A stretch of DNA of 64,000 bases, taken from contig JAAQVN010000001.1 in the NCBI GenBank assembly GCA_011754535.1, forward strand, positions 3,534,001 to 3,598,000. The letters are read 5' to 3'. Under the pieces are notes generated by a model that was given only the letters and a program-made list of their open reading frames with translations, was not told the DNA's origin and searched no databases. The translations under genes were made by a program, and so were the position numbers. Positions 1-64,000 of this stretch are shown here, in pieces. Numbering within the stretch: the stretch's first letter is position 1; each line of letters starts with the position of its first letter. The stretch comes from Enterobacter asburiae. GTDB taxonomy: Bacteria; Pseudomonadota; Gammaproteobacteria; Enterobacterales; Enterobacteriaceae.

Positions 1-62
1 TGCACGGGCCTACGATTTCGTAGGTCGGGTAAGTGCAGCGCCACCCGACAAAAAAGGCCGTC
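1..62. repeat. REP-like hairpin downstream of iolB
   Basis: A hairpin with arms GTCGGGT and ACCCGAC (about 24-50) lies just past the iolB stop. A related hairpin with CGGGTA/TACCCG arms occurs after iolR near 14310-14340. Such elements are common extragenic palindromes in enterobacteria. The A-run lies on the wrong side for a classical terminator on either strand. Confidence 0.45.
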
Positions 63-887
63 TCAGCCCCCACCATCCGCGGGATAATCATGATTAATCC
101 ACGCGTGGTCCTTTTCCCACGTAAACATCCATTTGCGCACCGGGCCGGCCATCACGTTAAGGTAGTAACTGTCATACCCGGCCATCGTCGCCACCGGGTG
201 ATATCCCTTCGGCACCATCACCACGTCGCGATTGTAGACCGCCATACACTCATCCAGCGTTCTGTCGTCGGTGTAGACCCGCTGCATGCAGAACCCCTGC
301 TCCGGATTGAGGCGATGGTAGTAGGTCTCCTCCAGATACGTCTCCTGAGGCGGGTTATCCGTGTCGTGCTTGTGGCTCGGGTACGAGCTGGTGCAGCCAT
401 CGTTAGTCCATACCTCCACCACCAGCAGGCTGTCAGCCGGTTTGTCTTCCGGCAGAATGTTGTGCACGTAGCGCTGGTTGTGGCCCTTGCCGCGCGCCTC
501 GGCGTCGATGTCCTGCGGGGCTATCAGCCGCGTCGGATACGAGCCCTTGCCCGGCGCGGCGCAGACCGCCAGCTCCAGCTTCGTCAGCGCCTTCACCTGC
601 ACCGTCTCCCGCGGGGCGACGTACACCGCCCACGGCTTGATGCGCTCGAACGGGCTCATCCGCTCGCCGATGTCGTTAAACTGCGCGGAAGGGGTGCTGA
701 TGGAGGCCCGTCCGGCGACCAGCACCAGACAGCGCTCTTCGCTGACGGCGCGCAGCGTCAGCGTCTGCCCCTCCTGCAGCTCATACGCCTCAAACCCGAC
801 GTAGCCCCACCCCGCGCTTTCCGGCGTAACGGACTGGGTTCGCCCCTCTGCGTTCGGCTGTTGCCAGCGTGATAACAGACGTGACAT
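63..887 (-). CDS. iolB: 5-deoxy-glucuronate isomerase IolB
   Basis: This 274-residue protein matches the IolB family in length and content. It converts 5-deoxy-glucuronate to 2-deoxy-5-keto-gluconate in cytosolic myo-inositol breakdown. It is a bicupin; the segment SHKHDTDNPP followed by ETYLEETYYHR (about residues 170-195) carries the His/His/Glu metal ligands expected of the family. It is the last gene of the eight-gene leftward operon, 9 bp after iolE. No frame damage is seen. Confidence 0.95.
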   Translation of the reverse strand: MSRLLSRWQQPNAEGRTQSVTPESAGWGYVGFEAYELQEGQTLTLRAVSEERCLVLVAGRASISTPSAQFNDIGERMSPFERIKPWAVYVAPRETVQVKALTKLELAVCAAPGKGSYPTRLIAPQDIDAEARGKGHNQRYVHNILPEDKPADSLLVVEVWTNDGCTSSYPSHKHDTDNPPQETYLEETYYHRLNPEQGFCMQRVYTDDRTLDECMAVYNRDVVMVPKGYHPVATMAGYDSYYLNVMAGPVRKWMFTWEKDHAWINHDYPADGGG

Positions 888-896
888 GTCCCCTCC

Positions 897-1787
897 TCAA
901 ATCAGTCCGGCGTCGCGCGCCAGGCGGCTCAGGTTGTTGTACCCCAGACGGGCGTAGGTCAGCGGATGGGCAATCGCCGGATCCTGCTCCGCCTCGACCA
1001 CCAGCCAGCCGTGATAATCCTGCGCCTTCAGCAGCCGCATAATCGGCGGGTAATCGACGCAGCCGTCGCCCGGCACGGTAAACACGCCGCTCAGCACCGC
1101 ATCGAGGAAGCTGGTTTTGCGGTTTTTGACGTCCGCCAGCACGTCGGCGCGCACGTCTTTGCAGTGAACGTGGTTGATGCGCGACGCCCAGCGCTGCGCT
1201 ACCGCCAGCGGGTCGGCCCCGGCAAAGGTCAGGTGGCCGGTATCCAGCAGCAGTCCAACCTCGTCGCCGGTGTGGGCCATCAGGTTGTCCACGTCCTCGG
1301 CGGACTCAATCACCGTGCCCATATGGTGATGGTAGGCAATCTGCACCCCCTGCTGCTGGGTGTAGCGGGCAAATTCGGTGAGCTTCTCGCCGTACTTCTT
1401 CCAGCGCTCATGCGGGAAGCGCGGGCGCAGATGCACCGGCGTCTGCTGCTCGCCGTGAATGCAGCCGCTCACTTCTGCAAAGACCAGCACCTTCGCTCCC
1501 AGCTCGCGCAGCAGCGTCAGGTGGGACTGCACGGCGGCGATCTCCTCCTCCACGCTGCGCTCCAGCAAGCGGCCGGAGTACCAGCCGGAGACCAGCTTCA
1601 GGTCGTGGCGCTGCAAAATCGGGCCAAGCAGGCGCGCTTCGCGCGGGAATTTGTTGCCCAGCTCGAAGCCGGCAAAACCGGCCTCTTTTCCTTCGCTCAG
1701 GCAGGTCTCCAGCGACGTCTCCGCGCCAAGGGAAGGCAGATCGTCGTTCGTCCATGTCAGCGGGTTAATGCCTAATTGCACACTCAT
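897..1787 (-). CDS. iolE: Myo-inosose-2 dehydratase IolE
   Basis: A 296-residue TIM-barrel protein of the IolE family, which dehydrates 2-keto-myo-inositol to a trihydroxycyclohexane dione. The start MSVQLGINPLTW is preferred over an upstream in-frame Met because the family begins there and the extra residues would reach into the spacer. Visible barrel motifs are IAYHHHMGTVIE near residue 150 and LLLDTGHLTF near residue 192, which supply metal and substrate contacts in this superfamily. It lies 11 bp after iolC and 9 bp before iolB. Confidence 0.94.
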   Translation of the reverse strand: MSVQLGINPLTWTNDDLPSLGAETSLETCLSEGKEAGFAGFELGNKFPREARLLGPILQRHDLKLVSGWYSGRLLERSVEEEIAAVQSHLTLLRELGAKVLVFAEVSGCIHGEQQTPVHLRPRFPHERWKKYGEKLTEFARYTQQQGVQIAYHHHMGTVIESAEDVDNLMAHTGDEVGLLLDTGHLTFAGADPLAVAQRWASRINHVHCKDVRADVLADVKNRKTSFLDAVLSGVFTVPGDGCVDYPPIMRLLKAQDYHGWLVVEAEQDPAIAHPLTYARLGYNNLSRLARDAGLI

Positions 1788-1798
1788 TGTCGTCTCCA

Positions 1799-3703
1799 TT
1801 ATGCGTGTCCGCGCTCGCGCCACCAGGCGATAAGCTGCAGGTAATTGTCCCGGATGCGCGCCACCAGCTGCGCATCGTCAATATCGTGCTTCAGCCACGC
1901 GCGGGAGGCATCGCCAAACAGCGTGCGCCCCACGGCGAAGCCTTTTACCAGCGGCTGCCCCGCTGCGGCTTTGAAGCCGGCGCGCAGCTGTTCTGCCGGG
2001 GCGTCCAGGCCGAGGATCACCACCCCGCGGCAGTGCGGGTCCCGGCGGTCGATAATCTCGCTCAGCGCCGTCCAGCCGTCGGCGGAAAGCGGCGGCAGCT
2101 TCCACCAGTCCGGGTAGATGCCCAGGTTGTAGAAGCGGGAGATGGCGCGCAGGTAGAGCTCGTCGCTGCGCGGCATGGTCGCAGGCAGGATCACCTCCAG
2201 CAGCAGCTCGTGCCCGGACCGGCAGCAGGCGTGGTACACCTCGGCAATTTTCTGCTCCTGCTCCAGGCGCAGGCCGTGGGCATCTTCCGGATGGAAGAAG
2301 ACCAGACACTTCACCACGTGCTCCTGCGGCCAGCTGATAAGCTGGGTGCCGATGTTGCCGTGCTCCATCTCCAGCGGCCGGGAGCCCGGCAGCTCAATGG
2401 GGCGACCAATCCACCACCCTTCCCCGGTGATCGCGTTCAGCGCGTCCTGACCAAAGGTGCCGTCGCACAGCAAGCCCGCTTTGCCCTCCAGCCCGGCGCG
2501 GCTCGCCGCCTCGCGGCTGGCCTGCAGGATCAGCTGCTTCAGTGCCGGAATGCGCTTAAGCGACGCGCCGCACTGCATCGCCATATCCTCAAGCTGGCTG
2601 CGGTGATCGAAGGCCATCACGCACAGCTCCGGCCATTCGCGGCGGCGGGTGGTCACCCGGTGGAGATGGTTAAGACGCGGGTCGAGATCCGGGCGCGGTA
2701 CGTTCGCGGCGCGGGAAAGATAGTCATCCAGCTCGATTTTGCTCGGCATGGCCGGGGCGCAGCCGTGGCGCGAGACCACCAGCGCGCCGCAGGCGTTGGC
2801 GTAGCGGCACGCCTGCTCCCAGCCCTCGTCGTTCAGGTAGCCGCGCAGCAGGCCGGACATAAACGCGTCCCCCGCGCCGAGGACGTTCAACACCTCCACG
2901 CGCACGCCGGTGACCGTCAGGCCGTCGTCCAGCCGGGGCGGAATGGCGTCGGTGTAGACCGAGCAGCCGAGCGCGCCGCGTTTGCAGACCAGCGCTGCGT
3001 CACTGACGGCGCGCACCTGCCCCAGCGCCTGCAGGGTATCCGTGCTGCCGCCCGCAATGTGAAACTCCTCTTCGGTGCCGACAATGACGTCGAAGAGGTG
3101 CAGCACCTCCTGCAGCTCGCGGGTGACCTTATCGGCGGCGATAAAGCGCGTTTCGCCGTCGCCTAAGGAGGTGAGCCCCCACAGCACCGGACGGTAGTCG
3201 ATGTCCAGCACCGTGCGCACGCCGTGACGGCGGGCATAGCCCAGCGCCGTCAGCACCGCCTCGCGGGTCTGAGGATGAGAAAGGTGAGTCCCGGTGATGG
3301 CAAGACAACGTGCGGAGGCAATGTAGCTTTCGTCCACATCGCTGGCCGTAATGGCCATATCCGCGCAGTTATCGCGATAAAAAATTAAGGGAAAGGTGTC
3401 CCGGTCTTTAATACCGAGTAGCACCAGCGCCGTGAGGCGTTGTTTATCGGTAATCAGATGGCTGGTATCGCAGCCCACCTGGTTGAGCTCTTCGCGCAGG
3501 AAGCGGCCCATATGTTCATCGCCAACGCGCGCCAGCATCGACGAGCGCAGGCCCTGGCGCGCGGTGCCGTACGCCACGTTGCCGGAGGATCCGCCGAGGT
3601 ATTTGGCGAAGCTCGACACATCTTCCAGGCGGGCACCAATCTGCTGGCTGTAGAGGTCTACCGCCACGCGGCCCATGCATATCACATCAAACTGCTTTTC
3701 CAC
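1799..3703 (-). CDS. iolC: Fused 5-dehydro-2-deoxygluconokinase (IolC) and DUF2090 aldolase-like domain
   Basis: At 634 residues this is about twice the length of a plain IolC. Residues 1 to about 320 are a PfkB-family sugar kinase: GGSSGNVAYGTARQG near the start and the catalytic signature NVLGAGDAFMSGLLRGY near residue 270. Residues from about 335 to the end form a DUF2090 domain, whose relatives act as 5-dehydro-2-deoxyphosphogluconate aldolases. No separate iolJ aldolase gene is present in the window, so the fusion probably supplies both the kinase and the cleavage step. Such fusions are known in proteobacterial inositol clusters. It lies 12 bp after the upstream dehydrogenase gene. Confidence 0.93.
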   Translation of the reverse strand: MEKQFDVICMGRVAVDLYSQQIGARLEDVSSFAKYLGGSSGNVAYGTARQGLRSSMLARVGDEHMGRFLREELNQVGCDTSHLITDKQRLTALVLLGIKDRDTFPLIFYRDNCADMAITASDVDESYIASARCLAITGTHLSHPQTREAVLTALGYARRHGVRTVLDIDYRPVLWGLTSLGDGETRFIAADKVTRELQEVLHLFDVIVGTEEEFHIAGGSTDTLQALGQVRAVSDAALVCKRGALGCSVYTDAIPPRLDDGLTVTGVRVEVLNVLGAGDAFMSGLLRGYLNDEGWEQACRYANACGALVVSRHGCAPAMPSKIELDDYLSRAANVPRPDLDPRLNHLHRVTTRRREWPELCVMAFDHRSQLEDMAMQCGASLKRIPALKQLILQASREAASRAGLEGKAGLLCDGTFGQDALNAITGEGWWIGRPIELPGSRPLEMEHGNIGTQLISWPQEHVVKCLVFFHPEDAHGLRLEQEQKIAEVYHACCRSGHELLLEVILPATMPRSDELYLRAISRFYNLGIYPDWWKLPPLSADGWTALSEIIDRRDPHCRGVVILGLDAPAEQLRAGFKAAAGQPLVKGFAVGRTLFGDASRAWLKHDIDDAQLVARIRDNYLQLIAWWRERGHA

Positions 3704-3715
3704 GTTGATACCTCA

Positions 3716-4849
3716 TCAGACAATGTCGTTCACGTTCAGCCAGCGGCCTTCCCGGTGCGAGAGCGCAATCGCGTCCAGCACGCGCGACACCTTCCAGCCC
3801 TCTTCGAAGTCCGGCCACATCGGCGCGTCGGCGGCAATGCCATCCACCAGGTCGCGCACTTCCACCGTTTTTTGATCGTTAAAGCCAATCCCGTGGCCCG
3901 CGCCCATGCAGAACGCGGCGTAGTCCGGGTGCGCCGGGCCGACGAGCAGCGTGCGGAACCCCTGACGGTTCACCGGATCGTCATGCAGATAAAGCTTCAG
4001 CTCGGCCATGCGCTCCTGGGTGAAGCTGATGGCGCCTTTCGTCCCGGTGATGACGTACGACAGCCCCATCTTGCGGCCGCAGGCAACGCGGGAGGTTTCA
4101 ATCACGCCCTGCGCACCGCCCGCAAAACGCACCATCGCGTGGGCCTGGTCCTCGTTTTCGACGGCAATCATCTCTGACGATCCGGCCTTCGCCGGGCGTT
4201 CAGGGACCACGATCTTCAGGTCGCCGCAGACCTGCTCGATATCCCCCACCAGGTACTGGGCCATATTGACGATATGCGCCGCGAGGTCGCCCAGCGCGCC
4301 CAGCCCGGCGGTCTCTTTAAAGCAGTGCCAGTGAATGGGAGCGCGCGGGTCGGCCATATAGTCTTCGTTGTGGGTGCCGTAGAAGTGGATCACTTCGCCA
4401 ATCTCGCCGCGGGCAATAATCTCCTTCGCCAGCTGCGCCGTTGGGTTCTTCATGTAGTTGAACCCCACCAGCGTTTTCACCCCGGCCCGCTTCGCGGCGT
4501 CGACCATCTCGCGCGCGTCGTGGGCGTTCAGCGCAAGCGGCTTCTCCGAGTAGACGTGCTTGCCGTGGCGGAGCGCCTCCAGCGCCATCTCTTTATGCAG
4601 GTGGTTGGGTGAGCAAATATCCACCACGTCAATGGCCGGGTCGGCCACCAGCGCCCGCCAGTCGCCCGTGGAACGGTTGAAGCCAAACGCCCGCGCGCGC
4701 TCTGCCGCCAGCTCCGGCGTGACTTCCGCCACCATCTCGCGCACCAGCCTGCCGCGCAAGTTGAACACCGTCGGGGCCTGGGCATAGGCGATAGCGTGCG
4801 CCTTGCCGATATACCCGGTGCCAATCAATCCAATACGAACCTCTTTCAT
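3716..4849 (-). CDS. Gfo/Idh/MocA-family oxidoreductase, second inositol dehydrogenase-like enzyme
   Basis: A 377-residue NAD(P)-dependent dehydrogenase. The N-terminal Rossmann fold shows GLIGTGYIGKAH at residues 6-17, and the EKP motif (YSEKPLAL, about residues 95-102) carries the family catalytic lysine. The start at 4849 has GAGG 6 bases upstream; an extra Met at 4861 is less likely. It is a paralogue of the iolG product at 8455-9441, longer and with a different C-terminal domain, so it may act on scyllo-inosose or another inositol isomer. The exact substrate cannot be read from sequence. Confidence 0.88.
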   Translation of the reverse strand: MKEVRIGLIGTGYIGKAHAIAYAQAPTVFNLRGRLVREMVAEVTPELAAERARAFGFNRSTGDWRALVADPAIDVVDICSPNHLHKEMALEALRHGKHVYSEKPLALNAHDAREMVDAAKRAGVKTLVGFNYMKNPTAQLAKEIIARGEIGEVIHFYGTHNEDYMADPRAPIHWHCFKETAGLGALGDLAAHIVNMAQYLVGDIEQVCGDLKIVVPERPAKAGSSEMIAVENEDQAHAMVRFAGGAQGVIETSRVACGRKMGLSYVITGTKGAISFTQERMAELKLYLHDDPVNRQGFRTLLVGPAHPDYAAFCMGAGHGIGFNDQKTVEVRDLVDGIAADAPMWPDFEEGWKVSRVLDAIALSHREGRWLNVNDIV

Positions 4850-4857
4850 CGTGTTCC

Positions 4858-5886
4858 TCACAGTGCGCCGCGACGGCTTTTGGCATAGGTATCGAATGCC
4901 ACCGCCAGAACGATAATTAATCCGGTGATAATCTGCTGGTAGTAGGCCGAGACGTTCATCAGCACCAGGCCGTTAATCAGAATACCCATTATGATGGAGC
5001 CGATAATGGTGCCGCCGATGCGCCCGTAGCCGCCCATCAGCGAGGTACCGCCGATCACCACCGAGGCGATGACGCGCAGTTCAAAGGAGATCCCGGCCAC
5101 CGCCTCGGCGCTTCCCAGACGCGCGCTCAGGATGAAGCCCGCCAGACCCGCCAGACAGCCGATCAGCACGTAGACGCTGACCAGCACGCGCTTGACGTTG
5201 ACCCCCGCCAGGCGCGCCGCCTCCGGGTTGCCGCCGATGGCGTAGACGAAGCGGCCCCAGCGGGTTTTGTGCAGCGCCAGATAGCCGCCGACGGCGACGA
5301 TGGCAAAGATCCAGATCGGAATGGAGATGCCGAGCAGCTCCCCGCGCCCCCACCAGCGGTAGCCCTGATCGAAACCGGCGATCGGCGCGCCGTCGTTAAT
5401 CACCAGCGTCAGGCCGCGCCAGATGGTCATCCCGCCGAGGGTGACGATGAACGGCGGCAGGCGCAGGCGGGTGACGCCCAGGCCGTGCAGGAAGCCAATC
5501 GCCGTGCCCATCGCCAGACATATCCCCAGCCCGATCAGCCAGCTCATGCCGCCCCATGCATTCGGGTCTACGGTGGTGAAGTTATCGCCCTTGATCACGT
5601 ACGCCGCGGTCATGGCGCACACCGCCAGAATGGAGCCCACGGAGAGGTCGATCCCGGCGGTCAGAATGACGAACGTCATCCCCACGGCCATGATCCCGTA
5701 GATGGAGACTTCGGTCAGGATGTTGAAAATATTGCGTTCAGAGAAAAAGTTGCTGTTCTGCGACTGGAAGAAGATCAGCAGCAGGATCATGAAAATCAGC
5801 ACCCCGAAGCGCTCGAAGAAGGCGATGGGATCGATGCGTCCGGCGCGTTTGACCGGGGCCTGCGTTTTAGAAATCATCTGCGTCAT
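4858..5886 (-). CDS. Sugar ABC transporter permease (RbsC type)
   Basis: A 342-residue inner-membrane protein with about eight to ten hydrophobic segments, of the BPD_transp_2 family. The family phrase MTFVILTAGIDLSVGS lies near residues 70-85. With the neighbouring ATPase and binding protein it forms a CUT2-type importer. Its place between two inositol dehydrogenase genes points to myo-inositol as substrate. It ends 8 bp before the next gene and starts 11 bp after the ATPase stop. Confidence 0.92.
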   Translation of the reverse strand: MTQMISKTQAPVKRAGRIDPIAFFERFGVLIFMILLLIFFQSQNSNFFSERNIFNILTEVSIYGIMAVGMTFVILTAGIDLSVGSILAVCAMTAAYVIKGDNFTTVDPNAWGGMSWLIGLGICLAMGTAIGFLHGLGVTRLRLPPFIVTLGGMTIWRGLTLVINDGAPIAGFDQGYRWWGRGELLGISIPIWIFAIVAVGGYLALHKTRWGRFVYAIGGNPEAARLAGVNVKRVLVSVYVLIGCLAGLAGFILSARLGSAEAVAGISFELRVIASVVIGGTSLMGGYGRIGGTIIGSIIMGILINGLVLMNVSAYYQQIITGLIIVLAVAFDTYAKSRRGAL

Positions 5887-5897
5887 GAGAAACTCCG

Positions 5898-7445
5898 TTA
5901 TGCCGCGTTCAGGGCGTTGTGGTTGATGGCCATCATCGTCATCAGCCGTTCTTCGTTAGCGTCGTCACCGTGGATCTCGCCGGTCACCCGGCCTTCGCTG
6001 AGGGTGATGATCCGGTCAGACACCGCCATCACTTCAGGCAGATCGGAGGAGATCACGATCACCGCCACGCCCTTTTTCGCCATGTCAAACAGCACCTGGT
6101 GCACTTCCGATTTGGTCCCCACGTCGATGCCGCGCGTCGGCTCATCGACGATCAGCACCCGCGGGTTAAGCGCCATGCAGCGCGCGAGGATCACCTTTTG
6201 CTGGTTGCCGCCGGAGAGCTTGCGCACCTCCTGCGCGCTGTTGACCATTTTGATCTGCAGCGCCTGGCGGTAGGACTCAATCAGATCGTCCTCTTTGCGG
6301 GTGTTCACGAACCAGCGCCACTGCAGCAGCGAGGAGAGACAGGAGAGCGACAGGTTGTCGCGAATCGACAGCCCCAGCACCGCCCCCTCTTTTTTGCGAT
6401 CTTCCGGCACCAGCGCCACGCCCTGGTCCAGGGCATACAGCGGGTCGCGCGGCTGGTACGGCACGCCGTCCAGCTCAAAGCTCCCCGAGGTAAACGCGTC
6501 TGCACCAAACAGGCAGCGCGCCACCTCGGTACGCCCCGCGCCCACCAGCCCGGCAATGCCTAATACCTCCCCGGCGTGGACGTGGAAGCTGATGTCGTGC
6601 AGGGCGATACCGTGCGGATCCAGCGGCGGCTTTTCGCGGCTCAGCCCCTTCACCGCCAGGCGGACGGGTTTGTCTTCATGATGGGTTTCGCTGGCGGGGC
6701 GGCGGTTAAAGGCCACGTCGCGCCCGACCATCAGTCGGATCAGCTGTTCGACGTTAGTCTCCGCCACCGCGCCGGTGCCGGTGAAACGGCCGTCCTGGAA
6801 AACGGTGAAGCGATCGCAGAGCTGGAAAACTTCGTGCAGACGGTGGGTAACATAAATAATGCTCACGCCGCGGTTTTTAAGCTCGCGCACCACGCGGTGC
6901 AGGCTTTCCACCTCGCTGTCGCTCAGCGCGGCGGAAGGTTCGTCCATGATGATTAACCGGGCGTTGAGGGTCAGCGCGCGGGCGATCTCCACCATCTGCT
7001 GCTGGGCGACGCTCAGACGGGCCACCGGCGTGGTCGGCGCAACGTTCAGTTGCAGGTAATCGAGAATAACCTGCGCCTCCTGGTTGACCGCCTTTTCGTC
7101 GACGATCAGGTTACGCCTGCGCGGCTCGCGCCCGAGAAACATGTTTTCCGCGACGGTCATGTTGGGCAGCAGGTTGAATTCCTGATAGATGGTGATAATG
7201 CCCTTGTTTTGACGTTCCACCGGGGAGTCGTCCACCGGCAGCGTTTCGCCGTTGAACCAGATATCCCCGCGGGTTTGCGGCTGCGCGCCTGCGAGCGCCT
7301 TCAGTAGCGTGGATTTTCCCGCCCCGTTTTCCCCCAGCAGGGCGTGGATCTCCCCCGCGCCGACGGTCAGTTGGGCGCTGCTCAGCGCCCAGACGCCGGA
7401 AAAGCTTTTTGCCAGGTCGGTCACTTTCAGTAAGGGTTGCGACAT
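5898..7445 (-). CDS. Sugar ABC transporter ATP-binding protein (RbsA/MglA type)
   Basis: A 515-residue double ATPase. The first cassette has Walker A GENGAGKST near residue 38 and Walker B LIIMDEPSAA near residue 163; the second has the LSGGNQQKV signature near residue 405 and VLIVDEPTRGIDVG after it, with a degenerate P-loop GLVGAGRTE near residue 290, as usual for CUT2 ATPases. The start at 7445 has GGAGGAG upstream. It drives the import of sugar, probably inositol, by the adjacent permease and binding protein. Confidence 0.93.
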   Translation of the reverse strand: MSQPLLKVTDLAKSFSGVWALSSAQLTVGAGEIHALLGENGAGKSTLLKALAGAQPQTRGDIWFNGETLPVDDSPVERQNKGIITIYQEFNLLPNMTVAENMFLGREPRRRNLIVDEKAVNQEAQVILDYLQLNVAPTTPVARLSVAQQQMVEIARALTLNARLIIMDEPSAALSDSEVESLHRVVRELKNRGVSIIYVTHRLHEVFQLCDRFTVFQDGRFTGTGAVAETNVEQLIRLMVGRDVAFNRRPASETHHEDKPVRLAVKGLSREKPPLDPHGIALHDISFHVHAGEVLGIAGLVGAGRTEVARCLFGADAFTSGSFELDGVPYQPRDPLYALDQGVALVPEDRKKEGAVLGLSIRDNLSLSCLSSLLQWRWFVNTRKEDDLIESYRQALQIKMVNSAQEVRKLSGGNQQKVILARCMALNPRVLIVDEPTRGIDVGTKSEVHQVLFDMAKKGVAVIVISSDLPEVMAVSDRIITLSEGRVTGEIHGDDANEERLMTMMAINHNALNAA

Positions 7446-7493
7446 CGGTCTGCTCCTCCTCATGATGAGCCGCCAAAGGCGGCTCGGGACATA

Positions 7494-8423
7494 TCAGTTA
7501 CCGGCCTCACCGATACGCTCAGCCTGCTGCAGGTTCTCTTTGGTGATCAGCGTCGGCGGGTAGTCGGCCCCGGTGATGGCTTTCTTCTCGCGCACGTTGG
7601 CCACCAGCTGGCTCATCGCCGTCTGCACCGCAAAGCCCGGACGCTGATCCGCCGTTACCGCCAGCCAGCCGTCGCGCACGCGGGCCAGCGCTTCCGGCAC
7701 CGCATCAAACCCGGTCACGAGGATCTCACCCGGCTTCACGCCCTGGCTTTGCAGCGCTTCAATCGCCCCCAGCGCCATGTCGTCGTTGGCGGAGAGGATC
7801 ACCTGCGGGCGTTTCGGCAGCGAGGGCAGCACGCTTTCAACGATGCGCATCCCTTCGGAACGCATCCAGTTGCCGGTCTGATCGGCGACGATCTTGTACT
7901 TATCCCCGCCCGCCTTCAGGCTGTCGCGGATCCCCTTAGTGCGTTCAATATTGGAGGAGGAGCCCGGCTGGCCGGTCAGCAGAATGATCTCCGCGCCGTC
8001 GGGGAATTTGGTTTTAACGAAGTCGCCAATCGCCTGGCCGCCCTTGTAGTTGTTGGCTCCAAAGTGCGGCACTTTCTTCTGGCTGTCGACGGAGCGGTCA
8101 AGGGTGACCACCGGCAGCTTCGCATCCTGAATTTCATCCACCGCGCTTGAGACCGCGTTGACGTCGTTCGGTGAGACGATAAAGCCCTGCGCCCCGCGGG
8201 TGATGGCGTTTTCCAGGTCAGCCACCTGCTTCGGTGAACTGCCCTGCCCGTCCAGTACCTGAAGCTTCACGCCCATCTCTTTTGCGGCTTTCACCGCCGT
8301 GCGCTGCATGTGAACTTCAAACGGCATCGCCAGGTTTGGCGTACTGAAAACAATCTGCTCGTTTTCGGCGAGGGCGGCCCCGGATGTCATGGCGATGAGG
8401 GCGGCTAAGATCAGTTTTTTCAT
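7494..8423 (-). CDS. Periplasmic sugar-binding protein of the inositol ABC transporter
   Basis: A 309-residue periplasmic binding protein 1-like domain protein. Residues 1-21 (MKKLILAALIAMTSGAALAE) are a clear Sec signal peptide with an ALA cleavage site, which fixes the start at 8423 although the frame stays open further upstream. The fold phrases GFIVSPNDVNAV near residue 87 and ILSANDDMALGAIEAL near residue 215 are typical of ribose/galactose/inositol binding proteins. It lies between iolG and the ATPase gene in the operon. Confidence 0.93.
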   Translation of the reverse strand: MKKLILAALIAMTSGAALAENEQIVFSTPNLAMPFEVHMQRTAVKAAKEMGVKLQVLDGQGSSPKQVADLENAITRGAQGFIVSPNDVNAVSSAVDEIQDAKLPVVTLDRSVDSQKKVPHFGANNYKGGQAIGDFVKTKFPDGAEIILLTGQPGSSSNIERTKGIRDSLKAGGDKYKIVADQTGNWMRSEGMRIVESVLPSLPKRPQVILSANDDMALGAIEALQSQGVKPGEILVTGFDAVPEALARVRDGWLAVTADQRPGFAVQTAMSQLVANVREKKAITGADYPPTLITKENLQQAERIGEAGN

Positions 8424-8454
8424 TATTATGTCTCTCTGTGTAGGGTTGGTGTGT

Positions 8455-9441
8455 TTAGAGGACGATCTCGCGCTGGCTGCGCAGCGACTCCAGCGCTTTA
8501 TCCGCAAGGTACAGCGCACGTTCACCATCATCGCCGCTGCAGTCAGGCACCGCTTCGCCGCGTAATACCGCAACAAAGTGCTCCCATTCCGCGGCGTAAG
8601 CGGATTTGTAGCGCTGCAGGAAGAAGTGTTCCGGCAGCGCGCTGGTGCAGCCCTGTTTGCCATAGTGCTGCACCTGGTTTTCCAGGATATTGCCCGCGCA
8701 CAGAAGGCCTTCGGAGCCGTGCAGCTCCAGGCGCTGGTCGTAGCCGTAAGATGAGCGGCGGCTGTTGACGATGGTCGCCATTGCGCCGGAGGCGTATTTC
8801 AGAACGATAAACGCGGTGTCGATATCCCCCGCCTCGCCAATCGCCGGATCCACCAGGTTGCTGCCCTGGGCATACACCGACACCGGCTCTTCGCCCATGA
8901 TGAAGCGGGCCATGTCGAAGTCGTGAATGGTCATATCGCGAAACATGCCGCCGGAGACGCGCACGTACTCTGCGGGCGGCGGAGACGGATCGCGGGAGAT
9001 GATCAGCAGCGATTCCGGTTTGCCGATGCGCCCGGCCTGGGCGTCGGTTTTCACGCGGCGGAACTGCGGGTCAAAGCGGCGGTTAAAGCCGATGAACAGC
9101 GGCACGTCGTACTCTTTAACCACCTTCAGGCAGTCGCGCACGCGGGCGAGGTCAAGGTGGACCGGCTTTTCGCAGAAGATAGCCTTGCCGTGGCGGGCGG
9201 CCATTTCAATCAGATCCGCGTGGGTATCGGTGGCGGAGGCGATCAGCACGGCGTGAACGTTAGGGTCGGTCATCGCCTCATCCAGGCTCTGCTGGCGGGC
9301 CTGATACTGCGCGGCGAGGCGGGTGGCAAATTCCTGATTCGGGTCAACCACGGACCAGAGCGTGGTCGCGCCGTGGCTGGCGATGTTAGCTGCATGTACC
9401 TGGCCAATTCGGCCAGCGCCCAGTAAAGCAATGTTAAACAT
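8455..9441 (-). CDS. iolG: Myo-inositol 2-dehydrogenase IolG
   Basis: A 328-residue Gfo/Idh/MocA enzyme with Rossmann motif LLGAGRIGQVH at residues 6-16 and the catalytic FCEKPVHL near residue 92. It oxidises myo-inositol to 2-keto-myo-inositol, the first step of the pathway. The phrase MTIHDFDMARFI near residue 170 holds the conserved Asp/His pair of the family. It is the first gene of the large leftward iol operon, behind a 289-bp regulatory spacer. Confidence 0.93.
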   Translation of the reverse strand: MFNIALLGAGRIGQVHAANIASHGATTLWSVVDPNQEFATRLAAQYQARQQSLDEAMTDPNVHAVLIASATDTHADLIEMAARHGKAIFCEKPVHLDLARVRDCLKVVKEYDVPLFIGFNRRFDPQFRRVKTDAQAGRIGKPESLLIISRDPSPPPAEYVRVSGGMFRDMTIHDFDMARFIMGEEPVSVYAQGSNLVDPAIGEAGDIDTAFIVLKYASGAMATIVNSRRSSYGYDQRLELHGSEGLLCAGNILENQVQHYGKQGCTSALPEHFFLQRYKSAYAAEWEHFVAVLRGEAVPDCSGDDGERALYLADKALESLRSQREIVL

Positions 9442-9650
9442 AACGGCTCCCGGTGTTGGTGAATGCTGTGAACTAACGACCCTATAAATAAAACATTTAT
9501 TTCATTTTTATAAATAGTGAAAATTATGTTTTTGAGTGTGGGTTAACACTTTTGAGATGAATGAGATAAATTTTGTTATCAATCTCACAACATGACGGGA
9601 GAGATGCCCCCGCCATTACAAAGGGGCGAGGGAGAAAAAACCGCACCGAT
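9442..9650. promoter_or_regulatory. Control region of the iolG-to-iolB operon
   Basis: This AT-rich spacer lies between iolG and the iolD terminator hairpin. It includes an inverted AATAAA-ACA-TTTATT around 9494-9510 and a GAAATAAA-type element also seen in the iolA/iolR spacer near 13260. By analogy with other iol systems these are candidate IolR operators. I cannot place the -35/-10 boxes with confidence. Confidence 0.5.
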
Positions 9651-9655
9651 CCGTC

Positions 9656-9690
9656 CCCTCTCCCTGTGGGAGAGGGTTAGGGTGAGGGGA
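9656..9690 (-). terminator. Hairpin downstream of iolD, probable terminator
   Basis: Arms CCCTCTCCC (9656-9664) and GGGAGAGGG (9668-9676) close a 3-base loop. This is a stock enterobacterial intergenic palindrome. On the minus strand it lies about 60 bases past the iolD stop, so it can end the iolAD transcript before it enters the iolG promoter. It lacks a long U-run. Confidence 0.45.
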
Positions 9691-9730
9691 AAATAAAAAT
9701 GAAATGAAAATTTCGTTACGTCGGAAAAAC

Positions 9731-11656
9731 TCAATACTGGCGGGCTTTTTTCACCTGCGCCTGCGTTTGTTCCGCAGCCTCACGCACGGCAGAAGACTCT
9801 GCCACCTGCGCGTCACCGGTTCGCCACCAGGAGGCGTAGTCGTGGGTCATGGTCTTCGGCAGCACCTTGATGTCCAGCAGCGTCGGGCCCGGATGCGCCC
9901 GGGACGCCTCAAGCGCCGCCAGCAGGCTTTGCTCATCGTTTACCCGCCACGCGCGGCAGCCGTAGCTCTCCGCGTTTTGCGCAAAATCGACCTTTACCAG
10001 CGGCCCGTCGAGCCGCCCGGTTTCCGGGTTGCGCTGGCGGTTTTCCGTGCCAAAGCTGCCCATCCCGTGCCCCATCTGCAGGTTGTTGATGCAGCCGAAG
10101 CTGGCGTTATCAAACAGCAAAACGGTGACCTTAATCCCCTCCTGCACGGCGGTTTGCAGCTCGGAGTGCAGCATCATGTAGGAGCCATCCCCCACCATGG
10201 CGTACACCGGCAGCCCGGGTCTGGCGAGCTTCGCGCCGATGGCCGCCGCAATCTCGTAGCCCATGCAGGAGTAGCCGTACTCCAGGTGATAGCTGTCCGG
10301 CGTTTTGACCTGCCAGAGGCGCTGTAAATCGCCCGGCAGCGAACCGGCCGCGCCCACCACAACGGCGTTATCTTCAACATGCTGGTTGATCAGCCCCAGC
10401 ACCCGCGTCTGGGTCAGGCGGGTGTTGAGCGTCTCGCCGTATTCCGCCAGCTGCGCATCCATGTGCCCCGCCACTTCAGGCGCGTCGTCAGGGCGCCACT
10501 GGCGATCCCACAGGCGGCGGCACTCGTCGCGCCAGGCGGATTTCGCCTGGGCGATCGTTTCTCCCCAGCCGCTGCGGTAATCCCTGAGCGCGTGGGTTAA
10601 TGCCTGGAGTCCGGTTTGGGCATCGGCAATCAGCGCGGTGGCGTCCAGCTTCAGGGCGTCAAACTCGGCCACGTTCAGCAGCAGGAATTCAACGTCCGGG
10701 TGGGAAAAGAGCGCCTTAGAGCCGGTGGTAAAATCGGTCAGGCGGGTGCCGATGCCGATCACCAGGTCAGCCTGTGGCGCAAGCTGGTTAGCGGCCATTC
10801 CCCCCGTTACCCCTACGCCGCCCAGATTAAGTGGGTGGTCACTTACCAGCGCCCCCTTTCCGGCCTGGGTTTCGGCAAACGGCAGCTGCAGCGTCTCGAC
10901 AAATTCGCGAAACGCCTCATGTGCGCCGGAATAGCGCACGCCGCCGCCGCACACCACCAGCGGACGACGTTTGCGGGCGATCAGCGCCCGCGCCTGCGCC
11001 AGACGCTGCGGGTCAGGCGGACGACGCTCAATGTGGTGCACGCGACGCGCGAAGAAGCTCAGCGGGTAATCCCAGGCTTCTCCCTGCACGTCCTGCGGCA
11101 GGCAGATGGTCACCGCCCCGGTATTGGCGGGGTCAGTAAGCGTTCGCATCGCGCTTAGCATGGCGCTCATCAGCTGCTCGGGGCGGTTAATGCGGTCCCA
11201 GTAGCGGGAGACCGGACGGAAGCAGTCGTTGGTGCTGATGCTGAGATCGTGATACTGCTCGATCTGCTGCAGCACCGGGTCCGGCTGTCGGCTGGCGTAG
11301 ATATCGCCCGGCAGCAGTAAAAGCGGGATGCGGTTCGCGGTGGCGGTTGCCGCGGCGGTCACCATGTTGGCGGCGCCCGGCCCGACCGAGGAGGTGACGG
11401 CAAAAATGCGCTGGCGGCGGTGCTGTTTGGCGAATCCCGTCGCCATGTGAGCGATACCCTGCTCGTTGCACCCCTGCATGATTTTCAGATGACCGGGCTC
11501 CTGCTCCAGCGCCTGGCCGATACCCAGCACGTTGCCGTGCCCAAAGATGGTCGCCACGCCCTCGACAAAGGGCGTTTCATTGCCATCCACGCTGACGTAC
11601 TGTTGATTAAGGAACCGGACCAGCGCCTGGGCCATGGTCATACGTTCGGTTTGCAT
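9731..11656 (-). CDS. iolD: 3D-(3,5/4)-trihydroxycyclohexane-1,2-dione acylhydrolase IolD
   Basis: A 641-residue thiamine diphosphate enzyme that opens the inositol ring to 5-deoxy-glucuronate. The order is N-terminal Pyr domain (catalytic Glu in GCNEQGIAH near residue 65), central domain, and C-terminal PP domain with the ThDP motif GDGSYMML...DNASFG around residues 490-520. It is 11 bp after iolA in a two-gene operon. Confidence 0.95.
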
Positions 11657-11667
11657 AACGCCTCCTG

Positions 11668-13173
<1,506 letters not shown>

Positions 13174-13465
13174 CCTTAACCTCTCGCTGTTGATACGTGA
13201 CTGTTACCTGAACGCTGTGTACTGAACACTATATATGAAACAAATATTCCATTTTAAGTTGAAATAAAATAAATAATGATTATTGTGATCAAGGATGGAT
13301 TTTTATGTTAACAGCCAGCAACACTGACGCCGCGTGCGCTATTAAAGGATTTCGGGCGAGGAAATGACTGAAGCTTCTGTTTCATTTTTGCTGCCAGATG
13401 GATGGCCGACATTTAAAAGACGCGGTTTTGCGTTTAGAATCATAAGACTGTATTTGGGGGATAAG
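13174..13465. promoter_or_regulatory. Divergent iolA/iolR control region
   Basis: A 292-bp spacer with an AT-rich core at 13230-13290 that carries GAAACAAATATTCCATTTT and, shortly after, GAAATAAAATAAATAATG. Similar words occur upstream of iolG, which suggests a shared IolR binding site. The iolR start at 13466 has a GGGGG ribosome-binding run 6 to 10 bases upstream. The frame of iolR stays open further upstream, to 13364, but no family sequence is encoded there. Confidence 0.5.
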
Positions 13466-14299
13466 ATGACGACAGCAACCAGCCTGAACGAACTGCAGCA
13501 GCAAATCCGCGATCGCTACGATAGCCTGAGCAAGAGGCTGCAGCAGGTCTCCCGCTACGTGCTGGATAATACCAACAGCGTGGCCTTTGATACGGTTGCC
13601 GTCATTGCCGAGCGCGCCGACGTGCCGCCGTCGACGCTGATCCGCTTTGCCAACGCCTTTGACTTCACCGGCTTCAACGAAATGAAACAGCTGTTTCGTA
13701 TGAACCTGGTTGAGGAGACCGCCAGCTACAGCGACCGCGCCCGGCTGTTCCGCGAAATGGAGAGCGAGGCCGTGCCGGAAACGCCGCTCGATATCCTGCA
13801 GGAGTTCGCCCGCTCGAACGCGCAGGCGCTACAGCAGCTGGCCGCCCGCGCCGAGCCGGAAATGCTGGAGCGCGCGGTACAGCTGCTGGCAGATGCTGAC
13901 ACCATCTACATCGCCGGACTGCGCCGCTCCTTTAGCGTCGCGGCCTACCTCACCTATGCCCTGAGCCACCTCGAGTGCCGCCCTATCCTGCTCGACGGCA
14001 TGGGCGGCATGCTGCGCGAGCAGATCAGCCGTATTAAGGCGCGGGACATTGTGGTGTCGATCAGCTTCTCGCCGTACGCGGAAGAGACGGTGATGGTCAG
14101 CGAAACCGCCGCCAGCGTCGGCGCACGGCAGATTGTGATTACGGACAGCCAGATAAGCCCCCTGGCGACGTTCAGCGATCTCTGCTTTGTGGTGAAAGAG
14201 GCGCAGGTGGATGCGTTCCGGTCACAGTCGGCAACGCTGTGCCTGGTGCAGTCGCTGGTGGTGGCGCTGGCGTACCGGTTGGGTGGTGGGGATAAATAG
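13466..14299 (+). CDS. iolR: RpiR-family transcriptional regulator IolR
   Basis: A 277-residue RpiR-type regulator. Residues 1 to about 80 are the HTH_6 domain (VSRYVLDN, then VAVIAERADVPPSTLIRFANAF). Residues from about 125 form a SIS sugar-phosphate binding domain (IYIAGLRRSFSVAAYL; DIVVSISFSPYAEE). It probably represses the iol operons until an inositol catabolite binds. It is transcribed away from iolA. The assignment as IolR rests on family plus position. Confidence 0.88.
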   Translation: MTTATSLNELQQQIRDRYDSLSKRLQQVSRYVLDNTNSVAFDTVAVIAERADVPPSTLIRFANAFDFTGFNEMKQLFRMNLVEETASYSDRARLFREMESEAVPETPLDILQEFARSNAQALQQLAARAEPEMLERAVQLLADADTIYIAGLRRSFSVAAYLTYALSHLECRPILLDGMGGMLREQISRIKARDIVVSISFSPYAEETVMVSETAASVGARQIVITDSQISPLATFSDLCFVVKEAQVDAFRSQSATLCLVQSLVVALAYRLGGGDK

Positions 14300-14361
14300 C
14301 CCCAGGTGGGCCGGGTAAGGCATAGCCAATACCCGACCGCCTGAAGAGCATCAGCCAGACA

Positions 14362-14742
14362 TTAACGGCTCCTTATCTCGGGGCAATCAGAATAACTGAC
14401 GGAAGAGAGGGAATTCAGACGCTGCCCCGCAATCTGTAACACGCGCAGTAAAAGCATGATGCCGCGGCGGGTATCAGAATCGTTGAGCATGGCAAACACC
14501 TGCCGAAGCGAAATATCCCCTTCCCTGTTAATTTGCTCTCCCCAGGCCATGCGTAGCGCGGTTCCCCCTTCCCAACCGACGGTGACCACATCTTCAAATA
14601 CGCCAGCCAGCTTTTCGACCATCGCGCTATCGGTCATTTCCAGCATGTCTGCTGCTAAGGCCAGCAGATCAACCAGATTATTCAGGCGATTGCCTGCCAT
14701 CAGCGGGGCAAGGCTTTTAAGTAACTGTTCCTGTTCACTCAT
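14362..14742 (-). CDS. DUF1641 protein, partner of the adjacent flavoprotein
   Basis: A 126-residue protein of the DUF1641 family. The segment around residues 55-75 (VFEDVVTVGWEGG) and the mostly helical composition fit it. Its start overlaps the stop of the upstream oxidoreductase gene by one base, so the two are co-translated. DUF1641 proteins are often found beside sulfide:quinone reductase-like or formate dehydrogenase genes; their role is not established. Confidence 0.75.
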   Translation of the reverse strand: MSEQEQLLKSLAPLMAGNRLNNLVDLLALAADMLEMTDSAMVEKLAGVFEDVVTVGWEGGTALRMAWGEQINREGDISLRQVFAMLNDSDTRRGIMLLLRVLQIAGQRLNSLSSVSYSDCPEIRSR

Positions 14743-15938
14743 CAGAACATCCCCCTCACGACACCCCAATAGAGACCACGGTTAAAACCGTTTCGCAGCA
14801 TGCCGCCGAGTTTCGTCGCAGGCATGGGCGTCACGTCATTGCGATAGTCATACACCAACGGCATACCGGCCCAGAGCCCCATCTGCGCAACGGCCTGAAC
14901 CCGTCCATCATAATGGTTACCGCTTCCGGGCGGTCTGCCGTACAGCTCCGCCACAATGTTATCGGCAACGATCGGCGCCTGGTTGTGGCACGATCCCCCG
15001 GCTTTACTGATCGGGAGGTCAACGGTATCGCCGATCACATACCCCCCTTCCAGGCCGTAGACGCCCAGCGTTTGGTGATCCGTCGGCAGCCAGCCTTCAC
15101 CGTTCTGAACCTCACTGAGTCCCGTATTACGCACCGCTTCAACCGCCCTGATGGGAGGCGTTGCCATCAGGATGTCGAAGTTCTGCGAGTCGCCCTCAGC
15201 GGAATAGGCAATTTTGCTGTCAGGATCGACATGGCTCAAGGTAAAGCCGCGCTGGTGCTGTATTCCTTTGGCAGCAAAAATATCGCCCAGCGCCTCCCCA
15301 ACCGGACGCTGCAGGAACAGGCAGTTTCGCAGCAGCTGCGCGACGGTCGGATAGGTATAAACAATCTCAACCTGATTACGTACGCCGCGCTGGCGCAGAT
15401 AGTCGTCAACCATAAGCGTGGTTTCAATGGGGGCGATGCCGCACTGATGGGGAACATTCGGCGTTTCCGGGAAAGAGACGGTAATAAATATTCGCCCCTT
15501 TTTAAGGGTGGAGAGCTTATGCGCTAATTGTCTTGCCGCCGCGTATTGATAAAAATGGTCGCCCGCTTCGGCAAGGCCGGGGATTTTTTGCGGGAAAGGC
15601 GTACAGCCGGTTGCGATAACCAGCAGGTCCCAGTCGTAATATTGCTTACTGGCACCGTACAGTCGACGCTGTTTAAAATAGAACGACTCAATCTTATCGG
15701 TAATAAATCGAATTTCCGGACTCAGTAACTGCCGTTCAGGCCGGGCCAGCTCATGATGATGGAAGAGGTTGAACGCGACATACATAAACGCGGGTTTGTA
15801 GTAATGCACCGGTGATTCGGAAATCAGTACCAGCTCTACCTGACCGGCAGCAATTTCACGTCGTAATTTTCTGGCCAGCAGGTTGGCAACAATGGTTCCT
15901 CCCGTGCCGCCGCCGACAATCATTATGCGGTTTTTCAT
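14742..15938 (-). CDS. FAD-dependent sulfide:quinone oxidoreductase-like protein
   Basis: A 398-residue disulfide-oxidoreductase-type flavoprotein. The N-terminal FAD motif is IMIVGGGTGGTIVANLLA (residues 5-22), ATGCTPFPQKIPGL follows near residue 110, and a second FAD motif GGYVIGDTVDLP lies near residue 295. A cysteine in VPHQCGIAPIE near residue 165 sits where SQR-type enzymes carry one redox cysteine. It may oxidise sulfide or a related thiol at the membrane. The substrate is uncertain. Confidence 0.8.
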   Translation of the reverse strand: MKNRIMIVGGGTGGTIVANLLARKLRREIAAGQVELVLISESPVHYYKPAFMYVAFNLFHHHELARPERQLLSPEIRFITDKIESFYFKQRRLYGASKQYYDWDLLVIATGCTPFPQKIPGLAEAGDHFYQYAAARQLAHKLSTLKKGRIFITVSFPETPNVPHQCGIAPIETTLMVDDYLRQRGVRNQVEIVYTYPTVAQLLRNCLFLQRPVGEALGDIFAAKGIQHQRGFTLSHVDPDSKIAYSAEGDSQNFDILMATPPIRAVEAVRNTGLSEVQNGEGWLPTDHQTLGVYGLEGGYVIGDTVDLPISKAGGSCHNQAPIVADNIVAELYGRPPGSGNHYDGRVQAVAQMGLWAGMPLVYDYRNDVTPMPATKLGGMLRNGFNRGLYWGVVRGMF

Positions 15939-16155
15939 TCCTTTATTCGCTCATGGTAGTGAATGGGAATTCACGTAACCAGACCGCTTCACTGTTACGC
16001 TCAGCTAAAGGGTAGTAACAGAGTAATATTCCTCAATGCAACCTTTAATGAGAAATTTAATTTTGATAACCACATCATTATTTATAATATATACTGCAAA
16101 ATATAATTTATATCTTTATAACGTAGTCTCTTGCTGTGGCCTCTTTTCATCACCA
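15939..16155. other. AT-rich spacer, no gene seen
   Basis: Between the flavoprotein start and the YcgJ-like stop the sequence is AT-rich and shows no coding frame of note. The 15950-16020 part probably holds the promoter of the flavoprotein operon. No certain boxes are seen. Confidence 0.3.
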
Positions 16156-16518
16156 TTATTCGCCAAAGAGCAGCTTTGTGTACTTTTTAGATACGGCCCC
16201 GGAGCGCTGTCCGTTCGCGCCATAATAGCGATTTTCACGGCACAGTCGTTCCTTCACATCGCAGAAAATGCCGTTGGCAAAGGTGAATTCAGTCAGATCG
16301 ACATTGCTCGACGTGAACACCTCGTTTGCAGCAGCCTTCTTACCGTGATACGTCTCTGTCAACTCGCGGGATAATCCCTTGTCATTGGCGCATACATATC
16401 GGTCGCAGAGCACGCCCGATGCTGGCGACTTGAGCCTGGCGGGGGTCCTGGCCTGGGCGGACATGGCAGACACGGCCAGCAGCGCGGCCACAGAGCATGC
16501 GAGTATTGACTTGTTCAA
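16156..16518 (-). CDS. YcgJ-family secreted protein
   Basis: A 120-residue protein with a signal peptide at residues 1-23 (ending SAQA). The mature part has four cysteines in the pattern CDRYVCAN near residue 39 and CDVKERLC near residue 87, and the phrase FANGIF, all as in YcgJ-family proteins of enterobacteria. The family has no known function. It stands alone, reading away from the AT-rich orphan gene at 16974. Confidence 0.75.
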   Translation of the reverse strand: MNKSILACSVAALLAVSAMSAQARTPARLKSPASGVLCDRYVCANDKGLSRELTETYHGKKAAANEVFTSSNVDLTEFTFANGIFCDVKERLCRENRYYGANGQRSGAVSKKYTKLLFGE

Positions 16519-16973
16519 GATGATAATCTCCGTTGGTTAATGAGTGTCGGCTTTGCACCCGGCGCGGTGGAACCATTCATAAGGGGTGTAATATCCTGGG
16601 TGGTTCTGAGTTTCAGCAGGAAACGCCCTGTATGGCTTTTCGTCGACTGAAACGTCGTCGAAAGTTCAGTTCGGAGGCAATTGTAAGGGCCCTATCCCGG
16701 TGAATCATGCAATTTTAGAGCCCTGAGCCACTATGCTCTAAAAGAAGTGGGCTTGTGGGACGGGTCCGCTCTGAGCGAGTAACTGACTTCGATTTAAATG
16801 AATTATAAGGCTTCAAATGTTACTGGCACAAATTTCTAAGATGCATATAGTCATACTAAGTGTTTAAACAAGGTTCTGGACTATGGCTAACCCATCAGTT
16901 AAGTTTGTTTCCGATCCGTCGCTTCCCCTATCAGGTGCCACTTTTTTTCCGTATTATGTTTTAAGGATAATTC
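16519..16973. other. 455-bp spacer without a recognisable gene
   Basis: No reading frame with protein-like content and no strong hairpin are seen. GC falls from left to right toward the AT-rich orphan gene. The right end probably holds that gene's promoter. Confidence 0.3.
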
Positions 16974-17753
16974 ATGAGTAATGGAGCACAATCACTTCTT
17001 AGTCAATTACTAATTGCCATAATCTCTATATCTTTAGGGTCATTTCTTTTTGCTGGAATTCTAGAGAGTTACAAAAAAGACCAAGGTCTTCAGGAAGAAC
17101 TTATAAAGGATTACTTCAGGCCAATGATGGAATTACAAAGTTCTTGTTCATCTTCACATAATGAACTATTCCTAAAGTATGGAGAGTTATCTGGTTCTTA
17201 TCAGCTCATGTCTAATGAAATAGTACATATGACAATGACACCTGATTCAAAATTAGGCCAGCATTATGAAGCTCTCCCAATATCTATTATTAAAGCAAAT
17301 GCAGAGTTAAAAAAAGGAGTTGAAGAGCTTGAAATGACGGTTAAAAAATGCAAGGCCGATTTATTCCTCAAGTACGAAGAGCTTGCATTAGTTACTGGTT
17401 CATATCCAGAGTTTAGGGGTTTGGCGAAAAATTATACAAATGCGATTAACACCATCTATTCAGAAAGACAAAGAAAAGCCAAGGAAAATACAAAAAATAC
17501 AGACCCTAATCAACTAATACCATTGATGCGGAAATTTATTGCTATGGATCTATCCACCAATGCAAACAAATCCATGCTTGCCAGTGAAATGGATAACATA
17601 TCTAAACTAACAACGCAGCATAGTTTGATAATGGCAGAGTATGAGGAGTTAATTTTTAAAGAAGATAATGATCTATTTCTAAGTCTTCATGACCTTTTTG
17701 CAATCCAAATTAGTGAAAAGTATTCGGGTGGATTTATCAGTTGGATATTTTAA
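16974..17753 (+). CDS. Membrane-anchored coiled-coil protein of unknown function, AT-rich
   Basis: A 259-residue protein that I do not recognise. Residues 8-30 (LLSQLLIAIISISLGSFLFAG) form one transmembrane segment, and the rest is hydrophilic and largely helical. The gene is far richer in A and T than its neighbours and uses AT-ending codons, a sign of horizontal transfer. It lies between the flank genes and the prophage end, just outside attL, so it may be left from an earlier integration at guaA. A defence role is possible but nothing in the sequence shows it. Confidence 0.7.
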   Translation: MSNGAQSLLSQLLIAIISISLGSFLFAGILESYKKDQGLQEELIKDYFRPMMELQSSCSSSHNELFLKYGELSGSYQLMSNEIVHMTMTPDSKLGQHYEALPISIIKANAELKKGVEELEMTVKKCKADLFLKYEELALVTGSYPEFRGLAKNYTNAINTIYSERQRKAKENTKNTDPNQLIPLMRKFIAMDLSTNANKSMLASEMDNISKLTTQHSLIMAEYEELIFKEDNDLFLSLHDLFAIQISEKYSGGFISWIF

Positions 17754-17876
17754 AACATTATGACTCATCAGATGCGACGCTTACTATGCAGAACGCGTAA
17801 ATCTGATAAGGTTACTAATGTGTTAGGTAATGTCCGCTTCTGGCACTAACCTGACATGGTGTTGCCAGCCATGGCC

Positions 17877-17903
17877 AAAAAAAAGCCCGCAATCCGCGGG
17901 CTT
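17877..17903 (-). terminator. Native guaA terminator, displaced by the prophage
   Basis: Arms AAGCCCGC (17883-17890) and GCGGGCTT (17896-17903) with a 5-base loop, followed on the minus strand by a run of eight T (17877-17884). Without the prophage it would lie about 50 bases past the guaA stop, the normal place for a guaA terminator. Confidence 0.8.
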
Positions 17904-17949
17904 AGAGATAATTTAGAACCTGTTAGTACCAGACATTTCCTGTTAGGAA

Positions 17950-17965
17950 ATCATTCCCATTCAAT
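17950..17965 (+). repeat. attL core
   Basis: ATCATTCCCATTCAAT, identical to the copy at 58501-58516. To its left lies chromosomal DNA that contains the original guaA terminator. Confidence 0.9.
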
Positions 17966-18075
17966 TATTTACGGCATGCATAACCAATTGACTGATAAAA
18001 ACTTTCCGCAACATGATTTTCACCGTACCGTTTTATATACCGTCACCGGAAATCAGTACCATGAAAAATGCCATG

Positions 18076-18558
18076 TCACCGGGTCAGTGAATCGTACTGC
18101 TTTTCACAGACTCGTCCGGCTTCGGCGGCCCGATCAGCGTACTCTGCCAGTTGTCGGTTTCGCTCGAGAGATTTGCTGAGCACGTCGGCAAGCAAAACTC
18201 CGGTGTCTGCGGCTGACGCCCCAGCGCCGACAGTGGCGTTATACTGCCTGAGCTGCTCACGGATGGCAACGAGCTGTTGCTGCAACCGGCCAGCGCGAGC
18301 GGCAGCATTAAGAGCATCATTGCGCGCCTGGTCGATCCTCTGCTGCGCTTCTCGTTCATTGGTCGCTTTCTCCTGTTCTTTCAGCGAACGCAATTTTGCG
18401 TCGGCCTCTTTCTGATCTGCCTGCGCCTTCGCATACCCTGCATCGTACTGGCGGCTGCCGTGCACATTCCAGGCAACCCTGCAGCCGATTACCAGAGCAG
18501 CAAGCATCACCACGATAAGAAACTGTTTCCAGTACGCTTTTACGAATGCCCAGATCAT
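18076..18558 (-). CDS. Rz-type inner-membrane spanin (i-spanin)
   Basis: A 160-residue protein with an N-terminal membrane anchor (residues 10-27, KQFLIVVMLAALVIGCRV) and a long charged coiled coil in the periplasm, the Rz layout. It spans the envelope with the nested Rz1 lipoprotein and fuses inner and outer membranes at the end of lysis. Its start overlaps the endolysin stop by four bases. Confidence 0.9.
   Translation of the reverse strand: MIWAFVKAYWKQFLIVVMLAALVIGCRVAWNVHGSRQYDAGYAKAQADQKEADAKLRSLKEQEKATNEREAQQRIDQARNDALNAAARAGRLQQQLVAIREQLRQYNATVGAGASAADTGVLLADVLSKSLERNRQLAEYADRAAEAGRVCEKQYDSLTR
18084..18359 (-). CDS. Rz1-type outer-membrane spanin lipoprotein, nested in Rz
   Basis: A 91-residue protein wholly inside the Rz gene in another frame. 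The lipobox LALAGCSN places the lipidated cysteine at residue 26 after a basic and hydrophobic signal. A GGAG stands 11 bases upstream of the ATG. The mature part is small and contains proline, as in Rz1 proteins. Confidence 0.88.
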   Translation of the reverse strand: MNEKRSRGSTRRAMMLLMLPLALAGCSNSSLPSVSSSGSITPLSALGRQPQTPEFCLPTCSANLSSETDNWQSTLIGPPKPDESVKSSTIH

Positions 18559-19184
18559 ACCGCCAGCACCTTACTGGCGGTGATGTACCGCGCGCGCCGG
18601 TCGTCGATGCCATTCTGGCCGCCATTGATGATCTGCGTGACGCGCACCAGGTCGCCGGTGTACTTCATGCATCCTTTGGTAGCGAAAAACCACGCCGCGC
18701 TGCGGGCCGCGTATTCGTCCTGAGCCAGCAGCTCAGGTTGCTTAACCAGATCTACCTTCAGGCCGTTACCACAGTCGCGGTAGTTGTTCAGACCGGTGAT
18801 CTGGATAAGCCCGCGCCCTCGGTAGAACCAGCCATCGGTCGGACCGTTATTACCATTGCGCTTGCTGTACACCAGATTGGCGATCGCACGCTGGCGCTCC
18901 AGCGGTAACGATGGTTCACCAGCACGACGGCCCAGCGCGTTGGCCTGGCCCTGAGTAAGTCGACCATTCCTGACGAATCCCGCCAGCCCTGTCACGCTGT
19001 AGTTGAAGTTCTCCTGCAGCCGGGTAAAGCCGCCTGACTCATGCCCAACCTGCGCGATAAACATCGCCTGGTGCAGAGGTTGCTCGATGCCAAACTCTTT
19101 CATGGCCGCAGTGATATGCAGATACCAGCGCGTGGCCAGCACGTCGCTGATGCCAGCTGCACGCTGGAATTGGTTAATGTCCAT
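18555..19184 (-). CDS. Endolysin, glycoside hydrolase family 19 (chitinase-like)
   Basis: A 209-residue GH19 lysozyme-like enzyme that cuts peptidoglycan glycan strands. The catalytic glutamate is in QVGHESGGFTRLQENFNYS near residue 49, and YRGRGLIQITGLNNY near residue 122 is the family substrate-cleft motif. No signal peptide is seen, so release needs a holin. It overlaps the upstream holin gene by 11 bases. Confidence 0.92.
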   Translation of the reverse strand: MDINQFQRAAGISDVLATRWYLHITAAMKEFGIEQPLHQAMFIAQVGHESGGFTRLQENFNYSVTGLAGFVRNGRLTQGQANALGRRAGEPSLPLERQRAIANLVYSKRNGNNGPTDGWFYRGRGLIQITGLNNYRDCGNGLKVDLVKQPELLAQDEYAARSAAWFFATKGCMKYTGDLVRVTQIINGGQNGIDDRRARYITASKVLAV

Positions 19185-19467
19185 GCTGGGACCTCGTTAT
19201 CTTGAAGATTTGAACCACGTTCCCCTTTGTCTTGATGAGCGCAGCCAGGAACACGGCTTTGATGATGACTTCTGACCAGTCGGCGCTGACGTAGTACCCG
19301 TAGAACGTCCGGATAGGCACGCTTGCTGCCACGACGATCAGGAGGTATGCGAGCCACCCGCCCCACCAGCGGTGTCGTGACCCGTCACGTCGGAACAGAA
19401 GGACTCGAATAGCAATTCCGCCGCAGATAGCGGCGTTCAGGATGAGAAGCAGATCAGGACTGGTCAT
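19174..19467 (-). CDS. Holin-like membrane protein (three-segment type)
   Basis: A 97-residue protein with three hydrophobic segments (about residues 5-22, 35-52 and 66-78) and a basic C-terminus. It looks like the 3-TM holins found just upstream of endolysins. It overlaps the next holin gene by 14 bases. Epsilon15 is also reported to carry two holins. Confidence 0.78.
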   Translation of the reverse strand: MTSPDLLLILNAAICGGIAIRVLLFRRDGSRHRWWGGWLAYLLIVVAASVPIRTFYGYYVSADWSEVIIKAVFLAALIKTKGNVVQIFKITRSQHGH

Positions 19468-19858
19468 CGTCTTTTCTCCCCGGGATCAGGTCGCGCGGAT
19501 TTTCAGAACGGTGATAAATATATTTGCCAAGCCCTACTGCCACGATAGAGGAAACGAATGCTCCGGCAGAGTGCGCTATTCCTTTATCGAACATATCGGA
19601 TGTTACGGATGGGAGAAGTGTGGCGAAGCCAATGAGGATGATTGCAGTAGGCTTATAGATGACCAGCCCGCAGAAGAAGCTGACAACCGCCAGTAGCAAC
19701 CGACGTTTTATTGGAAACTCTGTCGCAAAGGTAACAAAAATTACCGCACCTGCCAGACTACCAATCACCACCTCAGGCGGAACCCCAACAAGCCAGGCGC
19801 TTAGTGCGCCAAGGCTAAGCCCCTGATTGACATCTGACACCGTCATGGATGCAGACAT
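19454..19858 (-). CDS. Second holin-like membrane protein
   Basis: A 134-residue protein with three or four hydrophobic segments, among them LAGAVIFVTFATEF, LLLAVVSFFCGLVIY and a stretch near residue 98, with a charged tail ending in KDDDQS. It is first in the lysis cassette. An ATG at 19858 is used here; a GTG at 19867 is the alternative. It may be the true holin or a pinholin/antiholin partner of the next gene. Confidence 0.75.
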   Translation of the reverse strand: MSASMTVSDVNQGLSLGALSAWLVGVPPEVVIGSLAGAVIFVTFATEFPIKRRLLLAVVSFFCGLVIYKPTAIILIGFATLLPSVTSDMFDKGIAHSAGAFVSSIVAVGLGKYIYHRSENPRDLIPGRKDDDQS

Positions 19859-19982
19859 AGTGACCACCGTTTATTGTGCATATAGAACCCCCTTAGTTGG
19901 TGAGTTCATCATACACAATAAACCATATGTGGATTAAATTTGATCGGATTCCTCTTAACGAAATTACCCTATGGGTAGAGTA
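19859..19982 (-). promoter_or_regulatory. Control region of the lysis cassette with operator-like site
   Basis: This spacer carries TTACC-CTATG-GGTAG at 19964-19978, one base off the prophage palindrome, and the repeat CCATATGTGGATTA at 19923-19936. Both motifs recur at other prophage promoters. It lies upstream of the holin gene and just past the SGNH hydrolase stop. Confidence 0.6.
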
Positions 19983-20960
19983 TTAAACCCATCCTTTTTT
20001 CTTCAGGAACTTGGACACAAACTCTGCGTTAACTTCGGTGCCAGCATACAGAGCCCCATCATTTTTTGTTATTGATGGATGAAGCTCGTCAAGTCTGAGA
20101 GAGGAAGGGGTAATTCCGTTTCTGATATCAGTTATGTCTTGCTTGCTCTGCGGGTTGTGGTGATTCATGAAGTTCTGAAGCAGGTCTACACCATCAATTT
20201 CGCAATAATTTTCAGGGAAGGATTTCTTATACAGGCTGTTGATAAGCGCGATTTCATCAGCGCCATTTGTGCCTTTTGGTTCGTATGAAGCAGGGAACTC
20301 TGGAAGGATGACGAATCGGTTATTCCCTTTATCCATCCTGGCTACGATGGCCTTTGCATCACGCATGATTTCATCTGGCTGTGTGGAGTTGTTTCTCCCT
20401 AGCCATAAGAGATAGATAGATTTAGGGTGATCTGGATAGCTGAATCTCTCTGGCACGTTATCCGTGGAAACTGTTGTCATAGGATAAACAGTTAATACAG
20501 ACGGCTGATTCAAATAAGCAACTTCATCTTTGCCTTCTGGTGTGAAAGTAATCCTCTTTCCATCCCAGTCAAGAACTCCATCTTTCCCGGCCAGTTCGCA
20601 AGGTAGATGAATCCAATCTGCTGCTGCATTACCCCATAGCCTTAGCGGACCAGGAATGTTAGGAATTAGATTGTTTTTCTCGCGCGGAGTGAGAGTACCA
20701 CTTTCAGAGGCATAACTTATACTGTACGCACCATTCCTTAGCGCTATGCTTTCTGATGTTGACCCTGATAGGCCAAAGTTGAAAACCTTACATCCAGTTT
20801 CAGATATCAATTTTGCTGAGAATGTCTTGTTGTTGCCGAAAAAAGAGTGTCCCCATAAAGAAATTTCTGGCCTGTGCAGAAGGCTGAATATGCCATAACC
20901 TCCAAGACCGGCTAGTGCCGCTACCCCTAATGTTGACTTCAAAAATGCTCTTCTGTTCAT
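19983..20960 (-). CDS. Tat-signal SGNH-type hydrolase, probable lysogenic conversion enzyme
   Basis: A 325-residue protein. NRRAFLK at residues 2-8 followed by a hydrophobic stretch is a consensus twin-arginine signal or anchor. The SGNH blocks can be traced: WGHSFF near residue 37 (catalytic Ser, with GHS in place of GDS), FNFGLSGSTS near residue 60 (Gly), LWLGRNNS near residue 185 (Asn) and LDELHPS near residue 292 (Asp and His). It may deacylate surface glycan. Its place just after the tailspike gene and its AT-rich base use suggest a recently acquired module tied to host-surface recognition. An exact substrate cannot be read. Confidence 0.72.
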   Translation of the reverse strand: MNRRAFLKSTLGVAALAGLGGYGIFSLLHRPEISLWGHSFFGNNKTFSAKLISETGCKVFNFGLSGSTSESIALRNGAYSISYASESGTLTPREKNNLIPNIPGPLRLWGNAAADWIHLPCELAGKDGVLDWDGKRITFTPEGKDEVAYLNQPSVLTVYPMTTVSTDNVPERFSYPDHPKSIYLLWLGRNNSTQPDEIMRDAKAIVARMDKGNNRFVILPEFPASYEPKGTNGADEIALINSLYKKSFPENYCEIDGVDLLQNFMNHHNPQSKQDITDIRNGITPSSLRLDELHPSITKNDGALYAGTEVNAEFVSKFLKKKGWV

Positions 20961-21004
20961 GCTCTTCCTGAAATTAGCCGGTCTTTTACAACCGGCTAAT
21001 TATA

Positions 21005-23245
21005 TCAGAAACTTCTTGATACTTCTTTTACTGTTCCACTGAAATCATTCCTTGCAAATGTTATGAACTCTGCAGGTGGAACAACAGCGTTAACAGCCCC
21101 CTTACAGGATAGAGATCCACTATGCTGGAAGGTAACATTTCCAGATGACGTGTTAAGGAACGTAGCAACCTGACCGTCAAGCAGGTTACTAATTGCAGTA
21201 ACTGTTGCTGTTGTGTTTAGAGAGAATTTTTTGTGAGGACTATATTGTCTCATATCCATGCTTCCACCTGGGACTTGAGTATAGCCATCGGTTGCTTGAT
21301 TTATAAGCACCTGATTTCCATCTGTAAAATAACTATACTTATTGATAATGTACTGGTTCATTCCCAGACGAGGCTTTCTGACTGGATCAGAGATAATGAT
21401 GGCACCAGAGGTTTTTGTTACTGACCCTGGATTTACACACCCAAAAATATTTCCATCCACAGTAGCCTGGTTTGCTGTGATGGCTGTGAAATTGACATTG
21501 GAAGCGTTGTCCTGATAGGACAAGTTGTTATTTTTGAATTGAATATTGCTATCAACAATAAGTGGTGAAACTTCAGTGCATAATGCAAGGAAAGTGCAAT
21601 TTGAGACAACTCCATCTCCATGCATTTCCATAATCTTTCCTGAACCATAACCGAAGCCCATTGTTGTTCCAATGAACGAGATTGAAGAGCACGCCCCATC
21701 AACTGCAACATAATAAGGTGCTGCAGCTGCAGTTATTCCATGAACAGACATTTGCTGCTGGAGGGTCGCACCAAACACCTGACCGCCAATAAATTTTATG
21801 TTGCTTGTTGATTGAAATACTATTGATGGAAACTTGTTTATGCGCTGAAATTCTGAGCCAGCACTTGCTCCAGGATAATCCCCCTGTTCAAAATGGCAGT
21901 TATTAAATTCAAACCCAAATCCGCTATTAATTCTCAATTGAGCATTGTTAACTTCGAGTCGACAACGATTAAAAGCCAACAGGTTTGAACCATTTATAAT
22001 GTTAAGTGCATAAATAGAACCGTCAGTACCGCAGTCGAGAATTTCTAACTGGTCAAACAAAGTATCCTGCAGCTGGCTCAGCGTTAACCCGCCGCCGTGG
22101 AATCCCTCAACTACTAAACCCCTGGCATACCCACCCCACCCACAATTAGCGATAAGAACACCAGCCCCGCTTACACCTGCCCCCTTTGCAAGCACATGAA
22201 CGTCAATAAGATTTAGTCCACGGATGTACTGGTTATTGCTTGGCGGGTTGATCTCTATGCAGTAACCAGAAGCAACTTCAGAATATATGATAAACCCCTT
22301 TTTAGCGTAAGGGGTTCCAGCGAAGCTCCCAATTGCTGGCGGTGAATACATAAAACCTCGTAGCTGAGGTGGTTTAGTAAAGGTAATTTTTTTAGTGATT
22401 CGCACTGGTCCAGGTGCATATAATTGTCGGTCATGCGCTTCAGAATAAATAATTGCTGCCTGGAAATTATCAGAGTCATCTGCAACACCATCACAAACAC
22501 AACCCCACCCCCTTAAATCACCTTCATCGATCCATTTTTGTTTCTGTATATAAGGTGGCATAGAAGGGATATAGGTATACCCATTAGGGCCTGCCAGCAA
22601 CAGGAGAACGTCAGATGCTGAACCAGATTCCGGCACCAGCATGATTGGGTTTCCTGATGAGTCAAATCCGACAATCTTGTTTGCCCTTGTCGATGCGGCA
22701 GGCAACTGCGGAATGTTTTCTGGAGTCCTCAGCGTCCTTGAAAAGTTAGATCCTGATACCGTATCAACATAATTTTTTGTCGCGGCATCCTGAGGATCGC
22801 GTGGGTCTTTCAGGTTCCGGATGTAATTGTTAAGAGCATCGTACCAGTTAGCGATACTTGACGGCTTGCGCAGGGCCAGGCGGAACATGCTGCCAACCTG
22901 CTGAATAAGCATCGTCAGCTTATCAAACGCATCTTCATGCACCTCGGCGAAAAATTTACCCTGATTTCGAAGGTCTGTTTCCTGTGTCGCCTCCAGCTCA
23001 CGGGCAATGGAGATTTGCCAACCGTTCGCCAGCGGCGAGGTTAGAACAACACTTCCGCCGTTAAAGCCACCTGCGTTTGTAACGGTGTAATCAGTGTCCA
23101 GCACCAGCACGGTGATGTTTTCGCTTAGATCAATAACTGAAACAGTCAGGTCTGTTTTCTTGAAAATTCGGAAGGTGTACGGGAATGATGTGGTAACGCC
23201 GTTCCCGGTGTAATCGTTATGGTCAACTACGGTTGATACCGTCAT
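21005..23245 (-). CDS. Tailspike/tail fibre with beta-helix domain
   Basis: A 746-residue receptor-binding protein. Residues 1 to about 150 resemble the virion-attachment domain of T7-like and epsilon15-like tail fibres (TSFPYTFRIFKKTDLTV; LRNQGKFFAEVHEDAFDKLTMLIQQ). From about residue 230 a pectate-lyase-like right-handed beta-helix starts (GWGCVCDGVADDSDNFQAAI), which usually binds and cleaves host polysaccharide. The start at 23245 has GGAG 8 bases upstream; the frame is open further up. The distal part is AT-rich, which fits swapping among phages. Confidence 0.9.
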   Translation of the reverse strand: MTVSTVVDHNDYTGNGVTTSFPYTFRIFKKTDLTVSVIDLSENITVLVLDTDYTVTNAGGFNGGSVVLTSPLANGWQISIARELEATQETDLRNQGKFFAEVHEDAFDKLTMLIQQVGSMFRLALRKPSSIANWYDALNNYIRNLKDPRDPQDAATKNYVDTVSGSNFSRTLRTPENIPQLPAASTRANKIVGFDSSGNPIMLVPESGSASDVLLLLAGPNGYTYIPSMPPYIQKQKWIDEGDLRGWGCVCDGVADDSDNFQAAIIYSEAHDRQLYAPGPVRITKKITFTKPPQLRGFMYSPPAIGSFAGTPYAKKGFIIYSEVASGYCIEINPPSNNQYIRGLNLIDVHVLAKGAGVSGAGVLIANCGWGGYARGLVVEGFHGGGLTLSQLQDTLFDQLEILDCGTDGSIYALNIINGSNLLAFNRCRLEVNNAQLRINSGFGFEFNNCHFEQGDYPGASAGSEFQRINKFPSIVFQSTSNIKFIGGQVFGATLQQQMSVHGITAAAAPYYVAVDGACSSISFIGTTMGFGYGSGKIMEMHGDGVVSNCTFLALCTEVSPLIVDSNIQFKNNNLSYQDNASNVNFTAITANQATVDGNIFGCVNPGSVTKTSGAIIISDPVRKPRLGMNQYIINKYSYFTDGNQVLINQATDGYTQVPGGSMDMRQYSPHKKFSLNTTATVTAISNLLDGQVATFLNTSSGNVTFQHSGSLSCKGAVNAVVPPAEFITFARNDFSGTVKEVSRSF

Positions 23246-23299
23246 GGCCTGTCTCCAGTAAAGCAGCGCCCGGCGCGCATGCATCATCTGGACAGTTTA

Positions 23300-23310
23300 T
23301 TACCTGGTAA
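23300..23310. promoter_or_regulatory. Partial operator-like site
   Basis: TTACC and GGTAA halves separated by one base instead of five, 40 bases from the perfect site at 23350. Both are followed by GTAAACCTYATAT, so the two copies look like a local duplication. Confidence 0.4.
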
Positions 23311-23349
23311 ACCTTATATGAATTGAATGAATAACAATCATGAAAGTTA

Positions 23350-23364
23350 TTACCTTTCAGGTAA
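23350..23364. promoter_or_regulatory. Perfect TTACC-N5-GGTAA operator upstream of the LexA-controlled gene
   Basis: TTACC-TTTCA-GGTAA. It lies between the divergent tailspike gene and the small gene at 23441, so the phage repressor could act on either or both. Confidence 0.7.
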
Positions 23365-23401
23365 ACCTCATATCGTGCTGGATAGTGTTTCAAAGTTTTG
23401 C

Positions 23402-23421
23402 TACTGTACATACATACAGTA
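23402..23421 (+). promoter_or_regulatory. LexA (SOS) box
   Basis: TACTGTACATACATACAGTA fits the LexA consensus CTGT-N8-ACAG and its preferred outer bases. It ends 19 bases before the ATG of the small gene at 23441, so LexA should hold this gene silent until DNA damage. Confidence 0.85.
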
Positions 23422-23440
23422 ATTGCATGGAGAACATGAG

Positions 23441-23701
23441 ATGCAACGTCAGTATCATCACCCGCTGGAAAAAGGATTTGCCGAACGCATACACACGCCG
23501 GGAGGCGTCCGCTCCCTTGTTGAAGAATCACATCTGATGACGTTGCTGCGACAACTGAATGAGGACGGATTTAACGTTGATGGCCCGATGGCGGAACTAA
23601 CTGCCCTGGTGAACTACGTCACCAGCTCGCAGATGTCCATGAAGGATCTGCAGATGCATCTCGATTACTGTGTGGAAAAACTGAAGCAGGAAACGACTTA
23701 A
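23441..23701 (+). CDS. Small SOS-controlled protein, candidate antirepressor
   Basis: An 86-residue protein with no domain that I recognise; it is hydrophilic and mainly helical. The start at 23441 has GGAG upstream; the frame opens at 23423. It is one of only two rightward genes in the left three-fifths of the prophage, standing alone behind a consensus LexA box. The phage repressor shows no self-cleavage domain. Small LexA-controlled antirepressors are known in Gifsy- and Fels-type Salmonella prophages, which gives a plausible model. Function is inferred from context only. Confidence 0.75.
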   Translation: MQRQYHHPLEKGFAERIHTPGGVRSLVEESHLMTLLRQLNEDGFNVDGPMAELTALVNYVTSSQMSMKDLQMHLDYCVEKLKQETT

Positions 23702-23722
23702 AAAAAGGCCGCATAGCGGCCT
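23699..23722. terminator. Terminator between convergent genes
   Basis: Arms AAGGCCGC and GCGGCCTT around a 3-base loop. On the minus strand a run of T follows, so it ends the long structural transcript. On the plus strand it can also stop the small SOS gene. Confidence 0.7.
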
Positions 23723-23723
23723 T

Positions 23724-23735
23724 GTGACATGTCAC
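23724..23735. repeat. GTGACATGTCAC palindrome, copy 1
   Basis: A perfect 12-bp palindrome at the junction of two convergent genes. Identical copies lie at 41962 and 44561. Confidence 0.6.
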
Positions 23736-23923
23736 AGTAATGGTAGCTTAAACACTATAGCCGCGAGAATGACGAAGGTCGCGAAGTAAACGACCTTCGC
23801 AGAGGTCTCGCCAAGCCAACCTTTTCTGATAGCGAATATTACCGCCCAAACATACGCCGTGCCGCATACCACGACGAACGCAAACCAGAACAGAATCATG
23901 CCTATCTTGATCAATATATCCAT
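23732..23923 (-). CDS. Small membrane protein of the ejection-gene operon
   Basis: A 63-residue protein with two hydrophobic segments (about residues 4-29 and 44-61). Its ATG overlaps the stop of the ejection protein gene as TAATG, so it is translated with it. It is unlike the holins at 19 kb in position and size. Function unknown. Confidence 0.65.
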   Translation of the reverse strand: MDILIKIGMILFWFAFVVVCGTAYVWAVIFAIRKGWLGETSAKVVYFATFVILAAIVFKLPLL

Positions 23924-26679
23924 TATTGCCCCACTGCCTTTCCGAGGTCTGGTGCGCGGCGAGGCGTTGTCTCGCCAGGCTCCCACCAGCTCGTCGTGTT
24001 GAATTCACGCTGCGCTCTGTCACGCACCCTGTCGTTATAGCCTGGGTTTGCCATCTCCTGCAGTTGCTGCAGTATCAGGTGGTTGGTGATTGCCTTCGCG
24101 TACCAGAGATTAGCGAACGGGGTTATCATGCGGGCCGTCTTCAGCGCATCGGCACCGAAAGATGTTTCCTCGCCCTGAAGCGCCTTCTGCGGGTTCGTGA
24201 TCAGTAGTTTGGTTAACTGTTCTGCGAAGCTGAGCACCGGGCCGCCAATGGTTGCCGCGATACTTGAGCCATATTGCGTATGGTCCTGGAAGAGGAAATC
24301 GCCGTAGATACCGAATGATCCCCCCTTCAGCAACGCCTGCACCCATGTCGTTGGCTTTGTCATATCAAGCGGGTCATTACCTGTCAGCAGGCTGTTCATC
24401 TGGTTAGCGAACATCCCAGCCAGTGTAGTGCCAGCGATATATGATGCCAGGAATTTGATGGCAGGCACTGTGTCAAGATCATTGGCCCGGTTTACCAGCT
24501 GGCGGAACCCGGCGAACGGCGTTGTTTTGAAGAGCATGAAGCTCTTGATCAGCTGCCCGGCATCATCTCGGGCGTAGGTATCAAGACCGGTAGCGGTGGT
24601 TACGGCGCTGGTCATTTCGCCATGGGTGATACCCAGCAGTTTCTGAGCGGCTTCCGCTCTGGCGTTTCGGACCATGCGCGTGATGGTCTGCTCTGCTTCA
24701 GCGTCGAACGCCTCTTTCATTTTCTTCAGGCGCTCTGGAGGCATATCGCCAAGCGCGGCCAGCGCTGCATCACTACCTGCACGCACCTGCGCGATACGGT
24801 CCGCCATGATGGCGGTGATCACTTCATCAGGCACGGCATAAATCGCATCAGGCGTCATTCCCATATGCCCGGCGGTGGTCATTGGCTGGAGGTCTGCGGC
24901 AGCCATGATAGCCCAGTCCTCATTACTCCAGCCCTTGCTCGCCAGAATGGTCTTATCCGATCCCTTAACGTCGTCCAGATTTTTAAACTTGCGGGTCAAC
25001 TCCCCGATGTTTTTGTACATCAGCAGGCCAAACGCCGCCTTGTTGGCGCGGTCCATAGCGATCAGACCTGACCACTTCAGCGTCTTCTCTGCAAACCAGC
25101 CGGTGATGCCGCGAGACAAGTCGAATCCCCCCATTTTCGATACGACAGCAGCGTGCGAATCAACCAGCAGGCCAAGCTCAGCATTGGCCTTTTTGGCATC
25201 ACCGCTAAACAGGTTGCGAATGGTGTTTGCAGACAGGCGCATGCCGTCACGGGTAAAGCCAAGTGCCTGGGCATTGGCGCGCATGATCGCTTGATCGCTG
25301 GTTGCCGTCAGTACGCTGGTGCCGAGCATGGCGCTGGTCATCAGGTTGCGCAGGCCGCCAACCGCCGACGTGAACACGCTCGATGTGGCTGCGCCGTTAA
25401 GCCCCGCCATTGAGTTAAACATGCGCTCAACCATCTTGCTCTCATCGTTCATCTTGCCGACTTCCTTCCCACCGGTCACCGCACGCTGATATACACGGTC
25501 CAGAACCAGGGAAAAGTTACGGGCAGCATCCGGGCCGAACGCTTTAACAACACCCAGATCACGGGATGATGACTGCAGATGCGACATCATTACGCCAGCC
25601 ACCGGCTGCTGAGTGTAGCGCTCCATGTAGGCGAAATGCGACTGCGCATCCTTGAACGCCATCACCCTGCTCTGGGAACCACGGTTCTTAATCCCGCCAG
25701 TGCCCATGAATGCGCCCGGGTCGATTTTGTTCGCGCCATCGGTAGCCTTCGTTTCGAATATCGCTTCCAGCGCCTGGCGGTACTCGATGTCATTCATCGG
25801 GCTGCCGTCAGGATTAACGTAGTTGCTGCGATCCTGTGTGTTGTAAACGTCATCCACCCATGCCTGACGGGCAAATTCAATCGGCGGCTGGCGGCCGGAA
25901 AGGCGCGCTTTTGCCTGCTCCGCCACCGGCAACGAGGCAAGCCATTCATCACGCCCGGCGTTCCGAATAAAATCGGCGTCGTCAACATACGGCAGATGCC
26001 AGTCGTCGCGCAGGCCGATATCGAACCCGTTGTCGTTCATCTCCTGCCTGGCCCGGCTGGTAACGTCATTCCATACCTGAGCGATTTTCTTCGCTTGTGG
26101 GTTCCCGGTGTCCTCGCCGTATAACTCTTTCAGGATCTGAAACTGTGCAGACTTAGCCGCCTGCTGGTCGAACAGGCTACGGAAACGCTGCTCGCCGAGT
26201 GCCTTGCTCTGCTCGAAGAATTTGCGGACATCATCGCCAGCCTTGAGCAATTCAGCGCTGAGCTGGCGTGACCAGTCCTGATATGCTCCGGTTGCCAGTT
26301 CCTCTGCCGAGGTCACGGCAATATCCTTACCATCAGTTGTGCGCCGACCTGCGAAGATAAACTGCTGCAAATTGGCGGGTGTTTGCTGCTCTGGCGGGAT
26401 GTTGGCGTCGAGGGTATCTGTCACCCTGCTGATTGCTATCGCGTTCTGAGCGACGCGCTGGCGCTTCTTATAGACGTCATGCACAACGCGCTGCCGCACA
26501 AGGTCGGCAGCCTCCATGTACGTCTGCGCATCCGGGATGCCAGTCTTGCCTTCCCTGGCATTCTTTTTATGCACCTGGCGCACGGCTTCTTTGATGCGAT
26601 CCTCAATACCTTTCAGCTCGTCAGCCTTTGGCTGGCGCCCCAGCGTCTGCGCAATGGCTTCAACACATGCCTGTTTCAT
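23923..26679 (-). CDS. Large internal virion (DNA ejection) protein
   Basis: A 918-residue helical protein, the third of three large proteins after the tail genes. In podoviruses this place is held by the gp14/15/16-type ejection proteins that leave the capsid with the DNA. A hydrophobic stretch around residues 775-800 (FLASYIAGTTLAGMF) may insert in the membrane. The start at 26679 has GAGG upstream and overlaps the preceding stop. No enzyme motif is visible. Confidence 0.75.
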   Translation of the reverse strand: MKQACVEAIAQTLGRQPKADELKGIEDRIKEAVRQVHKKNAREGKTGIPDAQTYMEAADLVRQRVVHDVYKKRQRVAQNAIAISRVTDTLDANIPPEQQTPANLQQFIFAGRRTTDGKDIAVTSAEELATGAYQDWSRQLSAELLKAGDDVRKFFEQSKALGEQRFRSLFDQQAAKSAQFQILKELYGEDTGNPQAKKIAQVWNDVTSRARQEMNDNGFDIGLRDDWHLPYVDDADFIRNAGRDEWLASLPVAEQAKARLSGRQPPIEFARQAWVDDVYNTQDRSNYVNPDGSPMNDIEYRQALEAIFETKATDGANKIDPGAFMGTGGIKNRGSQSRVMAFKDAQSHFAYMERYTQQPVAGVMMSHLQSSSRDLGVVKAFGPDAARNFSLVLDRVYQRAVTGGKEVGKMNDESKMVERMFNSMAGLNGAATSSVFTSAVGGLRNLMTSAMLGTSVLTATSDQAIMRANAQALGFTRDGMRLSANTIRNLFSGDAKKANAELGLLVDSHAAVVSKMGGFDLSRGITGWFAEKTLKWSGLIAMDRANKAAFGLLMYKNIGELTRKFKNLDDVKGSDKTILASKGWSNEDWAIMAAADLQPMTTAGHMGMTPDAIYAVPDEVITAIMADRIAQVRAGSDAALAALGDMPPERLKKMKEAFDAEAEQTITRMVRNARAEAAQKLLGITHGEMTSAVTTATGLDTYARDDAGQLIKSFMLFKTTPFAGFRQLVNRANDLDTVPAIKFLASYIAGTTLAGMFANQMNSLLTGNDPLDMTKPTTWVQALLKGGSFGIYGDFLFQDHTQYGSSIAATIGGPVLSFAEQLTKLLITNPQKALQGEETSFGADALKTARMITPFANLWYAKAITNHLILQQLQEMANPGYNDRVRDRAQREFNTTSWWEPGETTPRRAPDLGKAVGQ

Positions 26680-28244
26680 TATGGGTTCCTCAGGAAGCAT
26701 GCCGCGGCGACGGAATACACTTTCGATTCGTTCTGCACGGTCTGGATTTGTTCATCAAATTCAGCCAGAACCTCGGAGAGTTTCGCTGGCTGCCCGGTAT
26801 CTGGGTGCGTAATTGTCAGATCCGGATTGGTGGTCGCCATATCTCGCGCCGCCATCAGGTCGTAACTGTTTGATGAAATCGCCTGGCCGGTGTCGGGGTC
26901 GACACTTACCTGCCCGCTTGTTTCGTCTGCCGCCGTGAATGCACTTTCGGTGCGCGGCGCCGGAGCTTCGCCAGCCAGTTCTGACGGCGTTTCATACCTG
27001 ACACCATTCTCTTCGAAAACCTGCTGCATTGCATGGTACTGCTCGTTTGCGGATTCCAGCATGCCGGGCCGCGCCGGACCATCCAGGCCTCTCGCCATCA
27101 TCCCGATGTTAACGGGCTGCCCGTCATTGAGCTGCCGGTACGCTTCATCCATGGCTGCCACATGGCTGTTTATGCTCTCGTTGCTGGCGTGCAGCACTGG
27201 AGCAGATTCCAGATCGTAATACAGCCCTTCATTCAGAGTGTGAGCTGCATCAATGTCGCTCGGCTTAATGGCGGGAATATCTGGCGCTGAGGCGGTCTCT
27301 GTCACTGGAGGCTGAGCATCAGATCGCACTGGTGCGCCAGGGGAATCTGTTACTGGCGAAGCTTCTGCCATAGGTGCTGGCTCTGCGGTTGCATCAGGAA
27401 CACTCTGAACCTCTGCTGCCGGGATCGGTGCTTCAGCATCTGCCGGTGGCGGCACGTCAGCATTTCGCGCAGCCAGGTGATGCGCACCACCAAAGGCACC
27501 GCCCAGCACCGCATCCACCAGCATCGCCTGACCGTCGAATACACGGTACTGCTTCGCCATTTCCGTGTAACCTTTTTCCTCCAGCGTTTCGCCGACGGAG
27601 TAACGGTTAAGGCCGCCGAACCCGGTATTAATTGCCACGCCAGAGGCAATGCGCGTTGCCAGTGTTGTACCGACGGCAGCAGGCAGGGCCATCCCAGCCG
27701 CATTGAAAAGACTCTGCTGCGTTGCCAGGTTGCGCGCCGTTGATTCGTCTACACCCTTCCCTTTGAAATCCTGATAGGACTGCTCATACGTAGAGCTGAA
27801 TGCAGTCGCTGCGCCGACGGTCGGGCCTCCGACAATGGTCGCACCGATGGCCGGCACAAACTGCCCGAGACCGTAAAGCACCTCGGCAGCTGTTCCCTGG
27901 CTACCAGCATCAGGCTTCACATACCCGCGCGCATCCTGCAACTGCTTACCGATCGTGTCATAGGTATCATTCAGTGCTTTGTCGGCATCCGGGAACATCA
28001 CCCGGAAGATATTGACCGTCGGCGCAATGTCTGCGGTGAATGCCGGATCGCTGATCAGGCGTTTGCTGAATCCAACTGCAGACTGAGCCAGGCCGAGAGT
28101 GCCTTCCGCCACTCCGCGCGCCGGCGCAGCGATCGAGCCCTGGAAGAATGTCGGCTCATAGTCTTCAGGCCGTGCAGGGTTGGCCGCCGTTTTGTCGTCG
28201 GTCCATGCCTGGCCTTCCGGCGCCAGAGAAAATACATCAGACAT
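26679..28244 (-). CDS. Internal virion protein
   Basis: A 521-residue protein. Residues 120-260 are rich in Gly/Ala and hydrophobic (IGATIVGGPTVGAATAF; FNAAGMALPAAVGTTL), as in membrane-active ejection proteins; the region 265-330 is a Pro/Ala-rich linker. It overlaps both neighbours by one base. Its role as an ejection protein is inferred from place and composition. Confidence 0.7.
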   Translation of the reverse strand: MSDVFSLAPEGQAWTDDKTAANPARPEDYEPTFFQGSIAAPARGVAEGTLGLAQSAVGFSKRLISDPAFTADIAPTVNIFRVMFPDADKALNDTYDTIGKQLQDARGYVKPDAGSQGTAAEVLYGLGQFVPAIGATIVGGPTVGAATAFSSTYEQSYQDFKGKGVDESTARNLATQQSLFNAAGMALPAAVGTTLATRIASGVAINTGFGGLNRYSVGETLEEKGYTEMAKQYRVFDGQAMLVDAVLGGAFGGAHHLAARNADVPPPADAEAPIPAAEVQSVPDATAEPAPMAEASPVTDSPGAPVRSDAQPPVTETASAPDIPAIKPSDIDAAHTLNEGLYYDLESAPVLHASNESINSHVAAMDEAYRQLNDGQPVNIGMMARGLDGPARPGMLESANEQYHAMQQVFEENGVRYETPSELAGEAPAPRTESAFTAADETSGQVSVDPDTGQAISSNSYDLMAARDMATTNPDLTITHPDTGQPAKLSEVLAEFDEQIQTVQNESKVYSVAAACFLRNP

Positions 28245-31075
28245 TATTCGACCCTCACGACGATAGCTTCATTGGTTTTCGGATCCGTCGCCCAGCGCCC
28301 GCTGCCACTGACCAGCCGATACTGGTTGTTGCCGATATTTACCGGGGTAAAGTTTGACGCGGCGTTGACGTTCAGCCCGGCATCTTTCAGCGCCTGCTGC
28401 GCAGATGCGGTGTAGCGGTCCTTGAAAGTGGATTTGTCCATGCCAAAGGGCATTACCACGTCCCCACCATTAAAGCCCTTGTATACGCCGCCTGTGGCGT
28501 ACTGCGCTGCCTTTTCCACTACGTCGGAGTTGGCTGCATCAGTACGCGTCATTGAGGCATCGCCGGACTGATAAGCGATCCCGGCATAAGCGGCTTTGAA
28601 AAGGTTGTAGCTGAGCTGGCGCGCCTGCGGGTTATTGGCAAACGAGTTACCAACCTGATCGTCGAATGCACGTTTCAGCTTATCTTCGCTCGGCAACTGG
28701 ACCGGAGTTATCCCGGCGTCTTTCATCGCTTTTGTCGGGTTCAGCAGCTGGTCACCTGCCAGAATTACCTTCGATACGTCGTATTTGTTCATGGTCGGCT
28801 TGTAGCCAATGAACTGGCTGTAGGCGATTGCTGGCTTGGTGTTGTCGTACTGGTTATCCGGCGTGCCAAGAAGCAGCGCAGAATAGGCCGTTGCTGCGTT
28901 GTTCGGCGCGATAGCTGAAGCCACCTGGCGCATAGCCGGAGCAGAGAGCGCTTCACCCATGCTCTGCAGCAGGCTGATGGTCTGGTTAACGTCTTTGGTG
29001 CCGCGCACCTGCTCAGACAGCGCAGCGGCCTCCTCACTGGACAGGATGGGCGCATTGATGCCCAGCGCGCGCAGGCTCTCCTGAGATGAGAACCGGTTGG
29101 CAACCTCTGCAGTGATGTCGTTAGGGTTGTTGCTGGCGATCGGCTTATAGGCGCCAATCTCTACCGCGGCGTTAAACGGATTATTCTGGCGCTGGCTGAT
29201 AACCTTCGTGGCCGCCGCCGACACCTGATCGAACAATTCAGCGCGGGATGCATAGCCCTCTCCTGTTTCTTCAGTTCCTGGCTTCAGCTGATTGACGTAG
29301 GCTGTGATGCTGCTCGTCGGCATGTTGCGGAATGAGCCAATGTACTGCCCGGCGATCTGCGTATTCCGAAACTCGGTATAGCGGAGATTACCTTCCCGCA
29401 CCCCATAGGCCGCCAGGAAGTCGGTCTGCGTTGGTGCATCAGGAAAATCAACACCGCGCATGTATGCCGCGCTGGCATCGCGAACCCGGCTGTCGATACT
29501 GGTGCGATATTCCGCCTGCTGCTGCTTGCGAATTTGGTCAGCCTGGCGGAGGAAGGTTGCCTGCGCTTCAGGAGATGCAGCGTCGAATGCAGCATTGCCG
29601 GTATATCGCTTGGTGCTGGTCGGAAGCTGTGACAGGCCAATAGCTGCACTGACACCGGTGGCGAGCTGCTGGTCGCTGTATGGCTGGCTACCGTTCTCAT
29701 GCTGGATGATTGCAGCACACAGGGCCTTCAGCGTGTCAGGGTTTGATGCGTCAAGCTGCTGATCCGCAGTTACGCCGAGCTGAGCACATACTGCCTGAAT
29801 GTAAGCATCGGTGTTGTTATTGTCAGACGGCGGTGCCCAGCGGTTGATAATGTCACTGACGGTATCGATCCCCTGGCGCTGGTAAGACAGCAGGTTGCGG
29901 CCCAGCGCACGGATGCCATGCTCCGGAGTTTCGAATTTAGCAAATCGCCCATCGTCACCGGTCTGGCCTACCCACGGATTGGTTTTACTGTACTCGAGGT
30001 TTCCTGGGTTGTTATTGCGAATGCCGCGGGCGTCGCCTTTCTCACCTTTTACATAATACTGATCCTGCTGTTCGTGCAGCCTCTCAGCGTAGGCTGTGGC
30101 ATCTTCAGGATTGTCGAATATGCCTAAGTGCTTGCCAGTTTTTTCATATAACGAAATGGCTTCATCGTCAGAGAGTAATTTCCCATCGTCGCTTACGGTA
30201 GGAATCAGGACTTCACCTGAATCTGTTCCAATGGAAATTGTTCTAACGGTACTGATCGTTCCATCTTCGTTTTTAACAGATGGTCGATTAAAAAGGTTGA
30301 TATTGCCCTGAGTCACCATTCCTTTTGTAGTTTTAGGATCTCCACCATAAGGATTAACCGTTGCCCGCTTTGAACCAGAAACCGTGTCGCTCAGCTCGCC
30401 ATTGCTCTGGATGAACTCAATAGAGTTGTTAGCCGACCACTGAGAAAGAGCTGTATCAGCAACCTTCTCCTTAAATTCAGTCTTTTTCGCCTGAATCTGC
30501 TCGGCGCTCCAGCCATGCGCAGCGCCGTAGTCGTCGATTTGCTGGAAAGTCTGCTGGTTGTACAGCACATAGTTAGCATTATCGCCGTATGCGGCTGCAG
30601 CCAGTTTCCCGTTGTTCGCCAGAGTCGCCTGGAACTGCCATTCTTCGTAGGCATTCAGCTGGCTAATCTCGTGGCGACCGGCCTGGGTCGTGAACTGGGT
30701 TCGCATTTGCTGCGCCTGCTGCATGAAGCCTGCGCGCGCCCCCTCAGGCAGTGTCATGGCAATCTGCTCAGCCTGTGAATCAAACTGCTGGGTGTATTCC
30801 TGGCCCTTACCAAGGGCATTTTTACCCTGAAGATTCAGCAGTCCGGTATCAGGGTTAGTCAACAGATCACTCGATACCTGACTAAGTTGCAGTGATGCAT
30901 CCTGCGCCTGTGCAACATCTGCGCGCTGCTTGGCCTGCGCGAATGCGCCAGCGTATTGCTCTGCAGCCTGACCAAGAACATCAGCGGTTTGAGGTGTATC
31001 GAACGCCTGAAGACCAGGTGACTGGAATCCCCTGCTCTCTACCTGCCTACCGTTTACAGTTGGTACCGTTGGCAT
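28244..31075 (-). CDS. Large virion protein with a peptidoglycan-hydrolase-like segment
   Basis: A 943-residue helical protein. Residues about 345-420 ([42 protein letters not shown]) form a segment seen in many phage virion proteins and thought to be muramidase-like. An extra module at about residues 225-345 ([18 protein letters not shown]) is more AT-rich than its surroundings and looks inserted. It probably opens the cell wall during DNA entry. The GGAG at 7 to 10 bases upstream supports the start. Confidence 0.78.
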
Positions 31076-31084
31076 GATATCTCC

Positions 31085-31624
31085 TTATCGACCGGTTGGC
31101 GTTCCGACAGCAGCGCTGATAGGAGCTGCTTTCTGGGTGAATGGTGACCATGTTCCGCCGCCCATCTGATACGCGCCATATGCTTTTAACGGGGTTGTCA
31201 GCAGTGTCTGAGTAACTGCAGCATTACCAGCGCTGCGCGCAGCATCGGCCTGAGACTGATAATTACTTCCCTGAACCTGATAGCCATAAGCCTCACGCTG
31301 GGCGTTATTGACAGTGGTCAGGGCATCCAGGGTGCCGAATTGTGCCGTATCGCCGAAGATATCCAGAGCGTTACCCGTGGAAAGCTCCGCGCCTGTTGCG
31401 CCCATTGTGGCGGCCTGGGTGCCAGCAGCCTGCCTGTTGCGGCGGCGAATCTCATCAGCCTGAGCATTACCACGGTTGATAGAGTCCTGCGCCTGGGATT
31501 CAGCAATATCAGCATTTTTCTCAGCCACTGCTGAAGTATATTTTGCCTGCTGGTTCTGGCTGTATGCGCTGGCGGCGGCAGATGCCACCGTTACGGCAAC
31601 CAGGGCGATCGCTGGGCTACACAT
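31085..31624 (-). CDS. Internal virion protein, T7 gp14-like
   Basis: A 179-residue Ala/Gln-rich protein with a hydrophobic N-terminus (AIALVAVTVASAAASAYSQNQQ) followed by a helical domain (EIRRRNRQAAGTQAATMGA), the pattern of gp14-type core proteins. Its start overlaps the stop of the gene before it. Confidence 0.72.
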   Translation of the reverse strand: MCSPAIALVAVTVASAAASAYSQNQQAKYTSAVAEKNADIAESQAQDSINRGNAQADEIRRRNRQAAGTQAATMGATGAELSTGNALDIFGDTAQFGTLDALTTVNNAQREAYGYQVQGSNYQSQADAARSAGNAAVTQTLLTTPLKAYGAYQMGGGTWSPFTQKAAPISAAVGTPTGR

Positions 31625-32088
31625 TATTTTCTCTCCATGTGGAAACGGTGGAACGGCAGACGCTGGATGCCATACGGCTTAGGATCTTCAATAGTGAAAC
31701 CAAGCCAGTGCAGCCATACGCGCGCGACGTGGTTGCGGGCATCAACATAATTCTCAAGATACGGGTAAACGGAAAGCATTGCATTGACCACCTTCCCGCA
31801 CCGGCGCAGGAAGGTGCGCTGGTATTTCTCCAGCGCGTTTGTGCCGACCAGCCATGGAATGCCGCTGCCGCCGATCATGGATGCCGGTGCCACGCCGAAG
31901 ATGGTTACCACCTCCCCGTTGACCAGCCCGGCGCAGCAGAATGTTGACGTGCGTAGCCCGGTTTCCAGCACGCGCCTCGGACCCCATCCGTTTGTTGCCA
32001 GAAATTCGTCGATGTCAGCCTGTCTGACATGTGGCAGCATAGCTTCGATGTGATCTGCAGTGGCAGGAACGATCTGCGCGTTAAGCAT
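31624..32088 (-). CDS. Virion-associated protein with N-acetyltransferase-like fold
   Basis: A 154-residue protein like those found between tail and ejection genes in many short-tailed phages (T7 gp13-like position). The central phrase GVAPASMIGGSGIPWLVGTNAL and the later YLENYVDARNHVARVWLHWLGF resemble GNAT proteins. It is likely a structural use of the fold, not an enzyme. Confidence 0.7.
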   Translation of the reverse strand: MLNAQIVPATADHIEAMLPHVRQADIDEFLATNGWGPRRVLETGLRTSTFCCAGLVNGEVVTIFGVAPASMIGGSGIPWLVGTNALEKYQRTFLRRCGKVVNAMLSVYPYLENYVDARNHVARVWLHWLGFTIEDPKPYGIQRLPFHRFHMERK

Positions 32089-34559
32089 CAGAACCCCCCT
32101 ACGGTAAGGCGTGGGATTACTGCCAGAACGGAAAGCGGCAGAGGGTCGAGTTGACGCACTTTAACGCGCCCGTTTTTATCCCAGTTGCTGTCAAGCTTCA
32201 CCTCAACCTTGCCAGTGGCATCATCAACCGGGTCGTCGTAAAACTCGAATTCACGCTGCGGATATTCGTACCATTCTCCGCCCGGCGTCGTTGCCCATAT
32301 TCCGCGGCTGGCGTTGACGACCATCGTCACTGTCGGGATGACCTGCTTTTTATCCAGCAGCGTTTCCTGCCCGTTGATGTTGATGTCCAGCGTTTCGAAT
32401 TCAGCGGTTATCGGCAGCCCGATATGCACCACTGCGCCAGGTGATTCCAGCGTGACAGCGCCACCAGTTACGATTTTCTGCGGCTCTACGCTGGCGTCTG
32501 AGAGGATATTTACGGTCTGACCTTCCAGATGAGAAAGACCGCTGAAGGTCTGGCGTGCCATCTGCCAGTTAGTTGTGGCCGCGCTGCGCAGAGCAGCAGG
32601 AACGTTACGGTTAAAACGTACAACCACCGCCGTGCTGCTGGTTACCGAAACAATATCGCCGCGTAACTCTTTCGCCACCACCGCGCCAGTGTCAGGATCC
32701 GATTCTGAGTACGGAAACTGGATCTGCGCACCGACGTCCGTGTTGACGAAATAAGCCCCGCCAGTAATCGTTACCGGGTAGTCGACCTGATAACTCCAGT
32801 CTCCAGCGCCGCCGCTGATGGTCATTGTGCGTGTTGAGGTATTGCGCCCGTCATAGCTCAGTCCACAATCGACAAAGAACGCATCTTCATCGCTTGTAAA
32901 CAGGCGGCTTGACAGGCGCTCAATGTAACGCTTCGTCTGCCCGTTAATGGTGCGATTCACCACGAAGTAGACTGCGTCTTCGTTGCCTTCACTGATGCAG
33001 CAGGTGCTTTCATACTTTCCAGTACTGGACTGCGGCGCCCAGGCAAACACCTGCTGATCGCGCAGATAGGTCAGCACCAGCAGCTTGCCGTCGTCACGAA
33101 TGCAAAACGCGCTGCTGTAGGGCACGATGCAGAATGACCAGTCGACAATACTGCGCTTCTGGAACAGGTGGTTTGCCAGTATAGTAAGGTCAGTACCCTG
33201 GTACCCGTCGACGTCGAAGGAATAAGCCAGATCACGGACCACGCTTCCCTTCTCCTGGATAAAAAGCGCGATGTTAGCCACCGAGATAGGCGGAACATTG
33301 CTTGACCCGTTATTGCCCTGAGAGCTGAACGAGAACGCCGACGGCGTGAGGACCTTATTCTGGTCTCCGGATATCGTATATTCACCGCCAGACGTCAGCG
33401 CGACCAGGCTGCCAACATCGATAAGATGGCGGATCTCATTCACCTGTCGGCCGGCGTAGGTGTAGATGATGCGATCGTCATCCTGAATAGGGTTGTTCTT
33501 GCCGAAGTCTTTATAGTCGCCGGTTCGACTGGCCCAGATGGTTTGTGGGTACGCGGTAGACGCGGCGAAATACAGGCGCTGCTGGTAGTAAACGACGGTG
33601 CTTGGATAGCCATTGACGCTGTTCCAGGCGTATTTTGCCCATTTATAGCTGCCATTGGCTGACCCGACAACCTGAGAAGGGATGTAACTGATTACAGTAG
33701 CGGTGGCGGTAGTGCCGGACGCAGCTGTGATACGCACAATACCGAAACCGCTGTGCAGGTATTCCCACTGTATGCCTGTATCGCTATCCCCGGTACCACC
33801 CCAGCCATCCCAGGACATGCCTTCAGTATGCGAAGGCCGAAGAGTACCTGTCTTCCCTGCAGTGTTGGCCCGGTAGTAGTTGCTGTCAGCACGGCGCACG
33901 TCGTTGATAGCCGTGGTTTTGCTGGTCTCCCAGACAGGAACGGAATCAACCGCAGGCTGCTCAAGATAAAAGAGCTTCCCTACCTGCTCAGCGCCAAAGA
34001 TGGCAGAGCTGGCCGTCAGCGTAATTGTGCCGGTGCTGGCGCTGGCGTAAACCTTCACTGACTCGTCAACATTGATATCTTCGAACGGTCCGTTTTTGGT
34101 GGTGACGTCGACTATCTGCCAGTTATCATGTGCGTAGCGGCGCAACTCCTTCGGTGGGTAGGACGGGTGCACCAGCGTAAGAACATCGGCGCTCTGTGTG
34201 AATTTGATGCGGAACAGGTCGGCCTCTGCATACGGCATAGCCAGCTCGTAGATTACATTGCTGCTGTTCAGCACATACGCGCCGTCTTTGATAACACGCA
34301 TGTAACCGTCGCCAAACTCCAGCGCATAGGTCTGAACGGTCGAGAACTGGAACGGGATGAGGCGGCATTTTTTGTTCGAATATTTTGCTTCGCCGACGAA
34401 GCGCGTGCCAGGTCGATTCTCCACCCCGCCATACTGGCGGACTATGAAGTTATCGCACTTTCGCAGAGCCACCTGATACTTCGACATATCGATGCGCCCA
34501 TACAGCGACGGGCCAATCTCACCGCCGGCAAAGCTCGGCTGTATCCAGCTGAAAGCCAT
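32088..34559 (-). CDS. Tail hub/tubular protein
   Basis: An 823-residue protein whose start (WIQPSFAGGEIGPSLYGRIDMSKYQ...CDNFIVRQYGGVENRPGT) is common to tail-tube/nozzle proteins of short-tailed phages. Its length and place after the adaptor gene agree. It forms the channel below the portal and probably carries the tailspikes. Confidence 0.82.
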   Translation of the reverse strand: MAFSWIQPSFAGGEIGPSLYGRIDMSKYQVALRKCDNFIVRQYGGVENRPGTRFVGEAKYSNKKCRLIPFQFSTVQTYALEFGDGYMRVIKDGAYVLNSSNVIYELAMPYAEADLFRIKFTQSADVLTLVHPSYPPKELRRYAHDNWQIVDVTTKNGPFEDINVDESVKVYASASTGTITLTASSAIFGAEQVGKLFYLEQPAVDSVPVWETSKTTAINDVRRADSNYYRANTAGKTGTLRPSHTEGMSWDGWGGTGDSDTGIQWEYLHSGFGIVRITAASGTTATATVISYIPSQVVGSANGSYKWAKYAWNSVNGYPSTVVYYQQRLYFAASTAYPQTIWASRTGDYKDFGKNNPIQDDDRIIYTYAGRQVNEIRHLIDVGSLVALTSGGEYTISGDQNKVLTPSAFSFSSQGNNGSSNVPPISVANIALFIQEKGSVVRDLAYSFDVDGYQGTDLTILANHLFQKRSIVDWSFCIVPYSSAFCIRDDGKLLVLTYLRDQQVFAWAPQSSTGKYESTCCISEGNEDAVYFVVNRTINGQTKRYIERLSSRLFTSDEDAFFVDCGLSYDGRNTSTRTMTISGGAGDWSYQVDYPVTITGGAYFVNTDVGAQIQFPYSESDPDTGAVVAKELRGDIVSVTSSTAVVVRFNRNVPAALRSAATTNWQMARQTFSGLSHLEGQTVNILSDASVEPQKIVTGGAVTLESPGAVVHIGLPITAEFETLDININGQETLLDKKQVIPTVTMVVNASRGIWATTPGGEWYEYPQREFEFYDDPVDDATGKVEVKLDSNWDKNGRVKVRQLDPLPLSVLAVIPRLTVGGF

Positions 34560-35164
34560 TATGACAACCTCGCTGCTGTAAACTCATCGACTGGTGGCTG
34601 CGGCTCCTGAGATTCGTTCTGGCTGTGAGAGCCAGCACTAAGGATGACTTTTTGGTACATGTTCAGGGCGTTGTTACCGAGATCTGCGCTGCCGGTTAGC
34701 GGCATGTTGATGGCGGCGGCCAGACGCCAGGACAGAGCTTCCATAAAGATGGGATCGAACATGTTCACGTCAGTGACGCGCGCAATGTACTTCAGCCAGG
34801 CCTGCGGCTGGTCGGTGTAAATCAGCTTCCCAGTGCCGTCACCGTTGGATCCGACCTCATAGTTGATGCGCATGGCAGCCGTCGGGTTACGAACACCGGG
34901 CACCATAATTTCGGTGATCCGAACGCAGTCAGTCGGGTACTGGTATGCGTATTGCCAGTCAGGCGGCGGATTATTGGTATCGGCCAGCGCCAGGCGTTTG
35001 GTGGCAAAGTTCCAGTCAAAGTCCGCCAGCGCAGCATCACGGCATGAATCGAAATGCAGGGAGCACTGCCCGGCCTCTTTGCTGGCCTCTTTCAGGCTGT
35101 TAATGCTGCGGCTGTTTCCGATATTGCTCAGCGCGCGATTGCAGATCTCGATAACGGAGGCCAT
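34559..35164 (-). CDS. Head-tail adaptor protein
   Basis: A 201-residue mostly helical protein (SVIEICNRALSNIGNSRSINS at residues 3-23) of the gp11/P22 gp4-like adaptor type. It joins portal and tail. It overlaps the tail hub start by one base. Confidence 0.75.
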   Translation of the reverse strand: MASVIEICNRALSNIGNSRSINSLKEASKEAGQCSLHFDSCRDAALADFDWNFATKRLALADTNNPPPDWQYAYQYPTDCVRITEIMVPGVRNPTAAMRINYEVGSNGDGTGKLIYTDQPQAWLKYIARVTDVNMFDPIFMEALSWRLAAAINMPLTGSADLGNNALNMYQKVILSAGSHSQNESQEPQPPVDEFTAARLS

Positions 35165-35487
35165 TAATCATCCTCCCCACCATAGAGAGTCTGGGCGGCG
35201 GTTTTGGGCTTTTCACCTGATACCGGGCTGAGTGCCATGTCAGTGATCTGCAAGCTGGCATCGTGCCGGACACCCTCACCATCTTCGCGAGTCGACATGC
35301 TTTTGATGATAGCTTTGGCTGAGATCATCACCTCAGTACCTACAGGCTGCGGCGTTGCACCGAGTTTCTTCAGTGTTTCATTGTCAAGATTGATGCATAG
35401 ACCCCATGGATAATCATCGCGGGTTTTTGTTTCACCAGATTCATCCTGGTAGCTGTCAGTGCCGGTTTTGAGGTTTACCAGTTCCAT
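35164..35487 (-). CDS. Small capsid-associated (staple-like) protein
   Basis: A 107-residue acidic protein. The start at 35487 (MELVNLK) follows GGAGT; an upstream Met at 35502 is in frame. Position between cement and adaptor genes suggests a minor capsid protein. I base the name on place, not on a motif. Confidence 0.6.
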   Translation of the reverse strand: MELVNLKTGTDSYQDESGETKTRDDYPWGLCINLDNETLKKLGATPQPVGTEVMISAKAIIKSMSTREDGEGVRHDASLQITDMALSPVSGEKPKTAAQTLYGGEDD

Positions 35488-35504
35488 AGCGGACTCCTGC
35501 AATA

Positions 35505-35525
35505 AAGGGGCCGAAGCCCCTTGTT
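35505..35525 (-). terminator. Internal terminator/attenuator in the head operon
   Basis: AAGGGGC-CGAA-GCCCCTT with a TTTATT tail on the minus strand. It lies between the 122-residue gene and the staple-like gene, so it may lower expression of the downstream tail genes relative to capsid genes. Confidence 0.5.
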
Positions 35526-35538
35526 TTATTAGCGAGGC

Positions 35539-35907
35539 TTAGACGCCCAGTTTTTGCCGCTCTTCAGCGATACGTTCTTTGATCGTTTCAACATTCATGT
35601 TGCCAGGCTTCTTGTTGAAAAGTTCTTCGTACTGCTGGCGTAGCGAGGATTCATCTTCACTGAAGGTATTGGCATCGTTATCGCCAGTATCTTCCTTGCC
35701 CTCATCGTCAGCCTGTGGTTCAGGCTGAGAATCAACAGGCACGATTCCACGCTTCTGGTCTGCCTTTTTCTTTGCCGCCTTCGCCGCTGCATTGATCGGC
35801 TCCAGTGCCGATCCTGGCTCACCTTCATATTCAATCTCTGAACCTTCAGGCCAGAGGTTATTATGAATATGGGATAAGCGCAGGACGCGGTATTTTGCTT
35901 TTTCCAT
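35539..35907 (-). CDS. Capsid-region protein with C-terminal HeH/LEM-like motif
   Basis: A 122-residue protein: a small N-terminal domain (KYRVLRLSHIHNNLWPEGSEIEY), an acidic linker and a helical end (LRQQYEELFNKKPGNMNVETIKERI) that resembles HeH/LEM motifs seen in phage head genes. The start at 35907 is preferred over 35916. Likely role in head completion; unproven. Confidence 0.65.
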   Translation of the reverse strand: MEKAKYRVLRLSHIHNNLWPEGSEIEYEGEPGSALEPINAAAKAAKKKADQKRGIVPVDSQPEPQADDEGKEDTGDNDANTFSEDESSLRQQYEELFNKKPGNMNVETIKERIAEERQKLGV

Positions 35908-35917
35908 CGCTGTCACC

Positions 35918-36358
35918 TTAGCCAGTCACTTTGGAACGGATCGGGTAATAAGGAGTGTTGTTGTCAACATCCAGATTAATGCCCGAGGTGAACGCCCCAG
36001 CAGTCAGCGGGCCGGTGCCTACTGAGTAGTTGACGCGCAGATAGCGCTGGACGCCCGCCGGGACCTTGGCAGAGAACAGGCGTTTACCAGCGGTCAACGC
36101 CGCCAGTGCCAGCGTGCCGCTGTCGTACAGCGTGGTCCAGGTGGAGTTATCCGGGCTGGTCTGCAACTGAACGTTCAGGGTTGCGGCACCAGCTGCAGTT
36201 GCAGTAGTGTTCACGTTTGCCCAGAACTCCAGAGGCTCGCCAACGCCGATATCGCGGCGGGTGCCGTCGATAGGGCCAAGGTCGATAACGTCGGTGGAAG
36301 CAGCAGAAGCCGTAACCGCCTGCGCTTCGGAGAACATCAACAGTTTGTCGAGGATCAT
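35918..36358 (-). CDS. Capsid cement (decoration) protein, Bbp16/epsilon15 gp10-like
   Basis: A 146-residue protein rich in beta-forming and small residues (LNVQLQTSPDNSTWTTLYDSG), of a kind found directly after the major capsid gene in BPP-1- and epsilon15-type phages. It clamps the outer shell. A hairpin (ATGGGCC/GGCCCAT, 36374-36393) separates it from the major capsid gene. Confidence 0.78.
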   Translation of the reverse strand: MILDKLLMFSEAQAVTASAASTDVIDLGPIDGTRRDIGVGEPLEFWANVNTTATAAGAATLNVQLQTSPDNSTWTTLYDSGTLALAALTAGKRLFSAKVPAGVQRYLRVNYSVGTGPLTAGAFTSGINLDVDNNTPYYPIRSKVTG

Positions 36359-36409
36359 TTTCTTTCTCCATTCATGGGCCGGTTAAGGCCCATCAGTTAA
36401 TGACAGGCG

Positions 36410-37396
36410 TTAAACAACGCGCGCTTCTGTTTCCAGAATCGCATCTGTTTCACGGATTGGGATGCCACGGAACGCGGTCCACCATTCGCCTTCGGTCTCT
36501 TTTACGGTCAGAGCCAGAGAGGCTTTGTCCAGAGACTGAAGATCGAGAGCCTGGGCAACGGTGCGGTTCATGTAGAACACCGGCTTGCCCATGCCGCGGT
36601 TTGGAATGCGGTGCAGCGCTTTCACCATCAGGCTTACGATGTTTGCTGCTGAGCCTGGCACTGACAGATCGCTCACATCGATGTTGGCGATGCGGACAAC
36701 ATAGCGCCAGTCACGCAGGGAAAGGCCGTTATCCCATTTGTAGTGGGTGCGGTAGCCTTCATAGCGCCCACCATTGGCATCAAACAGAGTTTCCTGGCCT
36801 TTATCTTCCATCTGCAGGCCTGCCTTCTGACCTTTAGGGAAGATGCCATGTACAGTGTTTTCACCCCATACCACCAGCCAGATTGAGGTGTTATCGGTAC
36901 CGGTACCGCCAGCGTCGATAATGTTCTGGCCGTTGCCAGCCGACTTGCTGGAGTAACGGGAGGACAGCCCCATGAACTGTTGTGGGTTCACGCTGGTGTC
37001 ACCATAGAACAGCGTCTGAGCCATCTGCTGGTTCATGCCTTCGATAAACGCACGGTCTTCAGAAAGGCGGAATTCAGCAGTGTTGCCGTTCAGATCAGCC
37101 AGAGACTTATCGACTTCGGCATATGTTTCCAGCATGCCTACTGAGTCAGTGACCTGGACGGTGGTTGACTTGCTTGGCTGCACACCATAGTTCAGCAAGC
37201 GCCAGGTAGCCTGAGGCAAACCAGAACGAATAGTGGTCCGGTGACCGGTTGGCAGGTTGCCTTCAACGATCAGCATGTCCTGCAGGATCGGGTTAGTTTG
37301 ACCGAGAAGTTCGATAATCTTATCGATTTTCCCGTTTGGGTCGATGCGCTTACCCCAGTCTGCCAGCGTCAGCGCAGTTAAGCCTTTAACAGCCAT
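36410..37396 (-). CDS. Major capsid protein (HK97 fold, epsilon15-like)
   Basis: A 328-residue protein. LTLADWGKRIDPNGKIDKI at the start, NLPTGHRTTIRSGLP near residue 45 and LNYGVQPSKSTTVQVTDS near residue 67 are as in epsilon15-type capsid proteins. It forms the shell on the scaffold encoded by the gene before it, 14 bp away. Confidence 0.92.
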   Translation of the reverse strand: MAVKGLTALTLADWGKRIDPNGKIDKIIELLGQTNPILQDMLIVEGNLPTGHRTTIRSGLPQATWRLLNYGVQPSKSTTVQVTDSVGMLETYAEVDKSLADLNGNTAEFRLSEDRAFIEGMNQQMAQTLFYGDTSVNPQQFMGLSSRYSSKSAGNGQNIIDAGGTGTDNTSIWLVVWGENTVHGIFPKGQKAGLQMEDKGQETLFDANGGRYEGYRTHYKWDNGLSLRDWRYVVRIANIDVSDLSVPGSAANIVSLMVKALHRIPNRGMGKPVFYMNRTVAQALDLQSLDKASLALTVKETEGEWWTAFRGIPIRETDAILETEARVV

Positions 37397-37410
37397 GGTT
37401 ATATCCTCTC

Positions 37411-38115
37411 TTATTTGCCATAGAGCACTTCGGCCGCACTACGCTGGCCTTGATTACTGCCATCGACCATGCCGTCTTCAGACATGGCTTTACCGATTTT
37501 GATGAAGGTCTTCACCAGTTCCGGGTGATTACCCAGGCCGGTGCCTTCGAGATATTCTTTCAGTGCAGAGGAGCCAAATATGTCCATTGCACGCTGCGCT
37601 GCGCTGAGGTTTGCGGTCAGCTTGTCGCCGCCGATCTCTTTGTCAGCCTTCACATCGGCTGCCCACTGCTCTGTCTGCGCCTGCCAGGCTTCTGCCTGAC
37701 GCTGCTGAACACCGGCCAGAATTTTCGGGTACGCGTCCACCAGTTTCTGCGCCTGCTCATTGGTCAGGTTCAGATCGCGGGCAACCGGCTCGAAGTCCTT
37801 CAGCGCTTCGGTATCAAGCTCTACGCCTTCGCCAGCGGTAAATTCGTATTTCTCCGGCGCACCTTCCTGCTTCTGGTCTTTTTCTTCAGCAGGCTTGTCT
37901 GCTGGCTTTTCACCATCAGCGGGTTTGTCTTCCTGAGGCTTGTCACCTTCAGCGCCAGGATGCTGCTTATCGACTTCTTGGTTCGCTGGTTCGCCTGCAG
38001 GTGAAGGAGCATCGGCAGCAGGTGCAGATTGCTCAGACGGTGCAGGTGCTGCGCCACCATCAGCTGGTTGCTCATTGCAAAGACGGCGGTGCAGCAAACG
38101 TTCAAATAAATTCAT
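37411..38115 (-). CDS. Capsid scaffolding protein
   Basis: A 234-residue protein with a long Pro/Glu/Lys-rich disordered half (residues 16-85, many KPAD/EKP units) and a helical C-terminal half (LNLTNEQAQKLVDAYPKIL). This shape and the place just before the major capsid gene are those of scaffolds. No protease motif is seen. Confidence 0.82.
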   Translation of the reverse strand: MNLFERLLHRRLCNEQPADGGAAPAPSEQSAPAADAPSPAGEPANQEVDKQHPGAEGDKPQEDKPADGEKPADKPAEEKDQKQEGAPEKYEFTAGEGVELDTEALKDFEPVARDLNLTNEQAQKLVDAYPKILAGVQQRQAEAWQAQTEQWAADVKADKEIGGDKLTANLSAAQRAMDIFGSSALKEYLEGTGLGNHPELVKTFIKIGKAMSEDGMVDGSNQGQRSAAEVLYGK

Positions 38116-38126
38116 TGTTTATCTCC

Positions 38127-38450
38127 TTAAACCGGTATCGTTTTGGCTTTGAGCTGCGCCAGGACAGCGGCAAGAGTGGTGCGCAGTGCTGTGGTGTCAT
38201 TCAGCAAAGCGTTGTATTTGCTAACCAGGTCGTTGTGGTCAGTAACAAGCCCTGCAACGTCTGATGCTGAAGAGTTGGTATCAGCGGTTGCTGTCATTGC
38301 AGCCGGAGCCGCAATCGTCGCCCCCAGCTTCACACCGCCGTAATCAGTAGTGGTTGGGGCGCCAATTACTGCCGGAGCCGGATCCGGAACCTCTACCACC
38401 TGATTTGCACCATCAAGGCGCACGACGCGTTGGGTTTGTACCTGTGTCAT
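38127..38450 (-). CDS. Small head-region protein
   Basis: A 107-residue protein with a Pro-rich N-terminal part and a helical C-terminus (LVTDHNDLVSKYNALLNDTTALRTTLAAVLAQL) of the kind found in trimeric phage structural proteins. It overlaps the upstream gene by four bases. Function unknown. Confidence 0.65.
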   Translation of the reverse strand: MTQVQTQRVVRLDGANQVVEVPDPAPAVIGAPTTTDYGGVKLGATIAAPAAMTATADTNSSASDVAGLVTDHNDLVSKYNALLNDTTALRTTLAAVLAQLKAKTIPV

Positions 38451-38746
38451 ACATTTTCCTCACCGGCCTCTTCGGCCATCTTCAGATACTGATCAGGGCA
38501 GTGCGTCATGACGCGCTGAAACAGAACCAGAGCCAGGTTGCGCTGCCCTTCGTTGAATGCTGTGATGTTCGGGTCTACGTTGAAGCAAGTACCGAACACC
38601 TGACCTTTCTCCAGCAGCGACCAGATGACGCGTCGGCCCTGCTCGCTACCCATGACGAACTGGATATCTTCGATATCGCGCTGAGCCAGAAGATCCTGCT
38701 TGGCTTCCAGTTCCGCTTTGCGTTCTTCATCGTCGATATACGTCAT
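38447..38746 (-). CDS. Conserved small phage protein downstream of portal
   Basis: A 99-residue protein (DLLAQRDIEDIQFVMGSEQGRRVIWSLLEKGQVFG) seen beside portal genes of podoviruses; several relatives have this size. It overlaps both neighbours by four bases, so it is translated with them. Function unknown. Confidence 0.7.
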   Translation of the reverse strand: MTYIDDEERKAELEAKQDLLAQRDIEDIQFVMGSEQGRRVIWSLLEKGQVFGTCFNVDPNITAFNEGQRNLALVLFQRVMTHCPDQYLKMAEEAGEENV

Positions 38747-40413
38747 TGCTGCGCCGCTCCTGCTGCGTTAGTGAGAGCGGTAAGCGCGCTTGGGTCAGTG
38801 GTCTGCGTCTCGCTGAGTGTCTTGGCACCCTGCGCTGCTGCCATGCCCATCTGCATGGCCTGCACCTGCTGAGCCTGTTTGGCTCGCTCTTCGCGAATGC
38901 CCTGCACCTGCTCCTGCGGAACGATGACGGTTGGCGATACGCCGGACATTTCCGAGAACGCGTCGATAGCCTGATCCACGTCGAGCTTGTCGAGTGCTTC
39001 AGGTTTGAACTGTGCGAGCTGGCCGATAAAGCCAACGGTCTGCGACAGGCTTGTGAGGCCAATAGATTTCTGCGCCTGCGCCATAACGGAGATGTATTCG
39101 ATGCGCAGCGGCATGCCCTGCATAACATCAGGCGGAGGCGGCAGCATGTTCTTGCGAGCCATAATGGAGAACACGCGATCGATAAGCGGGTTGAGCGCTT
39201 CGTCGTTCAGGCGCTCCAGTACCGGTCCGAGCATCAGCAGCTTCTCTTCCTTCATCTCGATCACCGCTTCCACCGGCATAGAGCGGGTGTTGATGTTCTG
39301 AAGCATCATGAAGAGGTCAACAAAGTAGGCGCTGTTGATGGTCTGGCGGGTGTCCTGAATGTCAGCCAGCAGGTCGGCGGTGTTCGGGTTGACCAGGTAA
39401 GCAGGTTTGAAGCCATCCTGACCGCTCAGCACGTCGAGGTATGTCACATCACCTGGCAGCAGGGAAACGCGCTGATTCTTCAGCGACGTCGGCGCAACCA
39501 TCGGAGGGTTGGTGGCCTTGTCGATCAGCTGAGCTTTACGCTTCTGCTCAACCTGAAGGGCTTTAACCTGACCGAGTGCCAGCATGCCAGGGCAGGAGGA
39601 CGCATAAACGTCCTCGCCGTTCACTTCCCAGCGCGGCGCCAGGATCGGGAATTCATCAAAGCCGGATTCGCGCAGCAACTTGTCGGAGTCGCCGCCGGTC
39701 TCGAAATAGACAGAGCGGAACGGCTTGTTCTTGCTGTCCATCTTGCCGCTGTCACGGTTGATGTTTGGCGTGATGCAGTGGTTAACCTCGATCCAGTTTT
39801 CATACGTGCCGCTTTCCCACTGGCTCTTCACGGACGCGCTCACGTTGTCCAGTCCGAACTCCTGCACCAGCTGGCGCACGGTCATGGAGAACTGACGGAA
39901 GGATGTGTCAACGCTGCCGCGCGGGCTGTTCGCCAGGTAGTAGCTGCCAATCGGGAATGGCATTGTGCGGATCACGTCCTGGTCATCTTCGAGCACAGCC
40001 ATGGCTGCGGTGCCGAAAGTACCCAGGCTGGCGTACATAACGGGCAGAGACTGGTACAAATTCGACTTGTTGAACACTTCGTTCATGCGGCGCTGCACGA
40101 CTTCCAGCCAGATTTTCACCGGGCCGTAATCCATCATGTCAGGGTCAGGCGTAGCAAGCTTGAACCACGGACGGGCCGGACTGGTGATGCCTGACATCAT
40201 GCCACTGGACAGGATGCGCTGAGCCATTGAGCCGGTCGGGTCAACAATTTTGGTGTTGCGGCGATCATCACGGTTAACGTCAGACGTCAGGAAGCGGGAA
40301 CCGCGCGGATTGATAAAGTCGCTCAGGTCGCGCCAGTGCGGCTCGAACGATGTGCGCTCACTCTTCAGCTGTGCGAGCTGCTTCAGCAGCCGCTCTTTTT
40401 CGGTTTCCGCCAT
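38743..40413 (-). CDS. Portal (head-tail connector) protein
   Basis: A 556-residue protein of the podoviral portal family: KSERTSFEPHWRDLSDFINPRGSRF near residue 16, MMSGITSPARPWFKL near residue 73, and a helical C-terminus rich in Gln and Ala. It forms the twelve-fold ring for DNA packaging. It is preceded by a small gene 14 bp upstream. Confidence 0.92.
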   Translation of the reverse strand: MAETEKERLLKQLAQLKSERTSFEPHWRDLSDFINPRGSRFLTSDVNRDDRRNTKIVDPTGSMAQRILSSGMMSGITSPARPWFKLATPDPDMMDYGPVKIWLEVVQRRMNEVFNKSNLYQSLPVMYASLGTFGTAAMAVLEDDQDVIRTMPFPIGSYYLANSPRGSVDTSFRQFSMTVRQLVQEFGLDNVSASVKSQWESGTYENWIEVNHCITPNINRDSGKMDSKNKPFRSVYFETGGDSDKLLRESGFDEFPILAPRWEVNGEDVYASSCPGMLALGQVKALQVEQKRKAQLIDKATNPPMVAPTSLKNQRVSLLPGDVTYLDVLSGQDGFKPAYLVNPNTADLLADIQDTRQTINSAYFVDLFMMLQNINTRSMPVEAVIEMKEEKLLMLGPVLERLNDEALNPLIDRVFSIMARKNMLPPPPDVMQGMPLRIEYISVMAQAQKSIGLTSLSQTVGFIGQLAQFKPEALDKLDVDQAIDAFSEMSGVSPTVIVPQEQVQGIREERAKQAQQVQAMQMGMAAAQGAKTLSETQTTDPSALTALTNAAGAAQQ

Positions 40414-40427
40414 CTCTGCGCGCTCCG

Positions 40428-40634
40428 TTACTGACCGAGCAGCGTTTTACCGCTGGTGTTGGCTGCGGAGGTGTCGCCCTGGGCGCCAGTCAGCATTGTC
40501 GATTTGGTGCCTGCTGCTGCGCGGCGGCGGCGCTCTTCGTCATCGCGGGCACTGACCACAGCGGCGTCCTGCTCCTGAGGTGCGGCCTGGACTTCTGGTG
40601 CCGCTGGCACTGATGGCTTGCTGCCGATACACAT
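40428..40634 (-). CDS. Small protein upstream of portal
   Basis: A 68-residue hydrophilic protein that begins MCIGSKPSVPAAPE and is rich in Ala/Arg/Glu. Similar short MC-x-G-x-K proteins stand next to portal genes in podoviruses. The start at 40634 is preferred over an in-frame Met at 40652. Confidence 0.65.
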   Translation of the reverse strand: MCIGSKPSVPAAPEVQAAPQEQDAAVVSARDDEERRRRAAAGTKSTMLTGAQGDTSAANTSGKTLLGQ

Positions 40635-40662
40635 AGCGATAACCTCACACACGATTAAATTA

Positions 40663-40739
40663 TTACCAATTTAACCATATACGGATTATTTTACGTAGTG
40701 TATTGACAGAATGCCGTGCAATTATTACCCTTCAGGTAA
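40663..40739. promoter_or_regulatory. Promoter/operator region between the portal operon and the structured RNA
   Basis: It holds a perfect operator TTACC-CTTCA-GGTAA at 40725-40739, the repeat CCATATACGG at 40675-40684, a half site TTACC at 40663, and TTGACA at 40703-40708 on the plus strand. The plus -10 would overlap the operator (TACCCT at 17-bp spacing is weak). A minus-strand start for the portal operon (TTGCAC then TACGTA) is also possible. Confidence 0.55.
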
Positions 40740-41032
40740 CACAACATGAAAGCGCACTTCGATATCGGTTCTGTGAGGTCTTGTCGCTAAATCAAACTGG
40801 TGAGTGCGCTTCCAGGTGTGAGCAGTACGGCATATGGCACATGTGCCGCAGCGGTCCGGAGGGGTTCCTTGGTTTCCTTACCCCCGAGCGGGTAGCCGGA
40901 ATGTGCAAGTCAGTGTTATCGGTATGCACGACATGACGACTCACCATCGTGGCGATACGGTGTGACACCTCGGAAGAGACGAGGATACAACGATGAGAGC
41001 ATTTTTGGGGTGTCGGTGGTGCATTGGTTGAC

Positions 41033-41078
41033 GCGTGGGTTATTCCCACCGAAGAAAGGTTCGATTCCTTTCCCGCGC
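41033..41078 (+). ncRNA. tRNA-like acceptor/T-arm minihelix
   Basis: GCGTGGG (41033-41039) pairs with CCCGCGC (41072-41078) over 7 bp. AAAGG (41055-41059) pairs with CCTTT (41067-41071) over 5 bp and closes the 7-base T-loop TTCGATT. The two stems abut exactly as in a tRNA acceptor/T-arm stack. A 15-base linker replaces D and anticodon arms. No CCA end is encoded. Confidence 0.5.
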
Positions 41079-41253
41079 CCACAAAAGTGCTTTCAATGTT
41101 GTGGAAACACAACACCACACCTTAGTGGGGTGGACAGTAACATTGAACGGGTATATCCCGTATTGCTGAAGGGTCTAAACAGCCCAGACGCCACGGTAAG
41201 CAAGCCGTGTTACCGAATTGCTGACAGCCTGGAAAGACAGGCACACAACAGGT

Positions 41254-41321
41254 AAGAGCATTGAGCGATGTCGGAGATCGCCATTCTTGGTAGAGGGTTC
41301 GAATCCCTACTCAGTGCTCTT
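41254..41321 (+). ncRNA. Second tRNA-like domain with anticodon-like hairpin and T-loop
   Basis: A 12-bp stem (41254-41265 with 41310-41321, one G-U pair) encloses a hairpin CGAT-GTCGGAG-ATCG (41266-41280) with a 7-base loop and a T-arm-like hairpin GGG-TTCGAAT-CCC (41295-41307). The loop GTCGGAG has T at the U33 place. There is no D arm, the acceptor-like stem is too long and no CCA end is seen, so it is not a normal tRNA. Confidence 0.5.
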
Positions 41322-41652
41322 TCCGTTGTGGTGAATGCGCAGGCTGATGCGCACCAAGATCGAAACGTAAGTCGCTATGCGCAGTGATAGATGGTATGCG
41401 CGGTGTACCCGCACAAGGTCTGGTAAGTGCCATCCAGAAGGCCGGAGTTCAGCACCGGCCACCACACACAAAATCACGCCTTAGGACCGTGATACGGCAG
41501 TACCAAGCAATGCGTGTAGCTTTGGCGGTGGCAGTTGCTCCCACTTCTGACCACCGTCCTTTTTACAGCAGAGCGCCATTCCGATGACGTTGCGCTGTAA
41601 ACCCTGCATCACCCGCCAAGGAAGGCACTCCGTAGACCCTTGCTTCCAGTTC

Positions 41653-41677
41653 GCCCGGTTCGTCCGGGCATTTTTTT
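41653..41677 (+). terminator. Intrinsic terminator of the structured RNA
   Basis: GCCCGG-TTCGT-CCGGGC (41653-41669) followed by A and seven T. The strength and strand of this site are the best evidence for a discrete rightward transcript. Confidence 0.8.
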
Positions 41678-41689
41678 AAGGTGAAAATC

Positions 41690-41965
41690 ATGGTATCAAC
41701 CGCATCCCCGGCCCCCTCATGCATGGCTATCGAGCGGGAAATTCAGGCCAAAGAATCATCAGCTATTGAGTACCTTGAGTCTTTAATGTCTCATGATACT
41801 TATGCGAGGATGGTTATTGCAGCGCTCAGGAATGGTGCTATTACTGAACAACAGGCCATCGTTCAGTACATGAATATTCAGAAACAAAGAGCAGATCATT
41901 ACGAAAGTGAGCTAATTAAGACTATCCAAAGATCGCCATCTGTTACGCCAGTTTTCAAACCGTGA
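41690..41965 (+). CDS. Small rightward protein of unknown function between structured RNA and terminase
   Basis: A 91-residue helical hydrophilic protein (EIQAKESSAIEYLESLMSHDTYARM). AAGGTG stands before the ATG at 41690; a GTG at 41681 is the other possible start. It follows the RNA terminator by 12 bases, so it may depend on readthrough or on its own promoter. It faces the terminase gene. Confidence 0.65.
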   Translation: MVSTASPAPSCMAIEREIQAKESSAIEYLESLMSHDTYARMVIAALRNGAITEQQAIVQYMNIQKQRADHYESELIKTIQRSPSVTPVFKP

Positions 41966-41973
41966 CATGTCAC
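41962..41973. repeat. GTGACATGTCAC palindrome, copy 2
   Basis: The palindrome includes the TGA stop of the small rightward gene. Confidence 0.6.
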
Positions 41974-41977
41974 AATC

Positions 41978-42003
41978 AGCCCGCCGGCGTGCGGGCTTTG
42001 TTA
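41978..42003 (+). terminator. Terminator between convergent genes
   Basis: AGCCCGC (41978-41984) and GCGGGCT (41991-41997) followed by TTGTTATTT on the plus strand. It ends the small rightward gene, and its T-rich tail reaches the terminase stop codon. Confidence 0.65.
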
Positions 42004-43476
42004 TTTCCACGGGTCATATTCAGTCACGGCCTTGCCCTGCTGGCTCTCCTGCCCAGGAATGCGTAGCCGTTTCGTAACCGGGAAAGCAAACGTCAGCAGC
42101 AGCGCGTCACCCTTGCCAGGCGAGCGGCCTAAACGCTCTTTGATATCTTCCTTCGGCTCAATGACGATCTTGCCGTCAACCCTGACTTTGTACTCTGCCG
42201 CAGACAGGTCATCGGCAGTCTCCTGATCGTCCAGCGCGCCGCCAAGTTTCAGCCAAGTTTTGCAGCTGTTGAACATCTCGCCGCGCTTGTTGAGCATCTG
42301 TGGGTCGGTAGAGCCGCCACCGAACGGGATTAGCTGCCACGTCCGGCCCCAGCCGTCACCGATGGACTTAAGCCCGGTGCCGTAGCCAAAGTCGATAAAC
42401 ACCGCGTCAGCCTGGTACTGATCCTCAAAGTCAGCGATGCGCTTCGCCATAATCAGATCGTCGGTGGTCTTGTTGCCGGTCCAGAGCACTTTGCTGTGCA
42501 GCCCCTGCCGCAGGTATATCACCGCGTCATCCACGCCAGAATACGCCGGGTCGACGCCGATAATAACCGGAGCGTGCGCCACCTGCGCAGCGGTCACTAC
42601 GCGCTTCATTGCCTCGTCGGTCAGGCCGGTCGGGATAAACTGCAGTTCTGACGCGTCAGGGAAGATCCCCCTCACACGGACCTTCACGAAGTCGCTGTCC
42701 TCGCCGTAGTCATCCACCCATTTCTGGAGCTGCTGCTTGTTGGTTCCTTCGACGGTGCGGCTGTCAATCTGTGCGCACTTCCAGCGGTGCTTGTACTTGC
42801 GGAAGCATTCGCGGAAACGCCCGGTGTTACGCGTCGGGTTCCCGAACGCCACCCAGATGATTTCCGTGTCTTCGTCCGTCAGCGCACCCTCGGCAACCTC
42901 CCACACCAGATCGGCAATATTGGACGCTTCGTCGAATACCACGATGATGCGCTTACGCTCGTTGTGCAGGCCGGCGAACGCCTCGGTGTTGTGCTCAGAC
43001 CACGGTATAGCGTCAGCGCGCCAGCGTTTGTCGTGGCCCGGATCGTTGCTGTACATCGCCGTGGCGGTGCAGGTGAACCACTCTTTCGTGATAGCCAGGT
43101 TCGACCATTTGATAATTTCCGGCCAGGTCTTGGTGCGCAGCTGGTTGTCGGTGTTGGCGGTCACCACCACCTTGCAGTCCTCGCAGGTGGACATGCCCCA
43201 GTTGATGAGCATCGAGATGAACGCCGATTTGCCGATGCCGTGGCCGGATGCGCGGGCAATCATGATTGGCTGATAACGAGTGGAAGGGTTTTGCAGGTGA
43301 TCGCGTATTTCCCGGAACCCATCAGCCTGCCATTTACGCGGCCCTGTGGCGTGCGCCAGCTCTGTCCCCTCCTCTCCCCACGGGAACGCATACAGCGCAT
43401 AGCCCAGCGGGTCGTGCGTGAACGAGGCGATATCCTCGACGAGCTGCTCTTCCGGAGACATGGCTGCGGCTGTCAT
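42001..43476 (-). CDS. Terminase large subunit
   Basis: A 491-residue packaging motor. Walker A is ASGHGIGKSA near residue 76, Walker B with catalytic Glu is IIVVFDEAS near residue 180, and the nuclease domain starts at VIIGVDPAYSG near residue 293 with a second acid in AVFIDFGYGTG near residue 355. Its ATG overlaps the small-subunit stop by four bases. Confidence 0.93.
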   Translation of the reverse strand: MTAAAMSPEEQLVEDIASFTHDPLGYALYAFPWGEEGTELAHATGPRKWQADGFREIRDHLQNPSTRYQPIMIARASGHGIGKSAFISMLINWGMSTCEDCKVVVTANTDNQLRTKTWPEIIKWSNLAITKEWFTCTATAMYSNDPGHDKRWRADAIPWSEHNTEAFAGLHNERKRIIVVFDEASNIADLVWEVAEGALTDEDTEIIWVAFGNPTRNTGRFRECFRKYKHRWKCAQIDSRTVEGTNKQQLQKWVDDYGEDSDFVKVRVRGIFPDASELQFIPTGLTDEAMKRVVTAAQVAHAPVIIGVDPAYSGVDDAVIYLRQGLHSKVLWTGNKTTDDLIMAKRIADFEDQYQADAVFIDFGYGTGLKSIGDGWGRTWQLIPFGGGSTDPQMLNKRGEMFNSCKTWLKLGGALDDQETADDLSAAEYKVRVDGKIVIEPKEDIKERLGRSPGKGDALLLTFAFPVTKRLRIPGQESQQGKAVTEYDPWK

Positions 43477-44105
43477 TCTTCACCACCAGCCTGCTCTTTG
43501 ACGCGGCGTCGCGCGGCTGCCATGCGGTCGGCGATGGTGACGGTGCCGGAAACCTCCAGCCGCTCTTTGAACGCGTTGACGTCGACGTGCTTACCAATCA
43601 GCTCGAGGTTCTTAACCTTGTCCGGCCACTTCACCTTCTTCAGGATATGCTCGACATCCTCAACAGACAGATCCGCCTCGCCATTCTCTTTTTGCAGAGA
43701 GGCCTGAGTCGTCTTGATAGTAGCGATATCCATCGCGCTGAGAGAGGTGCGCCATACCTTAGGCCACTCAGCGATCGGCTTCATCCCGCCGTCGTCGTTC
43801 AGGATATCCAGCACATCCATCTGGTCGATTTCCACCAGGCGCATGAGGACGTAATCAGCGCTGACGCGCATGCGCTTGTTGCGTTCCTCCATCAGTTCAG
43901 CTATTCGTTTCTGGACGCGTTCATCGCGCATATTCTGGCTGGCAAACTTAGCCGCCGTATTGGGAGAATACCCGGCATTAATCGCAGCCTGAGTCTGATT
44001 CTCCGGGCATTTGATGTATTCCTGGCAATATGCTTCCTTCAGAACGCTGAGAGGCTCAAATTGCGTCGATTTGCGCTTATGCGGTTTTGGTGTCGCGGTC
44101 ATCAT
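43473..44105 (-). CDS. Terminase small subunit
   Basis: A 210-residue DNA-binding protein of the Terminase_2 type: EAYCQEYIKCPENQTQAAINAGYSPNTAAKFASQ near residues 22-55 is the HTH-like motif. The ATG at 44105 follows AGGTGG; a GTG at 44111 opens the same frame. The start lies inside an imperfect repressor operator. Confidence 0.88.
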   Translation of the reverse strand: MMTATPKPHKRKSTQFEPLSVLKEAYCQEYIKCPENQTQAAINAGYSPNTAAKFASQNMRDERVQKRIAELMEERNKRMRVSADYVLMRLVEIDQMDVLDILNDDGGMKPIAEWPKVWRTSLSAMDIATIKTTQASLQKENGEADLSVEDVEHILKKVKWPDKVKNLELIGKHVDVNAFKERLEVSGTVTIADRMAAARRRVKEQAGGEE

Positions 44106-44139
44106 TACCACCTGAGTAATTTTATTACCATGTAGGTAA
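44105..44139. promoter_or_regulatory. Two tandem operator sites upstream of terminase
   Basis: TTACC-ATGTA-GGTAA (44125-44139, perfect) and TTACC-ACCTG-AGTAA (44105-44119, one mismatch), centres 20 bp apart. The second covers the terminase start codon. Confidence 0.7.
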
Positions 44140-44161
44140 TACTATCACGCCCGCGCAGATG

Positions 44162-44491
44162 TTACATGACTGGTATCGGTTCGTCGTCCTGACGGCCAAC
44201 ACGATTCAGGAAGTGGGTCACCACGCCGTGCACTGTCGTATCGTCCAGCGCCTCGCCTTCGAGCGCTTCACCTTCAGGAGTGATCAGCGCCTTGCCCTGC
44301 ACAATGGCGAACTCCGTGCGGCCGCAATAGGAAATCAGCACGGTGTCACCCGGATGTGGTTTGTGGGAAACGTTGATGATTGCGTAGCCCGCTGACGTCT
44401 CGATGGTGCGACAGTTGCCGTCGTAGCCACACAGGCTGGTGATGGTTAGAGCTGCTTCTGCGTAGTCTTTTGCCGGAGATGGAAAGCCCAT
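44162..44491 (-). CDS. UmuD'-like (HumD family) SOS protein
   Basis: A 109-residue protein that begins MGFPSPAKDYAE. E. coli UmuD is cut just before the same GFPSPA sequence, so this gene encodes a form that is already trimmed, as in HumD of phage P1. The segment that holds the catalytic serine in UmuD is missing, and the later core (GDTVLISYCGRTEFAIVQGKALI, HGVVTHFL) is kept. It could pair with host UmuC for translesion synthesis. A LexA box lies 20 bases upstream and GAGG precedes the ATG. Confidence 0.82.
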   Translation of the reverse strand: MGFPSPAKDYAEAALTITSLCGYDGNCRTIETSAGYAIINVSHKPHPGDTVLISYCGRTEFAIVQGKALITPEGEALEGEALDDTTVHGVVTHFLNRVGRQDDEPIPVM

Positions 44492-44511
44492 GATGGAACC
44501 TCACATAAAAA

Positions 44512-44531
44512 TACTGTACATTTAAACAGTA
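44512..44531 (-). promoter_or_regulatory. LexA (SOS) box of the UmuD'-like gene
   Basis: TACTGTACATTTAAACAGTA, a full CTGT-N8-ACAG site with consensus outer bases. Confidence 0.85.
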
Positions 44532-44560
44532 TAATCATGTGAGGGTTTAGTCAATACGCC

Positions 44561-44572
44561 GTGACATGTCAC
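44561..44572. repeat. GTGACATGTCAC palindrome, copy 3
   Basis: The palindrome covers the stop codon of the leftward gene at 44569. Confidence 0.6.
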
Positions 44573-44907
44573 ACTGCAAGTTTCGTTTCGTGCCAGCCCT
44601 GCGTCACCCAGCAAGCCGAATCACCGGCGCACGGGCAGGACTTCACCGGCAGGCTGTCGCCGCACTTTCCGCACTGGTTGGCACTGATGGCTTTGATGCG
44701 GCCACGCACCCGGGCATCATCCTGGCGGATCAGCAGAGCAATGTACTCGCTCAGTTCGTATGGGTCGCGTCCCGGGCGACGCTCCGCGCAGTTGCGCGCC
44801 AGCATCTCCATTTCCTGCTCGTCGAGCACCAGCTCCAGCTTGCGCTCACCGGCTTCAGCCTGACGGGCGCGCTGCGCTGCTTTGCGTTCTGCTGCGGTCT
44901 TAGCCAT
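44569..44907 (-). CDS. Small phage protein with RHH-like start and cysteine cluster
   Basis: A 112-residue protein. The basic N-terminus (TAAERKAAQRARQAEAGERKLELVLDEQE) could form a ribbon-helix-helix DNA-binding part, and the C-terminus has CGKCGDSLPVKSCPCAG, a probable zinc site. It closes the leftward early operon. Function unknown. Confidence 0.65.
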   Translation of the reverse strand: MAKTAAERKAAQRARQAEAGERKLELVLDEQEMEMLARNCAERRPGRDPYELSEYIALLIRQDDARVRGRIKAISANQCGKCGDSLPVKSCPCAGDSACWVTQGWHETKLAV

Positions 44908-45097
44908 TGCTTAGTTTCTCCCCGCACATTGCACAGCAGTTGGTGGTGTAAATGCGGCCGTAAGTATGTGGACAATCCCGCATGTAGCAGAGCAAGGTTC
45001 TGAATGCGCGCAACTGGTAATCTTCTTTTAGCGAGCGAGGAGATGACTCAAGTTCCTCGATGCGGGCGGCCAGTGATTCCTGGGTTACGTTAACCAT
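44900..45097 (-). CDS. Small early protein with zinc-site cysteines
   Basis: A 65-residue protein with CPHTYGRIYTTNCCAMCGEKL at the end, a likely zinc ribbon. It overlaps both neighbours by eight bases. Function unknown. Confidence 0.6.
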   Translation of the reverse strand: MVNVTQESLAARIEELESSPRSLKEDYQLRAFRTLLCYMRDCPHTYGRIYTTNCCAMCGEKLSNG

Positions 45098-45287
45098 TGA
45101 TCACCTTCCCGCAGCGCTTGCAATAAATACCGTGATACGTCTCTGGCCTGGTGATGTTGATCACTTCGATTACTGCGCTGCTACTTCCCTCCATTGCGCC
45201 AAGATTCGCAGTAGGCGCCCCCCTGGTGATAGCTGGGCGATATGAGTGCCCGAACAATTTTCCAAAAATACCCTGACACTTATCCAT
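45090..45287 (-). CDS. Small early protein
   Basis: A 65-residue protein that ends YHGIYCKRCGKVING, with one C-x-x-C pair. Its ATG overlaps the upstream stop as ATGA. Function unknown. Confidence 0.6.
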   Translation of the reverse strand: MDKCQGIFGKLFGHSYRPAITRGAPTANLGAMEGSSSAVIEVINITRPETYHGIYCKRCGKVING

Positions 45288-45493
45288 CACACCACCTCTC
45301 TCAGTTTCAGTTCATCGGCCACTGACTCGGGCACCACCACCGGCATCGGCACGCGGATGACCAACTTTTTGAGCCTGTCGATTTCACCGGCCAGTTCGAG
45401 AATGCGGCGATTACCGTATTCCGCCTCCTCGCGCCACCAGGCCACGTCGGCTTTAAGGCGGCGCACGCGCCGCTGTTTGAGTTTGCTCACCAT
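45287..45493 (-). CDS. Small basic early protein with leucine-rich helix
   Basis: A 68-residue protein, basic at the start (MVSKLKQRRVRRLKAD) with a helix (ILELAGEIDRLKKLV) that could dimerise. Function unknown. Confidence 0.58.
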   Translation of the reverse strand: MVSKLKQRRVRRLKADVAWWREEAEYGNRRILELAGEIDRLKKLVIRVPMPVVVPESVADELKLREVV

Positions 45494-45564
45494 GGCAGCC
45501 ACCCGTAAATCACGCCCATGCAAAGCAGAGCCCATATCACTATGTAGAATGGGTTAGGCATCAT
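45487..45564 (-). CDS. Tiny single-span membrane protein (25 residues)
   Basis: MMPNPFYIVIWALLCMGVIY followed by GWLPW is one hydrophobic span. The start overlaps the upstream stop as ATGA, and its stop overlaps the next gene's start, which fits a tightly packed operon. A second Met at 45561 is possible. Confidence 0.45.
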   Translation of the reverse strand: MMPNPFYIVIWALLCMGVIYGWLPW

Positions 45565-45800
45565 CCAAGGTATGGCTTCTTCCAGCCCTCGCTGGTAGCA
45601 AGCCTTTCGATGGCAAGCAAAATCGGCAGGTTTGATTCATCAGTGCGCTTCATGATTTCCCAGTGAAGCCGTTTTAACTCGTGGACCAGCTTGTCCCTGT
45701 TTGTTTCCGCATCATTGCTGGCAAGCATCAAGCAGCACTCACCAACAATGCGGCACGCTTCCCGATACAGGTCTTCTGACAGCTTCTCATATTCTGACAT
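45561..45800 (-). CDS. Small early protein
   Basis: A 79-residue helical protein (EDLYREACRIVGECCLMLASN). The start at 45800 follows GAGGGG; the frame opens at 45806. Function unknown. Confidence 0.6.
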   Translation of the reverse strand: MSEYEKLSEDLYREACRIVGECCLMLASNDAETNRDKLVHELKRLHWEIMKRTDESNLPILLAIERLATSEGWKKPYLG

Positions 45801-45837
45801 AAGCAACCCCTCCTCTATGAAGGGGTTTTATATCACA

Positions 45838-46164
45838 TCATTTTGCAGCCTGCTGCACATCTCTCCGCGCTTCAGCGTCGTGATATCCCTGCATGTAAGC
45901 ATCAGCAACGGCTGGGTCAATTCCTGCCTGAATAGCGATTTCGTCGATATACTCAGGCTCTGCGGCTGCCTTTTTCGCGTGCTCACGAATCTGCGCGATT
46001 AACTCCTCGGCATTAACCTCAAAGCACTTCAGAGTTTCACAGCCGCCGACCTTGGCACCGGAGATACGATACCCACCATCGTCATTGCCTACGCAGAGTG
46101 AAAGGCCTCCAGCCTGATTGTGAGATATTTCGATATAAACATTGCCTGTCTTCAATTTAGACAT
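45838..46164 (-). CDS. Early phage protein
   Basis: A 108-residue protein with an N-terminal beta part (KTGNVYIEISHNQAGGLSLCVGN) and a helical acidic end. It overlaps the upstream gene by eight bases. Function unknown. Confidence 0.6.
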   Translation of the reverse strand: MSKLKTGNVYIEISHNQAGGLSLCVGNDDGGYRISGAKVGGCETLKCFEVNAEELIAQIREHAKKAAAEPEYIDEIAIQAGIDPAVADAYMQGYHDAEARRDVQQAAK

Positions 46165-46432
46165 TTTTAGCCTCCTGCTGCGGTGCGTCACCGAAGTATT
46201 GAGCCAAAATAAAGGAATCAATCCCGTAGCTCCAGTATTTCGGTAAAGTTAATCCATCAGGGATATTGACATCATACAGGTAGACCTTACCTGTCATAGC
46301 GACTCCCATTATGTGCTTATAGGTAATACCTAACTCTCGGCAAACCTTATCAAAATGTCGTGTATCTATACCTGATTCTCCGTTGCATTCGGCATAGGAT
46401 AAGCTTTCGATGTCTACGGTAAGGTGCTTCAT
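46157..46432 (-). CDS. Early phage protein
   Basis: A 91-residue protein (HFDKVCRELGITYKHIMGVAM). It overlaps the upstream stop by four bases. An AGGTAATACCT palindrome at 46321 falls inside the gene; its halves are in the reverse order of the operator. Function unknown. Confidence 0.58.
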   Translation of the reverse strand: MKHLTVDIESLSYAECNGESGIDTRHFDKVCRELGITYKHIMGVAMTGKVYLYDVNIPDGLTLPKYWSYGIDSFILAQYFGDAPQQEAKNV

Positions 46433-47187
46433 ACCTCCCCCTCCTGCTGCTGCGGTGCTGCTGGCAGTGGCATCCAGTGGGTGACAGGATGGTGAAGAAG
46501 GTCGATAAACTCATGCCGCTCATCCTGCCAGCGTTCATCATCTTCCAGGTGTTCTGAGTTGTTATGCATACCCATGCCAACCCACACTCCGTTGCAGACC
46601 AGAACATATTGGTTTGGCGTCGGCATCCGCTCACTGCAAGCCACCCAACCACCAGTAATCACCGGAGAGTTGCCATCCCCATAAGCCATGCGCAACCAAT
46701 GCATAAACACTTCAACGCTTACGCAGCCACAATCTATTTCTATCCTTTCGCCTTGCTGTGAAAGCCACTGCTCGAATGGCAACTTGTAAGCCGTCGTTAC
46801 AGGTTCGGCACCCTGAAGCATGGCGGCGCGGCAGGCGTTCCAGCCATCAGCTAACGGACCATCAGTGTGAGGCTTCTCCGGTGGAATCTTCACAGATACC
46901 GGCGCTGGCTGGGCGGTGTACAAGCGAGTTCCATCCTTGAAATTCTCCCAGTCAGCCTGACCATCAGCGGCTATGCACACCACCCTTGCATCCGGGTGGC
47001 ATCCGCAATCGTCATACTCGCCGAGAACAACCTCGCCAACAGCCTCCGCTTCGAGCGATGCCAGCGCGATACGCATAGCCGCCAGGATTTTCCCCTGATA
47101 ATCATCAAGCCCGAAAGGAAGCTCATCATGAACGCTTTCATAATCGTTGATAGCCTGCTTCAGCCATTCTTTGGTAATAGTGCTCAT
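46429..47187 (-). CDS. DUF551-domain phage protein
   Basis: A 252-residue early protein. The last 70 residues have the DUF551 marks: GGWVACSERMPTPNQYVLVC near residue 180 and VTHWMPLP near residue 236. The first half is a variable helical part seen fused to DUF551 in many enterobacterial phages. Function unknown. Confidence 0.72.
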   Translation of the reverse strand: MSTITKEWLKQAINDYESVHDELPFGLDDYQGKILAAMRIALASLEAEAVGEVVLGEYDDCGCHPDARVVCIAADGQADWENFKDGTRLYTAQPAPVSVKIPPEKPHTDGPLADGWNACRAAMLQGAEPVTTAYKLPFEQWLSQQGERIEIDCGCVSVEVFMHWLRMAYGDGNSPVITGGWVACSERMPTPNQYVLVCNGVWVGMGMHNNSEHLEDDERWQDERHEFIDLLHHPVTHWMPLPAAPQQQEGEV

Positions 47188-47190
47188 GGG

Positions 47191-47394
47191 TTAGTCTCCC
47201 ATCCAAATTTCAGGCCATCCGACAATGACAACCGCCGCCGACGCATTCCAGTCTTCATCGTCGCATTCGCCATGACTGAAATTGTCCTTAGCGACTTTTT
47301 TCGCATCGATGTAATCTTTTGCTTTAACTTGGAGATCGAAGTAACCGCGGTCAGTATTTAAAACGACGGTAAATTTTTTAAGTGCCTTAGCCAT
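47191..47394 (-). CDS. Small early protein
   Basis: A 67-residue protein (MAKALKKFTVVLNTDRGYFD) with a beta-rich first half and acidic middle. The start at 47394 follows GGAGAGTGAA; the longer frame from 47484 overlaps the next gene and is unlikely. Function unknown. Confidence 0.6.
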   Translation of the reverse strand: MAKALKKFTVVLNTDRGYFDLQVKAKDYIDAKKVAKDNFSHGECDDEDWNASAAVVIVGWPEIWMGD

Positions 47395-47395
47395 T

Positions 47396-47833
47396 TCACT
47401 CTCCTTTACCGGCTGCGGCGAACAGCACTTTGTTGTAATTGTTCTGGCAGTCGATATAGCCCTTCGCATAGTCCTCAGTGGCACCGTAATGGCAAATCTG
47501 GAACTCTGAGAACTGCTTCACTCCTCGCCCTAACTCCTCCAGTTCAGCAATCCGCTTCTCTGCGGCTTCCAGCTCATCCTTCAGGCGCTTTGTTTCGCGC
47601 TGAACGTGCTCACTGATAAACCTCAAACCAAGCGCGGACGCGCAACCCTTCGGTGTCAAAAGCCCAAGCTGGGTACAGATAGTTGTTGCTGTGTAGCCGC
47701 AACGCCAACCCGCAGCAGCATCAATAACCGTTTCGGCCAGAATATTTTTAAAGTCATCTCTGCCAAAATTTGTACCAGCAAAGGCCTTACTGATTGCTTC
47801 GTCTGTCAGCGCCTGTTTGTCGATGTTGCTCAT
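47396..47833 (-). CDS. Early phage protein with coiled coil
   Basis: A 145-residue protein. Residues about 75-100 (QRETKRLKDELEAAEKRIAEL) form a coiled coil. The N-terminal part (DEAISKAFAGTNFGRDDFKNIL) is shared by several phage early proteins. It overlaps the upstream gene by four bases. Function unknown. Confidence 0.62.
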   Translation of the reverse strand: MSNIDKQALTDEAISKAFAGTNFGRDDFKNILAETVIDAAAGWRCGYTATTICTQLGLLTPKGCASALGLRFISEHVQRETKRLKDELEAAEKRIAELEELGRGVKQFSEFQICHYGATEDYAKGYIDCQNNYNKVLFAAAGKGE

Positions 47834-48021
47834 TGGGCGGCCTCCTTCTTAAGCTTGCGGCGGCATGCTGCACAATCGTCAGGGCTTTCGAACGTATCGG
47901 GCTCTCTGTCATGGCCGAAGTACATCCAGCGACCACAGATGCTTGTGACTTCATCTTCAGAGAAGTAGTGATGCTTATTGGCGTTGACAGGTCTGGCCCA
48001 TCCTGCTTTTTTAGCGCTCAT
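47830..48021 (-). CDS. Small early protein with cysteine motif
   Basis: A 63-residue protein with spaced Cys/His residues (HHYFSEDEVTSICGRW and DDCAACRRKL) that may bind zinc. It starts at 48021, overlapping the upstream stop. Function unknown. Confidence 0.6.
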   Translation of the reverse strand: MSAKKAGWARPVNANKHHYFSEDEVTSICGRWMYFGHDREPDTFESPDDCAACRRKLKKEAAQ

Positions 48022-48464
48022 GACTGCACTCCTTTGCGAAGCAGGGCGGCGAAGTCTTCCAGCCACTCAACCATTTCAACCTTGCCAACCAGGTCAGACT
48101 CCGGGAATTTGCTGCAAACACGCTGCGCTGTCTCGAAGTCCTTGTACTGAAACTCTTGAGCCACCACGTTTTTTGCTGTTGCGATTGCCGCATCCACACC
48201 CTGCGCTCGCACTTCAGCCAGGAAAGCGTCGGTCGCTGGCATAAACAACGCTGATTTAGCATCAAACATGAGTGATTTTGCTGGGTTTATTGACCTCTCC
48301 TCTGGAGAGATACCGCTCATTGCAAATTGGTTGATCATGCGTTCAACTACTTCACGCAATGCTGCATTGTCGACTGCCAGAGCCTCTCCGTGCGTCTTCA
48401 GCCCCGCATTCTCCGCAGCCAGCGCCGCGCATCTTGCTTCAAGCTCTTCATAACTCGGTTTCAT
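48018..48464 (-). CDS. Ea22-like coiled-coil early protein
   Basis: A 148-residue protein that opens with a coiled coil (YEELEARCAALAAENAGLK) and ends with a variable part, the layout of lambda Ea22-like proteins. GGGGG lies upstream of the ATG. Function unknown. Confidence 0.6.
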   Translation of the reverse strand: MKPSYEELEARCAALAAENAGLKTHGEALAVDNAALREVVERMINQFAMSGISPEERSINPAKSLMFDAKSALFMPATDAFLAEVRAQGVDAAIATAKNVVAQEFQYKDFETAQRVCSKFPESDLVGKVEMVEWLEDFAALLRKGVQS

Positions 48465-48525
48465 CTTTACCCCCGCTTACCCGTATAAGTTATTGATTAC
48501 GTTGATATCAAAAAGGATCGTCGAT

Positions 48526-48870
48526 TCAGAACGTTTCGCAGTTCCAGCCACCACCTTTGCTTTTTGGTATTGGCTTTAGCGCTCTGAACGTGAACGGGTA
48601 CATGTCGGCGGCGACCTTGGTTTTCACCCTGGCGTCGTCGGTCCAGAAACCTTTCACTTCGTGCAGCTCTATCTCGCCGTTGGTGAGCATCACTGCGAAG
48701 TCAGGCGTGTAGAACGTGTTGTCAGCCAGTCGCAGCTTGATTCCTTCGAACCGGTACCAGGCCACCTCTCCGGCATGCTTACGCAGCTCCAGATGCCTAC
48801 AGTAGGCCTCCTCGGTTTTGTTCATTTGCCCGGCTTTTAACCTTCCCAGAGCCTGAAGACTTTTTCGCAT
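48526..48870 (-). CDS. DUF1064 nuclease-like protein
   Basis: A 114-residue protein of the DUF1064 family (restriction-endonuclease-like fold). NKTEEAYCRHLE, FEGIKLRLADNTFYTPDFAV and ELHEVKGFW show the Glu, Asp and Glu-x-Lys residues of such nucleases. It may resolve branched DNA in replication or recombination. The start at 48870 follows GGGG; it overlaps the gene before it by 74 bases. Confidence 0.75.
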   Translation of the reverse strand: MRKSLQALGRLKAGQMNKTEEAYCRHLELRKHAGEVAWYRFEGIKLRLADNTFYTPDFAVMLTNGEIELHEVKGFWTDDARVKTKVAADMYPFTFRALKPIPKSKGGGWNCETF

Positions 48871-49099
48871 TGCCTTTCCCCTTGGTGGATTTTTCTGGTG
48901 CATCTCCGCTGTATTTTGCGTAAAGCTTTGCCTCGCGCAGGCAGTCTTCAAAAATGCCCTTGCTCTTAACCGATGGCTGCGATGAACGGCGGTAAAAATC
49001 TATCGCCGCGTTTGCCCCCCCCTGCGCCACTGATTGTGAGAAGCCTTCATTCAGCAGGTAGGTGCGGATATTCTTTTCGATAAACTCAATTGGGTGCAT
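48797..49099 (-). CDS. Early protein, probably tied to replication
   Basis: A 100-residue protein with an N-terminal helical domain (IEFIEKNIRTYLLNEGFSQSVAQGGANAAIDFYRR) and a basic low-complexity tail that overlaps the DUF1064 gene. A perfect operator lies 13 bases upstream of its ATG. Function unknown. Confidence 0.62.
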   Translation of the reverse strand: MHPIEFIEKNIRTYLLNEGFSQSVAQGGANAAIDFYRRSSQPSVKSKGIFEDCLREAKLYAKYSGDAPEKSTKGKGNAKKSSGSGKVKSRANEQNRGGLL

Positions 49100-49111
49100 T
49101 TCAGCCTCCGA

Positions 49112-49126
49112 TTACCTATGAGGTAA
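49112..49126. promoter_or_regulatory. Perfect TTACC-N5-GGTAA operator
   Basis: TTACC-TATGA-GGTAA, just upstream of the leftward gene at 49099. A minus-strand CTAATGTGGAT (49133-49143) matches the CCATATNNGGAT promoter repeat. Confidence 0.7.
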
Positions 49127-49173
49127 TTTAAATCCACATTAGAGTTAAAATCAATAGCTATGCGCATATTTTG

Positions 49174-49188
49174 TTACCTGCAAGGTAA
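49174..49188. promoter_or_regulatory. Perfect TTACC-N5-GGTAA operator
   Basis: TTACC-TGCAA-GGTAA, 62 bp from the site at 49112 and about 40 bp past the replication gene stop. Two sites in one 129-bp gap suggest a controlled promoter or a roadblock. Confidence 0.7.
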
Positions 49189-49228
49189 TTATGCAGGCGT
49201 AAAAAAATGCGCTGCCGCGCCTGTGCTG

Positions 49229-50059
49229 CTATGTGGCCTGATATCCCCTGAATCCCTGCGGTATGGCCTTATCCGGCTCCGGCACGTCGTTGATGTCCCT
49301 TCGCTGCTGCTGGGCCACCGGCCTTGCCCTGGACTGCTGCACGCTTCTCGCCAGCTTCTGTTGCCACTGGTCGTGGTGGAATGCCTTCCCCTCCGCTTTC
49401 CAGAACGTGATGAAGTCTGCAAGCTCGAACGGCGTGATCTCCGTCTTCAGGTTTATTCCCCATTGAGAAGCTCGCCTGATGAACTGCGGATCCGGATTCC
49501 AATCGTCGTGCATCTGGAATTTCCCAAACTCACCCATTCCACCTGGAGCAACGTAGCCATTCAGAATCGCGTTGTTCACATCCGGATCTGGTTCACCGCC
49601 ACCAGCAGAGTTATCCACAGGTGAATTTTGCTCGCTCCCTATGTGGGGTTTATCTTTTATATCTTCTCTTCTCTTCTCTTCTCTGGTCCGCTTTTTGTCC
49701 GCTTCTGATGCGGACGCTTTGCGGACATTTCTCTTCCTGTCAGCGTCCTGTGCTCGACGCTTTGCAGACTGCCCGTTATGGGCTTCAAAGCGCGGCATTA
49801 CTAGGCTTTCGCCATTTTCTTCGAGCCATCCGACGGCCATCATTGCCCGTGAAAATCCAGGGAAGCCGATCAGGTCGTCTAGTGTGTCCGCGCTGTATCC
49901 GTCAAGCAAACCGTCAACGGAGTGGACATCGAAAAGACACCATGCGGAATGTAGTCCGCCAACTATCCGCAATCTGTCCGCTTTCAATGCGGACGCCATG
50001 CGGACAACTTTAGGGTGCGTGTGCAGGTCGGCACGCATCTTGATCCAGTCACCGGCCAT
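49229..50059 (-). CDS. Replication initiation/primosome protein with DnaT-like C-terminal domain
   Basis: A 276-residue protein. Residues 1-100 form a replisome-organizer-type winged domain (DWIKMRADLHTHPKVVRMAS). A basic linker (about 105-140) follows. Residues about 180-250 (HDDWNPDPQFIRRASQWGI; ELADFITFWKAEGKAFHHDQW) match the DnaT DNA-binding domain, which recruits the host helicase loader or helicase. Two near-identical 31-base GTCCGC/GCGGAC repeats lie inside the gene. Confidence 0.82.
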   Translation of the reverse strand: MAGDWIKMRADLHTHPKVVRMASALKADRLRIVGGLHSAWCLFDVHSVDGLLDGYSADTLDDLIGFPGFSRAMMAVGWLEENGESLVMPRFEAHNGQSAKRRAQDADRKRNVRKASASEADKKRTREEKRREDIKDKPHIGSEQNSPVDNSAGGGEPDPDVNNAILNGYVAPGGMGEFGKFQMHDDWNPDPQFIRRASQWGINLKTEITPFELADFITFWKAEGKAFHHDQWQQKLARSVQQSRARPVAQQQRRDINDVPEPDKAIPQGFRGYQAT

Positions 50060-51110
50060 AGCTAACCCCCATATAGGCCCGGATAAATTCAGCCGCAGCC
50101 TGTGCGTTTATGGCGTTACCGTAGCCCTTAAGTCTGCCTGTGCGGTTGCGTCCAGCCATTGCTCGTAATGAGGACTTTCCGTGTCCCAGGCTTTTGGCAA
50201 ACCTTGCAACCAGCGGGAATGTGCCGGGTTCAACTGGACGCCATTGCCCATCTCGACAAAAGACCCAGTCCGCATCTCGCCAAAAACCGTTAACCTCAAG
50301 GGGCCTGCTGTGTAAGCCTGGCGCGGTAACTGATCCAGTCGCTCTTTCCCTTCTCTCTGCGCTGTCATCCCTGATGTGTCCTTCCAGTCGCGAGTTGTCG
50401 GCGTAACCCATCCCGCCAGTAACGCTGTGCCCGGCAGCTTCAAGCACACTTTTGGTTGCCCGTTCTGATTCTTCCCACTGTAGCAATGAGTCGACCCGGT
50501 TGAGTCGTTCGCCACCGGGGTTTGCCAGCCTGTCAGTCGAGCAGCTCCGGAGACGTGCTGTAATCCCCGTTTCGTTTCCGGCTGCGGATTCGTATTCGCT
50601 ACCGGCGTGGGCCACCCAGTAGGCCCGCTCTCTGATGTGCGGAGCACCGACGCCCGCTGCCGGAAACGGCACAAGCCCGAAGGCGTATTCCATTCCTTCC
50701 AGGTCAGCTTGTACAAGGTCGAACCATGTGTTTGCGTTACCGCTTGCAACCTGTTCGCCAAAGACATGCTCAGGTCTGCGCTCGCTGATGAGGTGGAAGA
50801 AGTGGGGCCAAAGGTGCCGCTCGTCAGCAAACCCATCTCCTTTGCCTGCCGCGCTGAAAGGCTGGCACGGGCAGGAGCCAGTCCAGACCTGACGATCGTC
50901 AGGCCATCCGGCGAGGCGGAGGGAATGGGACCAGACGCCGATCCCGGCGAAAAAGTGGCACTGGGTAAATCCTCTGAGGTCGTCAGGTGTGACATCTTCA
51001 ATACTCCTTTCATCAACTTCGCCCGGGGCGATATGACCACCGGCGATCAGGTTACGCAGCCACTGCGCTGCAAATGGGTCGATTTCGTTGTAATACGCTG
51101 CGGGTTTCAT
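50049..51110 (-). CDS. DNA cytosine-5 methyltransferase
   Basis: A 353-residue C5-methylase. SAM motif I is FFAGIGVWS near residue 53; the catalytic loop is GSCPCQPFSAAGKG near residue 78, with the Pro-Cys pair; motif VI appears as FGEQVASG in place of the usual ENV. The last part GRLKGYGNAINAQAAAEFI near residue 325 is motif X. It probably protects phage DNA or alters host methylation. A second gene (50108-50995) is nested in another frame. The start overlaps the upstream stop by four bases. Confidence 0.88.
   Translation of the reverse strand: MKPAAYYNEIDPFAAQWLRNLIAGGHIAPGEVDERSIEDVTPDDLRGFTQCHFFAGIGVWSHSLRLAGWPDDRQVWTGSCPCQPFSAAGKGDGFADERHLWPHFFHLISERRPEHVFGEQVASGNANTWFDLVQADLEGMEYAFGLVPFPAAGVGAPHIRERAYWVAHAGSEYESAAGNETGITARLRSCSTDRLANPGGERLNRVDSLLQWEESERATKSVLEAAGHSVTGGMGYADNSRLEGHIRDDSAERRERATGSVTAPGLHSRPLEVNGFWRDADWVFCRDGQWRPVEPGTFPLVARFAKSLGHGKSSLRAMAGRNRTGRLKGYGNAINAQAAAEFIRAYMGVSYGR
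50108..50995 (-). CDS. Gene nested inside the cytosine methyltransferase gene
   Basis: A 295-residue frame wholly inside the methylase gene on the same strand. An AAAGGAG stands 8 bases before the ATG at 50995. The product has protein-family-like patterns: LYKLTWKEWNTPSG, repeated GW-x-TP units (GWPTPVANT, GWQTPVANDS, GWVTPTTRDWKD) and LNPAHSRWLQGLPKAWD. From memory, proteins with such units accompany phage cytosine methylases, usually as adjacent genes; no function is known to me. Both frames look genuine, so the DNA appears to be used twice. Confidence 0.65.
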   Translation of the reverse strand: MSHLTTSEDLPSATFSPGSASGPIPSASPDGLTIVRSGLAPARASLSARQAKEMGLLTSGTFGPTSSTSSASADLSMSLANRLQAVTQTHGSTLYKLTWKEWNTPSGLCRFRQRASVLRTSESGPTGWPTPVANTNPQPETKRGLQHVSGAARLTGWQTPVANDSTGSTHCYSGKNQNGQPKVCLKLPGTALLAGWVTPTTRDWKDTSGMTAQREGKERLDQLPRQAYTAGPLRLTVFGEMRTGSFVEMGNGVQLNPAHSRWLQGLPKAWDTESPHYEQWLDATAQADLRATVTP

Positions 51111-51301
51111 GCTTCACCCCTTGCGGATTTAAGAGCGGATGAGAACTCGCTGCGGTGACGGCTTGCGCTCTGAAGTGCGCACTCAACGCAGGTGCCGTTC
51201 AGTACGTAGCGTTCCGCATTATGACCATTCCGGCAGGCTTTGCCGGTGTAGAATCTGTTCAGGCCAGCCTTGGCGGCCTCCATTCTGGTGACAATTTTCA
51301 C
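51107..51301 (-). CDS. Small zinc-ribbon-like protein
   Basis: A 64-residue protein with CRNGHNAERYVLNGTCVEC, a Cys/His set like that of small HNH-type or zinc-ribbon proteins. It precedes the methylase with a four-base overlap. Function unknown. Confidence 0.62.
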   Translation of the reverse strand: MKIVTRMEAAKAGLNRFYTGKACRNGHNAERYVLNGTCVECALQSASRHRSEFSSALKSARGEA

Positions 51302-51365
51302 GAAAACGGCCTCATGTTTGGTTATGGATATCGGTAATTTTGTGCGATGGCCGAAAAAAGATCAA

Positions 51366-51397
51366 CCATATTTGGATCATTATTACCTGAGAGGACT
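51366..51397. promoter_or_regulatory. Promoter repeat with degenerate operator downstream of the Cro-like gene
   Basis: CCATATTTGGAT (51366-51377) is followed by TTACC-TGAGA-GGACT (51383-51397), half of an operator. It lies between the Cro-like terminator and the small zinc-ribbon gene. Confidence 0.45.
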
Positions 51398-51412
51398 GAA
51401 TAGATATGAAAA

Positions 51413-51430
51413 GACCGCCATAAGGCGGCC
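51413..51430 (-). terminator. Terminator of the Cro-like gene
   Basis: CCGCC (51415-51419) and GGCGG (51424-51428) with an ATAA loop, followed on the minus strand by TCTTTTC. Passage beyond it into the early operon may need antitermination or a second promoter. Confidence 0.6.
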
Positions 51431-51451
51431 TGATGGGTTCTGGAGGAGGTT

Positions 51452-51682
51452 TTATTCGTAGAAGAAGATAGCCAGTTCCGGCTTTGTTCTGACCCACCCG
51501 CGTTGTTTGCATGCCTTAAACAGCCCATTCATCAATGTCTTACCGGGCATTTTCCGGCGGCCTGTCAGATGCGTCTGGATGTAGTGGCTGGTCGTTCCGG
51601 CCTCGTCAGCAAAGGCATTTCGCTCATCAGGAGTGAGTTGCAACCAGTGTTTTTTGAAGTCGAATTTTTCGTTCTCGCTCAT
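51452..51682 (-). CDS. Cro-like regulator
   Basis: A 76-residue protein with a helix-turn-helix type middle (LTPDERNAFADEAGTTSHYIQTHLTGRRKMPGK). It is transcribed away from the CI-like repressor across a spacer full of operators, the classical cro position. It may bind the same or a related site. Confidence 0.75.
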   Translation of the reverse strand: MSENEKFDFKKHWLQLTPDERNAFADEAGTTSHYIQTHLTGRRKMPGKTLMNGLFKACKQRGWVRTKPELAIFFYE

Positions 51683-51718
51683 AGCTATTGCCTGATATTA
51701 ATTTCAGATAACAAATAT

Positions 51719-51781
51719 TCACCCAGAAGGTAATAAAAATCAAGGCTTGTTACCTGTGAGGTGCATTTACCTGTGGGGTAA
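51719..51781. promoter_or_regulatory. Main operator region between Cro-like and repressor genes
   Basis: Three sites in 63 bp: TCACC-CAGAA-GGTAA (51719-51733), TTACC-TGTGA-GGTGC (51750-51764) and the perfect TTACC-TGTGG-GGTAA (51767-51781). A minus-strand TTGATT/GAATAT pair spans the first site and could be the Cro-side promoter. Confidence 0.75.
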
Positions 51782-51836
51782 ATTCGCTTTTAATTGGCAC
51801 ACTAACTAATTCATATATGAGGCGATTCACCAGAGC

Positions 51837-52427
51837 ATGAAAAGTATTCAGGATATCCGCAGGCAGAATATTAACGATATCATCGACCGTGACTTTAACG
51901 GGGTGCAGACTCGTCTGGCGGAAAAACTGGGAACTCAGGCAAACCTGGTGAACCGCTGGGCCCGCGGGCAGAAGGTTGTCGGCGACACGGTGGCGCGCAA
52001 GATTGAGAAGGCAGCGAACAAGCCGTCGAACTGGCTGGATGTCGACCACTCATTATCTGCTGTTGCCATCCCCCATGAGGAGATCACTCCTTCCGACATC
52101 GGGCAGCTGGCGGCACATAACCTTGAAGCGTGGATGCAGAACAACCGCGACCTGTCATCTCAAGGAAAGGTGTCGAAAGCGTCCGGCGTTGCCCAGGCTA
52201 CAATCCAGCGCATGCTGAACAATGAAGTCAGCGTTTCTATCTCCACCCTGGAGTCCATCGCCAGCGCGTTTGGCCGCCGCGGCTATGAGCTGCTCATCCA
52301 TCCCCGCGACCCGGCGACCATCCATTACGACCGGGCACGCTACGCGTTGTTACCTGAGAGCGAGAAAAGCAAGATCGAGAGCTACGTCGATTTTGTGATT
52401 GTTCATAACGGTAAAGCGCAAGAGTAA
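51837..52427 (+). CDS. Phage repressor (CI-like) with two HTH segments and no cleavage domain
   Basis: A 196-residue protein. The first HTH lies at about residues 24-55 (RLAEKLGTQANLVNRWARGQK), the second at about 108-140 (VSKASGVAQATIQRMLNNEVSVSISTLESIA). No S24 peptidase motif (Ala-Gly site, Ser, Lys) can be seen in the C-terminal part, so it should not self-cleave with RecA. It is monocistronic, with operators on both sides. It probably holds the lysogenic state through the TTACC-N5-GGTAA sites. Confidence 0.85.
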   Translation: MKSIQDIRRQNINDIIDRDFNGVQTRLAEKLGTQANLVNRWARGQKVVGDTVARKIEKAANKPSNWLDVDHSLSAVAIPHEEITPSDIGQLAAHNLEAWMQNNRDLSSQGKVSKASGVAQATIQRMLNNEVSVSISTLESIASAFGRRGYELLIHPRDPATIHYDRARYALLPESEKSKIESYVDFVIVHNGKAQE

Positions 52428-52447
52428 AACCATACATTTCAGACACT

Positions 52448-52472
52448 AAGCCGCCATTGAGCGGCTTTTTTA
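52448..52472 (+). terminator. Terminator of the repressor gene
   Basis: AAGCCGC (52448-52454) and GCGGCTT (52461-52467) run into six T. It separates the repressor from the rightward early promoter. Confidence 0.8.
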
Positions 52473-52484
52473 TTGCCCTAAGGA

Positions 52485-52499
52485 TTACCTTACGGGTAA
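52485..52499. promoter_or_regulatory. Perfect TTACC-N5-GGTAA operator
   Basis: TTACC-TTACG-GGTAA, 20 bases upstream of the rightward -35 box. Confidence 0.75.
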
Positions 52500-52518
52500 T
52501 TTTTTATAATCATACCTA

Positions 52519-52572
52519 TTGACATCAAACCACATAAGGATAATTATTACCTCAACGGTAACACTGAGGTAA
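52519..52572 (+). promoter_or_regulatory. Rightward early promoter with overlapping operator
   Basis: TTGACA (52519-52524), a 17-base spacer with the CCACATAAGGAT repeat, and AATTAT (52542-52547). The perfect operator TTACC-TCAAC-GGTAA (52547-52561) covers the start point. A further GGTAA half site (52568-52572) overlaps the ribosome-binding site of the first gene. Confidence 0.78.
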
Positions 52573-52578
52573 CGAATT

Positions 52579-52728
52579 ATGCAGTGGAAAATCATCAACG
52601 GTTGGTACTGCGTTACGGCGTGCGGGCTGATGAGCACCAAGTGCCGCACTCTGCATGAGGCCATCAACTGGGCATTTGTCACCAAGATGGCAGTAAAAAC
52701 TGAAATGGATATGGGGGTGAGCAAGTGA
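52579..52728 (+). CDS. Small first gene of the rightward early operon
   Basis: A 49-residue protein (MQWKIINGWYCVTACGLMST at its start). GAGG precedes the ATG, and the stop overlaps the next gene's GTG start as GTGA. Function unknown; lambda-like phages often have host-takeover genes in this place. Confidence 0.55.
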   Translation: MQWKIINGWYCVTACGLMSTKCRTLHEAINWAFVTKMAVKTEMDMGVSK

Positions 52729-53024
52729 ACATCCAGCAGATTAATAACCTGAAAAAAATCATGACCAGCATCGACAGCGACTACCAACTGAGCCAGCTGC
52801 ACTACGAGCGCCAGGTAGAGCTGATCGACGCCATTAAGCATCACCAGCTGCAGGAACCTTTCTATGCGCTGGAGCGCAAAGGCGTGCGCAAGGAGATTCT
52901 GGAAGAGCTAATGATGAATCCGGAATTCGAAGAGGCTCTCGCAGCGTACCAGGCCGCGATGACCAGCATCATCGCGAAGTGGGATTTGGCTGACCAGTTG
53001 GACACGGCGAGGAGCGCGGCATGA
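52725..53024 (+). CDS. Early protein upstream of the recombination genes
   Basis: A 99-residue helical protein with a GTG start (MNIQQINNLKKIMTSIDSDY). It overlaps the exonuclease gene by four bases. Function unknown, perhaps an accessory factor for recombination. Confidence 0.62.
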   Translation: MNIQQINNLKKIMTSIDSDYQLSQLHYERQVELIDAIKHHQLQEPFYALERKGVRKEILEELMMNPEFEEALAAYQAAMTSIIAKWDLADQLDTARSAA

Positions 53025-53842
53025 AACCTGGCATCTATTTCGACATCAGCAACGAGGACTACCACGCCGGCGACGGCGTGAGTAAGTCTCAGCTCGATAT
53101 GGTTGCTCTGAGCCCGGCCCTGTTGCAGTGGCAGAAATCCGCTCCGGTCGACACCGAAAAACTCAAGGCGCTGGACATGGGAACCGCCCTGCACTGCCTT
53201 CTTCTGGAGCCGGAAGAATTCGAAAAGCGCTTCATCGTGGCGCCGCAGTTCAACCGCAGGACGAATAAAGGAAAGGCTGACGAAGCTGCCTTCCTAAAAG
53301 ACTGCGAAGGATGCGGAAAAATAGTGATGGAAGCTGAACAGGATCGCCAACTTCAACTGATGCGCGACAGCACGATGGCTCACCCGGCGGCGCGCTGGCT
53401 TCTTGAGGCGGAAGGTTTCTGCGAAGCATCGCATTACTGGACGGATCCGGAGACTGGCGAACTATGCCGTATCCGCCCGGACAAGCGCCTGAAGTATCAC
53501 CCGGTGCTGTTGGACGTGAAGAAGGTTGCAGACATGGAACGCTTCGCCCGCCACGTAGAGGAATTCCGGTACCACGTTCAGGACGCCATGTACCGCGAAG
53601 GTGCGCAGCAGACCACCGGAGAGCCACACGGTTTCTTCTTCCTGGCGGTGAGCGAAACCATCGACTGCGGACGTTACCCGGTACGCGTGTTCGAACTGGA
53701 TGCGCCGGATGTAGACGCCGGGCATGCACTGTTCCGCCGGGATCTGAATACCTACCACCAGTGCCGCGAGTCAGGCGACTGGGGTGGATTTGAAATTATT
53801 AAACGCCCTGAGTGGGCACGCAAACAGGATATGTACGTATGA
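53021..53842 (+). CDS. RecE-like PD-(D/E)XK exonuclease
   Basis: A 273-residue nuclease of the exodeoxyribonuclease VIII type. It begins GIYFDISNEDYHAGDGVSKSQLDMVALSPALLQW, has the MGTALHCLLLEP helix near residue 53, and the core acid and lysine residues in CRIRPDKRLKYHPVLLDVKKV near residue 150. It resects double-stranded ends to give 3' tails for the RecT protein encoded next, whose start overlaps this stop. Confidence 0.85.
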   Translation: MKPGIYFDISNEDYHAGDGVSKSQLDMVALSPALLQWQKSAPVDTEKLKALDMGTALHCLLLEPEEFEKRFIVAPQFNRRTNKGKADEAAFLKDCEGCGKIVMEAEQDRQLQLMRDSTMAHPAARWLLEAEGFCEASHYWTDPETGELCRIRPDKRLKYHPVLLDVKKVADMERFARHVEEFRYHVQDAMYREGAQQTTGEPHGFFFLAVSETIDCGRYPVRVFELDAPDVDAGHALFRRDLNTYHQCRESGDWGGFEIIKRPEWARKQDMYV

Positions 53843-54726
53843 GCAACGACATCGCAATCACATCGCAGCCTGGCGCTACCGTCGGTACCGCCGCGGCAAT
53901 CTTCAGCCCTGAGGGTATGGACCGCCTGGTGCGTTTCGCAACCCTGATGGCTGACAGTAAGGCCACCGTTCCGGCGCACCTGGCAGGAAAGCCTGCTGAC
54001 TGCCTGGCCGTGACCATGCAGGCGGCGCAGTGGGGAATGAACCCGTTCGCCGTTGCGCAGAAAACTCACGTCGTCAACGGCACCCTGGGCTACGAAGCGC
54101 AACTGGTTAACGCGGTTGTATCTTCTTCCAATCTGCTGGCCACCCGCCTTAATTATCGCTGGGATGGTGACTGGTCAAAAGTAAACGGGAAAACCGACAA
54201 ATCGCCGAACCTGACCGTAACAGTGTGGGCAACCCTCAAAGGGGAATCAGAGCCACGCGAACTGACGATCAGCATGGCCCAGGCCGGTGTGCGTAACTCC
54301 CCTCTCTGGGAGCAGGATCCTCGCCAGCAGCTCGCATACCTGTGCGTTAAGCGCTGGGCTCGCCTGAATGCACCTGACGTCCTGCTTGGCGTGTACACCC
54401 CTGACGAATTGCAGGAGACGGCACCGCGCGTTGAGCGCGATATCACTCCTGCGCCAGCCACCGCATCAGGCATGAACAAGCTGATTAACTCCAAGCCTGA
54501 GCAAAAGCAGGAAGAGCATGATGCTGGCCGTAAAAAAGACGACCGCAGCCCTGAAAAATTGCTCTCTGATTTTTCTGCTTATGCAGGCGGTGCAGTCACC
54601 GTTGAAGAACTTGATTCAGCTTATACAGCCGTGGCCAAGCGTTTATCAGCAAATCAGGATCTGCTTGATAAGGCTACCGATGTATACAGCATCCGCCGCG
54701 ATGAGCTGAACGAAGTCCCTATGTAA
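53839..54726 (+). CDS. recT: RecT single-strand annealing protein
   Basis: A 295-residue RecT-family annealase. The family core QAAQWGMNPFAVAQKTHVVNGTLGYEAQLV lies at about residues 70-100 and DPRQQLAYLCVKRWARL near residue 170. It anneals complementary strands made by the neighbouring exonuclease, for repair or circularisation of phage DNA. A longer start at 53812 is open but overlaps the exonuclease more. Confidence 0.9.
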   Translation: MSNDIAITSQPGATVGTAAAIFSPEGMDRLVRFATLMADSKATVPAHLAGKPADCLAVTMQAAQWGMNPFAVAQKTHVVNGTLGYEAQLVNAVVSSSNLLATRLNYRWDGDWSKVNGKTDKSPNLTVTVWATLKGESEPRELTISMAQAGVRNSPLWEQDPRQQLAYLCVKRWARLNAPDVLLGVYTPDELQETAPRVERDITPAPATASGMNKLINSKPEQKQEEHDAGRKKDDRSPEKLLSDFSAYAGGAVTVEELDSAYTAVAKRLSANQDLLDKATDVYSIRRDELNEVPM

Positions 54727-54775
54727 TCACCACCGTGGCGCCACGGCGCCACACCTGCAACCAAGAGAGGTATTT

Positions 54776-55024
54776 ATGAAAGGTGCATTTGGTAAGAAGG
54801 AACTCCTGGCGGTGGTGCCACTGTCATGGAGCACGATTGACCGCCTGGAGCAGGCTGGCGAATTCCCGTCCCGTTTCTGGATCACCGATCGCCGCTGCGC
54901 GTGGGACCAGAGCGAAGTTGAAGCATGGCTGGATAAACGTAAGGCGGCAAGCCCGGCGACGTTCACCGGAAAAAAGCCGCCGGTTGACCGCCGCGTGTAT
55001 CGCCCGGTGAGTGCAGCAGCATGA
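54776..55024 (+). CDS. AlpA/excisionase-like DNA-binding protein
   Basis: An 82-residue protein with a winged-helix type segment (KKELLAVVPLSWSTIDRLEQAGEFPSRFW) as in AlpA-type regulators and excisionases. It may be the Xis that assists the integrase. GAGAGG precedes the ATG. Confidence 0.7.
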   Translation: MKGAFGKKELLAVVPLSWSTIDRLEQAGEFPSRFWITDRRCAWDQSEVEAWLDKRKAASPATFTGKKPPVDRRVYRPVSAAA

Positions 55025-55119
55025 CGGCGCTGAAAAAGCATATCGGCAGATGGTCAGACGTTTACCTGTGTCTGGCCGTGGTCGCCTACCTGATGTGGCT
55101 GGCGGCGGTAATCAGTTGA
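55021..55119 (+). CDS. Tiny membrane protein (32 residues)
   Basis: MTALKKHIGRWSDVY followed by a hydrophobic span (LCLAVVAYLMWLAAVIS). Its ATG overlaps the upstream stop as ATGA. Function unknown. Confidence 0.5.
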   Translation: MTALKKHIGRWSDVYLCLAVVAYLMWLAAVIS

Positions 55120-55133
55120 GAGGTCTGGATCAG

Positions 55134-55430
55134 ATGAAAAAGACGAAGCTTGAGCGCTATCACGAAGATTATGTGTCGCAGCGCCGTGTTGAAAGAGTGG
55201 TGGCGGTTACGCCGGAAGCGATGGAGATCGAAAGCCGGGCCATTGCTCGCGAGCGCCTGGGTCATTATCGCATCGCGGCCCGCCTCTGGCTCCAGTGCCT
55301 GGATGCGGCTGTTGGTGAAGTTGAGCGCGCCCGTATCGCGGTGCGCCGCCAGCAGTGCATCACCAAAGGGAACCGCACCCCGCACCTGGACTACAGCGGG
55401 ATCGGATGTCGCGGGGTGGTGTATGACTAA
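55134..55430 (+). CDS. ANR/PerC-like small regulator
   Basis: A 98-residue basic protein. HYRIAARLWLQCLDAAVGEVERARIAVRRQQCI resembles ANR-family (PerC-like) proteins, which modulate host regulators. The likeness is by eye only. Confidence 0.55.
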   Translation: MKKTKLERYHEDYVSQRRVERVVAVTPEAMEIESRAIARERLGHYRIAARLWLQCLDAAVGEVERARIAVRRQQCITKGNRTPHLDYSGIGCRGVVYD

Positions 55431-55581
55431 CCCGCACGACGGCATCACCGTGGGCAGTGTCACGCTGCCCTATTCCATCATTCGCCGCGGATGGTTAGCA
55501 CCAAGCGGCGACGTTATCAGAAACCCATTGAAGGCTCAGCGCCTGGCTGAGCTGATGAACAGCAAGAAGGTGGCGGCATGA
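55423..55581 (+). CDS. Small early protein
   Basis: A 52-residue protein (ITVGSVTLPYSIIRRGWLAPS). It overlaps the gene before it by eight bases and the one after by four. Such short proteins stand before methylase genes in many enterobacterial prophages. Function unknown. Confidence 0.6.
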   Translation: MTNPHDGITVGSVTLPYSIIRRGWLAPSGDVIRNPLKAQRLAELMNSKKVAA

Positions 55582-56060
55582 CTGACGCAACGATTTTAGA
55601 CATGTGCTGCGGGTCGCGCATGTTCTGGTTCGATAAACAGGATGAGCGCGCGGTGTTTAGTGACATCCGCGCCGAACAGCACGAGCTTTGCGACGGTCGC
55701 CAACTTGTTATCAGCCCGGACATTATTGCTGATTTCCGCGCCCTTCCCTTTACCGATAACACTTTCCCTGTCGTCGTATTTGATCCCCCTCACCTCGAGC
55801 GCGTCGGCGATAACGCGTGGATGGGTAAAAAGTACGGGCGGCTCAACAAAGAAACATGGCGAGATGATTTGCGCGCAGGTTTCGCCGAAGCGTTCAGGGT
55901 GTTGTGGCCACACGGTGTGCTCATCTTCAAATGGAACGAAACGCAGATCCCGGTAAGCAATATCCTGGCGCTTACCGACGAGAAGCCTGTCATCTGGCAG
56001 CGCACCGGAAAATCTGACAAAACACACTGGGTAATTTTCGTGAAAGGAGATGAAAAGTGA
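55578..56060 (+). CDS. SAM-dependent methyltransferase-like protein
   Basis: A 160-residue class I methylase fold: ILDMCCGSRMFWFDK at residues 6-20 (SAM site) and VVVFDPPHLERVG near residue 65 (catalytic DPP motif). It lacks a target-recognition domain, so it may modify DNA or a small molecule, or work with the next gene. Confidence 0.72.
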   Translation: MTDATILDMCCGSRMFWFDKQDERAVFSDIRAEQHELCDGRQLVISPDIIADFRALPFTDNTFPVVVFDPPHLERVGDNAWMGKKYGRLNKETWRDDLRAGFAEAFRVLWPHGVLIFKWNETQIPVSNILALTDEKPVIWQRTGKSDKTHWVIFVKGDEK

Positions 56061-56704
56061 CCGGGAAATACACTCTTATCTACGCTGACCCGCCTTGGGT
56101 TTACCGTGACAAGGCAGCAGACGGCAACCGCGGCGCCGGGTTCAAATACCCGGTCATGAACGTGCTGGATATCTGCCGCCTGCCGGTGTGGGACCTGGCC
56201 GCCGAAGATTGCCTGCTGGCGATGTGGTGGGTGCCGACGCAGCCGGTTGAAGCGCTGAAGGTTGTCGAAGCGTGGGGTTTCAAACTGATGACCATGAAGG
56301 GATTCACCTGGCACAAGACGAACAAGCACAAAGGCAACAGCGCGATCGGCATGGGCCACATGACCCGGGCGAACAGTGAAGACTGCCTTTTCGCGGTGCG
56401 CGGAAAACTCCCGGAGCGTATGGACGCCTCAATCTGCCAGCACGTCACGGCGCCACGCCTGGAGAACTCTCGTAAGCCGGACGTAATCCGGGAAAAGCTG
56501 GTGCAGTTGCTGGGCGATGTGCCGCGCATTGAGCTTTTCGCCCGCCAGTCATCGCATGGCTTCGACGTTTGGGGAAACCAGTGCGAAGGCCCGGCGGTGC
56601 AACTGCACCCTGGCTACGCGCTGGATATTGCCGGGATGACGCGGGCATTAAGTAATACTCCGCTATCACCAACAGACAACCATGGCCGGGAGCGTGCAGC
56701 ATGA
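56057..56704 (+). CDS. MT-A70-family adenine methyltransferase
   Basis: A 215-residue enzyme of the MT-A70 family. The N6-adenine catalytic motif DPPW is at residues 11-14 (IYADPPWVYRD), followed by AMWWVPTQPVEAL near residue 55 and LFARQSSHGFDVWGNQ near residue 158. It probably methylates phage DNA against host restriction. It overlaps its upstream neighbour by four bases. Confidence 0.87.
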   Translation: MTGKYTLIYADPPWVYRDKAADGNRGAGFKYPVMNVLDICRLPVWDLAAEDCLLAMWWVPTQPVEALKVVEAWGFKLMTMKGFTWHKTNKHKGNSAIGMGHMTRANSEDCLFAVRGKLPERMDASICQHVTAPRLENSRKPDVIREKLVQLLGDVPRIELFARQSSHGFDVWGNQCEGPAVQLHPGYALDIAGMTRALSNTPLSPTDNHGRERAA

Positions 56705-57051
56705 AAAATATTACAGCATGGGATGGCGAGGGATTACCTCCGGTGGGTTGTGAGTGTGAGTATGAAACTAAATTTGATGGATGGAAGCCAGTACGCATTG
56801 AGCTAATCAAGTCTGAAGGTATTGCCTTTACGTGGCTTTCCAATAGCCAGGCTTACAATGGACTTGATTGCGTTGGCGTGCAAAAGGCTGGCTCTTTCCG
56901 CCCTATCCGCTCAGAAGCGGACAAGAAGCGCGATGCAGCGATAAGCGCCATCGATGCAGCTTGCTTATTGGTAAGGGATGCCAGCAAGACAGCTGCAGCA
57001 ATTTACGATGCTATGGCCGCAGGTGACATCCCGGGCGTTAAGATTGAATAA
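56701..57051 (+). CDS. Early protein of unknown function
   Basis: A 116-residue protein (GEGLPPVGCECEYETKFDGW near the start). The phrase FRPIRSEADKKRDAAISAI is shared by several phage proteins; its DNA (AGAAGCGGACAAGAAGCG) also resembles one repeat in the replication gene. It ends 4 bp from the convergent integrase stop. Confidence 0.6.
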   Translation: MKNITAWDGEGLPPVGCECEYETKFDGWKPVRIELIKSEGIAFTWLSNSQAYNGLDCVGVQKAGSFRPIRSEADKKRDAAISAIDAACLLVRDASKTAAAIYDAMAAGDIPGVKIE

Positions 57052-57055
57052 CGGC

Positions 57056-58309
57056 CTAATCCTTTCCTTCCATCCACCTCTCAAACTTCGACGGGGAGAA
57101 CGGCACCAGATCGGTGTGCTCCCCGTTAATCCAGGCATCAACCATATCCGCCCACTGCTGCAACATATAGGCGCGCTGCCGGGCATACTCCGCTTTGTTG
57201 TACACCGCGCGCACGCCCTTCTGCTCATGCGCCTGCGCCTTCTCGATCCAGTCTGAAGGATAATCCGCTTCGTGCAGCAGCGTGCTTGCCGTCCGGCGCA
57301 GGTCATGCACGGTGAAGTCATGTATCTTCTCACCGTCTTTGTTTATTGTCTCCACGGTCCGGTCGATAAGGGAGTTCAGCGCGGCATTCGATAATGGCTT
57401 GCGGAAGTTGTAGCGCCCGGGCACTAGGTATTCACTGCCACCAGCGCACATCTGCAATCCCACCAGCAAATCCTGCGCCTGCTTCGGCAGATAAATCACA
57501 TGCGCCCGCCTGGCCTTCATTCGGTCAGCGGGGATCGTCCATGTCCAGTTCCTGAAATCGATCTCTGCCCACGTCGCGTAGGTGAATTCGCTTTTTCGCA
57601 CAAGCGTCAGCAGTACCAGCTTGAGAGCCATCTTCATGGTGCCCATCGCGCCGATGTCATCCAGCGCGCGGAAGAAAATGCCGATCTCCTCAGGCGACAA
57701 CGTGCGCTCGCGCGGCTTAAACATGGCAATGGATGATGGCTTAATGTCGGCAGCCGGATTGAACAAACCGTGACCGCGGTCGTTGGCGTACCGGTACACG
57801 CTGCTGATTATCTCCCTGACCTGGATCGCAGTCGCCCGGCCGCCACGTTCTACGATGCGATCGCACAGGTCGCGCACCACTCTGGTGGTTATCTCAGTCA
57901 TCATCTTGTTGCCGAGCGCCGGGAGGATATCACGCTCAATCACCGCCTGTTTCATGGCGCGAGTGCTGTCGGCCAGGGTGACGTATTTCATGTAGGCGTC
58001 GGTATATACCGCGAATGTTTCTGCCCCGGCAATTTGCCTGATACCGTCACGTTTCGCCGCAGCAGGCGACTGGCCTGCCATCAGCAACTTTTTGGCGGCA
58101 ATAAGTTCCTCGCGCGCTTCGGCAAGGCTGATACCGTCACGACCGTACTGGCCGATAACCAGCGTTTCCCGGCGGCCGTTAATTCGGTAGTCATAGCGGA
58201 ACGAGACAGAGCCTGACGTGAGCACGGCGACATACAGCCCGTCACGGTCGGAAACCTTGTACAGTTTCTCCTGAGGCTTGAGGTTTTTCAGTTTGGTATC
58301 GGTAAGCAC
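57056..58309 (-). CDS. int: Tyrosine integrase
   Basis: A 417-residue P4-type integrase: N-terminal DUF4102 arm-binding domain (LTDTKLKNLKPQEKLYKVSDRDGLYV), core-binding domain, and a catalytic domain with Arg in VRKSEFTYATW near residue 230, His-x-x-Arg in VHDLRRTAST near residue 325 and Tyr in VRAVYNKAEY near residue 362. It recombines attP with the guaA end. Its 5' end faces attR. Confidence 0.93.
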   Translation of the reverse strand: MLTDTKLKNLKPQEKLYKVSDRDGLYVAVLTSGSVSFRYDYRINGRRETLVIGQYGRDGISLAEAREELIAAKKLLMAGQSPAAAKRDGIRQIAGAETFAVYTDAYMKYVTLADSTRAMKQAVIERDILPALGNKMMTEITTRVVRDLCDRIVERGGRATAIQVREIISSVYRYANDRGHGLFNPAADIKPSSIAMFKPRERTLSPEEIGIFFRALDDIGAMGTMKMALKLVLLTLVRKSEFTYATWAEIDFRNWTWTIPADRMKARRAHVIYLPKQAQDLLVGLQMCAGGSEYLVPGRYNFRKPLSNAALNSLIDRTVETINKDGEKIHDFTVHDLRRTASTLLHEADYPSDWIEKAQAHEQKGVRAVYNKAEYARQRAYMLQQWADMVDAWINGEHTDLVPFSPSKFERWMEGKD

Positions 58310-58351
58310 AATTCACCCATAAAGCATCCATATTTTTGTCGGTATGAGAGT

Positions 58352-58366
58352 ATACCTTTCGGGTAA
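58352..58366. promoter_or_regulatory. Operator-like site upstream of int
   Basis: ATACC-TTTCG-GGTAA, one base off the palindrome, 43 bases before the integrase ATG. Confidence 0.6.
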
Positions 58367-58431
58367 TACCGTCACCTGTACCGTCGAAAAAAGTGGTGTA
58401 GAGTGAATAGATATGAGTAGATATAAACAAA

Positions 58432-58455
58432 AACCCTCTTCGATTACAGAGGGTT
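58432..58455 (-). terminator. Phage-supplied terminator downstream of guaA
   Basis: AACCCTCT (58432-58439) and AGAGGGTT (58448-58455), with T-rich TTTTTGTTT following on the minus strand. It lies about 50 bases past the guaA stop and stops guaBA transcripts before int. Confidence 0.75.
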
Positions 58456-58500
58456 AGAGATGAAACTGAATAGATATGATGTGCTATGAACTAGCTATAC

Positions 58501-58516
58501 ATCATTCCCATTCAAT
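58501..58516 (+). repeat. attR core within guaA
   Basis: ATCATTCCCATTCAAT. On the minus strand it encodes the last residues of GuaA (IEWE) and the TGA stop, so integration keeps guaA whole. Confidence 0.9.
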
Positions 58517-60079
58517 CGTAGCCGGTGGCTTACCGCTGATGTCATATACGACCCGCGATATGCCATTGACTTCATTAATTATTCTGTTAGACACGCGGCC
58601 TAAGAAGTCATACGGCAAGTGCGCCCAGTGCGCGGTCATGAAGTCAATGGTTTCCACCGCACGCAGGGAAACAACCCAGTCGTACTTACGGCCATCGCCC
58701 ATTACGCCGACGGAGCGAACCGGCAGGAACACGGTGAACGCCTGGCTCACTTTGTTGTACAGGTCAGCTTTGTGCAGCTCTTCGATGAAGATCGCGTCCG
58801 CGCGACGCAGCAGGTCGCAGTACTCTTTCTTCACTTCACCCAGCACGCGCACGCCCAGACCCGGGCCCGGGAACGGGTGACGGTAGAGCATGTCATACGG
58901 CAGACCCAGTTCCAGACCGATCTTGCGCACTTCGTCTTTGAACAGCTCGCGCAGCGGCTCAACCAGGCCCATCTTCATCTCTTTCGGCAGCCCGCCCACG
59001 TTGTGGTGAGATTTGATGACGTGTGCTTTACCGGTGGCGGATGCGGCAGACTCGATCACGTCAGGGTAGATAGTACCCTGCGCCAGCCACTTCACGTCGT
59101 CCAGCTTCAGCGCTTCTTCGTCGAACACTTCAACGAACACGCGACCGATGATCTTACGTTTCGCTTCCGGATCGTTCTCGCCTTTCAGCGCGTCCAGGAA
59201 GCGCTGCTCGCCTTCCACGTGAACGATGTTCAGACCGAAGTGGTCGCCGAACATGTCCATAACCTGCTTAGCTTCGTTGAGACGCAGCAGACCGTTGTCC
59301 ACGAAGACGCAAGTCAGGTTTTTACCGATGGCGCGGTGCAGCAGCATCGCGGTCACGGAGGAGTCCACGCCGCCGGAGAGACCGAGGATCACTTTGTCAT
59401 CGCCAACCTGCTGGCGGATACGCTCAACGGCATCGTCGATGATTTTTGCCGGGGTCCACAGGGCTTCACACTGGCAGATGTCACGCACGAAGCGCTCCAG
59501 CATGCGCATACCCTGACGGGTGTGAGTCACTTCCGGGTGGAACTGTACGCCGTAGAAGCGTTTTTCTTCGTTCGCCATGATGGCGAACGGGCAGCTTTCG
59601 GTGCTGGCAACGGTCACGAAGTCAGACGGGATGGCGGTAACTTTGTCGCCGTGGCTCATCCACACGTCCAGCAGCGGTTTGCCGTCTGCGGTCAGGGAGT
59701 CTTCGATACCGCGCACCAGCGCGCTGTCGTTAACCACTTCAACCTGTGCATAGCCGAACTCGCGCTCGCTGGAGCCTTCTACGTGGCCGCCCAGCTGCAT
59801 GGCCATGGTCTGCATGCCGTAGCAGACGCCGAATACCGGCACGCCAGCTTCGAACACGTACTGTGGCGCGCGCGGGCTGTTCTCTTCGGTGGTACTTTCC
59901 GGGCCGCCGGACAGGATGATGCCGCTTGGATTGAATTCGCGAATCTGTGCTTCCGTGACATCCCACGCCCACAGCTCACAGTAAACGCCCAGTTCACGTA
60001 CGCGACGCGCCACCAGCTGAGTGTACTGAGAACCGAAGTCCAGGATGAGAATGCGATGTTTATGAATGTTTTCCGTCAT
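58502..60079 (-). CDS. guaA: GMP synthase (glutamine-hydrolysing)
   Basis: A 525-residue full-length GuaA. The N-terminal amidotransferase has [10 protein letters not shown] near residue 84 (nucleophile Cys) and a His-Pro-Glu in FHPEVTHT near residue 181. The ATP-pyrophosphatase loop is LSGGVDSSV near residue 235, and the C-terminal dimer domain ends IEWE. It converts XMP to GMP. The 3' end is the phage attachment site. Confidence 0.97.
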
Positions 60080-60146
60080 TGACGCTAATTCCGAGGCAAG
60101 TGAAACAAAAACAGAGCGCCCGGCAGAAGCCGGGCGCGGAAACTTA

Positions 60147-61613
60147 TCAGGAGCCCAGACGGTAGTTCGGGGACTCTTTGGTGATCGTCACGTCGTGAAC
60201 GTGGCTCTCCTGGATACCCGCACCGCTGATGCGTACGAATTCCGCTTTGGTACGCAGCAGGTCAATGGTACCACAGCCGGTCAGCCCCATACAGGAGCGC
60301 AGGCCGCCCATCTGCTGGTGAATGATCTCTTTCAAACGGCCTTTATAGGCAACGCGACCTTCGATACCTTCCGGTACCAGTTTGTCAGCGGCGTTATCGG
60401 TCTGGAAGTAACGGTCAGAAGAACCTTTGGACATCGCGCCCAGGGAGCCCATCCCGCGGTAAGATTTGTAAGAACGGCCCTGGTAGAGTTCGATTTCACC
60501 CGGGGATTCTTCGGTACCGGCCAGCATGGAGCCCACCATCACGGCAGCGGCGCCTGCGGCGATCGCTTTGGCGATGTCGCCAGAGAAGCGGATACCGCCG
60601 TCAGCGATAACCGGAATACCGGTGCCTTCCAGCGCTTCAACCGCGTCAGACACGGCGGTGATCTGTGGAACGCCCACGCCGGTCACAATACGTGTGGTAC
60701 AGATGGAGCCAGGGCCGATACCCACTTTCACCGCGCTGCAGCCAGCGTCAGCCAGCGCGCGAGCGCCTGCGCCTGTTGCCACGTTGCCGCCAATGATCTG
60801 CAGGTCAGGGTATTTGGCACGGGTATCACGAATACGTTGCAGAACGCCTTCGGAGTGGCCGTGAGAGGAGTCGATCAGCAGGACGTCAACGCCCGCCGCC
60901 ACCAGCGCGTCAACGCGCTCTTCGTTACCGGCACCCGCGCCAACCGCAGCGCCAACGCGCAGACGGCCATGCTCGTCTTTACAGGCGTTAGGTTTACGCT
61001 CTGCTTTCTGGAAATCTTTAACGGTGATCATGCCGCGCAGGTGGAAGTTCGCATCCACCACCAGCGCTTTCTCAACGCGTTTTTCGTGCATTTTCGCCAG
61101 CACCACGTCGCGGGTTTCGCCTTCGCGCACGGTCACCAGACGCTCTTTTGGCGTCATGTACACGCTGACAGGCTGGTTCAGGTCAGTCACGAAGCGCACG
61201 TCACGACCGGTGATAATGCCCACCAGTTCGTTGTCTTCGGTCACTACCGGGTAACCGGCGAAGCCGTTACGTTCGGTCAGGGCTTTCACTTCGTGCAGGG
61301 TGGTGGTTGGCAGAACGGTCTGTGGGTCAGACACGATGCCGGATTCATGCTTCTTCACGCGGCGAACTTCTTCCGCCTGACGCTCGATAGACATGTTTTT
61401 ATGGATAAAGCCAATGCCGCCTTCCTGTGCCAGGGCGATTGCCAGGCGCGCTTCCGTCACGGTGTCCATTGCCGCGGAGAGCATAGGAATGTTCAGACGA
61501 ATGGTTTTCGTCAACTGCGTGCTGAGGTCGGCAGTATTCGGCAGAACGGTGGAATGAGCGGGAACGAGGAGGACGTCGTCAAACGTCAGTGCTTCTTTAG
61601 CGATACGTAGCAT
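60147..61613 (-). CDS. guaB: Inosine-5'-monophosphate dehydrogenase
   Basis: A 488-residue enzyme that makes XMP from IMP, the step before GuaA. CBS pair at about residues 95-200; catalytic loop [12 protein letters not shown] with Cys near residue 305; flap with RGMGSLGAM near 413. The start MLRIAKEAL matches the family; an extra Met lies two codons upstream. It leads the guaBA operon; guaA follows after 67 bp. Confidence 0.97.
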
Positions 61614-61654
61614 GGGCAATATCTCTGACCTGGGTGGTTAAATATTGCCGTGGC

Positions 61655-61683
61655 ATTATACAGAGCGTAACCGATTGCATCTA
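61655..61683 (-). promoter_or_regulatory. guaB promoter with PurR box
   Basis: The -10 box TATAAT is at 61655-61660 on the minus strand. The word ATGCAATCGGTTACGC (61665-61680, minus strand) fits the PurR operator closely and lies in the -10/-35 gap, so purines should repress guaBA. Confidence 0.75.
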
Positions 61684-61741
61684 CACTTTTTTATAAAAAA
61701 GCTTGCGATTGCCTCTCAGCAGGTTACTATCGACTGAATAA

Positions 61742-63145
<1,404 letters not shown>

Positions 63146-63204
63146 TTCTTCGCCGGTTACTTACTATACTGCTGCTATTCCCTTTTTTAATAAGGAGAGC
63201 AGCA

Positions 63205-64000
63205 TGTCCCATCTTCGTAGCGTTATTCCCCCTTATATTCTTCGTCGTATTATCGAAAGCGGTTCCGAGCCGCAGCAGCGCTGTGCCCGCCAGACCTTAA
63301 CCCACGTCCAGACCCTGATGGCGCATATGCCGGGCAAACCCGCCGCGCCGCACGTGAATAAAGCCGGTCAGCTTGAGCGCGATATCTACGATGCGAAACA
63401 GACCCAGGAGCTGCCGGGTACGCAGGTGCGTTATGAGGGACAACCCTCCAACGGCGATGTGGCGGTGGATGAAGCCTATAACTATTTAGGTATCACCCAT
63501 GATTTCTTCTGGAAAGAATATCAGCGTGATTCGCTCGATAATAAGGGGCTTATTTTGACCGGCACCGTTCACTACGGGCGGGAATATCAGAACGCCTTCT
63601 GGAACGGTCAGCAGATGGTGTTTGGCGACGGCGACGGGGAAATCTTTAACCGCTTTACGATTGCCATCGACGTGGTGGCGCACGAGCTGAGCCACGGCGT
63701 AACCGAGACCGAAGCCGGGCTCATCTATTTTGAGCAATCGGGCGCGCTGAACGAGTCCCTGTCAGACGTGTTTGGCTCGCTGGTGAAACAGTATCATCTG
63801 AAGCAAACCGCCGATAAAGCAGACTGGCTGATTGGTGAAGGGCTGCTGGCCGCGGGCATTAACGGCAAAGGGCTGCGCTCCATGTCTGAACCCGGCACCG
63901 CCTACGACGATCCTCTGCTAGGCAAAGACCCGCAGCCCGCGCATATGAAAGATTTCATCAAAACGCGCGAGGATAACGGCGGCGTACATCTTAACTCCGG
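63205..64000 (+). CDS. M4-family metalloprotease (protealysin-like), cut by the window edge
   Basis: The first 265 residues are present. A short propeptide begins SHLRSVIPPYILRRIIESG, typical of protealysin-type M4 enzymes without a signal peptide. The zinc motif is VVAHELSHGVTE near residue 157 (HExxH), and the third ligand is expected in ALNESLSDVFGS near residue 180. GGAG stands 8 to 11 bases before the ATG at 63205. The 3' end lies outside the window. Confidence 0.9.

Follow-up and report, generated by a model that had tools for sequence, protein, structure and literature searches.

We have identified, between two structural genes of an Enterobacter asburiae prophage, a region that is almost certainly a functional structured RNA. 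The evidence gives good support to a non-coding RNA gene of ~0.94 kb on the plus strand, which ends in a terminator and stands behind a phage-repressor operator motif. It supports equally well that the modules of this RNA are exchangeable, comprising a pseudoknotted module, a tRNA-like module (TLS) laid out like STnc100, and arms whose tips are hypervariable, and that the RNA belongs to a large and mosaic family found in phages. As the best explanation of the whole we favour a modular RNA gene whose product is a scaffold with exchangeable tips that in part mimic tRNA, a reading to which we assign a probability of roughly one half. Positions are those of the window, by which we mean the whole 64,000-nucleotide stretch of DNA that was analysed.

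Locus and boundaries of the RNA gene

The window is part of an enterobacterial chromosome (3534001-3598000). The prophage in it is of the epsilon15/Uetakevirus kind, and the phage records that best match the region are those of Uetakevirus. The RNA occupies a gap of ~1 kb in which no gene is supported, flanked by a head-tail connector gene on one side and the terminase position on the other (Table 1). As both flanking genes are encoded on the minus strand, a plus-strand transcript of the region would be antiparallel to both, which agrees with the initial annotation, where the region was placed between the portal and terminase operons and opposed to both. The same annotation described the stretch as gene-free, and this description holds. 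The longest open reading frame (ORF) within it encodes 108 aa, a Pfam search of four ORFs (67-108 aa) returned no match, and none of the four kept its reading frame in the seven homologues in which conservation was sought. In three of these ORFs the aligned parts are interrupted by 1- or 2-nt gaps, and for the fourth (294 nt) the alignment with homologues spans at most the first 47 nt. A protein-coding gene was thus ruled out, with neither a Pfam domain nor a frame conserved across the seven homologues.

The RNA gene looks like a single unit spanning ~40735-41677 on the plus strand. Of the extent first proposed for it (40640-41677) the 3' end stands and the 5' start probably does not: the RNA proper is likely to begin near 40735, and 40640-40734 would represent a leader and promoter. 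TTGACA, a possible -35 element, is the sole promoter element recognised and likewise stands shortly 5' of the operator in epsilon15; a promoter scan of the region gave no sigma-70 match on the plus strand. The perfect operator that had been described at the 5' edge was recovered, and the motif TTACC-N5-GGTAA is strongly over-represented in the window, with 8 exact and 4 one-mismatch copies (12 in total, against 0.64 expected). Copies of the motif flank a regulator gene with a Cro/CI-type HTH (51837-52427). In the corresponding stretch of epsilon15, the annotation lists a repressor-binding site, an IHF site, an RNase III site and a terminator. The plus-strand terminator reported for the 3' edge was also found, as a stem followed by a U-tract, and two of six pairs of this stem show double changes (RNAalifold, 12-sequence alignment of 3' ends).

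Fold and modules

The plus strand of the region folds at -376.8 kcal/mol, against -321.3 kcal/mol (sd 8.4) for 20 dinucleotide shuffles (z -6.6), and the minus strand folds less strongly (z -3.7 against dinucleotide shuffles). Together with the covarying helices described below and the lack of a protein frame, this bears out the initial reading of a large structured plus-strand RNA. Two long arms, of ~28 and ~20 pairs, are present in the window, whereas 20 mononucleotide shuffles of this sequence contained none. Arm 1 has 74% identity to sequence in mEp390 and BUCT708, and the linker is 76.8% identical to the P1 locus (L005) over 82 columns. The boundary between arm 3 and the TLS is ambiguous, because the same TGT can pair either with arm 3 or with the 3' side of the acceptor. 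The two T-loop domains of the initial annotation could be located as T-arms 1 and 2. Its GAAA-capped hairpin survives as a hairpin (E2) and loses the cap, since the loop is the six-nucleotide GAAAGA; hairpin E1 is its sibling.

Table 1. Features of the RNA gene and its surroundings in the window, and of the corresponding modules in phage P1 (positions prefixed L005)
Feature	Position	Strand	Description or basis
Head-tail connector gene	38743-40413	-	Pfam PF12236
Possible -35 element, TTGACA	40703-40708	+	Sole element recognised of a putative promoter
Phage-repressor operator motif, TTACC-CTTCA-GGTAA	40725-40739	+	5' edge of the RNA
Arm 1 (module B)	40741-40820	+	Helix AAGCGCACT/AGTGCGCTT around a variable insert; from sequence
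Module C	40828-40963	+	Hairpins; two proposed pseudoknots, GCACAT x ATGTGC and CACC x GGTG
Hairpin E1, CCTCG-GAAGAGA-CGAGG	40968-40984	+	Loop GAAGAGA
Arm 2	40987-41102	+	~28 pairs (2 mismatches and one bulge allowed); insert contains T-arm 1
T-arm 1	41055-41071	+	Within the insert of arm 2
Linker in common with phage P1	41147-41227	+	P1 copy lies upstream of tRNA-Asn and tRNA-Thr
Hairpin E2, GCCTG-GAAAGA-CAGGC	41227-41242	+	From sequence; same hairpin type in relatives
Arm 3	41245-41329	+	~20 pairs; insert contains T-arm 2
T-arm 2	41293-41309	+	14/14 match to the T-arm of host tRNA-Gln
tRNA-like module (TLS)	41327-41466	+	Acceptor 41327-41333/41460-41466; proposed D-loop/T-loop kiss GCTGA x TCAGC
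TLS D-arm	41337-41352	+	
TLS variable insert	41353-41440	+	
TLS T-arm	41441-41459	+	
Module H, 3' domain	41469-41652 (to 41677 with terminator)	+	Hairpins 41473-41493, 41524-41559 and 41562-41601
Intrinsic terminator	41653-41677	+	Stem 41653-41669, then U-tract to 41677
Terminase position	42001-43476	-	Named from annotated relatives; no Pfam match
P1 C1 operator and P1ban promoter	L005 1964-1993		Annotated
P1 terminator-like hairpin	L005 2154-2173		Between P1ban and the first arm found (2362)
P1 arms	L005 2362-2440 and 2801-2885		
P1 TLS units	L005 3113-3214 and 3374-3497		
P1 C module	L005 4308-4504		

Compensatory change in the helices

Among homologues, the helices of modules C and H and of the arms covary, and those of the TLS covary weakly. 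As the loci are not independent, and the shuffles preserve the make-up of columns and not the relatedness of sequences, none of the following counts is to be read as a probability.

The alignment of module C (A4) comprises 18 of the 19 distinct C units together with L001 and L015, giving 20 sequences. Within it, 97.7% of cells are paired (92.0% after shuffling), nine pairs have changed on both sides, double-change cells number 33 (7.8 shuffled) and covariation is 0.216 (0.105 shuffled). For paired cells, double changes and covariation, none of 500 shuffles was as high; the count of further pair types was not unusual (91/500 shuffles), and controls with slid structures paired at 28-42%. RNAalifold returned 32 pairs for the module, 12 of them with double changes; pseudoknots lie outside what the program models, and part of the GCACAT loop is paired differently in its output. 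Of the two proposed pseudoknots, CACC x GGTG has one double change, and GCACAT x ATGTGC is invariant, so that what argues for the latter is its conservation and complementarity. Hairpin E1 is paired in 97% of cells of a 20-sequence alignment, with both sides changed in three of its five pairs. R2, the model of module C, matches the window at 40815-40994 with 180.6 bits, the window being among its training sequences.

For module H, the alignment (A5) retained 12 of 18 3' ends, the six dropped having another 3' architecture or being truncated. On these 12 sequences RNAalifold gave 36 pairs, 8 of them with double changes, the terminator stem included.

The TLS alignment (A1) holds 55 sequences, 17 of the 72 distinct TLS units having been omitted as long or odd, and had an exact 24-base pattern as its seed, which makes the invariance of the 5' half in part a product of construction. 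The selection of sequences by this pattern also explains why the margin over shuffles is small (97.9% of cells paired, against 97.0%). Four pairs show double changes, and none of 500 shuffles was as high; the D-loop/T-loop kiss GCTGA x TCAGC had no double-change pair among the 55 sequences. Model R1, again trained on sequences that include the window, scores the window's TLS at 85.3 bits. More telling than the alignment counts are the compensatory acceptors in units that R1 found at L021, L307, L309, L314 and L315. The acceptor is rebuilt as ATTGGATG/CATCCAAT in L021, GGGGACTG/CAGTCCCC in L307 and AATTGGTG/CACCAATT in L314, and the D-stem as GCCA/TGGC in L309 and GCGG/CCGC in L314.

A mosaic family across phages, plasmids and genomes

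Sequence related to the region was detected by blastn (E<=0.01) in 345 of 50,697 phage records, the best match covering 77% of the query and none 80%. Many of the weakest rows among the matches listed span ~30-45 nt. Matches at E<=1e-5 occur in 606 of 72,556 plasmid records, 502 of them from Escherichia, and 976 of 5,426 complete E. coli genomes match 40980-41475, again with none covering 80%. Carriers include P1, the lambdoid phages mEp390 and mEp460, and Taipeivirus, Jilinvirus, Jedunavirus and Lastavirus phages. In a local comparison of 18 annotated relatives, the order, number and partners of the modules vary.

Within the GTDB species collection, 40 stretches contain the 24-base TLS pattern, in taxa that include Massilia, Janthinobacterium, Xenophilus, Hahella, Aeromonas and a Desulfonatronovibrio MAG. 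Phage genes adjoin the pattern in three of four loci checked: a repressor and RecT in Massilia L264, a terminase in L302, and a primase and a repressor in Hahella L280. In Janthinobacterium L279, the two ORFs tested gave no PHROG match.

We searched R1 against the window and 199 of 334 loci, which were hand-picked with some near-duplicates omitted (three loci were added later), and R2 against 100 loci and, separately, 18 loci and the window. In all 17 loci with both kinds of hit (10 from the set of 100, and 7 from the smaller set, window included), R1 and R2 hits share a strand, although these loci are not independent, and the order of TLS and module C differs in L268 and P1. A common strand despite differing order is as expected of RNA modules. 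Among genomes, with the window's own genome counted in each set, R1 hits (E<=0.01) were obtained in 10 of 295 from the order, seven of them below 1e-6, and in 23 of 398 from the phylum, five of them below 1e-10; R2 hits (E<=0.001) were obtained in 2 of the 295. E-values of both models are based on short calibrations. R1 hits of ~24-30 bits in distant genomes, several of only ~45 nt, were treated as chance. The mosaicism, the presence of parts in P1, lambdoid and virulent phages, and the STnc100-like layout described below lie beyond what the initial annotation had in view.

Comparison with known RNA families

A cmscan of the whole window against Rfam 15 gave nothing at the gathering score. In a permissive scan (E<=5) of 40000-42200, six matches appeared far below cut-off, none of them to GOLLD, ROOL or STnc100, and 41300-41700 gave no STnc100 at E<=10. 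RyhB, DicF, TLS-PK1 and other weak Rfam matches were rejected as far below their cut-offs. ARAGORN called neither a tRNA nor a tmRNA in the window, RF00005 made zero tRNA calls there, and Rfam matches to tmRNA in 40000-42200 were limited to fragments of 15 and 17 nt below 10 bits. A decayed tRNA as the sole content of the region was rejected on the lack of an ARAGORN tRNA in the window and on the covariation.

With GOLLD, ROOL and tRNA all searched in the region, no Rfam family comes near its cut-off and no assignment stands. The likeness to GOLLD and ROOL drawn in the initial annotation therefore extends to size, style, prophage setting and the nearness of tRNAs in relatives, and not to a family match. 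The RNA has in common with GOLLD and ROOL its size, an elaborate fold and a phage or prophage origin, and lytic expression is predicted for it. GOLLD and ROOL are found near tRNA genes; here some relatives have tRNA genes near or inside the RNA, with 12 of 108 modules within 600 nt of a same-strand tRNA, and the window itself is tRNA-free. Unlike both, the RNA consists of exchangeable modules with hypervariable tips, in an order and number that differ between phages.

These features bear on whether the RNA oligomerises, like GOLLD or ROOL, to form an ordered particle carrying tRNAs, ribosomes or other cargo. Such an assembly would suit the similar size and style, the phage-borne setting and the tRNA genes adjacent to some relatives; the available excerpts of a paper on GOLLD describe linkers that sometimes contain tRNAs and expression that rises during lysis (PMC12286853). 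However, Rfam at gathering score found no GOLLD or ROOL match in the window or in 24 relative loci, and module content and order vary widely, whereas ordered particles would be expected to need fixed contacts between chains. We consider an assembly of this kind unlikely, though a serious alternative.

The closest layout is seen in STnc100 (RF02076), the alignment having been compared by eye. STnc100 and the TLS have the same outer helix, GGTG/CACC, with GAAT next to it, followed by a D-like hairpin, a middle part that varies and a T-like hairpin of 5 bp that closes onto the outer helix. The STnc100 consensus reads GGTGAAT, D-like hairpin, variable middle, CCGGG-AGGCA-CCCGG and CACC; the window differs from it in its D-loop and in its T-like loop (AGTTCAGCA against AGGCA). 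RF02076 describes a 206-nt RNA with its own terminator, whereas the TLS of the window is one of several modules in an RNA of ~0.94 kb, with the terminator 187 nt past the TLS and beyond module H, an arrangement other than the short RNA of STnc100. The 47-bit cut-off of STnc100 is not reached in the window. In the relative Magnus, an STnc100 called by Rfam follows the TLS at a distance of ~1.3 kb downstream, both being on one strand. With tRNA and the tRNA-like domain of tmRNA, the TLS shares the acceptor/D-arm/T-arm layout and complementary D- and T-loops; unlike tRNA, it carries a long insert where the anticodon arm would be and, by eye, has no conserved CCA.

Published accounts of STnc100, as far as their available excerpts go, report reads from STnc100 copies in EDL933 with one copy confirmed by Northern (PMC5331693), and detection in vesicles, with a location on Stx2 phages and a hypothetical function (PMC12370729). 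The available part of a 2026 preprint relates STnc100 to PasD sRNAs, finds PasD on Hfq by RIL-seq, and presents PasD and STnc100 as base-pairing sRNAs with different seeds and distinct targets (PMC13192938). Within those excerpts, STnc100 is treated as a stand-alone sRNA (PMC5331693, PMC12370729, PMC13192938). A search of the open-access literature found no larger modular phage RNA of such a kind, which is no proof of absence.

Modules of the P1 locus

Phage P1 (L005) provides a link between the TLS and STnc100, as its unit at 3374-3497 is matched by both R1 (34.6 bits) and RF02076 (33.4 bits, E 1.3e-5). The latter score is below the 47-bit cut-off, and at gathering score Rfam does not report the unit as STnc100. 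The tciABC genes and a tRNA lie between this unit and the C module, and tRNA-Asn and tRNA-Thr lie between modules. An annotated C1 operator with the P1ban promoter precedes the arms. Because a terminator-like hairpin intervenes, P1 supports repressor control only if that hairpin is read through.

Constant clamps, variable inserts and links to tRNA

From 138 hits, 133 had enough upstream sequence for the arm statistic and gave 122 distinct units. In 80 of these units, the pairing of the arm's 3' side (22 nt at the TLS start) with sequence upstream of it exceeds the 99th percentile of shuffles, and mean helix scores are 31.3 for a unit's own partner, 22.2 for swapped partners and 20.6 for shuffled ones. 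L280, L281 and L063 score 42-50, though their arms share little sequence with those of the window. Within the TLS, the flanks of the insert are nearly invariant, including the 3' half that lies outside the search pattern; the inserts differ, such that most phages carry a different one in the anticodon region.

Arm inserts were analysed where the helix score was at least 29.4 (81 inserts, 64 of them distinct; median 46 nt, range 23-167). T-arms, defined as a 4-bp stem around TTCRANN, occur in 13 of the 81, against 0.12 expected and a maximum of 3 in 500 shuffled sets, and the other 68 tips are without one. Matches to tRNAs of the same genome with a score of at least 13 were obtained for 11 of 64 distinct inserts, compared with 2 of the 128 shuffles and none of the 64 reverse complements; at a score of at least 11 the contrast is weak (13/64, 11/128 and 7/64, respectively). 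Massilia L264 carries a whole tRNA-Gly as an arm insert. The insert of L265 has a 13-nt exact match to the anticodon arm of tRNA-Met(CAT), which we read as the initiator tRNA, that of L017 matches a Leu D-arm, and several further inserts match T-arms. In SPN9TCW, phiv142-3 and KPC3phi13.3, a tRNA-Arg occupies the position of the TLS. The tRNA-Arg of phiv142-3 is annotated on the opposite strand, and ARAGORN calls it on the strand of the modules.

Genes for tRNA also lie beside the modules more often than expected. With the window excluded, 12 of 108 distinct modules (from 137 hits) have a same-strand tRNA gene within 600 nt, against 1.7 expected by random placement, and none of the 108 has one on the opposite strand within that distance. 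In UPM 2146, the RNA lies in a 3.3-kb annotation-free stretch, followed by five tRNA genes mixed with small ORFs. The structural genes to its left there run opposite to the RNA, and the adjoining small gene and the genes to its right run in the same direction.

Could the RNA be a leader or processing scaffold for phage tRNA genes, with arms and hairpins that guide RNase cleavage and stabilise tRNAs since lost or degenerated? The tRNAs in or beside modules in several phages would fit, as would the RNase III site annotated in the short version of epsilon15. However, 96 of the 108 distinct modules have no same-strand tRNA gene within 600 nt, and the window is tRNA-free, yet scaffold and covariation persist. 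We regard such a role as very unlikely.

The presence of tRNA pieces, and of constant flanks around unrelated inserts, which recombination would also produce, might instead be taken to indicate that there is no functional RNA, the region being a graveyard of decayed tRNA genes or a set of DNA-level recombination linkers between phage mosaics. This is hardly credible given the compensatory changes in several modules, the common strand in 17 of 17 loci, the operator motif, the terminator and the better fold of the plus strand.

Long complementarity between inserts and their own locus is not in excess. With 800 nt masked on each side, complements of at least 14 nt to the rest of the same locus were found for 0 of 81 arm tips (0.0 per shuffled set) and 0 of 71 TLS inserts (0.33 per shuffled set), and the mean longest complement was 8.9 nt for arm tips (8.6 shuffled) and 9.0 nt for TLS inserts (8.8 shuffled). 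This result, together with the tRNA-like nature of some tips, speaks against an array of base-pairing sRNAs, in which hypervariable tips would be mRNA seeds and conserved modules would stabilise the RNA and recruit Hfq or ProQ. Such an array is favoured by the description of STnc100 and PasD as base-pairing sRNAs. The TLS layout and the P1 unit matched by R1 and STnc100 also fit it, as do, in the available excerpts, PasD on Hfq, akin to STnc100 with different seeds and targets (PMC13192938), and the EDL933 reads of STnc100, one Northern-confirmed (PMC5331693). On balance we think it unlikely, though with a real chance of being correct.

Discussion

We infer that the modular RNA is transcribed and held under repression in the prophage. 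When repression is lifted, it would accumulate as a stable scaffold, its conserved parts folding and holding while the arm tips and the TLS insert display ligands. Among the tips are tRNA pieces and whole tRNAs, and tips vary from phage to phage while clamps stay constant; thus, the likeliest job of the RNA is to engage host factors that recognise tRNA. The displayed tips may serve chiefly to counter phage-defence enzymes that cleave tRNA, as decoys or as replacement substrates. Phage tRNAs are reported, in the available part of one study, to protect against the tRNA-cleaving defences retron-Eco7 and PrrC (PMC11555353). In this specific form, in which the RNA is a lytic-phase scaffold and its swappable tips present tRNA mimics or other ligands, perhaps as decoys for host enzymes that act on tRNA, the proposal is possible but somewhat unlikely.

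More generally, and still tentatively, with the odds somewhat against it, phages may share an RNA 'cartridge' system in which constant clamps hold swapped cargo. The clamps would be the long arm helix, the TLS and the pseudoknot module, and the cargo exchanged among phages would be intact tRNAs, tRNA fragments (T-arms or a tRNA-Met anticodon arm, for instance) and unrelated folded inserts. Such a system would provide a rapidly evolving display platform made of RNA only, turned on in the lytic cycle and used against host defences or to steer host translation.

Large phage RNAs of the GOLLD and ROOL type count among the most elaborate RNAs in nature, and their function is not settled. The RNA described here adds an apparently unlisted and widespread group, carried by phages of model enterobacteria. 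As P1 and other temperate carriers can be induced and cut in laboratory strains, its function is directly testable. A modular RNA would also place the STnc100 and PasD sRNAs in a structural context, and the combination of constant clamps, variable cargo and embedded tRNAs suggests counter-defence or control of translation at the level of RNA.

Prophage regulator and probable boundary

The gene at window 51837-52427 is flanked by operator motifs (TTACC-N5-GGTAA) and encodes a regulator with a YdaS-like N-terminus (a match under the cut-off) and a C-terminal HTH_3 domain; it is likely the prophage repressor. The prophage probably ends within window 57056-60079, because a phage integrase gene (PF00589) there immediately adjoins a GMP synthase (guaA-like) gene.

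RNA modules in related phages

Phage BUCT708 (L011) carries, at about 1937-2600, a tandem run of several stem-GGAAAGA-stem hairpins of the same type as the small window hairpins E1 (loop GAAGAGA, 40968-40984) and E2 (GAAAGA, 41227-41242), and their loop may resemble phage boxB loops. Klebsiella phage UPM 2146 (L387) has 3.3 kb without annotated genes (5907-9241), followed by five tRNA genes; the only modules found within this stretch were one tRNA-like module (TLS) and one arm, the long helix capped by a variable insert. Downstream of the RNA region in phage Tyrion (L014), 2751-2815 (+) matches int-alpA (RF02996).

Lookalikes of a CAT anticodon stem-loop lie within or adjoining arms in five loci; GGGCTCATAACCC, present in L265 and L010, is identical to a host tRNA-Met arm across 13 nt (L265 alone compared). 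In P1 (NC_005856), plus-strand modules overlap the annotated minus-strand genes plp and upl (2769-3338), and plp and upl may not be real genes.

RNA modules and CAT anticodon stem-loop lookalikes in related loci
Feature	Locus	Position	Strand	Context
Arm	L005 (P1)	2801-2885	+	within plp/upl stretch
TLS	L005 (P1)	3113-3214	+	within plp/upl stretch
CAT lookalikes	L005 (P1)	3051 and 3331		
CAT lookalike	L265	3631		
CAT lookalike	L010	2382		
CAT lookalike	L036	6947		
CAT lookalike	L273	5696	-
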